Shown here piece by piece: positions 1 through 35,052 of a stretch of 35,052 nucleotides of DNA. The stretch comes from an uncultured Bacteroidia bacterium (GTDB taxonomy: Bacteria > Bacteroidota > Bacteroidia > Bacteroidales > UBA932): the NCBI GenBank assembly GCA_902766255.1, contig CACXCS010000018.1:1-35052 (forward strand), read 5' to 3'. Under the pieces are notes generated by a model, which searched no databases, was not told where the DNA came from, and saw only the letters and a program-made list of their open reading frames with translations. Made by a program: the position numbers and the translations under genes. Each line of letters begins with the position of its first letter. The stretch's first letter is position 1.

Positions 1-1965
1 CAGCAATATGAATTCCTTGGCTGCGACCAGGTAGGATCTTCCGGCAGCGGCGTTACCTATACTCAGAACGCCAGTGCCTTCGACCGCTTCAACTGGGGCG
101 GAATTGCCGGCGACGCATGGCTGCCGGGCTCAGGGTACATGCTCCCCAGCGATGCAAAATTCAGCATCAGCGGGCGGGTATTCAGCATTTACACAGGCAG
201 CGGCGAGGACCTTGAAGCCGCGGAACTCAGAGGCGATGATTGCTTTGCCACCCCTTCCGGCGGTTCCATGGCCACCGGTTCCGCCTTGCACGGCGACGTT
301 GCCTACTGGGCCAGCAAAGGCCAGTACCGCATGCCCACGGCATCCGAGATCTCAGCACTGAGGGCCGGCAATGTCTCCACCAATGCAAGCGGCAGGGCAG
401 GATACGTAACGGTGGGCAGCAACCGTATCTACGGCGTATTGCTCACGTCCACGCCGTCCTGGGAGACATCTACCCTCAACACCACCGCCGTTGAACTGAC
501 TCCTGCCGACCTTGAAAGCGGGCTCTTCCTCCCCAAAGCAGGGCGCGGCCGCTTCATCAGCGGAAGCAACTCAAATTCAATCAGCTACGTAAACTCACAG
601 GGCTACTACCGCACCGGAACTTTCTCGGGACTTGACCTCAGCAAGTACCCAAATTCCGACCACTGCACAACCGTGCTCGGATTCCGTGCCGCCAACTCAT
701 GCGACTATGGGTACACCGTACACCTCAACTCTGATACCGCATGGGGCGTCGGACATGTGCAAAAATGCCTCCCCATCCGCCCCGTGCTTTGTTCCGGCGG
801 CTCCGAGCCGGTGCCCGACCCGCTGCCGCAACCAGACGCCTATACCCTCCCGGCTTGGAGTGCCGGATACCTCGATATTCACGCAATCAACTCCGGCCGG
901 GGCGAATGCACGCTGGTAATCATGCCCGACGGCACCTCTATGATGATAGACGCCGGCGAATACTATACCTCATCGGCTAAAGCTGTAGATCAGAAGCCAA
1001 ACGCGAACATTCGCCCCTTCAAGGTTTACACCGCCTATGCCAAGTACTTCCTCAAAGCGACCGGGCGCGAGTTCCTCGATTTCTTCTTGCTCACCCACTA
1101 CCATCAGGACCATATGGGCCAGCACCGCGCGTCCTACGGCACATCAGGCGACGGCTACTGCCGCAGCGGAGTCATGGCAGTCTATGACGACCTCCCCATC
1201 AAGAAGTTGGTCGACCGTTGCGGGCCTTCCGCAACTCCAACCACAAGCGACTACAGCGCAGATGTTTACGAAGACTTCAAGCAGTTCGCCCAATATCGCA
1301 AGGCGCAGGACGGAATGGAGTGGTACGCCTTCAACATGAACGCCTCGGGCAATTACAAGAAGCAGTTCATACTAAAATACGACACTTCATATGACTGCAC
1401 CGTGTACAACCTCGGGGCCAACGGCAAGTACTGGAACGGCAGCGGCTTCGACAGTTACGGCGGAACCCTTTACGAGAACGGAGCCTGCGCAACAGTGCTC
1501 ATCTCGTATGGCGACTTCGACTACTACTCTGGCGGCGACTGCGGCTGCCAGACGGGCATAATGCAGAAGATTGTAAGCGGGATGAACAAGAAGGTGGAGG
1601 CAATGAAAGCCACGCACCACATGTACTACAACACCCTGGACGCGTCGACATGCAACATCCTGAGGCCCAAAATAACCGTGGCACAGATATTTGACTCCGA
1701 CAAACCGGGCGACCCTGCATTCAGCTTCCACCGCCAGTGGGGTGACGTGTTCATCACCAACATCCATCAGGGACGCCTCGACAATTCCGCTGATATCAAG
1801 GGCGGAACTCCTGTCGACGGACTTGGATCCAAAGTAAAAGACTACGGCGGTCACTTTGTCATACGCGTCAGCCCGGGAGGATCAGAGTTTTATGTGTACA
1901 AGCTCCGCGACACCGACTTCTCCTACAGCGTCGAGGCTACATACGGGCCGTACAGCTGCTATTGA
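1..1965 (+). CDS. Secreted protein with FISUMP-like region and ComEC-like metallo-beta-lactamase domain (5' partial)
   Basis: The frame is open from base 1, so the gene begins upstream of the window; 654 residues are visible. Residues ~1-265 resemble Fibrobacter-paralogous (FISUMP)/DUF1566-type extracellular domains: a 'YRMPTASE' segment near residue 110, a 'LFLPKAGR' segment, and a closing 'CLPIRPVL'. A Pro-rich linker ('PVPDPLPQPD') follows. Residues ~280-650 look like a metallo-beta-lactamase fold of the ComEC C-terminal type: 'GECTLVIMPDG...MIDAG', then the metal site HYHQDH (His366, His368, Asp370, His371 of the visible part) and a later 'KATHH' (His539/540). Such folds hydrolyse phosphoesters or other esters; the substrate here is unknown. 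The signal peptide would lie outside the window. The stop is 24 bases before the next gene, which has its own promoter-like element. Fold assignment is fairly safe; the role is open. Confidence 0.75.
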   Translation, partial: QQYEFLGCDQVGSSGSGVTYTQNASAFDRFNWGGIAGDAWLPGSGYMLPSDAKFSISGRVFSIYTGSGEDLEAAELRGDDCFATPSGGSMATGSALHGDVAYWASKGQYRMPTASEISALRAGNVSTNASGRAGYVTVGSNRIYGVLLTSTPSWETSTLNTTAVELTPADLESGLFLPKAGRGRFISGSNSNSISYVNSQGYYRTGTFSGLDLSKYPNSDHCTTVLGFRAANSCDYGYTVHLNSDTAWGVGHVQKCLPIRPVLCSGGSEPVPDPLPQPDAYTLPAWSAGYLDIHAINSGRGECTLVIMPDGTSMMIDAGEYYTSSAKAVDQKPNANIRPFKVYTAYAKYFLKATGREFLDFFLLTHYHQDHMGQHRASYGTSGDGYCRSGVMAVYDDLPIKKLVDRCGPSATPTTSDYSADVYEDFKQFAQYRKAQDGMEWYAFNMNASGNYKKQFILKYDTSYDCTVYNLGANGKYWNGSGFDSYGGTLYENGACATVLISYGDFDYYSGGDCGCQTGIMQKIVSGMNKKVEAMKATHHMYYNTLDASTCNILRPKITVAQIFDSDKPGDPAFSFHRQWGDVFITNIHQGRLDNSADIKGGTPVDGLGSKVKDYGGHFVIRVSPGGSEFYVYKLRDTDFSYSVEATYGPYSCY

Positions 1966-1977
1966 CAATAATATTTC

Positions 1978-1985
1978 TATCTTTG
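1978..1985 (+). promoter_or_regulatory. Bacteroidota -7 promoter element (TATCTTTG)
   Basis: A perfect TAnnTTTG match ends 4 bases before the ATG at 1990. By the known spacing of this element the transcript would begin at or within about two bases of the start codon. No convincing TTTG -33 element is seen at the usual distance. Confidence 0.65.
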
Positions 1986-1989
1986 CGGT

Positions 1990-4086
1990 ATGAGAAAAAT
2001 CTTTATTGCCGCAATGTGCACATTAGCCATCGCTTCCTGCGCACCCCAGATGCCGCAGACACGTAAAGACGCAACTGTCGACGATTATTTCGGCACCGCC
2101 GTGCCCGACCCTTACCGCTGGCTGGAGGACGACCTATCGCCCGAAACTGCCGCCTGGGTAGAGGCCCAGAACAAGTACACCGACCACTACCTCAAAGGCA
2201 TCCCCTTTCGTGGCGAGCTCCTGGAGCGTCTGAAGGAAGTGAATGATTATGAGAAAGTTGGCGCCCCCGTACGCCGCAAGAACGGCAAATGGTACTTCTA
2301 CAAGAACGACGGCCTCCAGAACCAGAGCGTCCTGTATGAGATGGACTCCCCCGACGGCGAGCCGCGCGTACTGCTCGATCCCAATACCCTCAGCGAGGAC
2401 GGCACCGTAGCCCTCAAGGGCGTGTATTTCAGCAGCGACGGCAAGTACCTGGCCTACTCCATTTCCCGCAGCGGAAGCGACTGGCAGGAGTTCTACGTAA
2501 TGGACACCGCCACACGCCAGCTGCTGCCCGACCATATTGAATGGGCCAAGTTCTCCGGTGCGGCATGGAGGGGCGACGGCTTCTACTACAGCGCGTATGA
2601 CGCTCCCTCGGAGGGCGTGGGCGCATACAGCGGCAAGAACGAAGTCCAAAAGATTTACTACCACAAGATAGGCACGGATCAGAGCCAAGACGAACTGTTC
2701 TACAGCAATCCTGCCGAGCCCCTGCGCTTCTACAGTGTAGATATCAACGAAGATGAGACCATGGCCTTCCTCTTCGAAAGCGGCGCCGACAACGGCAACA
2801 ATCTGTATGTCAAAGACTTGAAGCGTGGCGGAGACTTTGTACTCATGACCTCCGACATGAAGAGCAACTGCAGCCCCGTCGAGACCGACGGTGACTTGAT
2901 TTACATCTTCACCAACTACGGAGCGCCTATGAACCGCCTGGTTACCGCCGACGTGCGCAAGCCTTTCTGCAGCCACTGGAAAGACCTCATCCCCGAGCGC
3001 GACTGCGTGCTGGAGGACATCACTTTTGTAGACGACAAGATAATCGCCTGCTACAACGAGGATGCCTCCACACATGCCTATATCTGCGAGGCTGATGGCA
3101 GCGGAGTGCGCGAACTGGCCCTCCCCGGAGTAGGCAGCGCGGGCTTCGCGGGCCGCAAGGGCGAGCCATGGTGCTACTACTCCTACTCGTCCTTCACCAC
3201 TCCCGGCACTATCTACAGCCTGGACGTCAAGAGTGGAGAAAGCTGCGTATACAGGGAGCCACGGTCTAATTTCGACCTATCTGAGCTCGAAAGCGTGCAA
3301 GTGTTCTTTGCATCCAAGGACGGTACCCGCATCCCCATGTTCCTGACCTACCGTAAAGGATTGGAACTCAACGGGCAGAACCCCGTGTACCTGTACGGCT
3401 ACGGGGGGTTCGACATCTCCCTTTCTCCGGGATTCTCTGCCACACGCGTGCCCTTCCTCGAGAGGGGCGGCATCTATGCCCAGGTGAATCTCCGCGGCGG
3501 TGGCGAGTACGGCGAGGCCTGGCACATGGCAGGTACCAAGATGAACAAGCAGAATGTGTTCGACGACTTCATCGCCGCAGCCGAGTGGCTGATAGCCCAG
3601 GGCTATACCAGCCCATCGCATCTGGCTATAGTCGGTGGTTCGAACGGCGGCCTGCTGGTAGGCGCCTGCATGACCCAACGTCCTGAGCTGTATGCAGTTG
3701 CAATCCCGCAGGTGGGAGTGATGGACATGCTGCGCTACCACAAGTTCACCATCGGCTGGAACTGGGCCCCCGATTATGGCACCAGCGAGGACAGCCCCGA
3801 AATGTTCCAGTACCTGCTGGGCTACTCGCCTCTGCATAATCTCAAGCCGGGAGTATCTTATCCGGCAACGCTTGTAACCACTGCCGATCATGACGACCGC
3901 GTGGTGCCGGCACACTCATTCAAATTTGCGGCCACCCTGCAGGAGTGCAACGCCGGTCCCAACCCGACGCTGATCCGCATCGACTCCAAGGCAGGCCACG
4001 GAGGTGGCAAGCCTATGGCCAAAGTGCTTGAGGAGCAGGCAGATATCTACTCCTTCATAATGGTGGGTACGGGCATGAAGTTCTAA
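1990..4086 (+). CDS. Prolyl oligopeptidase (S9A), lipoprotein
   Basis: This is a 698-residue serine peptidase that cleaves after proline in short peptides. The N-terminus is a lipoprotein signal (MRKIFIAAMC..., lipobox 'IASC'), so it is exported and lipid-anchored rather than cytosolic like animal POP. 'DPYRWLEDD' near the mature start is typical of the S9A beta-propeller N-terminus; the propeller occupies roughly residues 80-430. The C-terminal alpha/beta hydrolase carries Ser551 in 'GGSNGG', Asp635/636 in 'DHDDRVVP' and His670 in 'GHGGG', so the catalytic triad is complete and the length is normal. The start is fixed by the signal peptide and by the promoter element directly before it. Six bases separate it from uxuB, so they are probably co-transcribed, although no metabolic link is obvious. 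Confidence 0.93.
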   Translation: MRKIFIAAMCTLAIASCAPQMPQTRKDATVDDYFGTAVPDPYRWLEDDLSPETAAWVEAQNKYTDHYLKGIPFRGELLERLKEVNDYEKVGAPVRRKNGKWYFYKNDGLQNQSVLYEMDSPDGEPRVLLDPNTLSEDGTVALKGVYFSSDGKYLAYSISRSGSDWQEFYVMDTATRQLLPDHIEWAKFSGAAWRGDGFYYSAYDAPSEGVGAYSGKNEVQKIYYHKIGTDQSQDELFYSNPAEPLRFYSVDINEDETMAFLFESGADNGNNLYVKDLKRGGDFVLMTSDMKSNCSPVETDGDLIYIFTNYGAPMNRLVTADVRKPFCSHWKDLIPERDCVLEDITFVDDKIIACYNEDASTHAYICEADGSGVRELALPGVGSAGFAGRKGEPWCYYSYSSFTTPGTIYSLDVKSGESCVYREPRSNFDLSELESVQVFFASKDGTRIPMFLTYRKGLELNGQNPVYLYGYGGFDISLSPGFSATRVPFLERGGIYAQVNLRGGGEYGEAWHMAGTKMNKQNVFDDFIAAAEWLIAQGYTSPSHLAIVGGSNGGLLVGACMTQRPELYAVAIPQVGVMDMLRYHKFTIGWNWAPDYGTSEDSPEMFQYLLGYSPLHNLKPGVSYPATLVTTADHDDRVVPAHSFKFAATLQECNAGPNPTLIRIDSKAGHGGGKPMAKVLEEQADIYSFIMVGTGMKF

Positions 4087-4092
4087 AGCCCG

Positions 4093-4917
4093 ATGCTTAT
4101 GAACGACCTGTTTGACCTTAAAGGGAGGGTAATTGTAGTGACCGGAGCCTGCGGTGTTCTCGGCTCCGCGATTGTCAAGTATTTTTTCCGCCTTGGCTGC
4201 AAAGTTGCTCTCCTTGGCCTGGAGAGGGCAAGAGAGAGGAGCCAAAATTTGATTGCCAGCATTGAAGGAACATCCGGAGAAGCAGAGTTCTTTGCCTCCG
4301 ACGTATTGCAGGAAGATCTGCTTCGGCTGAGCCTGGAGCAGATTATGCGGCGGTTCGGAACGATTGACGTACTCATAAATGCAGCCGGAGGCAATCTGTC
4401 TCCCGCTAATGTCGCCCCGGACCAGACTATCTTTGACATGGATATAGATGCCATGAAGCAGGTGTGCGACCTGAACATCTTCGGAACCATTATCCCCACG
4501 AAGGTATTTCTGAAACCCATGGCCGACAAAGGCAAAGGTTCCATTATCAACTTTTGCTCAATGTCTTCGTTCCGGCCCCTCACAAGAGTGGCGGGGTACG
4601 GGATCGCCAAAGCCGGAATCGCCAGCTGGACACAATGGCTCGCAGGTGAGCTCGCGGCCAAGTTCGGAGAGGGTCTCAGGGTAAATGCCATAGCCCCGGG
4701 CTTCATTCTTTCAAAACAGAATCATCCGCTCCTTATCAATCCAGACGGATCACTTACGGATCGTTCGCAGAGCATCATTGCCCATACTCCTTTCGGGAGA
4801 TTCCTTAAACCCGATGAGATCCTGGGCGCACTTCACTACCTCGCATCCGATGCGTCGGCCGCTGTAACCGGAACAATTTCAGTTGTGGACGGAGGCTTCA
4901 ATTCGTTTTCGATATGA
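4093..4917 (+). CDS. uxuB: SDR-type D-mannonate oxidoreductase (fructuronate reductase)
   Basis: This is a classical short-chain dehydrogenase/reductase of 274 residues. It has a TGxxxGxG nucleotide motif ('[12 protein letters not shown]'), 'NAAGG', a catalytic Ser region ('SMSSF') and the YxxxK pair in 'YGIAKAG'. The C-terminus '[12 protein letters not shown]' is typical. Family membership alone does not give the substrate. It overlaps uxuA by the four bases ATGA, and in Bacteroidota an SDR of this type next to uxuA is the usual D-mannonate/D-fructuronate oxidoreductase. It would interconvert fructuronate and mannonate with NAD(P)H in the cytosol, feeding the dehydratase next door. ATG 4093 and ATG 4099 are both possible starts; no Shine-Dalgarno sequence decides between them. 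Confidence 0.85.
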
Positions 4918-6086
4918 TACTTATGCGCGAAAGCTGGCGCTGGTTCGGCCCTTCCGACCCGGTGTCTCTGGACGATATACGGCAAACAGGTGTGACCGAC
5001 ATAGTACACGCCCTGCACCATATCCCCAACGGCGAAGTATGGCCCGTACAGGAGATTATCTCCCGCAAGGAGCAGATTTCTGCCGCCGGCTTGCAATGGA
5101 GCGTAGTGGAAAGCGTGCCGGTACACGAGCACATTAAAACTCACTCGGGAGACTGCCGGCGCTACATCGAAAACTACAAAAAGACTCTTGAGAATCTATC
5201 CTCCTGCGGCATCAAATGCGTCACTTACAATTTTATGCCGGTACTCGACTGGACCAGGACCGACCTCGAGTACCGCACGGGTGACGGTGCCCTTGCTCTC
5301 CGCTTCGATATTGTCGCCTTGGCCGCTTTCGACCTTTTTATCTTGAAGCGGCAAGATGCATCAAAGGAATATTCCCCCGCCGTGCTCGAGCGCACCAGTT
5401 CATATTACCGCCAGATGAGCGAAGAACAGCGCGACACCCTCACCCGCACCATCCTTGCCGGCCTTCCCGGGAGCGAAGAGAGTTTCACTCTCGAAGGATT
5501 CCGCAAAGAGCTTGACCGCTACAAAGACATAGGGCCGGAAGAGCTCAGGGCCAATCTGATAAGCTTCCTTGGCGAAGTATGCCCCGTGGCGGATAGCCTG
5601 GGGATGAGGCTCGTAATACATCCCGACGATCCTCCTTTCCCCCTCTTCGGACTGCCGAGAATCCTTTCCACGGCCGACGACTTCCGACTGCTCACGAAAG
5701 CAGTCCCCAACCATTCCAACGGCTTGTGTTTCTGCACCGGTTCTTTCGGGATACGACCCGACAACGACCTCCCCGCCATGCTTAAAGAATTTGGCGGCAG
5801 GATTGACTTTGTACACCTTCGGAACGTCCGTCGCGAGAGTGACGGCTCATATTATGAAGACAATCACCTCGAAGGAAGCGTGCCTATGTACGAAGTTATG
5901 AAAGCATTGCTGGAAGTAATGCAGGATAGAGGGTTCCGCATATTCTGCCGTCCCGACCACGGGCACTGCCTGTGCGACGACAAGAAACGCAGGTCCAATC
6001 CGGGGTACTCGCTCTACGGAAGAATGAGAGGGATTGCAGAACTCCGTGGCCTTCAGATGGGTATTGCTGATTCTATGGCCTGGTAG
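4914..6086 (+). CDS. uxuA: Mannonate dehydratase
   Basis: This enzyme dehydrates D-mannonate to 2-keto-3-deoxy-D-gluconate, the second specific step of glucuronate use. It has 390 residues, close to the family norm. Diagnostic segments are '[12 protein letters not shown]' at the start, '[12 protein letters not shown]', 'HPDDPP', '[12 protein letters not shown]', 'HLRNV' and the closing 'RPDHGH...[19 protein letters not shown]', which include the metal-binding His, Cys and Asp positions. The overlap start (4914) adds three residues; ATG 4923 (MRESWRW) matches the start of known UxuA proteins better. It is translationally coupled to uxuB. Its stop codon touches the stop codon of the convergent phosphoesterase gene with no base between. 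The other glucuronate genes (uxaC, kdgK, kdgA) are not in the window. Confidence 0.95.
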
Positions 6087-7226
6087 CTAGCGCAGGCGGA
6101 AGCGCTTGCTAACGCGCGCAGAGTCGCCGGCATAGAAGTCAACATACACACGGGCGCCGTCGACTATGAGTTTGTATGAGCCGGCGGCATCGGACATGCT
6201 GTACTGGCGTATGCCCGCGCGGTATTCGTCAAACAAGGCCAGGTTTGCCTCGGTTTCAAGATCGGGATTCTCCTTGAACAGCAGGGTGCCATACTCTTTG
6301 GCGCCGGATGCCAGTTCGGTGTAGGTAGCCTGCTCGTCAGTGCGCCACACGCTGCTCATGGTCATCTGGGTAATGCGGCCGCCGTCGCCGCGCCAGTCCA
6401 TGAATTCGGTGGTGTGGGTATGGCCGCAGAGAACTATGGCGTTTAGCGAGGCAAGAAGCGCACGCATCTTGCGGCGCTCGGCGGCCCGGGAGTCCTTGCG
6501 GTTGCCCAGAAGGTACCACCAGTAGTATTTCACATCGTCGTATGGAAAAACAGGGCTGTGTACCAACACGAATACGTGCCTGGCGCCTCTGGCCTGCTCG
6601 AGCAAGTTGGTAATACTCTCCACGTTGGGCTTGGTGAAGTTGATTACCACGAATGCGTCGGGGCCGCTGCGGAAAAGGAAATTGGGGCCGCTTATCTCCT
6701 GTCCCAGTTCCTCTGACATACGCTTGGACATATACTCAAAATAGGCCTTGGTGCATACGGCGTCATCGTTGCCGCGCAGGTCATGATTGCCGGGTACAGT
6801 GATGAAAGGCAGGTCGGGGGCCACATCGTTCTTGAACAGATTCATGGCGTCGTCCAGGAAACGCTTGTGGGTGGCTGCGTCGGCCGTATCGCCCTGGATA
6901 AGGTCGCCCATCTGGAACACGTAGCGTGTATCATCGTCCACCAGGCAGGCGGCGCGCTTGATCAGGTTGCGGCTGCGTCCGGCCCACATCTTTCCGTTGC
7001 GCACGAACTCGCGGCGATGCACGGCTTCACGCTCGGGGTTGGGGTCGGTGTAGCCCTTGTGATACAGTTCAGGGTCGGCCGCATCGTAATGCGTATCGCC
7101 CAGTATCACAATGGAATAGCGTCCGGCGCCGGCTGCTTTTCCAGCCTTGCCTGCAGTGGCGCAGCTCCCAAAGCACAACCCTACCATTCCTATCCCGGAT
7201 ATCTTCAAAAAATCACGTCTGTCCAT
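6087..7226 (-). CDS. Exported calcineurin-like metallophosphoesterase, Tat-type lipoprotein
   Basis: This protein has 379 residues. The N-terminus 'MDRRDFLKISG' carries a twin-arginine motif (Arg3-Arg4), and 'GLCFGSC' supplies a lipobox Cys22, so it is probably Tat-exported, folded, and lipid-anchored. The dinuclear-metal motifs of calcineurin-like phosphoesterases are present in order: 'GDTH', 'GDLIQGD', 'GNHD', a His in 'LVHSP', and 'GHTHT'. The substrate is unknown (phosphomonoester or diester). It is the last gene of an rnhA-pfkA-phosphoesterase string, 11 bases after pfkA, with no separate promoter-like element visible. The pairing with cytosolic pfkA seems to be transcriptional convenience. 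Confidence 0.9.
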   Translation of the reverse strand: MDRRDFLKISGIGMVGLCFGSCATAGKAGKAAGAGRYSIVILGDTHYDAADPELYHKGYTDPNPEREAVHRREFVRNGKMWAGRSRNLIKRAACLVDDDTRYVFQMGDLIQGDTADAATHKRFLDDAMNLFKNDVAPDLPFITVPGNHDLRGNDDAVCTKAYFEYMSKRMSEELGQEISGPNFLFRSGPDAFVVINFTKPNVESITNLLEQARGARHVFVLVHSPVFPYDDVKYYWWYLLGNRKDSRAAERRKMRALLASLNAIVLCGHTHTTEFMDWRGDGGRITQMTMSSVWRTDEQATYTELASGAKEYGTLLFKENPDLETEANLALFDEYRAGIRQYSMSDAAGSYKLIVDGARVYVDFYAGDSARVSKRFRLR

Positions 7227-7237
7227 AGTTCAGTAAA

Positions 7238-8227
7238 TTACATCGAAAGAATATTGAGAACGGAGATAAGCTCCGAATTGATGGGCTTGTTATTCTTGAC
7301 TGCACGGGAGATAGGCACATAGACGATTTCGTCGTTCTTGATGCCTATCATTATGTTGCGCTGGCCTTCGAGCAGGGCTTCGATGGCGGCGTAGCCCATT
7401 CGGGAGGCGAGTATGCGGTCGTAGGCGGTGGGGACGCCGCCGCGCTGGAGGTGTCCGAGGATGGTGACACGGGCGTCGAACTGGGGATACTCGTTGCGTA
7501 TGCGTTCGGCGTAGTACATGGCGCCGCCGACACCGTTCTTCTGGGCCTCGCTCACCAGCACGATGGCGCTGTTCTTGCTTTTGCGTTTGCCGCGTTCGAT
7601 AAAGGCGGCGAGCTGGTCAACGTCAGTGTCCCCTTCCGGGATGATGGCGGCCTCTGCTCCGGAGGCTATTGCGCTGTTCTGGGCGAGAAAACCAGCGTCG
7701 CGGCCCATCACTTCGATGAAGAAGATGCGGTCGTGGCTGTTGGCGGTATCGCGTATCTTGTCGACACACTCGACTATGGTATTGAGCGCCGAGTCATAGC
7801 CGATGGTGGAATCGGTGCCATACAAGTCGTTGTCGATGGTGCCAGGGAGACCGATGATGGGCAGGTCATATTCCTTGGCGAACAGCTGGGCGCCGGTGAG
7901 TGATCCGTTGCCGCCAATTACCACTAGGGCGTCGATGCCGGCCTCAACCATGTTGTCGTAGGCCTTACGACGGCCTTCGGGACTCATGAACTCCCCGCAG
8001 CGGGCCGTTTTAAGTATTGTGCCGCCCCTCTGGATGGTGTTGGACACAGAGGAAGAGGTAAATCTTTCGAATTCCTTTTCTATCAGTCCCTGATAGCCGC
8101 GCTTGATGCCGACTACGTTGATGTCGTGGAAGCGGGCCGTGCGGGTGACGGCCCTGATGGCTGCGTTCATTCCCGGGGCGTCTCCGCCTGATGTGAGCAC
8201 CCCGATGGTCTTGATGGTTCTTTCCAT
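7238..8227 (-). CDS. pfkA: ATP-dependent 6-phosphofructokinase
   Basis: This cytosolic glycolytic enzyme phosphorylates fructose 6-phosphate to the 1,6-bisphosphate. It has 329 residues, normal for bacterial PfkA. Motifs are '[15 protein letters not shown]', '[10 protein letters not shown]', '[12 protein letters not shown]' (catalytic Asp) and 'MGRDAGFLA'. The residue after the nucleotide-loop Asp position is Gly ('GGNGS'), which favours ATP over pyrophosphate; PPi-dependent enzymes usually have Asp there. The preceding residue, usually Asp and a Mg ligand in E. coli PfkA, is Asn here. Three bases separate it from rnhA upstream and 11 from the phosphoesterase downstream, so it is operonic. 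Confidence 0.95.
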
Positions 8228-8230
8228 AAG

Positions 8231-8653
8231 TTAGTTGCTTTCAGCGAAGTACAGAGCCTCGGTGCAAAGACTGTCACAGAGTTCGTTCCACTTGTGGCCT
8301 ATGTGGCTGCGTACCCATTTGAGTTCAATTTTAAGCTTGCGCTGACGGACAAGCTGCTTATAGGATACAAGCAGATCGATGTTGGGTTTGTTTTTACGTT
8401 TGGGAATTTTACCGAGGGCAATGGCGGCGTACTGGTTGTCGGTGCAGACCTGCGCCCTGCTGCCGTATGGCAGGGCCGCTATGGCGGCGAGGATTGCCTC
8501 GAGCTCGGCGCGCTGGCTGGACTCCCTCCTGACTATGAAGGATTTTTGTGAAACCAGCGCCTGGCTGTCGGATTTGAGGATGATATAGGCCCCAGCCCCA
8601 GTGTTGTTGCTTATAAGATAGCCGCCGTCGGTGTAGACAATGTAATCGAACAT
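8231..8653 (-). CDS. rnhA: Ribonuclease HI
   Basis: This 140-residue enzyme degrades the RNA strand of RNA:DNA hybrids. The four acidic catalytic residues are in their usual contexts: Asp in 'YTDGG', Glu in 'RAELEA', Asp in 'CTDNQYA' and the final Asp in 'NELCD'. The His-loop 'RSHIGHKWNE' precedes the last Asp. The length is about that of E. coli RnhA, and there is no N-terminal hybrid-binding extension. It is first in a three-gene minus-strand unit and diverges from the lipoprotein/rSAM pair across a 65-base gap that holds a -7 element for each direction. Confidence 0.93.
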   Translation of the reverse strand: MFDYIVYTDGGYLISNNTGAGAYIILKSDSQALVSQKSFIVRRESSQRAELEAILAAIAALPYGSRAQVCTDNQYAAIALGKIPKRKNKPNIDLLVSYKQLVRQRKLKIELKWVRSHIGHKWNELCDSLCTEALYFAESN

Positions 8654-8663
8654 ATATCGCTCT

Positions 8664-8671
8664 CAAATATA
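8664..8671 (-). promoter_or_regulatory. -7 promoter element for rnhA-pfkA unit (TATATTTG)
   Basis: A perfect TAnnTTTG match on the minus strand ends 10 bases before the rnhA ATG. This is the longest spacer among such elements here and implies a leader of only a few bases. Confidence 0.6.
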
Positions 8672-8703
8672 CAAAAAGAATTTGATTTGCAGAATAATTT
8701 CCG

Positions 8704-8711
8704 CATATTTG
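8704..8711 (+). promoter_or_regulatory. -7-like element for the lipoprotein/rSAM pair (CATATTTG)
   Basis: One mismatch to TAnnTTTG, followed by seven bases and the ATG at 8719. It lies back to back with the rnhA element. Confidence 0.5.
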
Positions 8712-8718
8712 CATTGTT

Positions 8719-8922
8719 ATGAAAAAAGCATTTTTCAAACTCATGCTGGTGGTTCTGGGCCTGAACGTGTTCACGGCCTGCTACGGCCCCGCCCCCGGTT
8801 GGCAGGACGTCCCTCCCGTGGATGAAACCGAGCAAACCGAAGACACCAAGGCCGCCGAGGCGCAGCCCGGCGAAGAGGAACCCGGCGAAGAGGAGCAGGA
8901 GAATGTCGCCCCTCAGCCTTAA
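8719..8922 (+). CDS. Small acidic lipoprotein associated with the adjacent radical SAM enzyme
   Basis: This gene encodes 67 residues. The signal peptide MKKAFFKLMLVVLGLNVF ends in a lipobox with Cys21 ('FTAC'). The mature part of 47 residues begins 'CYGPAPGW' and continues as a Glu/Pro/Thr-rich, probably unstructured tail with a repeated 'PGEEE'. Its 3' end overlaps the radical SAM gene by 20 bases, so the two are translationally coupled. In Bacteroidales, rSAM/SPASM proteins of the TIGR04133 type are known beside 'radical SAM-associated putative lipoproteins' (TIGR04134). The position, lipobox and 'YGP' start fit that description, but this one is much shorter and lacks a recognisable beta-domain. 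A substrate, precursor or anchor role is inference only. Confidence 0.8.
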   Translation: MKKAFFKLMLVVLGLNVFTACYGPAPGWQDVPPVDETEQTEDTKAAEAQPGEEEPGEEEQENVAPQP

Positions 8923-9976
8923 ACAGCGCCTGGCGCTGGAGCTCAACAGGAGCTTCATCAAGCAAGAAGCTGCTCAGCATCCGCTGACGCAGCTTTTTTG
9001 GGAGTGTACCCTGAGGTGCAACATGCGGTGCCGTCACTGCGGAAGCGACTGCAAAATCTCCACCGTCCACCCCGACATGCCCTTCGCCGACTTTGAGAAG
9101 GTGCTGCTACGCATACGTGAGGCCTATGACCCTGGCAAGATACTCATAATCCTTTCCGGCGGCGAACCCCTCATGCGTGACGACCTGGCCGTCTGCGGCA
9201 GGCAGATAAGTCGCCTGGGCTTTCCCTGGGGACTTGTGTCGAACGGCCGGTTGATGAGTCCCGCAAGGATAGATGAACTGCTCAAGGCAGGCATGCGCAC
9301 CGCCACCATCAGCCTCGACGGGCTGGAGGAGGATCACAACTGGATGCGCGGCATTCCCGATGCCTACGTGCATGCAGTCGAGGCTATCCGCATACTTGCC
9401 GGCAAGGGTATCGCATTCGATGTTGTCACTTGCGTCAACCGCCGCAATTTCTCCCGTCTGGACGAGCTCAAAGAACTGCTTATCTCGCTGGGAGTCAAAC
9501 GTTGGCGCATCTTTACCATCTTTCCGGTCGGACGTGCCGCCAGCGACCCCGAACTGCAGATCAGCGTCTCGCAATACCGTGAACTGATGGATTACATCGT
9601 AGCTACCCGCAAGGAGGGTCGCATTCACCTCAGCTACGGCTGCGAGGGCTTTCTGGGGTCCTACGAGGGCAAGGTCCGCGACCACCTTTTCAGCTGCCAG
9701 GCAGGCCTAAGCATTGCTTCAGTACGCATCGACGGGGCCATTTCCGGCTGCAACAGCATACGCTCCCACTACGACCAGGGCAACATCTACACTGACGATT
9801 TCATCGACGTATGGGAGAACCGCTTCGGTCCTTACCGCGACCATTCACAGTTCCGCACGCAGGAATGCGCCGCCTGCAAATGGTGGAAATGGTGCCTTGG
9901 CAACGGCATGCACCTGCGCGACGAGCAGGGGCGCCTCATCCTCTGCAATCTCAAGAGGCTGGAGTTTGAACATTAG
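8903..9976 (+). CDS. Radical SAM/SPASM protein, TIGR04133-like
   Basis: This 357-residue protein starts at ATG 8903 inside the end of the lipoprotein gene. 'LELNRSFIKQEA' leads into 'LFWECTLRCNMRCRHCGSDC', which contains the CxxxCxxC cluster motif (Cys39, Cys43, Cys46). 'SGGEPL' is the SAM-binding GGE segment, and 'SLDGLEEDHNWMRG' and 'VVTCVNRRN' follow. The C-terminal SPASM-type Cys set includes 'CQAG', 'SGC', 'CAACKWWKWC' and a final Cys before the end, giving auxiliary iron-sulfur sites. SPASM enzymes usually modify peptides or proteins, so the coupled lipoprotein is the obvious candidate partner. This is known to me as a conserved Bacteroidales pair of unknown function. The cytosolic enzyme would have to act before export of the lipoprotein. 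Confidence 0.88.
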   Translation: MSPLSLKQRLALELNRSFIKQEAAQHPLTQLFWECTLRCNMRCRHCGSDCKISTVHPDMPFADFEKVLLRIREAYDPGKILIILSGGEPLMRDDLAVCGRQISRLGFPWGLVSNGRLMSPARIDELLKAGMRTATISLDGLEEDHNWMRGIPDAYVHAVEAIRILAGKGIAFDVVTCVNRRNFSRLDELKELLISLGVKRWRIFTIFPVGRAASDPELQISVSQYRELMDYIVATRKEGRIHLSYGCEGFLGSYEGKVRDHLFSCQAGLSIASVRIDGAISGCNSIRSHYDQGNIYTDDFIDVWENRFGPYRDHSQFRTQECAACKWWKWCLGNGMHLRDEQGRLILCNLKRLEFEH

Positions 9977-10007
9977 CCGATTTTTGCTATTTTAGCATTT
10001 TGGATAA

Positions 10008-11429
10008 ATGAAGATCATGAAAAAAATATTCTTTATGGCTGCCACGGCGCTGATGCTCTGCGCCTGCGATAATAATAACCAAGTCAAGTTTACGGTTACA
10101 CGCAGTTTCGACTGCGACGTGCTGGTTGTTGGCGGCGGCCCCGCCGGCATTGGCTCGGCCGTGTGCGCAGCGCGCCACGGAGCCAAGACCATACTGGCCG
10201 AAAGGGGAGGATATCTTGGAGGAATGGCTACTGCGGGCCTTGTGGCTCCGTTTATGTCCAGCACCACTCCCGACGGCAAGACCATGCTGATCCGCGGTTT
10301 CTATGAGGAACTCGTGAACCGGATGGAAGCCCAGGGCGGTGCGATCCACCCCCTGAATGCACAGATAGGTTCCTTCTCCGCCTACCGCGACAAAGGCCAC
10401 CACGGCCTTACAACCTTTGATTATGAATGCCTTAAGCGTACCACCGAGGAGTTCTGCAAAGAGGCCGGAGTGGAGCTTCTATACCACCTTCTGTTCGTCA
10501 AAGCCGACACCAAGGGCGGTAAAATTACCGGCGCCTACTTCGCCACCAAGGACGGAATATGGAAGATAACCGCCAAGGTATATATCGACTGCACCGGTGA
10601 CGGTGACGTTGCATTCCAGGCCGGAGCCCCATACGTGTACGGCGACGGCGAGGGCGACATTCAGGCCAGCAGCCTGTTCTTTGTTGTCCGCGGCGTTGAC
10701 TGGAAGGCTATGGACGCCCATAACGAAGCGTGCAAGGAAGCCGATGACTTCGAAGGCCAGTTCTACATGCGTGAAATCATCGAGGCCCGCGAGGCCGGTG
10801 AGTTCCCAATGTGGCGCCAGAAGATAGCCCTGTTCCAGAATCTGGACGGCACGGCCACGGTAAACATGGCCCAGAGCGACGGCGTTGACGGACTGGATCC
10901 CAAGCAGGTCACCGACGCCGAGGTGGACGGGCGTGCCCAGGCTGCGATCATAGTCAAGTTCCTGCGTAAATATGTCAAGGGCTGCGAGAATTGCGAGCTT
11001 GCCTCCACCGCCGAGCAACTGGGCGTACGGGAAACCCGCCGGATTATTGGTGAATACACCGTAACCACCGAGGATGCCAAGAACTCCGTAAAATACCCCG
11101 ATCCGGTGTTCTGCTGTGCCAATCACATGGATATCCACCGCAAGGGTTATGTTGAGTACGTGGCCCGCAATACCAACGACCCGTATTATTTCCCTTACCG
11201 CGCCCTGCTGCCCCAGAAGGTAGACAACCTGCTCTGCGCCGGCCGTTGCGCAGCTGCCGAGCGCCCTGTTATGGCTGCGATCCGTGTCATCCCGCCGTGC
11301 TTTGCCATGGGACAGGCCGCAGGTACCGCCGCCGCGCTTGCCGTCTCCTCCGGCTGCGGTCCAAAACAGATTGACACCGGCCAGCTTATCAGTACCCTCA
11401 AAGCCGACGGCGTATACCTACCGGAATAG
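10008..11429 (+). CDS. Exported FAD-dependent oxidoreductase (PF12831-like), lipoprotein
   Basis: This protein has 473 residues. The N-terminus MKKIFFMAATALM with 'LCAC' is a lipoprotein signal. It is followed by the dinucleotide motif 'VLVVGGGPAGIGSAV', the 'ERGGYLGGMAT' segment typical of the FAD_oxidored family, and a C-terminal FAD motif ('NLLCAGRCAAAERPVMAAIRV...GQAAGTAAALA'). Such proteins often sit with glycan-degradation genes and act on unknown, possibly sugar-related, substrates. There are two in-frame starts, 10008 and 10017; the second gives the cleaner signal peptide. A GCATTTTG sequence five bases before 10008 is only a weak -7 candidate. It is a single gene between the rSAM pair and the transposase island. 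Confidence 0.85.
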   Translation: MKIMKKIFFMAATALMLCACDNNNQVKFTVTRSFDCDVLVVGGGPAGIGSAVCAARHGAKTILAERGGYLGGMATAGLVAPFMSSTTPDGKTMLIRGFYEELVNRMEAQGGAIHPLNAQIGSFSAYRDKGHHGLTTFDYECLKRTTEEFCKEAGVELLYHLLFVKADTKGGKITGAYFATKDGIWKITAKVYIDCTGDGDVAFQAGAPYVYGDGEGDIQASSLFFVVRGVDWKAMDAHNEACKEADDFEGQFYMREIIEAREAGEFPMWRQKIALFQNLDGTATVNMAQSDGVDGLDPKQVTDAEVDGRAQAAIIVKFLRKYVKGCENCELASTAEQLGVRETRRIIGEYTVTTEDAKNSVKYPDPVFCCANHMDIHRKGYVEYVARNTNDPYYFPYRALLPQKVDNLLCAGRCAAAERPVMAAIRVIPPCFAMGQAAGTAAALAVSSGCGPKQIDTGQLISTLKADGVYLPE

Positions 11430-11726
11430 CCACCACTACTGTTGATCATGCTCCAGTTAGTCTCATCCAATGTTTAAGGTGGGGTTAGCTTGAGTTTAAA
11501 AAAAACGCTGCCACACAAATTAAAGGCAATATATTAGTAATCAGTTTGTTACGATTACACTCCATGGAAGATCCGTACGCAGCGAGGAGACCTTCTACGT
11601 CTATCTGCTTCAGAATGCTGTATACACAACCCTGCCGTGGACAACTGTTTCTAAAGTTTGTGTTTGTGGCGATATTTTGCAATATTTGATGCAGCGTTGC
11701 ATAAAGGCAAGGCTCTAAACTTAATT
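11430..11726. other. Non-coding left flank of the RAYT gene
   Basis: I find no convincing gene here. The stretch is AT-richer than its surroundings, has an A-run near 11500, and contains the left copy of the degenerate repeat described at 11562-11660. Two partial TAnnTTTG-like strings occur near 11675-11690 but at uncertain spacing to the start. Confidence 0.6.
11562..11660 (+). repeat. Left degenerate direct repeat flanking the RAYT gene
   Basis: Shared blocks in the same order as the copy at 12757-12852 are ATGGAAG(a/g)TCC, CGCAGCGA, ACCTTC, CCCTG, GTGGAC and, at the end, GTTT. The hairpin formed by the right copy is decayed here (GAAG...CTTC only). Both copies point the same way as the transposase gene. 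Confidence 0.6.
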
Positions 11727-12605
11727 ATGGAAAGATTTCAACAATCAGAGATTGTCGGATACTATCACATTTGCTCCGACGGTAATTACTCATTGGTATT
11801 ATTTCAAGACGAAGAAGATTTCAAGGCGGCGATGAACCGGGTGGCGGTCTGCGTACTTAAGACTGGCATTATTATCATTGCTTTTGTGCTGATGGACAAC
11901 CACTTTCATTTTGAGGTGAAAGCCTGCAGTTCCGAACAATGTACATCATTTATAAACGAGTTCAAGCGCCTGACAGGGCAATACAATCAGCGTAAGTACG
12001 GCGACAGAAACTCTCTCGACTCTCTCCCAATCCAGATTATTCCATTAACCACTGAGGACTATGTGCGCACTTTGCTTTGCTACATCATCAAAAATCCCAC
12101 AAAAGCCAGGGTTGAAATGTTTTACGATTATCGTTGGGGAACTGGCAACCTGTATTTCAGGACAGAAAGACAGAAACGGGAATACATTACTGCAGGCAGT
12201 CTTGGGGTCAACCAGTGCAGACGAATTTTCAGAACAAGAACCCGCATTCCCGACAACTGGCGAATAGTCGATGAGGTTATCACGCCGGAGAACTACGTTC
12301 CTGTTGAAGATGTTCAGCAACTGTTTAAGACCACCCGGTCATTTATGTATTTTTTGTCTCTCAACAAAGATGACGAAATTGAGCAAGGCATGGGGGAATG
12401 GCATGAGATAAGCCTGAAAGACAGCGAATTACGATCAATCAGGAATGAATTGTCGCTAGAGCTCTTCGGCATTGGAAAAATACATTCTCTCTCTGCCCCT
12501 CAACGCCATAAACTCGCTAAGATTATCCGCAGACAATACCTCTGCTCAAAAAAGCAAATCGCACGCATCGTCCAACTCCCCTACGATCAATTATCCGATT
12601 TGTAG
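11727..12605 (+). CDS. REP-associated tyrosine transposase (IS200/Y1-like, RAYT)
   Basis: This protein has 292 residues. The Y1 single-strand transposase fold is shown by 'SDGNYSLVLFQDEEDF' and by 'FVLMDNHFHFEV', which holds the HUH metal motif (His59, His61). 'FKRLTGQYNQRKYG' follows, then 'LCYIIKNPTKAR', whose Tyr119 is the likely nucleophile (compare YIxxNP in the family). The C-terminal ~110 residues include a putative helix-turn-helix ('SKKQIARIVQLPYDQL'). RAYTs are normally single-copy, non-IS genes that act on nearby hairpin repeats; here a repeat with a perfect 11-bp hairpin lies just downstream. The start at ATG 11727 is chosen because the fold begins there. Codon use is visibly AT-richer than in neighbours, suggesting horizontal acquisition. 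Confidence 0.85.
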   Translation: MERFQQSEIVGYYHICSDGNYSLVLFQDEEDFKAAMNRVAVCVLKTGIIIIAFVLMDNHFHFEVKACSSEQCTSFINEFKRLTGQYNQRKYGDRNSLDSLPIQIIPLTTEDYVRTLLCYIIKNPTKARVEMFYDYRWGTGNLYFRTERQKREYITAGSLGVNQCRRIFRTRTRIPDNWRIVDEVITPENYVPVEDVQQLFKTTRSFMYFLSLNKDDEIEQGMGEWHEISLKDSELRSIRNELSLELFGIGKIHSLSAPQRHKLAKIIRRQYLCSKKQIARIVQLPYDQLSDL

Positions 12606-12935
12606 GCATCTGTTTGCACAGTGCCGCATCGGTATCGTCTGGCAACATCCAGTTATTTGCAGACTGGCTTAGCGACCTCCGAATGCCGCAGGTTTGCAAA
12701 CAGCATCCACAAGATCAGCAGCAATCAGATGATAATCAGTAGATTAATACTTATATGCATGGAAGGTCCCCCCGCAGCGACCGGACCTTCCATACCGAAT
12801 GCCCCTGGACGACCACCAACGCCCTGTCAGCGTGGACGTAAGTTTCAAAACGACAATTGCCCGGAGCCCGGATAAACAGCGCCACCGTTGATTGCGGTCC
12901 CAAGCGGACACCAGCACCCAACTCTCCCCCAAGTA
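12606..12935. other. Non-coding right flank of the RAYT gene
   Basis: No gene is supported. It holds an inverted pair CTGTTTGCA (12610-12618) / TGCAAACAG (12695-12703), the right direct repeat (12757-12852) with its hairpin, and then sequence running into the stop of the convergent chromate transporter. Confidence 0.6.
12757..12852 (+). repeat. Right degenerate direct repeat flanking the RAYT gene, with hairpin
   Basis: A perfect hairpin has arms ATGGAAGGTCC (12759-12769) and GGACCTTCCAT (12783-12793) around a 13-base loop containing CGCAGCGA. A second small hairpin (ACGC/GCGT) lies near 12818-12832. The order of blocks matches the left copy at 11562-11660. The element is therefore REP-like or a transposon end. 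Confidence 0.65.
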
Positions 12936-13538
12936 TCAATACAGCAGCAGGCCCAGCACGGCGCCGGCCACGATGACCAGTATCGGGCTGACCTTCCCCC
13001 AATAAGATGCGGCGAAGGCGGCGCCAAGCAGGCACCAGCTTTTCCAGTCGGCAAAATTGTCACGCACTATCGAGAAGGACGGCACGCAGCCGGCCCATGC
13101 CACACGGACCACGAGTATCACAGCAGCAGCGCCGATAAGCCCCACCACGGCCGGCCTGAGCCAGCTCATGGTACCTTCGAACAGACTGCTGTCCTTGAAC
13201 TTAGTGTAGAACTTCACTATCGCCAGCACTATCAGGAACGAGGGCAGCATCAGGGCAAGTGTGGCTATGCCGGACCCCAGGACACCCATCCATTGAAACC
13301 CGGTAGCCTCGTGCAGAACGCTGTAACCCACGTATGTAGCGGCATTAATGCCGATGGGGCCGGGGGTCATCTGCGAAACGGCCACAATGTCGGTGAAAGC
13401 GCTCTCGGTAATCCACTCGTGCGCCACAACCACCTGCGTCTGCAGCAGGGAGAGCATTGCATAGCCCCCGCCGAAGGTGAAGGCCCCGACCAGAAAGAAA
13501 GTCCAGGCAAGCTGCAGTATGAGATTCAGCGTTTCCAT
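12936..13538 (-). CDS. Chromate transporter family membrane protein (second half-size subunit)
   Basis: This is a 200-residue hydrophobic protein of the CHR/ChrA family. The start at METLNLILQ (13538) gives the normal half-size N-terminus; it overlaps the upstream half by 13 bases. 'GAFTFGGGYAML', 'SQMTPGPIGINAATYVGY' and 'LPSFLIVL' are family signatures. Bacterial short-chain CHR proteins work as a pair of unequal halves with opposite topology, which the tandem arrangement here matches. Substrate is uncertain; chromate export is known for some members, and sulfate or other anions are possible. It is the last gene of the xth unit. Confidence 0.9.
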   Translation of the reverse strand: METLNLILQLAWTFFLVGAFTFGGGYAMLSLLQTQVVVAHEWITESAFTDIVAVSQMTPGPIGINAATYVGYSVLHEATGFQWMGVLGSGIATLALMLPSFLIVLAIVKFYTKFKDSSLFEGTMSWLRPAVVGLIGAAAVILVVRVAWAGCVPSFSIVRDNFADWKSWCLLGAAFAASYWGKVSPILVIVAGAVLGLLLY

Positions 13539-14080
13539 TTTTGAGTGTAATAAGTTACGCTGAATCCCAGCACGATAACGACCAGCAGAATGTAAATCGG
13601 CGAAACATTGAGAAACGCCACCAGCAGCAGCGACACTACCGCTATCAGCCACTTCCACCAAGTGGTGCAGGCCTTGCGCGCCATATTGACCATAGGTACG
13701 GCTATGAGGCTGATAACCACGGGCCTGATACCCTTGAACGCTCGTTCGACCCAGGGATTGTCCCTGAACGCGGAAAAGAACATCGCAAGCGCGAGTATAA
13801 TCAGAAACGACGGGGTTACCGAACCCAGAGTGGCCGCGATACTGCCGGCTACGCCCCTCAACCGATACCCAGCAAATATGGAAATATTGACGGCCATCAC
13901 TCCCGGTGCACTCTGCGAAAGTGCCACGATATCAGGGAGTTCGTCGTCGGAAATCCACTTGCGGCGGGACATCTCCCTCTGGATAATGGGAATCATGGCA
14001 TAGCCGCCCCCTATCGTGAACGCCCCAATCTTGGCGAACACGGCAAAAATCTGCAGCAGCGACACCCTCTTCCCTTCCAT
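13526..14080 (-). CDS. Chromate transporter family membrane protein (first half-size subunit)
   Basis: This 184-residue protein is homologous to the downstream half. 'AKIGAFTIGGGYAMIPII' and 'SQSAPGVMAVNISIFAGY' correspond to the TFGGG and TPGP-type motifs of the partner. There are several membrane segments, and the basic tail 'YYTQKWKR' ends the protein. Only one base separates its ATG from the stop of the lipoprotein gene upstream, and it overlaps the second half by 13 bases, so both halves should be made together. Confidence 0.9.
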   Translation of the reverse strand: MEGKRVSLLQIFAVFAKIGAFTIGGGYAMIPIIQREMSRRKWISDDELPDIVALSQSAPGVMAVNISIFAGYRLRGVAGSIAATLGSVTPSFLIILALAMFFSAFRDNPWVERAFKGIRPVVISLIAVPMVNMARKACTTWWKWLIAVVSLLLVAFLNVSPIYILLVVIVLGFSVTYYTQKWKR

Positions 14081-14081
14081 A

Positions 14082-15470
14082 TCAGTCCAATGGATATTTA
14101 AAGATGTTTACCCTTCGCTGAGGTGAACTGCCGGCATCCTTGCTGGCAAAACCGATATACAGAATACCTTCCTTGACTTTTATGCCCTCGGCCTCGAAGT
14201 AGCCGAGGTCGGTCAGGCCTTCGGAGGCCAGAAGCCCAAGGTCTGCCACCCAGGGCACCGACATGGACACAAGGCTCTTGCCTTCCGGGCTTACCAAATA
14301 GGCGGTAGCCCAGTTCTTGGCTGTACCGGCGGCAACATCTGCCGCCTCCGCTCCGGCGCCCCTGAAAAACCATATCTTTCCGTGATGCCAGTCATAGCCC
14401 TGAGGGGTGTAGTTGAATGGCATAGGGAAACTCAGGAGGGCTGGAACCTTGGACAGATTAACAGCCTTCACTGTAGGCTTTTCGCTAACCACGGGATTAC
14501 CGTAGCTGATGGAATAGCTCAGCTGGACAATCTCGGTCGGCGCTTTCTTAATATCCTCTATATCATATACGTGGAACCAGGGTTTACCATCGGAGTTGCG
14601 GCACCAGATACCTACGCTGCCATTGTCGGGATCGAATGCAGCGATGAGCCGTTTACTGCCGGGCAGGACGAAGTTCAAGTCGGCCTGGGAAGGAAGGAAG
14701 GTCTGCCCTTCGCGGAATTTCACTCTCGAAAGAACCTGGGAATCGGTGTAGCGGTTGGTCTGCCCGGATTCCAGGGTTCCGTAATTCGATACCCAGAGCC
14801 AGTCGCCGTCGAAAGCTCGTTCTACGAACATATTATCCCCATGGCCATAATACTTCAGGTGCATATACGCCCGGGGGTCCTGTGAATGAACGGGTTTACG
14901 GGTAAAGGTGAGTGTATGGGGAGATCCGCACACCTGGCAGGCGTACAAATAATCGTCGAAGAAGTCCCACGACTGCACCACCGACTTGTAATACAGGGTA
15001 TGCCCGCAGGTAAACTTTCTTTCCGGGTCATATGCCGCCTTAATTTGGCTGAGGTTCACCACGTAAACCTTGCGCTCGGCATACACTTCGGTATCCACTT
15101 CGGTAACTTTGATTACCGTGCTGCCCGACTTTCGCGCTGTCACCTGCCCGCGTGCGTCAACTGTCGCCACGGTGGGATCGGACGAAGAGAAGAGCACCTT
15201 GTATTCGCGGGACGGCTCAAGCGCGTCGCCCCCCAGGGTGTATGTCAAGGTGCAAGTCTCGCCCGGGAACAAATCGGTAAAAGGAGCATCGAAGTTGATT
15301 TCCAGGGTCTTTTCAGACTCAGACTCAGACTCAGGCTCAGGTTCGGGTTCAGGCTCAGGGCCCGGAGCCGGCGGCAGCACCGGCACGGGACCGGGCTCCA
15401 CCGGTTCATCGGTGGGAGTACAGGACGAGAGGACAGCGGCCAGAACCAATACCGGCAGAAACCTTTTCAT
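14082..15470 (-). CDS. Lipoprotein with Glu-Pro/Glu-Ser linker, BIG2-like Ig domain and putative propeller domain
   Basis: This protein has 462 residues from MKRFLPVLVL, with lipobox 'LSSC' at Cys17. A low-complexity linker of alternating Glu-Pro and Glu-Ser (about residues 38-53) is encoded by hexanucleotide repeats. Residues ~58-140 look like a BIG2 Ig-like domain ('SSSDPTVATVDARGQVTARKSGSTVIKV'). The C-terminal ~300 residues hold repeated blade-like strands ('DWLWVSNYG', 'GSVGIWCRNSDGKPWFHVYDIEDI', 'GKIWFFRG') of the kind seen in Helveticin-J-like beta-propellers; that assignment is tentative. It probably sits on the cell surface. Its ATG overlaps the xth stop (ATGA). Confidence 0.8.
   Translation of the reverse strand: MKRFLPVLVLAAVLSSCTPTDEPVEPGPVPVLPPAPGPEPEPEPEPESESESEKTLEINFDAPFTDLFPGETCTLTYTLGGDALEPSREYKVLFSSSDPTVATVDARGQVTARKSGSTVIKVTEVDTEVYAERKVYVVNLSQIKAAYDPERKFTCGHTLYYKSVVQSWDFFDDYLYACQVCGSPHTLTFTRKPVHSQDPRAYMHLKYYGHGDNMFVERAFDGDWLWVSNYGTLESGQTNRYTDSQVLSRVKFREGQTFLPSQADLNFVLPGSKRLIAAFDPDNGSVGIWCRNSDGKPWFHVYDIEDIKKAPTEIVQLSYSISYGNPVVSEKPTVKAVNLSKVPALLSFPMPFNYTPQGYDWHHGKIWFFRGAGAEAADVAAGTAKNWATAYLVSPEGKSLVSMSVPWVADLGLLASEGLTDLGYFEAEGIKVKEGILYIGFASKDAGSSPQRRVNIFKYPLD
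15313..15360 (-). repeat. Hexanucleotide tandem repeat encoding the EP/ES linker
   Basis: Eight units of the form TCAG(G/A)(C/T/G), read on the plus strand, lie in frame inside the lipoprotein gene. Three identical TCAGAC units are followed by diverged TCAGG(C/T/G) and TCGGGT units. Change of unit number would alter linker length without a frameshift. Confidence 0.8.
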
Positions 15471-16216
15471 TTGAGTATCAACTCGACAGGGCAATGGTCG
15501 GAACCATAAATATCGTTATGGATGTCAGCGGAGGCTATACGGTCCTTGATATCGTCAGAGACCAAAAAATAGTCGATTCTCCACCCTACGTTACGCTCGC
15601 GGGCTGCCATGCGGTAGCTCCACCAGGAGTACTTGGCCACGCCGGGGTTGAGAGAGCGCCAGCTGTCGGTAAATCCGCTGGCCAGCAGTTCGGTCATCTT
15701 GGCGCGCTCCTCGTCGGAAAAGCCGGCATTGAAATGATTTGTATCGGGATTCTTTAGATCTATCTCCTCGTGTGCGACGTTCATGTCGCCGCATACTATA
15801 ACTCCTTTGTGCTCGTTTAGAGCGAGCAAATGGGCGCGGAAAGCATCTTCCCATTGCATACGGTAGTCCAGCCGGCGCAGGCCGTCCTGGGAGTTGGGAG
15901 TATAAACGTTCACCAGATAGAAATCCGGCATTTCAAGGGTAATCACACGGCCCTCGGTGTCGTGCTCGGGAATTCCGATGCCGTTCCTTACCGACAAAGG
16001 ACTGTGCTTGGTATAGATACAAGTGCCTGAATAGCCCTTCTTTTCGGCGTAGTTCCAATACGATGTATAACCGGGGAACTCCAGGTCGATCTGCCCAGCT
16101 TGTAGTTTGGTCTCCTGAAGGCACACGAAATCGGCATCCAGTTCCACGAAAATGTCGGCAAAGCCCTTGCCCGCCACGGCCCTCAGGCCGTTTACGTTCC
16201 AGCTGATGAATTTCAT
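15467..16216 (-). CDS. xth: Exodeoxyribonuclease III
   Basis: This is a 249-residue AP endonuclease/3' exonuclease of base-excision repair. The start at ATG 16216 gives the canonical 'MKFISWNVNGLRA'; an upstream ATG at 16234 would place the promoter element inside the gene. Catalytic segments are 'LQETKL' (metal Glu), 'NVYTPN', 'GDMNVAHEEIDL' (Asp/Asn), 'WRIDYFLVS' and 'GSDHCPV' (Asp-His). The length matches E. coli XthA-like proteins. It is first in a four-gene unit with a lipoprotein and two chromate-transporter halves, and diverges from cysS. Confidence 0.95.
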   Translation of the reverse strand: MKFISWNVNGLRAVAGKGFADIFVELDADFVCLQETKLQAGQIDLEFPGYTSYWNYAEKKGYSGTCIYTKHSPLSVRNGIGIPEHDTEGRVITLEMPDFYLVNVYTPNSQDGLRRLDYRMQWEDAFRAHLLALNEHKGVIVCGDMNVAHEEIDLKNPDTNHFNAGFSDEERAKMTELLASGFTDSWRSLNPGVAKYSWWSYRMAARERNVGWRIDYFLVSDDIKDRIASADIHNDIYGSDHCPVELILK

Positions 16217-16222
16217 AATGCA

Positions 16223-16230
16223 CAAAGTTA
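16223..16230 (-). promoter_or_regulatory. -7 promoter element for xth (TAACTTTG)
   Basis: Perfect TAnnTTTG ending six bases before the xth ATG. It lies only 11 bases from the opposing cysS element, so the two promoters overlap. Confidence 0.65.
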
Positions 16231-16241
16231 GCAAAAATTCC

Positions 16242-16249
16242 TATCTTTG
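16242..16249 (+). promoter_or_regulatory. -7 promoter element for cysS (TATCTTTG)
   Basis: Perfect TAnnTTTG ending six bases before the cysS ATG at 16256. Confidence 0.65.
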
Positions 16250-16255
16250 TAAGAT

Positions 16256-17782
16256 ATGAGACCACTCAGACTTACCAATACGCTGACGCGTACCAAAGAG
16301 CTCTTCAAGCCAGTTCAGGAAGGACATGTAGGAATGTATGTATGCGGCCCCACTGTGTACGGCGAGGCCCATCTGGGCCATGCCCGTCCTGGCATAACCT
16401 ATGACGTGCTCAGCAAACTGCTGCGCCACCTTGGCTACAAGGTGCGCTATGTGAGGAATATCACCGACGTAGGCCACCTCGAGCACGACGCCGACGAGGG
16501 TGAGGACAAGATAGCGAAGAAGGCACGCCTGGAGCAGCTTGAGCCCATGGAGGTCGTTCAGACCTACACCCTCCGCTACCACGAGGCCATGCGCCTGCTC
16601 AACTGCGCTCCCCCCTCCATAGAACCCCGGGCCAGCGGCCATATCGTAGAACAGATAGAGGCAGTCAAGAAGATACTCGATGCCGGATATGCATACGAGT
16701 CCAACGGAAGCATCTATTTCGATGTACAGAAATACAACAGCGACCATCACTACGGGGTGCTTAGCGGCCGCAATCTGGACGATACCCTGGAAGGCACCCG
16801 AAGTCTCGACGGGCAGGGCGACAAACGCGCCCCTTACGACTTCGCACTCTGGAAAAAGGCTGAACCACAGCACATTATGCGATGGCCGTCCCCTTGGGGC
16901 GAAGGCTTCCCCGGCTGGCATCTCGAATGCTCCGTGATGGGTGAAAAGTACCTTGGAAACGAGTTCGACATTCACGGCGGAGGCATGGACCTGATGTTCC
17001 CCCACCATGAGTGCGAGATAGCCCAGAACGTGGCTTGCCGCCACACCCAGGGCGTGCACTACTGGGTGCACAACAATCTCATTACCATAGGCGGCCAGAA
17101 GATGGGCAAGAGCCTCGGCAACTTCATCACCCTGCCGGAGCTCTTCAGCGGCAACCACCCCAAACTGGACCGCGCCTACTCTCCCATGACCGTCCGCTTC
17201 TTCATCCTCCAAGCACATTACCGCGGCACCCTTGACTTCTCCAACGAGGCCCTGCAGGCAGCCGAAAAAGGTCTCGCCCGTGTAATCCAGGCAGCCCGAG
17301 ACCTCTATGCCATGGCAGGGCGCAAGGCTCCAGCATGGCCCTACGGCGAGGAAGCCTTCGGCGTGGCACCCGACATCTGCACAGCCGAGTCAGAAGCTGT
17401 ACGCAAGATCTTCTACGGCATCTACGACGCCCTGTGCGACGATATGAACACCCCTGTTGCGCTTGCCCAGATTGCCGACGCGGTAAAGCTGATCAACTCA
17501 GCCAAGGCGGGCCAACTGAAGCTTGGCAAAGAAGACCTCAGCACCCTCTGCCAGATATTCGACGACATCGTATTCGGCGTGCTCGGCCTCAAGGACGAGG
17601 AAGCCGGCGGCGGAAGCGCCCGCAAAGTAATCGAAGGCCTGATGGATATTGTGCTGGAGCAGCGCGCCGCCGCAAAGGCCGCCAAGGACTGGACCACATC
17701 CGACCACATACGCGACTCCCTAAAGGCCCTCGGCATCCAAGTCAAGGACACAAAGGACGGAGCCGAATGGACACTTGAATAA
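16256..17782 (+). CDS. cysS: Cysteine--tRNA ligase
   Basis: This class I aminoacyl-tRNA synthetase of 508 residues charges tRNA-Cys. The zinc-site Cys lies in '[18 protein letters not shown]', whose HLGH is the HIGH motif. Other zinc-site and signature residues are in 'WHLECSVM' and 'HHECEIAQ'. The second signature is '[15 protein letters not shown]' (KMGKS in place of KMSKS, usual in this phylum). A DALR-type helical tail follows ('[12 protein letters not shown]'). Its own promoter-like element lies immediately upstream, and 12 bases separate it from the next lipoprotein gene. Confidence 0.96.
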
Positions 17783-17794
17783 TAGTACCATAAC

Positions 17795-19918
17795 ATGAAA
17801 GCCACTCACCTACTCTTCGCAGCGGCGCTTGCAATCGTTCTTGCGTCATGCACCAAGGAAGATCCTCTCAAGCCCGCAATCAACGTCAAGCCGGGCGACT
17901 GGCACGAAATATCTTCATCCGGCGGCACCATAGAGGAAGAAGACATTATCCTTGATTTCCCTTCCGGCACCTTCGACGGCACCGGCAAAGTTGCCCTGAG
18001 CAAGATTCCGAAAGGAACCCTTCTGGGACAGAACGAAAAATCGCAGTTCTATCAGGTCATGTTGCCCAAGGATGGCACCAAAAAGCCTTTCACTATACGC
18101 ATCAAGCGGGGAGAAGGACTTGACGGATGCGACGTTGTAGCCCAGTCGGCCGGCTTTGTGCGCCGCACAGGAGAGGTCATCACATCCACAAGGGCAGTCC
18201 CCGCCACCTACTCGGACGGGGAGATGGTCGTGGACGTACCCGTTTTTTCGGGAGCCATGGACTCCGATCCGTTCTTTTCAATCGGTCTTGTGGAGAGTTT
18301 TCTAACCGACGCCCCGGAAACCAAAGGCGAGGTCCGAAACAGCCAGTATTCGCTTACATGGCCCATATACAAAACCTTCAGTACCTGGAACGACTACAAG
18401 GGTACCAACCGTACCAAGATCCTGGATTTCCTCAACCAGAACATACCCCTGGCACACAAGGAGCTCAAAAACCTCAACTTCAAGTGGCCTTCCGGCCCAA
18501 TAGCATACCAGATCGAAGAATTCGAAGGCAGTGACGCCAATACCTGGGGGCAGGAAGTGATAGACTGGCTCTTCAGCAATTTCGGAAGCTGGGCCACGTA
18601 TGTGCGTGTAAATGCCAGACTGATGCTCAAACTGGTTACATCAGACCCTGCATCAAACACATATTTAGACTACTCCGGCAACCTCCAGCAAACCATGATA
18701 CACGAAACCTTCCACTATATCCACGACGAGGTTTACGACCCGCGGTTTGCCATTACCAAGAGTGTCAAAGGCAAAACCGGTGACGAATGGGCCATGCTTT
18801 CCGACGCCATAGCTTGCTGGACGGAGAAGAAAGCCGGCAACAAGCTACTTTCCGAGAATACCTACATCTATGCCGACAACCTGCTCCGCAGTTTCCTTCC
18901 CGAGGAACAGACCGAATTGGGATACCGTCACAGCGGGTATGCAATGGCGCTTTTTACCGAGTGGATCGCCCAGAAATCTTCCGACGGCAAGATTTACAAG
19001 GTCCTTGAATACCAGAACAAAGGTGCCGCATCCGTGGTGGATGCGTACAAATCTCTCCTTCAGGAATGCAAAATAGATTTTTTTTCGCCCGCGGGTTATA
19101 GAAGTTTCATAAACGACATAGTTTCCGGCAAGGTGGACAAGAAGGTCAACCTTGAAACCATATTCCCCACAAAGGTCAAGGGTACGAACTCCGCAACTAA
19201 ATTAACCTTCCAAGACGACGTATACAGCTTCGGCATCTCGGTCGACCGGGTCAAATTCCTGGGCAACGTCCTCGATGACAATAAAAGCAGCGACGTCTCA
19301 ATATCACAGGATAACGAGGGCCTTACCACCCTGGTCTACTACTCCAACAGCGGCACCCCGGTACTGCTTGGACAGACGGATGCGCACACCCCTTTATCGA
19401 TTCCGATTGCCGACTGCATCAGCAAATCCGTCAAAGAACTGACTTTCATAACCCTCAAAGACTCCCAGGACTTCGCCGAGCCTAGCATAAGGTCCAAAAT
19501 ATCCTTTGAAATTATCAAACAGGACAAGTCGATTCCTCACATCTGGAGCGTCGGCCTCGATGGTGACATCACCATAAAGGGTAAAGATTGCTGGATCAAC
19601 GCAGGATGGAGCGAAGGCAGCATATCTGCCATTAATGTCAAGAAGGTCAGCAAAGGATTCGAAGTAACAGCCTATGACTTCAAGAAGGACACCTATGAAG
19701 TCACCTTCACAATTACTACCAAGGGAAACGGATTCGGCGATGTGGTAGATCTCAGGTTCACATGCTATTACAATCCCGATCATTCCTTCTCCCTCGACAA
19801 ACTCACACTCCAGCATTATGATTCCGGCATAGACGCCAGTCACGGTGATGCTTCATGGAAAGAAAAAGTCCCGGGTGGCGCCATTAACCTCGACGTTTAC
19901 TTTAAGTCGCGCAGATAA
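17795..19918 (+). CDS. Lipoprotein with ZU5-like region and predicted HExxH zinc peptidase domain
   Basis: This protein has 707 residues. The lipoprotein signal is MKATHLLFAAAL with lipobox 'LASC' (Cys19). Residues ~38-75 ('SGGTIEEEDIILDFPSGTFDGTGKVALSKIPKG') resemble a ZU5-type start. The middle part contains 'IHETFHYIHDE', an HExxH motif at residues 303-307. About 25 residues further on, 'DEWAMLSDAIACWTEKKAG' offers a Glu as possible third zinc ligand, in gluzincin fashion. The C-terminal ~240 residues are probably beta-rich with no motif I recognise. A secreted metallopeptidase is likely, but no named family is claimed. It is followed with zero spacing by the flippase-like gene. Confidence 0.75.
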   Translation: MKATHLLFAAALAIVLASCTKEDPLKPAINVKPGDWHEISSSGGTIEEEDIILDFPSGTFDGTGKVALSKIPKGTLLGQNEKSQFYQVMLPKDGTKKPFTIRIKRGEGLDGCDVVAQSAGFVRRTGEVITSTRAVPATYSDGEMVVDVPVFSGAMDSDPFFSIGLVESFLTDAPETKGEVRNSQYSLTWPIYKTFSTWNDYKGTNRTKILDFLNQNIPLAHKELKNLNFKWPSGPIAYQIEEFEGSDANTWGQEVIDWLFSNFGSWATYVRVNARLMLKLVTSDPASNTYLDYSGNLQQTMIHETFHYIHDEVYDPRFAITKSVKGKTGDEWAMLSDAIACWTEKKAGNKLLSENTYIYADNLLRSFLPEEQTELGYRHSGYAMALFTEWIAQKSSDGKIYKVLEYQNKGAASVVDAYKSLLQECKIDFFSPAGYRSFINDIVSGKVDKKVNLETIFPTKVKGTNSATKLTFQDDVYSFGISVDRVKFLGNVLDDNKSSDVSISQDNEGLTTLVYYSNSGTPVLLGQTDAHTPLSIPIADCISKSVKELTFITLKDSQDFAEPSIRSKISFEIIKQDKSIPHIWSVGLDGDITIKGKDCWINAGWSEGSISAINVKKVSKGFEVTAYDFKKDTYEVTFTITTKGNGFGDVVDLRFTCYYNPDHSFSLDKLTLQHYDSGIDASHGDASWKEKVPGGAINLDVYFKSRR

Positions 19919-20890
19919 ATGAAAAAGAACATTCTCAAGTACATACTTTCTTTTCTGCTCGCAGGCATACTGGTATTCTTCGCATTCAAGGGCGTTGACT
20001 GGGGCGCATTCTGGTCCGGCCTGGGACAGACCCGACTGTTATGGCTTGGCATGTTCGTGATATTCTCTCTCCTCGCCCTTGTATTCCGCGAAGAGCGGTG
20101 GAGGGCCATTATCCTGCCCATAGACCAGAATGCCAAGCGTCTGGACATTTGGGATGCCAACAACGTGGGCAACCTCGTCAACGTTGTGCTTCCGGGAGCG
20201 GGAGAATTCGTTCGCTGCGGCTACATCACAAGGCGGAACATGACCTACGATAAGGCTTTGGGCACAATAGTGTGCGAGAGGGTGTGCGATTTAGTTGCCG
20301 TAATAGCGTTGTTTGCCATCGCCTTGCTTACGGGATGGAGCAGGTTCGGATCATTTTTCGTAGAGCAGATCTGGACTCCTCTGACCGGCAGGCTCGGCTT
20401 TTCGCTTTGGTGGGTATTTGCCGGCGTCGTGCTGGTGCTGGCAGCGCTTATCTGGGCTGTATTCCATTGGAGTTCAAGCAATAAGGTGTTTGGAAAGATT
20501 GCCGGATGGATACGCGGGCTGGGAGCAGGATTCGCAAGTATAGGCAAGATGCAGCACAAATGGATGTTCGTATTGTACACGGTGCTGATCTGGACAATGT
20601 ACGTGCTTATGAGCTGGGCCGGGTTCAAGGCGCTCCCGCCCCTTGCGGACCAGGGAGTAGCCAACGCCCTCTTCATCTCGGCCGTGGGCAACGTAGCTTC
20701 CGTCATACCTGTTCCCGGTGGTATCGGAGCATTTCATTACCTGGTCAAGGAAACGCTTGAGACCCTGTTCGGAGCACCCGAAAACATGGGGCTGGTATAC
20801 GCCGTGTTCTGCCACGAGTCGCACGCAGTGCTAATCATCATACTGGGTATCATCTCCTACATCCGCCTTACCCTGCGCAAGAAGGCATGA
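19919..20890 (+). CDS. Flippase-like membrane protein (PF03706, UPF0104 / LPG synthase TM family)
   Basis: This 323-residue integral membrane protein has about eight hydrophobic segments. Family signatures are 'VFREERWRAII' after the second segment, 'NNVGNLVNVVLPGAGEFVRC' and 'ERVCDLVAVIALF', and 'SVIPVPGGIGAFHYLVKETL' near the end. The family includes the membrane half of lysylphosphatidylglycerol synthase/flippases and glycolipid-related transporters; the substrate is unknown here. The ATG follows the TAA of the lipoprotein gene directly. The downstream 46-base gap leads into tRNA-Arg. Confidence 0.92.
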   Translation: MKKNILKYILSFLLAGILVFFAFKGVDWGAFWSGLGQTRLLWLGMFVIFSLLALVFREERWRAIILPIDQNAKRLDIWDANNVGNLVNVVLPGAGEFVRCGYITRRNMTYDKALGTIVCERVCDLVAVIALFAIALLTGWSRFGSFFVEQIWTPLTGRLGFSLWWVFAGVVLVLAALIWAVFHWSSSNKVFGKIAGWIRGLGAGFASIGKMQHKWMFVLYTVLIWTMYVLMSWAGFKALPPLADQGVANALFISAVGNVASVIPVPGGIGAFHYLVKETLETLFGAPENMGLVYAVFCHESHAVLIIILGIISYIRLTLRKKA

Positions 20891-20915
20891 CAACGCAAAT
20901 CATCAGTTTTTTTAT

Positions 20916-20923
20916 TATCTTTG
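20916..20923 (+). promoter_or_regulatory. -7 promoter element for tRNA-Arg (TATCTTTG)
   Basis: Perfect TAnnTTTG located 13 bases before the first base of the mature tRNA, giving a short 5' leader to be removed by RNase P. It shows that the same promoter type serves stable RNAs. Confidence 0.65.
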
Positions 20924-20936
20924 CAGGCTGAATGTT

Positions 20937-21010
20937 GGTCCCGTAGCTCAGTTGGATAGAGCAACAGCCTTCTAAGCTGTGGGTCGCGCGTTCGAGTCGC
21001 GCCGGGATCA
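20937..21010 (+). tRNA. tRNA-Arg (anticodon UCU)
   Basis: This is a 74-base cloverleaf. The acceptor GGTCCCG pairs with CGGGATC (one G-T pair), the D-stem is GCTC/GAGC, the anticodon stem is ACAGC/GCTGT with loop CTTCTAA (anticodon TCT), and the T-stem is GCGCG/CGCGC with TTCGAGT. The discriminator is A and CCA is not encoded. The next coding start is only 20 bases downstream. Confidence 0.96.
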
Positions 21011-21030
21011 CCCCATTACACGTGTACTTT

Positions 21031-21648
21031 ATGAAACATGTCCTGACCTTTCTGGTAGCGATTGCCGCGTCTGTATCGGCAGTTGCCCAAACTCCAGAGG
21101 AAATTCTTTCCAGGATGGAGCAAGAGATGAACAAGCACCAGAATGACGGTGTCTCCATGGTGATCGACATCAAGATGCCCATCATCGGCTCGGTATCCAC
21201 CACTACCTACATACGCGGTGACAATAGCAAGATGGAGGTCGAAGTGCAAGGCAATCAGGTTCTTACATGGATTGACAAGAGCAGCCAGTGGGTTTACAAC
21301 TCCGCTAAGAACGAGGTGGAAATCTCCAAGCTAAAAGCCGGTTCAAGCGCCGAGGGCGACGTGGAGATGTTCAGCGGAATAACCGAAGGCTATGACGTAA
21401 GCATCTCAAAGGAAACCGACAAGGTCTGGTACATCTCCTGCAAGAAGAACAAATCCAACACCAATAAAGACGCCCCCAAGAGCATGGAAGTAGCTGTCTA
21501 CAAAAGCAACTACTACCCCATGAGCCTGAGTTCAAAAGTCTCCGGCGTGTCCATGACCATGCGCAACGTAAAGTTTGGGGTAAGCGAAAAGCAAGTCATC
21601 TTCAACCCCGAGGACTATCCCGGGGTAACCATAATTGATAAACGTTAA
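21031..21648 (+). CDS. Exported LolA-like protein of unknown function
   Basis: This protein has 205 residues. The signal peptide MKHVLTFLVAIAASVSAVAQ has a likely cut after 'AVA'. The mature part ('EILSRMEQEMNKHQNDGVSMVIDIKMPI', 'TYIRGDNSKMEVEVQGNQVLTWIDKSSQWVYNSAKNEVEI') has the alternating strand pattern and the 'W...Y.....NEVEI' segment found in LolA/LolB-like or DUF4412-type outer-membrane carrier folds. This is a fold guess. The start at ATG 21031 is preferred over GTG 21022 because it begins the signal peptide. It lies 20 bases after tRNA-Arg with no promoter between, and three bases before the AMP ligase gene. Confidence 0.75.
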   Translation: MKHVLTFLVAIAASVSAVAQTPEEILSRMEQEMNKHQNDGVSMVIDIKMPIIGSVSTTTYIRGDNSKMEVEVQGNQVLTWIDKSSQWVYNSAKNEVEISKLKAGSSAEGDVEMFSGITEGYDVSISKETDKVWYISCKKNKSNTNKDAPKSMEVAVYKSNYYPMSLSSKVSGVSMTMRNVKFGVSEKQVIFNPEDYPGVTIIDKR

Positions 21649-21651
21649 ATA

Positions 21652-23142
21652 ATGAGCAATTACTTCTTTGACATGCTCCCGAAGGAGGAGTTCGAAAGGC
21701 TTCCTTACCTTCCTACAATGGGAGAATTTGTGGACTGGTTCACGAAAGAGTATGCCGACAATCCGGCTATCTCCGATCAAGTTAACACCATCACTTACAA
21801 GGAATTGGGTGAGCGCGTAGCACGCCGCAGGGCTTTCCTTGAAAGCCTCGGCCTGCCTAAAGGCTCGCATATAGCCATATTCGACAAGAACAGCCAGGAT
21901 GCCATCGAGATGTTCCTGGCGGTAACCTCCGCAGGATACGTGGCGATGAACTTTCCCGCCGCCCTGCCCGAGCCCGCGGTCATCGGTTCCTGCATGAAAT
22001 TCGATGTGAGCGCCATCATGGTCCGCGACGAGTTCATGCCCCTTACCGCCAAACTCCAGGGTGTTAAAGTTTGCCCCGTCAGTTCCATAGCCGAAACAGG
22101 CGTTCCTTCCACGAAGGTCGATCCCGACAGCCCCGCAGCCATCTTCTTCACAGGCGGTACCACCGGTACTCCCAAGGGCGCGGTGCTCAATCACAGGGCT
22201 CTCATGAGAGGTAACTACAATACCATCTTCAAGCCCGGCAAGGTTATCGGCGTACACCGCTACATAGCCATCCTGCCCCTCAGCCACGTGTTCGGCCTCA
22301 TCGCCGGTACCATGGGTTGCTTCTACACCGGCAACCTCATCTTCACCTGCGAGGATATGAAGGCCACCATCGGTAAACTCCCAGTCCTCAAGCCTACCCT
22401 TCTGGTCATCGTGCCCGGTGTGTGCGACATCCTCGCCGGCCTGTGCAAGATGTACGGCCCTCAGTTCCTGGGCGGAAGCCTGCGCCTTATCATTTCCGGC
22501 GCAGCCAACGTTCCCCCGAGGCTTGTCGACATCTTTACCAAGATGGGCGTAGAGTTCTGCTTCGGCTACGGCCTTACTGAAACCGCCAATCTTACCTCGG
22601 CCAACGCCGATGCCCTCACACACCCCACCTCCATCGGTAAGATCTACCCTGGCCAGCAGACAAAAGTGGTTGACGGTGAGCTTCTTATCAAGGGCGACAA
22701 TGTCTTCTCCGGCTACTACAAAGACCCCGAGAAAACCGCCGAGGCCTTTACCGAGGACGGATGGTTCCGTACCGGCGACCTTGTACGCTTCGACGACGAA
22801 GGCTTCCTGTACATCACCGGCCGCATCAAGAACCTCATCATCCTTGCCAACGGCGAGAATGTCAGCCCAGAGGCCCTCGAGGAGCCGTTCTACGCCGATC
22901 CTTGCGTACGTGACGCCATGGTCAAGGAGGATGATCTGAACGGCAACAAAGTGATTGCTGTTGAGATACTTCCGTTCGCTCCCGCATTCGACGGCAAGAG
23001 CCCCGAGGAGATTGCCGCATACATGAACGCGCTGGTTGACAAAATCAACGCAACCCTGCCTTCTACCCACCAGATCCGCAAAGTAACCGTGCGCACCGAG
23101 GATTTCAAGCGTACCGGAAGCATGAAAGTTGCGCGCGTATGA
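21652..23142 (+). CDS. AMP-forming acyl (or aryl) ligase of the ANL superfamily
   Basis: This 496-residue adenylate-forming enzyme activates a carboxylic acid as acyl-AMP and passes it to CoA or a carrier protein. Motifs are 'FFTGGTTGTPKGA' (P-loop), 'FGYGLTET', 'WFRTGDLVRFDDEGFLYITGR', the hinge and 'ANGENVSPEALEE', and the catalytic Lys in 'KRTGSMKVAR' close to the C-terminus. It overlaps the carrier-protein gene by ATGA, so the acceptor is probably that protein rather than CoA. The substrate cannot be read from the sequence. Confidence 0.9.
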   Translation: MSNYFFDMLPKEEFERLPYLPTMGEFVDWFTKEYADNPAISDQVNTITYKELGERVARRRAFLESLGLPKGSHIAIFDKNSQDAIEMFLAVTSAGYVAMNFPAALPEPAVIGSCMKFDVSAIMVRDEFMPLTAKLQGVKVCPVSSIAETGVPSTKVDPDSPAAIFFTGGTTGTPKGAVLNHRALMRGNYNTIFKPGKVIGVHRYIAILPLSHVFGLIAGTMGCFYTGNLIFTCEDMKATIGKLPVLKPTLLVIVPGVCDILAGLCKMYGPQFLGGSLRLIISGAANVPPRLVDIFTKMGVEFCFGYGLTETANLTSANADALTHPTSIGKIYPGQQTKVVDGELLIKGDNVFSGYYKDPEKTAEAFTEDGWFRTGDLVRFDDEGFLYITGRIKNLIILANGENVSPEALEEPFYADPCVRDAMVKEDDLNGNKVIAVEILPFAPAFDGKSPEEIAAYMNALVDKINATLPSTHQIRKVTVRTEDFKRTGSMKVARV

Positions 23143-23384
23143 CGAAGCAGGAAGTATTCGACGGCCTCAAGGAGTTGATCGCCGGCATGCGTCCCAATAC
23201 GGACCTTAGCAAAGTTACTTACGATACCGAGCTCGTACGCGAGCTTGGTATCGATTCGTTGTTCATGATTCTCCTCTCCCTCGCAGTGGAGGAGAAGTTC
23301 AAGATGAGATTCCCCGACGGCCAGGCTGCGCCTACTACGGTGGGAGAAGTCTGCGAAACAGTGCTCTCTCAGTTAGAACAATAG
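23139..23384 (+). CDS. Acyl carrier protein-like protein
   Basis: This 81-residue protein has the phosphopantetheine site 'ELGIDSLFM' with Ser40. The overall helix pattern and length match ACP, although the usual 'DSLD' is 'DSLF'. It is less acidic than fatty-acid ACP and lies in an operon with an AMP ligase, so it is a dedicated carrier rather than the housekeeping one. The start overlaps the ligase stop by ATGA. A large hairpin follows 12 bases after the stop. Confidence 0.9.
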   Translation: MTKQEVFDGLKELIAGMRPNTDLSKVTYDTELVRELGIDSLFMILLSLAVEEKFKMRFPDGQAAPTTVGEVCETVLSQLEQ

Positions 23385-23396
23385 CCTCGGCGCTAT

Positions 23397-23470
23397 CTGA
23401 GCGATAATAACAGACTCCGGGCCCCTTTTCCAAAGTTTTATGGGGCCCGGAGTCTGTTATTATCGCTCAG
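23397..23470. terminator. Long perfect hairpin between convergent genes (copy 1 of a related pair)
   Basis: Two 29-base arms (23397-23425 and 23442-23470) are perfectly complementary around a 16-base loop TTTTCCAAAGTTTTAT. It lies between the stops of the carrier-protein gene and the GNAT-like gene, so it can act as a terminator for both strands. The inner 11 bp and the loop resemble the hairpin at 24626-24697 read on the other strand. Confidence 0.85.
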
Positions 23471-23479
23471 CTAAAAAGC

Positions 23480-24610
23480 CTAGAGATTTTTGACGTAGCT
23501 GCGGCGGCGCTGATAAGGCACCGGGTCGTAGCCTGCGAAAAGCGACTGCACCTTGTGATTCTCCTCCAGCTGCGGGTTGAGTAACATCCGCTTGATTCCC
23601 AGGCGGATGTAATTTTCATGCAAGTGCTTGAACATCAGCAGCGCAGCTCCCTTGGCCTGATACTCGGGGAGTACGCCAATGAGCAGGGCTTCCACAGTAT
23701 CGTTGTGGCGCAGGGACTTGAGGATAGGGATCCATCCGAACGGGAAAATGCGGCCCTTGGCCTTGCGTACGGCAGCTGAAATATGGGGCATAGTGACTGT
23801 AAAGCCCACAAGCTCGTCCTTGTCGTTGACGGCGAATGCCACCAGATCCTTGTTCAAAACAGGAACGTACTGCTTGACATAACCGTCAATCTGGTCCTCC
23901 GACAGCTTGGTATACTCATACAGAGGGGCAAAAGCCTCGTTGAGCACGTGGAACATCTCGCGCCCGCGCTTGGCCATCTTGGAAAGGGTGTTGGCGGTGT
24001 AGATGTGCACGCCGTAGCGCTTCTCCACCAGGTCGGCATACTGGAGCATGGGAGGAAGCTGCTCCGGAAGATTGATGACGCGCTGCGTCCAGTCCACATC
24101 TTTGGTGAAGCCCAGGCGCTCGAGGTATTCGCCATAGTAGGGGAAATTATAGATGACGGTAAAAGGACTTTCGTTCTCGAAACCATCAACCAGAAGGCCC
24201 TCACGGTCCATGTCGGTAAAGCCCAGGGGGCCTTTTATCTTTTCTGCGCCCTTGGCCCTGCCCCATTCTATTACTTTGTCGATCAGCGCCTTGACAACCT
24301 CAAAATCGTCCACGAAATCTATCCATCCAAAGCGCACCGTATGCTCGTTCCACTTTTTGTCGGCATTGTGATTGATAATTGCCGCCACACGTCCCAGGAC
24401 CTTGCCGCCGGCGTCGATTGCCAGATACAGCTCACGCTCGCAGAACGCCAGTGAGGGATTGTCGGGCCCAAGGGATTTGAACTCGTCGTCCTCGAAGGCG
24501 GGCACCCACTTGTCGCAGTCTTTATATAAATCGATAGGGAACTGAATGAATTGCCGAAGCATCTTCTTGCCCGTTACGGGCACGATTTCAAAGGTTTTAG
24601 TACTTTGCAT
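23480..24610 (-). CDS. GNAT-fold acyltransferase-like protein (YghO-like)
   Basis: This 376-residue protein starts 'FEIVPVTGKKMLRQFIQFPIDLYKDCDKWVP', typical of a conserved two-part GNAT-like family in Bacteroidota and proteobacterial YghO. 'LAIDAGGKVLGRVAAIIN' and 'KIKGPLGFTDMDREGLLVDGFE' form the first part. The C-terminal half has 'GFTVTMPHISAAV' and 'EALLIGVLPEYQAKGAALLMFKHLHE', which looks like the acyl-CoA-binding beta4-alpha3 region. The substrate is unknown; lipid N-acylation is a possibility given the acyl-ligase/ACP pair opposite, but this is weak inference. It is a single gene bracketed by two related long hairpins. Confidence 0.75.
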   Translation of the reverse strand: MQSTKTFEIVPVTGKKMLRQFIQFPIDLYKDCDKWVPAFEDDEFKSLGPDNPSLAFCERELYLAIDAGGKVLGRVAAIINHNADKKWNEHTVRFGWIDFVDDFEVVKALIDKVIEWGRAKGAEKIKGPLGFTDMDREGLLVDGFENESPFTVIYNFPYYGEYLERLGFTKDVDWTQRVINLPEQLPPMLQYADLVEKRYGVHIYTANTLSKMAKRGREMFHVLNEAFAPLYEYTKLSEDQIDGYVKQYVPVLNKDLVAFAVNDKDELVGFTVTMPHISAAVRKAKGRIFPFGWIPILKSLRHNDTVEALLIGVLPEYQAKGAALLMFKHLHENYIRLGIKRMLLNPQLEENHKVQSLFAGYDPVPYQRRRSYVKNL

Positions 24611-24625
24611 TATGATTTGCTTTCA

Positions 24626-24697
24626 AACATCGGCAGGTGTCCCTCCAGGAGCCATTAAACATGGGAAAAGGCTCCCGGAGGGACACCTGCCGATGTT
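24626..24697. repeat. Long near-perfect hairpin between divergent genes (copy 2 of a related pair)
   Basis: Arms 24626-24653 and 24670-24697 pair over 28 bp with a single A-C mismatch (24647/24676) around a 16-base loop. Read on the minus strand the loop is TTTTCCCATGTTTAAT, 13 of 16 identical to copy 1. Unlike copy 1 it lies upstream of both neighbouring genes, so simple termination does not explain it. A GATGTTTG string in the left arm, read on the minus strand, could be a -7-like element for the GNAT gene. Confidence 0.85.
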
Positions 24698-24734
24698 GTA
24701 TTAATTCAAGTTACAAAAATACGAAAAAATACCG

Positions 24735-24742
24735 TAATTTTG
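24735..24742 (+). promoter_or_regulatory. -7 promoter element for the CrtI-like gene (TAATTTTG)
   Basis: Perfect TAnnTTTG ending six bases before ATG 24749. It supports 24749 as start rather than the upstream TTG at 24740. Confidence 0.6.
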
Positions 24743-24748
24743 CACTGC

Positions 24749-26197
24749 ATGAAATCTTTAACCATTATCGGAGCGGGCATCTCCGGCCTGATCTGCGGCA
24801 TTTATGCACAACGCTCAGGCTGGCGTACCACCATACTCGAGAAAGCCGGCAACCCCGGAGGAGTCTCCACCAGCTGGAAACGCAAAGGATACACCTTCGA
24901 AGGCGGCATCCATTGGCTCATAGGCGCAAAAAAAGGCGTCCCCTTAAACGATATATGGACAGAGACTGGAGCCCTGAGAGACAACAACCCCGTCTTTTTC
25001 AAAGACCCCGTCTACACCCTCATCGACGGCAGCGTCAGGCTTGACCTGCGGCGCGACCTTCGCACCTTGTCGGAGTTTGCCCCCGAGGACCGCATCCCCC
25101 TGGCACTCATGAGGTTCCACGTGTGGTGCTTCACCTTCTTCCACTCTCCCGTACAGGATATCAGCGGCCTGAAGGTACGCCACCCCCGCAGGTTCAGCCT
25201 GATGGAATTCATAAAGATGGGACCCGCCGTGCTGCTCACTCCCCTGCTGATGAGCTTTTCCGCAGGGAGATACATAAAGCGCTTCCGCAACCCGCACATC
25301 CGCAAGCTGCTGGAGGCCGTGGTGGACCCGCAGATCAACGCCCTGTCGTTCATTTATACCCTCAGCTCCTTCACCAGCGGCGACAGCGGTTACCCCGAGG
25401 GCGGCTCGCTACGCATGGCTCAGAACATGGCCGATACCTTCACTTCCCTCGGCGGTAAGATTCTTTACCATACGCCGGCATTGGAAGTAGCGGACGAGGG
25501 CGTACGCACGGAGGGAGGACTTATGCAGAGCGACGCAGTAGTAATCTCGATGGACGCCCGAACCGCCATCGACAAGCTCTTCAAGCCCAGGCTCGAGGCA
25601 CCCTGGGCCAGCCGCATGCGGCGCAAGCTCCGCACAGCCCAGTGCATGTTCATAGCCCTGGGCGTGAAAGCGGACCTTTCGGGCTGGCCACGCTGCATGC
25701 AGATCCAGCTTCGCGAGCCCATGCACGCCGGCGGACTGGAATTCAGCGCCCTTACCGTCAACAACTACTCCAGGGATGCAGAATATGCCCCTGATGGCTG
25801 CACGGTACTGACATGCATACTCCCCGGACCTTCGTACGAATACTGGAAGGCGGCGCGCGCAGACGGCTCCTACCGGCAGCTGAAGCAGGAGGCCGTGAAG
25901 GAGTTCATCTGCCATGTGGCCGAAGTGCTGCCAATAAACGAGGAGCAGGTGGAGGTGACCGACATGGCAACGCCCCTGACCTACGAGCGCTACTGCGACA
26001 CCTTCGAGGGCAGCTATATGAGCGAGTGGATGCCCTGGCACCTGTGCCACAACGCCCCGATACGCTTACATAAGGGGCTATACTTCACAGGCCAGCGTAC
26101 CGCCTTCTCGGGTGGCCTTCCAGTAGCCGCCGAAACCGGCCGCCGCACCGCGCAGACGCTCTGCAAAGACTTTGGCTTTGAATTTGTAAGTCGTTAA
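24749..26197 (+). CDS. Phytoene desaturase/retinol saturase-like FAD oxidoreductase
   Basis: This protein has 482 residues from MKSLTIIGAGISGL. It has the N-terminal Rossmann motif GxGxSGL followed by 'LEKAGNPGGVSTSWKRKGYTFEGGIHWL', which is the CrtI/RetSat-type FAD segment. The C-terminal FAD motif is in 'GLYFTGQRTAFSGGLPVAAETGRRTAQ'. There is no signal peptide. Members desaturate or saturate polyenes and related lipids; no carotenoid genes lie nearby, so a lipid or polyene role is inference. Four bases follow before the next gene, an exported protein, making a three-gene unit. Confidence 0.88.
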   Translation: MKSLTIIGAGISGLICGIYAQRSGWRTTILEKAGNPGGVSTSWKRKGYTFEGGIHWLIGAKKGVPLNDIWTETGALRDNNPVFFKDPVYTLIDGSVRLDLRRDLRTLSEFAPEDRIPLALMRFHVWCFTFFHSPVQDISGLKVRHPRRFSLMEFIKMGPAVLLTPLLMSFSAGRYIKRFRNPHIRKLLEAVVDPQINALSFIYTLSSFTSGDSGYPEGGSLRMAQNMADTFTSLGGKILYHTPALEVADEGVRTEGGLMQSDAVVISMDARTAIDKLFKPRLEAPWASRMRRKLRTAQCMFIALGVKADLSGWPRCMQIQLREPMHAGGLEFSALTVNNYSRDAEYAPDGCTVLTCILPGPSYEYWKAARADGSYRQLKQEAVKEFICHVAEVLPINEEQVEVTDMATPLTYERYCDTFEGSYMSEWMPWHLCHNAPIRLHKGLYFTGQRTAFSGGLPVAAETGRRTAQTLCKDFGFEFVSR

Positions 26198-26200
26198 ATC

Positions 26201-27211
26201 ATGAGATACTTATTAAACATACTGTTAGCGTCGATGATCTGCCTTTCGGCGGCGGCGCAGATGATGCCCGATTCGACTGTTCAGATTACTGCATACTGGG
26301 ACAAGGGTGACAAGGTTGTGTACAACGTCACACAGAACGTCAAGCAGGTATCAAAAGACGGCACCGAAAAAGTACTCAGCAGCGCGTCCGAAAAAGACAC
26401 TTTCGAGGTAATTGATCAGACAGACACCTCCTACATCGTGCGCATTACCATGGACGATGTTGTCACTTCGTCCTTTACCGAAGATGTTGACAGGGAGTTC
26501 TCCAACATTATAGCTAAAGAGTTCAAACTGGATTTCCGTACCGACGAATTCGGAGAGCTGAAATCTTTTCACAATCTCTATCCGGAATGCGAGCGCATGA
26601 AAGGGCTTATTCCGGATGTCCGGGATGCTTTCATAAAAAAAGCCGGCAAGCGGCTAGACAAGGAAAAGAAGGAGCGCATAAGGGCCATAGCCCAGAATTA
26701 CTGCGATATAGTCTGCGAGCCGGACAATCTTTTCGAATTAACTTTGCCGACCATCTCCAGACTGCTGGAATTCCACGGTTGCGTGCTTGACACCACCAAA
26801 TTGTACACCATAAAGGAGACCATCAAGAATGTTTACGGGCATGATTTCGAGGTCGATCAGGAAGAGTGGGTGGATGAAACACAAAGCGATTCCACCTACG
26901 TTGTCATACGAACTTCCGCCCAGATTGACAACGACACTTTGATGCCATACCTGGAGAAAAAGTTGATGCAGGGTCTGAAGGAAGCGACTGCCAGCGAAGA
27001 AGAGTATCAAGAAGCTTGGGATGAATGGCTTGAAGCAGCAGTCAGCCAGCACCTTCAGGTAGTCACCACGCAGCACAAACTATGGGTTATCCATCTTCCC
27101 TCCGGGTGGCCGGTACAGTATGGCGAGAAACTTGTAGTGTCATTGAAAAGCGACGTAGAGGAAGTCAATACCATCAATACTTACGATATTATAATTGCTG
27201 ACATACAATGA
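26201..27211 (+). CDS. Exported protein of unknown function
   Basis: This protein has 336 residues. The signal peptide MRYLLNILLASMICLSAAAQ has a likely cut at 'AAA-Q'. The mature protein begins with strand-rich sequence ('ITAYWDKGDKVVYNVTQNVKQVSKDGTEKV') and then a long acidic/helical middle; there is no motif I recognise. Two Cys pairs are possible. It lies between the CrtI-like gene (3-base gap) and another exported protein that it overlaps by ATGA, so the three should be co-expressed. A periplasmic or surface location is expected. Confidence 0.75.
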   Translation: MRYLLNILLASMICLSAAAQMMPDSTVQITAYWDKGDKVVYNVTQNVKQVSKDGTEKVLSSASEKDTFEVIDQTDTSYIVRITMDDVVTSSFTEDVDREFSNIIAKEFKLDFRTDEFGELKSFHNLYPECERMKGLIPDVRDAFIKKAGKRLDKEKKERIRAIAQNYCDIVCEPDNLFELTLPTISRLLEFHGCVLDTTKLYTIKETIKNVYGHDFEVDQEEWVDETQSDSTYVVIRTSAQIDNDTLMPYLEKKLMQGLKEATASEEEYQEAWDEWLEAAVSQHLQVVTTQHKLWVIHLPSGWPVQYGEKLVVSLKSDVEEVNTINTYDIIIADIQ

Positions 27212-27762
27212 AAAGACTTATACTCACCCTTGCCCTCACAGTTCTCTGCCTTTCGGCAGCGGCGCAGGGGCATATCGAATTCGAGGGCATTCCGGTGGAC
27301 GGCCCCCTGACGGAATTTGTGGCAAAGCTGTGCGCCGGCGGTTTTGCAGAATATGGCAGCAGCGACACCAGCTGCATCCTCAAAGGCAAGCTCTACGGCC
27401 GCGACTGCACCGTCATTGTCAAGGCCACTCCCGAAAGCTGCATCGTATATGCCGTCAACGTGACCTTCCCCATCCGCAACAACTGGAAGGTTTGCAAGAC
27501 GGATTACCTGGAGCTTCAGTCCGAGCTGTCACGCCTGTACGGCCGCCCTGTCAAGATAGAGAAATTCGAGCGCCCTTACCGCGAGGGCGACGGCCTGGAA
27601 CTGCACCACCTCAACATGGGCCTTTGCAAGTGGATATCCACTTACAACACTCCTTACGGCCCCGTCACGCTGCGCATGATGCCGGTAATCGTAAACAACG
27701 GACAGATAATGGTATCATGGGAAGACAGCGCCAATGCCTCGGTTCTGCCTGCGGAGATGTAA
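27208..27762 (+). CDS. Small exported protein of unknown function
   Basis: This protein has 184 residues. The signal peptide MKRLILTLALTVLCLSAAAQ is nearly identical at its end ('CLSAAAQ') to that of the preceding gene. The mature part 'HIEFEGIPVDGPLTEFVAKL...GFAEYG' resembles the small Bacteroidota proteins that start 'FKGIPIDGTLNEFV', of unknown role. It has several Cys residues. The ATG overlaps the previous stop (ATGA). It ends three bases before the convergent membrane-protein gene, with no hairpin between. Confidence 0.75.
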   Translation: MKRLILTLALTVLCLSAAAQGHIEFEGIPVDGPLTEFVAKLCAGGFAEYGSSDTSCILKGKLYGRDCTVIVKATPESCIVYAVNVTFPIRNNWKVCKTDYLELQSELSRLYGRPVKIEKFERPYREGDGLELHHLNMGLCKWISTYNTPYGPVTLRMMPVIVNNGQIMVSWEDSANASVLPAEM

Positions 27763-27765
27763 GCC

Positions 27766-28245
27766 TTAATGGCTGAACAGATTTATCGCGCCGAATACTC
27801 CCAGCGAGGCCAGAAGCATTATAACTCCGGCCAGAATAACTCCAAGCATAACGAACAGAACGCTCTTCTTGAAGTCCATATTCAGGAAACTTGCGGCAAG
27901 AGTACCTGTCCAGGCGCCGGTGCCGGGCAAAGGGATGCCCACAAAGAGCAGCAGGGCCACATAAAGCCCGCGTCCGGCCTTGGCCTCCAGCTTCCGGCCG
28001 CCTTTCTCGCCTTTCTCAAGGCACCAGGTGAAGAATTTTCCTATGAATTTCTTGTCTTTCCCCCATTCAAGGATGCGGCGGGCGAACAGGAAAATGAACG
28101 GAACGGGTAACATGTTTCCCAGAACCGCAACAATGTACGACGGCACTAACGGAAGCTGGAACCCCACCGCGTATGGTATTGCACCACGGAGCTCGACGAG
28201 CGGCACCATGGATATCAGGAAAACTATAAGGTACTTCTTGAACAC
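27766..28245 (-). CDS. Small multidrug export family membrane protein (PF06695/COG2426)
   Basis: This protein has 159 residues from the GTG at 28245. Signatures are 'SMVPLVELRGAIPYAVG', 'GNMLPVPFIFLFARRILEWGKDKK', 'RGLYVALLLFVGIPLPGTGAWTGTLAA' and a final hydrophobic helix. A longer reading from TTG 28263 is possible, but a perfect promoter (TTTG, 20 bases, TATCTTTG) lies inside that extension and ends five bases before the GTG. The GTG start therefore fits both the promoter pattern and the family's usual beginning. The export name is historical; the actual substrate is not established. Confidence 0.85.
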   Translation of the reverse strand: MFKKYLIVFLISMVPLVELRGAIPYAVGFQLPLVPSYIVAVLGNMLPVPFIFLFARRILEWGKDKKFIGKFFTWCLEKGEKGGRKLEAKAGRGLYVALLLFVGIPLPGTGAWTGTLAASFLNMDFKKSVLFVMLGVILAGVIMLLASLGVFGAINLFSH

Positions 28246-28250
28246 GGGCG

Positions 28251-28282
28251 CAAAGATAAGCAATTATAACTTCTCGCGCAAA
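28251..28282 (-). promoter_or_regulatory. Complete -33/-7 promoter for the small multidrug-export gene
   Basis: TTTG at 28282-28279, exactly 20 bases, then TATCTTTG at 28258-28251, on the minus strand. It overlaps the 3' end of the phosphatase gene. It is the best full match to the Bacteroides consensus in the window. Confidence 0.7.
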
Positions 28283-29505
28283 AGATGCCCTCGAAGCACG
28301 GGCCACGGGTAGAACGGCCCGGGACCAAGGGCAGGAATAAAGGCATCACGTTCATTCTGGAGTATCCTCACAAGCACGTCTCCGGACGCATTGCGGTAGA
28401 ATACAAGCTGAATGTTTGAGCCCATGCACATAAGGCGGAAATTCTGCCATAAGTCCGTCTGGTCGGCAGCAAGGCACTGCTCAAAGCCGCTCACGCCCAT
28501 GTATGCTTCAAGTGCAAAGAGGGCGCTGTCGTGTCCGAAACGCAGGGACACGGCAGGATAGCCCTTGGCAATGGCCTTGTCGGCCCTTTTTACTAAGTCC
28601 TCGGCCAGCGGGCGGCTGGCAGGCAAGCGGATATGGCCGTAGGGCGCGGAGTTTCCGTGGTACAAGTACTGCTGCTTGTTCTTGAGCGACCACAGCTTGA
28701 CGCCCTCGCCATAAGGAATGGCCCAAAGTATGTCATATTTGTCGGGCAGGCACTGGCTGATGGCCACACAGTCATATAGTTTGCGCTCGAACACTACAGG
28801 ATCGCCCAGAAGGACAGCAGCTTTTCCGTAGTCCTTGACCAGTGGGGTCAAAAGGGCTTCAGGATTGAAAATGGCGTGATTGAGGGAATCGATATAGTGC
28901 TTGACAACGGAGTGGAACGACTCATCTCCGTGATTGAGCATATAGCTCATGTGCTCCTTTGAAGCATCCATGTTTATGTCCAGCGAGCTCTCCTTCACGC
29001 TCAGGGCCTCCAGAAAACTCACCATGCTGGTTTTGCAGCGACGGGAAGTGCTTGACACGGCGTCTACTCTTGCTCCTGCAGCGAACACCTCGGGGAAACG
29101 GTCATACATACGGGAAGCAATGCCCCTGTGCTCCATAATCCCCTTGGGGCTGAGACGTCCAATGCGGTCCTTGCTAAGGTCGTATGCCTGCTGCAGCATC
29201 TTGAGGAGCTTCCGGCCTTTGGGCTTGAGCAGGCCTCCGGCGTCCAGGCGCTCCAGGGCGTCGATGCTCATGGTGTAGGAACTCTCGTAGGTGAGGTACC
29301 GCGAACCGTGGCGCCCGTAATGGGAGATATAGAAAGGCTCATAGCCTGCCGGAGCCTGGGCCACAGGGTCTTTGGGCGGCTCGTAGTTGTGATAGTTGGC
29401 ACCCATGCGGGAGTAGTCCTTGCGTATCATGGCCGCAGGGTCCTGGGCCGGAAGCTGCAGGGCTGCGCACAGAAGCACGAGAGCCAGAAAAAATCTTTTA
29501 ATCAT
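28264..29505 (-). CDS. Exported histidine acid phosphatase
   Basis: This protein has 413 residues from MIKRFFLALVLLCAALQLPAQ, a signal peptide. The catalytic motif of branch-2 histidine phosphatases, RHGxR, occurs in 'SHYGRHGSRYL', and 'RFGHDSALFALEAYMG' supplies the later His-Asp. 'RTRVDAVSSTS'-like sequence ('GARVDAVSSTSRRCKTS') holds the additional Arg. Similar Bacteroidota proteins are related to multiple inositol-polyphosphate phosphatase; phytate or other phosphomonoesters are plausible substrates. The open frame extends far upstream, but the signal peptide and the -7 element directly before 29505 fix the start. The product is periplasmic or outer-membrane-associated. Confidence 0.9.
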   Translation of the reverse strand: MIKRFFLALVLLCAALQLPAQDPAAMIRKDYSRMGANYHNYEPPKDPVAQAPAGYEPFYISHYGRHGSRYLTYESSYTMSIDALERLDAGGLLKPKGRKLLKMLQQAYDLSKDRIGRLSPKGIMEHRGIASRMYDRFPEVFAAGARVDAVSSTSRRCKTSMVSFLEALSVKESSLDINMDASKEHMSYMLNHGDESFHSVVKHYIDSLNHAIFNPEALLTPLVKDYGKAAVLLGDPVVFERKLYDCVAISQCLPDKYDILWAIPYGEGVKLWSLKNKQQYLYHGNSAPYGHIRLPASRPLAEDLVKRADKAIAKGYPAVSLRFGHDSALFALEAYMGVSGFEQCLAADQTDLWQNFRLMCMGSNIQLVFYRNASGDVLVRILQNERDAFIPALGPGPFYPWPVLRGHLLREKL

Positions 29506-29509
29506 CACG

Positions 29510-29517
29510 CAAATGTA
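29510..29517 (-). promoter_or_regulatory. -7 promoter element for the phosphatase gene (TACATTTG)
   Basis: Perfect TAnnTTTG on the minus strand, ending four bases before ATG 29505. Confidence 0.65.
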
Positions 29518-29540
29518 GTGATTTTGAGCGAATGATTTGC

Positions 29541-29548
29541 TATCTTTG
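29541..29548 (+). promoter_or_regulatory. -7 promoter element for the PfkB kinase gene (TATCTTTG)
   Basis: Perfect TAnnTTTG ending six bases before ATG 29555. It faces away from the phosphatase element only 23 bases away. Confidence 0.65.
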
Positions 29549-29554
29549 TAAGTT

Positions 29555-30559
29555 ATGAAATCTATACTCGGAATAGGCAACGCCCTGACTGATATTCTTG
29601 CCGTCCTGCCGGACGACACCCTCCTCAAAACCTTCCATCTGCCCAAAGGCAGCATGCAGCACGTGGACATGGAAACGGGCGACATGATATGGGCAGCGCT
29701 CAAACCGCTCGGCGTCAAGTACGTCGCAGGCGGAAGCGCCGCAAATACCATAGTGTGCACCTCCATTTTCGGAATGCCCTCCAGTTTTATAGGAAAAATC
29801 GGCGACGACGAACTGGGCCTGCTCTTCAAGAGCGACCAGGAGCAGTACGGTGTAAACGCCATGCTCCTCAAAAGCGAGCATTCCAGCGGACGCTCCATGG
29901 TGTTCGTGAGCGGCGGCAATGCCGAGCGCACCTTTGCCGTATACCTCGGAGCCGCCCTGGACCTTGTTCCCGAGGATCTCAAACCCGAGTACTTCCAGGG
30001 GCATGACTATTTCCACATCGAGGGATATCTGGTTCAGAACCAGGCGCTTATCCGCAAGGCGGTAGAACTGGCCCACGATGCAGGATGTATAATCTCCCTG
30101 GACATGGCATCCTACAATGTGGTAGAGAGCAACAACGCTTTCCTGCACGACATCGTAGACCACTACGTCGACATAGTCTTCGCCAACGAAACCGAAGGCC
30201 GCGCATTCACCAAGCTGGGCACGGCGGAAGAAATCCTGGACGAGATCAGCGCCCACTGCCAAATCGCCGTGCTCAAAGTAGGCAAAGACGGCAGCTGGGT
30301 AAAATCAGGCTCGGAAAAGCACTACATCGAGGCCTGGCCCGCCAACACCATCGACGCCACCGGCGCAGGCGACACATATGCGGCAGGATTCCTGTACGCC
30401 CATTCTCTGGGCATGCCCCTGCGTGTATGCGGCGAGATCGGCTCAATCATAGCTGCCAAAGTTGTGGAGGTGATAGGCACCAAGATCGACATCCCCCGCT
30501 GGAGGGATGCAAAAATAGAAATCAGGGAGCTGATAGCCAAGAACGGAGGCGTTCTATGA
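29555..30559 (+). CDS. PfkB-family carbohydrate/nucleoside kinase, adenosine kinase-like
   Basis: This protein has 334 residues. 'MKSILGIGNALTDILAVL' is the usual start of bacterial adenosine kinase-like PfkB proteins. 'VAGGSAANTIVC' is the substrate-binding GG motif. 'GKIGDDELG', 'FANETEGRAF' and the catalytic/anion-hole segment 'DATGAGDTYAAGFL' (base Asp273) follow. The best guess is phosphorylation of adenosine or a similar ribose-containing substrate with ATP in the cytosol. It is first in a unit with a small conserved protein (ATGA overlap) and then nfnAB. Confidence 0.92.
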   Translation: MKSILGIGNALTDILAVLPDDTLLKTFHLPKGSMQHVDMETGDMIWAALKPLGVKYVAGGSAANTIVCTSIFGMPSSFIGKIGDDELGLLFKSDQEQYGVNAMLLKSEHSSGRSMVFVSGGNAERTFAVYLGAALDLVPEDLKPEYFQGHDYFHIEGYLVQNQALIRKAVELAHDAGCIISLDMASYNVVESNNAFLHDIVDHYVDIVFANETEGRAFTKLGTAEEILDEISAHCQIAVLKVGKDGSWVKSGSEKHYIEAWPANTIDATGAGDTYAAGFLYAHSLGMPLRVCGEIGSIIAAKVVEVIGTKIDIPRWRDAKIEIRELIAKNGGVL

Positions 30560-30984
30560 GTTTTTCACGCAAAGTGGTTCGCTGGTTCTGCCTCGGAGCA
30601 CATCGAAGCAAGGTTCCTACCGCCCTTATGCCCCTGTCGGATATCAGGAGCGCGGTAGTCTATGTCGATGCAGCCGAGGCCTATTGCGAGCCGTTTAAAC
30701 TGCGCTTGAAAGACTTTTTCGGCAAACGCGGGATAGAGCTTAAAATCATCAGCGAATTCGACAGAGACCTGCGCACTGCCTCCGACTTCTTCCTTGCCCT
30801 GAACCCTCTTCCTTGCATAAACGAGCACTACGCCGCCTCCAGCAGTACGGCACGCTTCAAAGCGGGACGCCACCAGTTCAAGAGAGAGATCTATGACCTT
30901 GTAGTTATCGACGCTCCAGGAGCCCCTCTCCCGATGAAAGACGCATTCGACGCCATCGAAAAAATGCTAATCAACATAAAATAA
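30556..30984 (+). CDS. Conserved small protein (possibly DUF6913-like)
   Basis: This is a 142-residue cytosolic protein with no signal peptide. The start at ATG 30556 overlaps the kinase stop by ATGA. The basic first part 'SFSRKVVRWFCLGAHRSKV' is followed by 'IRSAVVYVDA', 'FGKRGIELKII', 'FFLALNPLPCINEHYAASSSTARFKAGRH' and 'YDLVVIDAPGAPLPMKDAFDAIEKML'. The pattern recalls a small family conserved in Bacteroidota of unknown function; that identification is tentative. It lies seven bases before nfnA. Confidence 0.75.
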   Translation: MSFSRKVVRWFCLGAHRSKVPTALMPLSDIRSAVVYVDAAEAYCEPFKLRLKDFFGKRGIELKIISEFDRDLRTASDFFLALNPLPCINEHYAASSSTARFKAGRHQFKREIYDLVVIDAPGAPLPMKDAFDAIEKMLINIK

Positions 30985-30991
30985 ACTAACA

Positions 30992-31852
30992 ATGTTTGAA
31001 ATTCTTACCAAAGAAATGCTCACGCCCATCATCTGCCGGATGAAGGTAAAAGCCCCCAGGCTCGCTGCTGCAGCCCAGCCGGGGCAGTTCCTGATTGTCC
31101 GCGCCGACGAGAAAGGCGAGCGCATCCCACTTACCATCAGCGACTTTGATCGCAATGAAGGGACCGTCACCATTGTAACCCAAAAGATTGGCGCTTCAAC
31201 CGCCGATATTATTGCCTATGAGGCCGGCGAGTGCTTCGCCGATGTCGTAGGCCCTTTGGGTCAGCCGTCCGATTTTGTTAAAATGAGCCCCGAGGAGCTT
31301 GCCTCCCAGCGTTATATCCTCATCGCCGGAGGTCTGGGCACCGCTCCCGTTTATCCCCAGGCCAAATGGCTTAAGGAGCACGGCGTTCCTGTGGACGTAA
31401 TCATAGGCGCCAAAACGAAGGACCTTCTCATCTACGTGGATGAAATGAAGGGAGTATGCGACAACCTCTTCGTCTGCACCGACGACGGCTCGTTCGGATT
31501 CAAGGGAATGGGCACCAATATGCTTGAGCACGTTGTGTCAGAGGGACATAGCTACACCCAGGCTGTCATCATCGGTCCGATGATCATGATGAAGTTCACC
31601 ACTCTCACATGCAAGAAACTGGGCATCCCCGCCGTAGTGAGCCTGAATACCCTGATGGTTGACGGCACCGGCATGTGCGGAGCCTGTCGCGTGAGCGTGG
31701 GCGGCAAGACCAGGTTCGCCTGCGTCGAGGGTCCGGAATTCGACGGATACGAGGTCGATTTTGACGAGGCAATGCGCCGCCAGGGCCAGTACAAAGCCGA
31801 AGAGGCTGCAGTTAATGAAACTCACGTCTGTAAAATAGGGAGGGGAAAATAA
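30992..31852 (+). CDS. nfnA: NfnAB transhydrogenase small subunit (NADH-dependent ferredoxin:NADP+ oxidoreductase, A)
   Basis: This protein has 286 residues of the dihydroorotate-dehydrogenase electron-transfer/sulfide-dehydrogenase beta family. The FAD-binding barrel includes 'PGQFLIVRADEKGERIPLTISD'. The NAD(H)-binding part has 'IAGGLGTAPVYPQAKWL' and 'IIGAKTKDLL'. The [2Fe-2S] Cys residues are in 'DGTGMCGACRVSV' and 'RFACVEGPEFDG'. It overlaps nfnB (TAATG). The pair bifurcates or confurcates electrons between NADPH, NADH and reduced ferredoxin in the cytosol. Whether it is Nfn rather than a sulfide dehydrogenase cannot be proven from sequence alone. Confidence 0.87.
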   Translation: MFEILTKEMLTPIICRMKVKAPRLAAAAQPGQFLIVRADEKGERIPLTISDFDRNEGTVTIVTQKIGASTADIIAYEAGECFADVVGPLGQPSDFVKMSPEELASQRYILIAGGLGTAPVYPQAKWLKEHGVPVDVIIGAKTKDLLIYVDEMKGVCDNLFVCTDDGSFGFKGMGTNMLEHVVSEGHSYTQAVIIGPMIMMKFTTLTCKKLGIPAVVSLNTLMVDGTGMCGACRVSVGGKTRFACVEGPEFDGYEVDFDEAMRRQGQYKAEEAAVNETHVCKIGRGK

Positions 31853-33228
31853 TGGCAAACAGAATACCCAGAGTCGCGGTCCGCGAGCAGGATGCCAAAG
31901 TCCGCGCAACCAATTTCGAAGAAGTGTGTTACGGTTACAACCGCGAGGAGGCGATGCTGGAGGCCAGCCGCTGCCTGCATTGCAAGAATCCCCGCTGCGT
32001 TACCGCCTGTCCCGTCAATATCCAGATTCCTGAATTCATCGCCAAGGTGAACGAGGGCGATATCGAGGGTGCCGCCGCAGTCATTGCCCGCGACAGCTCC
32101 CTGCCCGCCGTATGCGGACGCGTCTGCCCCCAGGAAACTCAGTGCGAGGGCAGTTGCATCCTTGGAGTCAAGGGTGAGCCCGTGGCCATCGGCAAGCTGG
32201 AGAGGTTTGTCGCCGATGAAACCCTCGGCCATGCCTCCACCGAGTGCGCCCCCGCCAACGGCATCAAGGTGGCGGTTGTGGGCTCCGGCCCTGCCGGTCT
32301 GGCCTGCGCCAGCGACCTTGCCAAGTGGGGTTACGACGTTACCATCTTCGAGGCCCTTCACAAGGCCGGCGGCGTACTGGAATACGGTATCCCCGAATTC
32401 CGTCTGCCCAAGGACAAAGTGCTGAAAGTCGAGATCGAAGAAGTCCGCAAATTAGGTGTGAAGATAGAGACCGATGTCATCATAGGCAAGACAGTTACAA
32501 TCGACGCACTGATGGATGAAGAAGGCTTCAAGGCCGTCTTTATCGGCAGCGGCGCCGGCCTCCCCAAGTTCATGGGAATCCCCGGCGAGAATCTCTGCGG
32601 CGTATTCTCCGCCAACGAGTTCCTGACCCGCAACAACCTCATGAAGGCATGGCGCGAGGATTACCTTACCCCCATCCACGCAGGAAAGAAAGTGTGCGTA
32701 GTGGGAGGAGGCAACGTGGCCATGGACGCAGCGCGTACGGCTTTAAGGCTTGGAGCAGAGGTGCACATCGTATACAGGCGCACCGAGGCTGAGCTGCCCG
32801 CCCGCCGCGAGGAAGTCCATCACGCCATCGAAGAAGGAATAATATTCGATATGCTCACCAACCCTGTCGAGATCCTGGGCGACGAAAAGGGCTGGGTAAA
32901 GGCATTGCGCTGCATCCGCATGGAACTCGGCGAGCCCGACGAGAGCGGCCGCCGCAGCCCTGTGCCCATCCCCGGCAGCGAATTCGAGATTGACACCGAG
33001 ACGGTGATCATGGCTCTTGGAACTTCCCCTAACCCTATGATTTCCAGCACCACCAAGGGGCTCGAAATCACCCGCAGGGGCTGCCTGGTGGCCGACGAGA
33101 ACGGCGCTACCACCCGTCCTGGCGTGTTCGCCGGAGGCGATGCCGTTACCGGCGCCGCTACGGTAATACTTGCCATGGGTGCAGGCCGTACGGCTGCAAA
33201 GGCTATTGACGAATTTATTCGTCAATAG
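31852..33228 (+). CDS. nfnB: NfnAB large subunit / NADPH-dependent glutamate synthase-like, GltD family
   Basis: This protein has 458 residues. N-terminal Cys motifs for two [4Fe-4S] clusters are in 'CLHCKNPRCVTACPVNI' and 'CGRVCPQETQCEGSC'. The FAD motif is 'VAVVGSGPAGLACASDL', the NADPH motif 'VCVVGGGNVAMDAARTALRLGAEVHIVYRR', and the C-terminal FAD motif 'GVFAGGDAVTGAATVILAMGAGRTAA'. It resembles GltA/GltD-type glutamate synthase beta chains, but adjacency to nfnA and the absence of a glutamate synthase large subunit favour NfnB. The stop codon is embedded in a terminator-like hairpin. Confidence 0.9.
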   Translation: MANRIPRVAVREQDAKVRATNFEEVCYGYNREEAMLEASRCLHCKNPRCVTACPVNIQIPEFIAKVNEGDIEGAAAVIARDSSLPAVCGRVCPQETQCEGSCILGVKGEPVAIGKLERFVADETLGHASTECAPANGIKVAVVGSGPAGLACASDLAKWGYDVTIFEALHKAGGVLEYGIPEFRLPKDKVLKVEIEEVRKLGVKIETDVIIGKTVTIDALMDEEGFKAVFIGSGAGLPKFMGIPGENLCGVFSANEFLTRNNLMKAWREDYLTPIHAGKKVCVVGGGNVAMDAARTALRLGAEVHIVYRRTEAELPARREEVHHAIEEGIIFDMLTNPVEILGDEKGWVKALRCIRMELGEPDESGRRSPVPIPGSEFEIDTETVIMALGTSPNPMISSTTKGLEITRRGCLVADENGATTRPGVFAGGDAVTGAATVILAMGAGRTAAKAIDEFIRQ

Positions 33229-33233
33229 CCTTT
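33198..33233. terminator. Bidirectional hairpin at the nfnB / fusion-esterase convergence
   Basis: Perfect 17-base arms (33198-33214, 33217-33233) flank a two-base centre. The arms begin AAA and end TTT, so both strands get a short U-run. The last nine sense codons and the stop codon of nfnB are inside the hairpin; the opposite gene stops five bases away. Confidence 0.8.
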
Positions 33234-33237
33234 CAGG

Positions 33238-34908
33238 CTACTGTCCGAATCCGATTGAAACGAAGGTCAGAACCTCGGGGAGGGCGGTACGCCAGTACTC
33301 CTGCTGATGGGTGCCCTCGCGGATGCGCAACTGGGCGCACGGGAAGCCAAGGGCCTTCATTTCACGCCATAGGTTGATGCTTCCATCTACCAGATAGTCA
33401 TCATCGCCGCAGTCTATGTACCAACGGATTGCGGCGATTGCTCTTTGCTTTTCGGCCGGAGCATCGTGCAAATAGGCAGGCATGTCATTAGCTGCTACCT
33501 GGTCAATGTACTCACCCATTTCGGGGCGGTCTTTATAGCCGTCGGGGCGTCCTTGCAAGCGGCCGCTCAACGGGCAGGCCGAGCTCCAGTACTCCGGCCT
33601 GTGCATGGCGAAAAGCGCCGTACCGTGACCTCCCATGGAGAGCCCGGCAACTGCCCTGTGAGCACTGTCGCCGATAATGCGGTAGCGCTTTTCGATTGCC
33701 GGAATGAATTCTTCAAAGAAAAAGTCCTCGTAGCGCCAGCCCGGGTAGTTGAAGTAGCCCATGTAACGGCCGACGTTGTCGGGGCCGTCCCCTGAAGCGT
33801 CAGGCATGACAATAATCATCGGTACACTGAAGCCGGAATTCATACGCCAGTCGCTGATTACTTTCATGTTGTAGCTCTTGACCCAGGTCTGGCAGCTGCC
33901 GTGAGCACCGTGCAGAAGATAGAGGACAGGATAGGCCTTGTCCGGGTTAAGGTCGTATCCTTCAGGAAGATAGACATTGTACTTCTTTTCGATGCCGAGG
34001 ATGCTGCTGCCGATTGCTCCCGACTCCACGCGGCTTGCTTTGAACGCAAGGTCGGCATATACCGGGTAATGGTCGGAGATGTACTTTTTTCCGTCGTACT
34101 GAGCTGTGACAACCCTGAAGCAAAGGCTGGAGTCAAAACCACTGTAGTAGATATAGTCGAGAGGGACAAGAGCCTTGAGGGTCTCTTTCTTGACGCTGAG
34201 TTTGGGAGCACCTGCGGACTCGCCATACTTTCCGAAACCGTTAAAGGAACCTTTGGTGTCGGCATCGACTGAGTTGAAGCGTGCGCTTTTCATCAACTTG
34301 TCAAGATCCTTCAGGCCTTCGTCGTCGGGAAGGATATTGAAATCGCCTGTGAGCACCATGGGCAAACCGGCTGGATTCATCCGCTGTATCTTATTGTAAA
34401 TCAGCGCTAACCCCTCCTTGCGAGCCTTAACTCCCTTGTGGTCGAGATGAGTATTGACAAAGTAGAACTTCTGACCGGTGGCAATCTCCCTGAGCAAGGT
34501 CCAGGTGGCGGTGCGGCGGCAGGCAGCATCCCAGCCGAAGCTTGGCACATCGGGCGTCTCAGAGAGCCAGTAGGTTCCCCACTCAAGCAATTCGATGCGG
34601 GTAGAATCGTAAAAGACTGACATGTGCTCGCCCTGCGACTTTCCGTCGTCGCGGCCTACGCCGACAGCTTTGTACTCAGGACACTGGTCAAGTATATACT
34701 GTATTTGGAAGTCATAGGCTTCCTGGACTCCGAACACGGCCGGATGGATATCCCGCAGCATGGCAGGAGTGGCCGTACGCCGGTTTTCCCATGCGTTATC
34801 GCCGTCTTTGGCAACCCCGAGACGCACGTTGTAAGACATTACGCGTATGCCCGCCGAAGCGCTCAAAGTCAACAGCAGGGCCAGCAAAGAGATGACTATT
34901 CTTTTCAT
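33238..34908 (-). CDS. Exported fusion: endonuclease/exonuclease/phosphatase domain + esterase D-like domain
   Basis: This protein has 556 residues with signal peptide MKRIVISLLALLLTLSASA. Residues ~20-290 form an EEP (Mg-dependent phosphoesterase) fold: 'RVMSYNVRLG', 'VQEAYDFQ', 'VNTHLDHKG', 'LTGDFNILPDD', 'LDYIYYS', 'ISDHYPV'. Residues ~300-556 form an alpha/beta hydrolase of the esterase D / antigen-85 type: 'YPVLYLLHGAHG', nucleophile Ser424 in 'GLSMGG', and a terminal His in 'GTHQQEYW'. Each half has its key residues. Possible substrates are phosphoesters plus acyl or feruloyl esters on polysaccharides, which is inference. A -7 element lies five bases before the ATG. Confidence 0.9.
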   Translation of the reverse strand: MKRIVISLLALLLTLSASAGIRVMSYNVRLGVAKDGDNAWENRRTATPAMLRDIHPAVFGVQEAYDFQIQYILDQCPEYKAVGVGRDDGKSQGEHMSVFYDSTRIELLEWGTYWLSETPDVPSFGWDAACRRTATWTLLREIATGQKFYFVNTHLDHKGVKARKEGLALIYNKIQRMNPAGLPMVLTGDFNILPDDEGLKDLDKLMKSARFNSVDADTKGSFNGFGKYGESAGAPKLSVKKETLKALVPLDYIYYSGFDSSLCFRVVTAQYDGKKYISDHYPVYADLAFKASRVESGAIGSSILGIEKKYNVYLPEGYDLNPDKAYPVLYLLHGAHGSCQTWVKSYNMKVISDWRMNSGFSVPMIIVMPDASGDGPDNVGRYMGYFNYPGWRYEDFFFEEFIPAIEKRYRIIGDSAHRAVAGLSMGGHGTALFAMHRPEYWSSACPLSGRLQGRPDGYKDRPEMGEYIDQVAANDMPAYLHDAPAEKQRAIAAIRWYIDCGDDDYLVDGSINLWREMKALGFPCAQLRIREGTHQQEYWRTALPEVLTFVSIGFGQ

Positions 34909-34913
34909 GCTAA

Positions 34914-34921
34914 CAAATATA
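34914..34921 (-). promoter_or_regulatory. -7 promoter element for the fusion gene (TATATTTG)
   Basis: Perfect TAnnTTTG on the minus strand ending five bases before ATG 34908. It separates this gene's transcription from the rRNA unit upstream. Confidence 0.65.
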
Positions 34922-34970
34922 GTAAAAAAGACAATACAACTTTCGAGTAGACGGCGTAGCCGGATACGAA

Positions 34971-35004
34971 GAATGCCCGGCGAACTTTCATTCGTCGGGC
35001 ATTC
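34971..35004 (-). terminator. Hairpin terminator after the 5S rRNA gene
   Basis: 14-base arms (34971-34984 and 34991-35004) have one mismatch, a G/T combination, around a six-base loop. It starts six bases beyond the apparent 5S 3' end on the minus strand. The following T-run is weak. Confidence 0.7.
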
Positions 35005-35010
35005 CGAAAA

Positions 35011-35052
35011 GCGGCAGCTACCTACTCTCCCACCTGGTGGGGCAGTACCATC
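35011..35052 (-). rRNA. rrf: 5S ribosomal RNA, 3' end only
   Basis: The reverse complement of the last ~42 bases contains GATGGTACTG, GGTGGGAGAGTAGGTAGCTG and a closing CCGC, the conserved 3' third of Bacteroidota 5S rRNA. The 5' part lies outside the window. An rrn operon on the minus strand presumably continues beyond the right edge. Confidence 0.85.

What the first reader, a model, noticed from the sequence alone, without database searches (positions are those of the whole stretch)
23397..24697. Two long hairpins with a shared 38-base core bracket one gene
Hairpin 1 (23397-23470) has perfect 29-bp arms and hairpin 2 (24626-24697) has 28-bp arms with one mismatch; both loops are exactly 16 bases. 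Read on opposite strands, the inner 11 bp plus loop align: CTCCGGG(CC/AG)CC, then TTTTCC(A/C)A(A/T)GTTT(T/A)AT, then the second arm, about 30 of 38 identical. The outer stem differs but stays complementary in each copy. Compensated arms with a conserved core are a sign of a family of structured elements under selection or of mobile hairpins. Copy 1 could be a terminator between convergent genes, but copy 2 sits between divergent promoters where no terminator is needed. The inverted pair encloses only the GNAT-like gene 23480-24610.
Basis: seen in the sequence. Interest (0 to 1): 0.7.

Follow-up and report, generated by a model that had tools for sequence, protein, structure and literature searches.

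The report
Mobile hairpin family with conserved loop
The two long hairpins belong to a family of small mobile DNA palindromes scattered through some gut Bacteroidales, whose loop is conserved and can flip while the stem changes freely yet stays almost perfectly paired, sometimes inside essential genes.

Summary
A loop-only pattern finds 10 places in this genome, and all 10 sit at the tip of a 24-37 bp near-perfect stem. A covariance model finds 19 distinct copies here and high copy numbers in a few other species of the genus. Across 74 copies the loop (mostly 16 nt) and the inner 12 bp carry nearly all sequence information. Beyond that the stem is close to random between copies, yet 2006 of 2094 pairs are Watson-Crick. 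At shared sites in different species the loop is inverted at 6 of 10 sites, and at 1 of 2 further sites. Copies lie between genes of every orientation and in open frame inside atpG, truA and dnaG. One species holds two 91%-identical 68-bp copies in unrelated flanks. Best reading: an RPE/REP-like selfish palindrome whose stem is re-copied and whose loop is flipped by replication template switching. It lacks the GTAG/CGTC tags, and Y1 transposase (RAYT) presence does not track it. The mobiliser is unknown.

The parts
23397..23470 (+). Hairpin copy 1 (HP1): arms 23397-23425 and 23442-23470, loop 23426-23441 (TTTTCCAAAGTTTTAT), between convergent ACP-like and GNAT-like genes
   Evidence: model R1 79.0 bits
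24626..24697 (-). Hairpin copy 2 (HP2): arms 24626-24653 and 24670-24697, loop 24654-24669 (read on -: TTTTCCCATGTTTAAT), between divergent GNAT-like and FAD-oxidoreductase genes
   Evidence: R1 80.9 bits; same site in G113 (L143/L140) with loop inverted
23414..23453 (+). Conserved core of HP1: inner 12 bp + 16-nt loop + inner 12 bp
   Evidence: per-position information over 74 copies
24642..24681 (-). Conserved core of HP2
23480..24610 (-). GNAT-like gene between the two copies; bystander
   Evidence: Pfam PF00583; related loci without either hairpin
23139..23384 (+). Acyl-carrier-protein-like gene ending 12 bases before HP1; neighbour only
   Evidence: Pfam PF00550
24740..26197 (+). FAD-dependent amine oxidoreductase gene starting after HP2; neighbour only
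   Evidence: Pfam PF01593

Best explanation
HP1 and HP2 are two of at least 19 copies in this genome of a short (about 60-80 bp) selfish palindromic element. SHOWN: copies have a conserved tip (loop mostly 16 nt, consensus TTTTCCCATGTTTTAT, plus about 12 inner base pairs ending ...CCGGGGCCC) on a lower stem of about 15 bp whose sequence differs from copy to copy but is paired. The same site may hold a copy in one species and be empty, or hold a short remnant, in another. In one assembly the whole hairpin occurs twice in unrelated flanks. The loop is often inverted between species at the same site. Copies lie in open frame inside conserved genes. INFERRED: after insertion the palindrome extrudes as a hairpin or cruciform during replication, and polymerase template switching copies one arm from the other (erasing mismatches, so arms drift together) and sometimes inverts the loop. 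The tip stays recognisable because it is what an unidentified enzyme, possibly one that acts on single-stranded hairpins, recognises when the element is copied, or because younger copies have had no time to decay. The element probably does nothing for the host and persists where it is harmless: beside stop codons, in intergenic gaps and in permissive protein linkers.
For: Ten of 10 loop-pattern hits carry arms. R1 finds 23 matches = 19 distinct places in G000, 21 matches in G031, 19 in G056 and 10 in G055. Of nine aligned copies, 23 of 26 stem pairs change on both sides, 0 of 500 shuffles reach the score, 91 cells have both sides changed and 3 one side. Of 74 copies, 88 mismatches in 2094 pairs; information is 0.45-1.64 bits at stem positions 1-12 and mostly 0.2 or less beyond, the outermost positions resting on few copies. 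GT/TG 37 against AC/CA 24 mismatches, p 0.12, so no clear G-U preference. Loop flips at 6 of 10 unambiguous shared sites (one of the six, L069/L178, rests on a decayed loop); G338/G208 a clean flip, one base shorter, with arms nearly unchanged. Whole-hairpin duplicate with unrelated flanks. Remnants L175, L177 and L185. Open-frame copies in truA, atpG and dnaG. At the atpG linker 5 of 29 located species have a long hairpin, each with different paired arms, one with a decayed loop. Template switching is published as producing both arm homogenisation and spacer inversion (PMC8604942, abstract and one section read) and as creating and maintaining hairpins (PMC8794818, abstract and start of introduction seen).
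Against: No mobilising enzyme was found. Only one same-genome pair that I saw (G338) shares whole arms. Among 65 copies, pairs of outer arms with 7 or more of 13 bases alike number 125 against about 58 in shuffles: the closest are orthologues, the rest is a weak residue that could be shared descent, so arms are not wholly independent, yet most copies are either old or have had their arms re-made. At shared sites loop (136 of 162) and inner stem (101 of 120) are more conserved than outer stem (97 of 145), p 0.0005 and 0.002 (one pair per site), which could mean host selection on the tip; but such sites were found partly through the tip, which inflates this. At one site (L126/L004 against L128) the inner arms changed as a block while the outermost 12 bp stayed, which simple drift does not explain well. 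Many copies lie within a few bases of stop codons between convergent genes, as a useful terminator would.
Confidence: 0.62

Rival explanations
1. A REP/BIME family moved by a RAYT (Y1 single-strand transposase).
For: Dispersed hairpins, one adjacent pair of opposite orientation in G031 (L062), intragenic copies as reported for REPs (PMC3733652 abstract); Y1_Tnp matches in this genome, one in the window.
Against: No GTAG tag at either foot of 72 copies, CGTC 2 on one side against 2.6 expected, no foot motif. Stems 21-37 bp against 5-13 (GTAG) and 8-9 (CGTC) in PMC3733652. No copy near 25 RAYT loci. Y1_Tnp is common in species with no copies. G338, G208, G283 and G187 carry copies and show no Y1_Tnp match at E<=0.001, though they are only 89, 82, 83 and 66% complete.
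Confidence: 0.12
2. A host-useful structured element (bidirectional terminator, mRNA-end stabiliser, or protein-binding DNA hairpin) kept by selection on fold and loop.
For: Tip more conserved than outer stem at shared sites; strong pairing; many copies a few bases after stop codons, 14 of 74 called convergent.
Against: Patchy: 25 of 400 congeneric genomes have a match at E<=1e-6 (at most 12 candidates scored per genome); the loop pattern is in none of 20 relatives of the first draw; shared sites are often empty in relatives; copies inside atpG, truA and dnaG and between divergent genes; loop orientation flips; no T run follows HP1 or HP2 on either strand by eye; G-U intermediates rare. The terminator scan allows loops of 3-8 only and so cannot judge these hairpins.
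Confidence: 0.15
3. Only the 40-nt tip moves; the outer stem is made at each new site by copying the neighbouring target DNA in reverse.
For: Information drops sharply after stem position 12. In G031 locus L073 the left outer arm contains the end and stop codon of the native gene, so the right arm is the copy.
Against: The G338 pair shares 25-27 bp of arm with unrelated flanks. Outer arms show a weak excess of similarity over shuffles. By eye, in the HP1, L014/L013 and L063 sites the arms are not found in relatives' flanks (for L063 only one flank could be seen).
Confidence: 0.09
4. Ordinary unrelated intergenic hairpins with chance similarity, or an assembly artefact.
For: Some contigs end inside hairpins and two G056 contigs fold back on themselves with arms of at least 90 bp (L123, L124).
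Against: Loop match 10 of 10 with arms; copies in MAGs of several accession series; shared sites with syntenic flanks.
Confidence: 0.02

Closest known systems
Rickettsia palindromic elements (RPE); known here through PMC6649704 passages, the primary papers were not seen
   Same: Palindromes inserted in frame within protein-coding genes without abolishing the protein; selfish reading.
   Different: Different bacteria. That paper says Rickettsia elements lose repeat identity over time, whereas these arms stay almost perfectly paired while their sequence changes; the loop and inner stem define the family. No RPE sequence was compared.
GTAG- and CGTC-tagged REPs (PMC3733652: abstract and passages read)
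   Same: Small dispersed palindromes, sometimes paired, sometimes intragenic; CGTC type reported in Bacteroidetes.
   Different: No tag at the foot, stem mostly two or more times longer, no RAYT link found.
Coding palindromes of nematomorph mitochondria (PMC6649704: abstract and passages read)
   Same: Perfect inverted repeats in coding genes; the authors discuss conversion between arms and template switching.
   Different: In what I read there no repeated core joins the copies; here all copies share one tip.
Template-switch arm homogenisation and spacer inversion (PMC8604942: abstract and one section; PMC8794818: abstract and start of introduction)
   Same: The two signatures, matched double changes and inverted spacers, are the ones seen here.
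   Different: In the section read, yeast genes with spacers of 2-5 bases; here the spacer is 15-18 bases and belongs to a dispersed bacterial repeat.

Membership tests
Dispersed small palindromic element (RPE-like) | Many copies with the same palindromic core at unrelated places | tested here: met
   19 distinct places in G000; 74 copies compared
Dispersed small palindromic element (RPE-like) | In-frame insertion in conserved genes that stay open | tested here: met
   atpG, truA, dnaG; protein function not tested
Dispersed small palindromic element (RPE-like) | Sequence homology to a published RPE family | not tested
   no RPE sequences at hand; one primary paper asked for and not held
Dispersed small palindromic element (RPE-like) | Mobility: presence/absence at shared sites, copies in unrelated flanks | tested here: met
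GTAG/CGTC REP | GTAG or CGTC tetranucleotide at the hairpin foot | tested here: not met
   72 copies: GTAG 0; CGTC 2 on one side (2.6 expected)
GTAG/CGTC REP | Association with a RAYT gene | tested here: not met
   not exhaustive, genomes incomplete
MITE with terminal inverted repeats | Conserved ends, target-site duplication | tested here: not met
   Conservation lies at the centre; outer arms and flanks carry almost none. Target duplications could not be judged
Intrinsic terminator | GC stem followed by a T run | tested here: not met
   By eye no T run follows HP1 or HP2 on either strand. The scan allows loops of 3-8 only and is no test of these stems; it flagged one 5-pair stem nested in HP2
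Known Rfam family | Match above gathering score | tested here: not met
   only a tRNA in the window
Template-switch evolution of a hairpin | Both-sided changes without G-U intermediates, and spacer inversion | tested here: met

The most novel reading that the evidence does not exclude
A class of mobile DNA defined only by its hairpin tip: an unidentified enzyme recognises the loop and upper stem, and the lower stem is sequence-free because replication keeps rewriting it as a matched pair. The element therefore keeps its structure while changing its sequence, escapes recognition by homology, and acts as a standing source of new in-frame peptides in essential genes such as atpG.
Probability: 0.3. 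Interest if true: 0.78.

Novelty: new variant of a known kind. Interest (0 to 1): 0.6.

Why it matters
Compensatory change in a stem is normally read as proof of selection on RNA structure. Here is a natural, replicated case in which dozens of stems covary almost perfectly while the evidence points to DNA-level copying, and in which loop flips mark the copying events. That makes the rate of template switching at palindromes measurable in nature. It also warns against calling such covarying hairpins functional RNAs, and shows palindromes feeding new sequence into essential proteins.

Tried and rejected
Terminator reading: genomic contexts, in-gene copies and absence of a T run speak against it as the general role; the scan could not test it. 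RAYT-driven REP: tag, proximity, presence and a tree of 26 rows; not supported, not excluded. Phage carriage: the viral scan gave 4 matches without arms. Rfam: nothing but a tRNA. Target-copied arms: first favoured, lowered after the G338 pair. Literature: palindromic repeat + Bacteroidales + hairpin (1 paper, unrelated by title), REP + Bacteroides/Prevotella (4, unrelated by title), REP + RAYT + Bacteroidetes (8 listed, two on REPs or their transposases, one of these read in part) and palindromic element + Rickettsia (5 listed) showed no description of this family in what I saw; the library lacks most subscription papers.

Rows dropped: of 120 model hits I kept 74, leaving out opposite-strand hits on the same place, hits at contig ends (L077, L183, the second L087 hit), and weak hits (L059, L060, L061, L078, L083, L090, L091). 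L012/L028/L123/L124 (fold-back contig ends) were not counted. In one search, pairs with one flank only (L001/L063, L085/L071, pairs with L086) and pairs whose hairpins may not be the same one (L121/L058, both flanks matched and scored as flipped; L026/L062, tandem) were left out of the 10 sites. In one search, L238/L248 (one flank alignable, no flip) was left out of the 2. Gene calls are crude (longest open frames; 9 of 74 too near an end; several in-CDS calls doubtful, such as L140, which lies between genes). The hairpin control (89 distinct hairpins of score 20 or more in 983 kb of held loci, 74 with loop words of the family) is biased, as loci were chosen around copies.

Full report
CHECK. 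The two hairpins are as described: HP1 23397-23470 with perfect 29-bp arms, HP2 24626-24697 with 28-bp arms and one mismatch, both with 16-base loops. Both fold far better than shuffles and are the only hairpins in the window with score 20 or more.

FAMILY. A pattern for the loop and two closing pairs, with no demand for arms, matched 10 places in the 2.03-Mb genome (reversed control 1). All 10 are the tips of hairpins with 24-37 bp arms. A covariance model from nine of them gives 98.7% paired cells, 23 of 26 pairs with changes on both sides and no shuffle of 500 as high. It finds 23 matches, 19 distinct places, in this genome. Among 61 congeneric genomes 14 have a match at E<=1, with 10-23 matches in G000, G031, G055 and G056. 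Among 400, 25 have a match at E<=1e-6, with 5 or more in eight: G000, G031, G055, G056, G113, G271, G283 and G338 (at most 12 candidates scored per genome). The loop pattern alone is in none of the 20 relatives of the first draw. An exact scan of 84,980 species genomes gave 29 stretches, 27 in Bacteroidales or Bacteroidia MAGs (where the title names a source, rumen or omasum) and one each in Bacillus and Thermodesulfobacteriota. The hairpin scan printed the arms for 24 of the 27; one more (L125) is seen; two matches lie at base 2 of their stretch, so arms cannot be seen; the two outsiders showed none. The genus is probably Cryptobacteroides; that name is recalled and from no call.

ANATOMY. 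In 74 copies the loop is 16 nt in 51, 17 in 16, 18 in 5 and 15 in 2. Stem positions 1-12 from the loop carry 0.45-1.64 bits. Beyond that positions mostly carry 0.2 bits or less (the outermost few rest on few copies), while 2006 of 2094 pairs remain Watson-Crick. Other lineages have their own tip variants: copies of G338 and G208 close with GGC and have 15-16 nt loops, mostly beginning TTTTCCC; those printed for G283 mostly have 17-18 nt loops. No motif lies outside the foot.

WHERE IT SITS. By crude gene copies lie between codirectional, 14 between convergent and 9 between divergent genes, 17 were called inside a reading frame (several doubtful) and 9 were too near an end. Three host genes were checked by Pfam: tRNA pseudouridine synthase, ATP synthase and DNA primase. 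At the atpG linker 5 of 29 located species have a long hairpin: G113, G056, G000, G031 and G055. Their arms are not alike, all are paired, and the G000 loop is decayed. The linker varies from 61 to 121 residues over those 29.

HOW IT CHANGES. At 10 sites with syntenic flanks on both sides the loop is inverted at 6: HP2/L140, L114/L141, L126+L004/L128, L079/L089, L069/L178 (loop of L178 decayed, orientation from the model), L082/L076. It is unchanged at L013/L014, L008/L125, atpG and dnaG (alignments). G338 against G208 shows a clean inversion, one base shorter, with arms nearly unchanged (L235/L252) and a second site without inversion (L236/L247). Double changes outnumber single-sided ones 91 to 3 cells, and mismatches show no clear G-U excess (37 against 24, p 0.12). 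Both are expected if one arm is copied from the other, a published effect of polymerase template switching that also inverts the spacer (PMC8604942, abstract and one section read; PMC8794818, abstract and start of introduction seen). Apparent central deletions leave short palindromes (L175 against L066, L177 against L068) or half hairpins (L185 against L084).

HOW IT MOVES. G338 holds two copies about 2 kb apart, 91% identical over 68 bp, in opposite orientation, with unrelated flanks, so the whole hairpin was copied, whether by a transposase or by a local copying error. Some sites present in G031 are empty in relatives: L073 in G055 and G056, L067 in G113 and G056, while in G055 and G000 its downstream flank could not be aligned. 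Gain is the simpler reading for these. In L073 the left outer arm includes the host gene's own stop codon, so there the right arm must be the copy. Outer arms of different copies show only a weak excess of similarity: 125 pairs with 7 or more of 13 alike against about 58 in shuffles, orthologues included. How most copies acquired unlike arms is not settled: old copies whose arms were rewritten, arms made at insertion, or both.

WHAT MOVES IT. Unknown. Y1_Tnp matches occur in 29 of 40 congeneric genomes tested, carriers or not. None of 25 RAYT loci has a copy nearby (best E 0.19). In a tree of 26 RAYT rows no clade holds rows of all four carriers and of no other species, but it samples only part of the hits. 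Four of 8 further carrier genomes (G338, G208, G283, G187) have no Y1_Tnp match; all four assemblies are incomplete.

THIS WINDOW. HP1 and HP2 are independent insertions. Of 30 loci around GNAT relatives, one being the window's own, only G113 has another hairpin of the family, at the HP2 site with the loop inverted; at the HP1 site it has an unrelated 14-bp hairpin. The GNAT gene is a bystander.

VERDICT. A real family of small mobile palindromes, not described in what the searches showed, closest in behaviour to Rickettsia palindromic elements and REPs. It fails the REP tag test; homology to RPEs was not tested. Its evolution by arm copying and loop flipping is well supported; its mobiliser and any host role are open.

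Noticed in passing
window 11658-12605 (+): Divergent Y1 (RAYT-like) transposase gene; Pfam Y1_Tnp just below the cut-off (21.2 of 23 bits); no family hairpin near it.
   Followed up: partly
L284 (G112 atpG) and L295 (G053 atpG): The same atpG linker in G112 carries two smaller palindromes (arms TCTGTTTGCAAAA and AATTCCGTTCGCAAAA, loops AGGGGCTT and TGGGGCGT); G053 has a similar repeated peptide. Possibly a second palindromic family in coding DNA.
   Followed up: no
L096 2380-2427 and L099 2380-2427: A hairpin with a 19-bp arm beside an orthologous RAYT gene in G031 and G055; arms identical, loops look inverted relative to each other. May be the true REP of that RAYT.
   Followed up: no
L123, L124 (G056 contig ends): Contigs end in fold-back palindromes with arms of at least 90 bp around a family hairpin; probably assembly fold-back. 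Several other contigs break inside hairpins, so copy numbers are likely underestimated.
   Followed up: no
L184, L083, L091: A coding region with several imperfect loop-like words, suggesting repeated old insertions in one gene.
   Followed up: partly
atpG linker between KLVAS and SSMCG, 29 species (L276-L305): The ATP synthase gamma linker varies from 61 to 121 residues across the genus, unusually variable for a core enzyme.
   Followed up: partly
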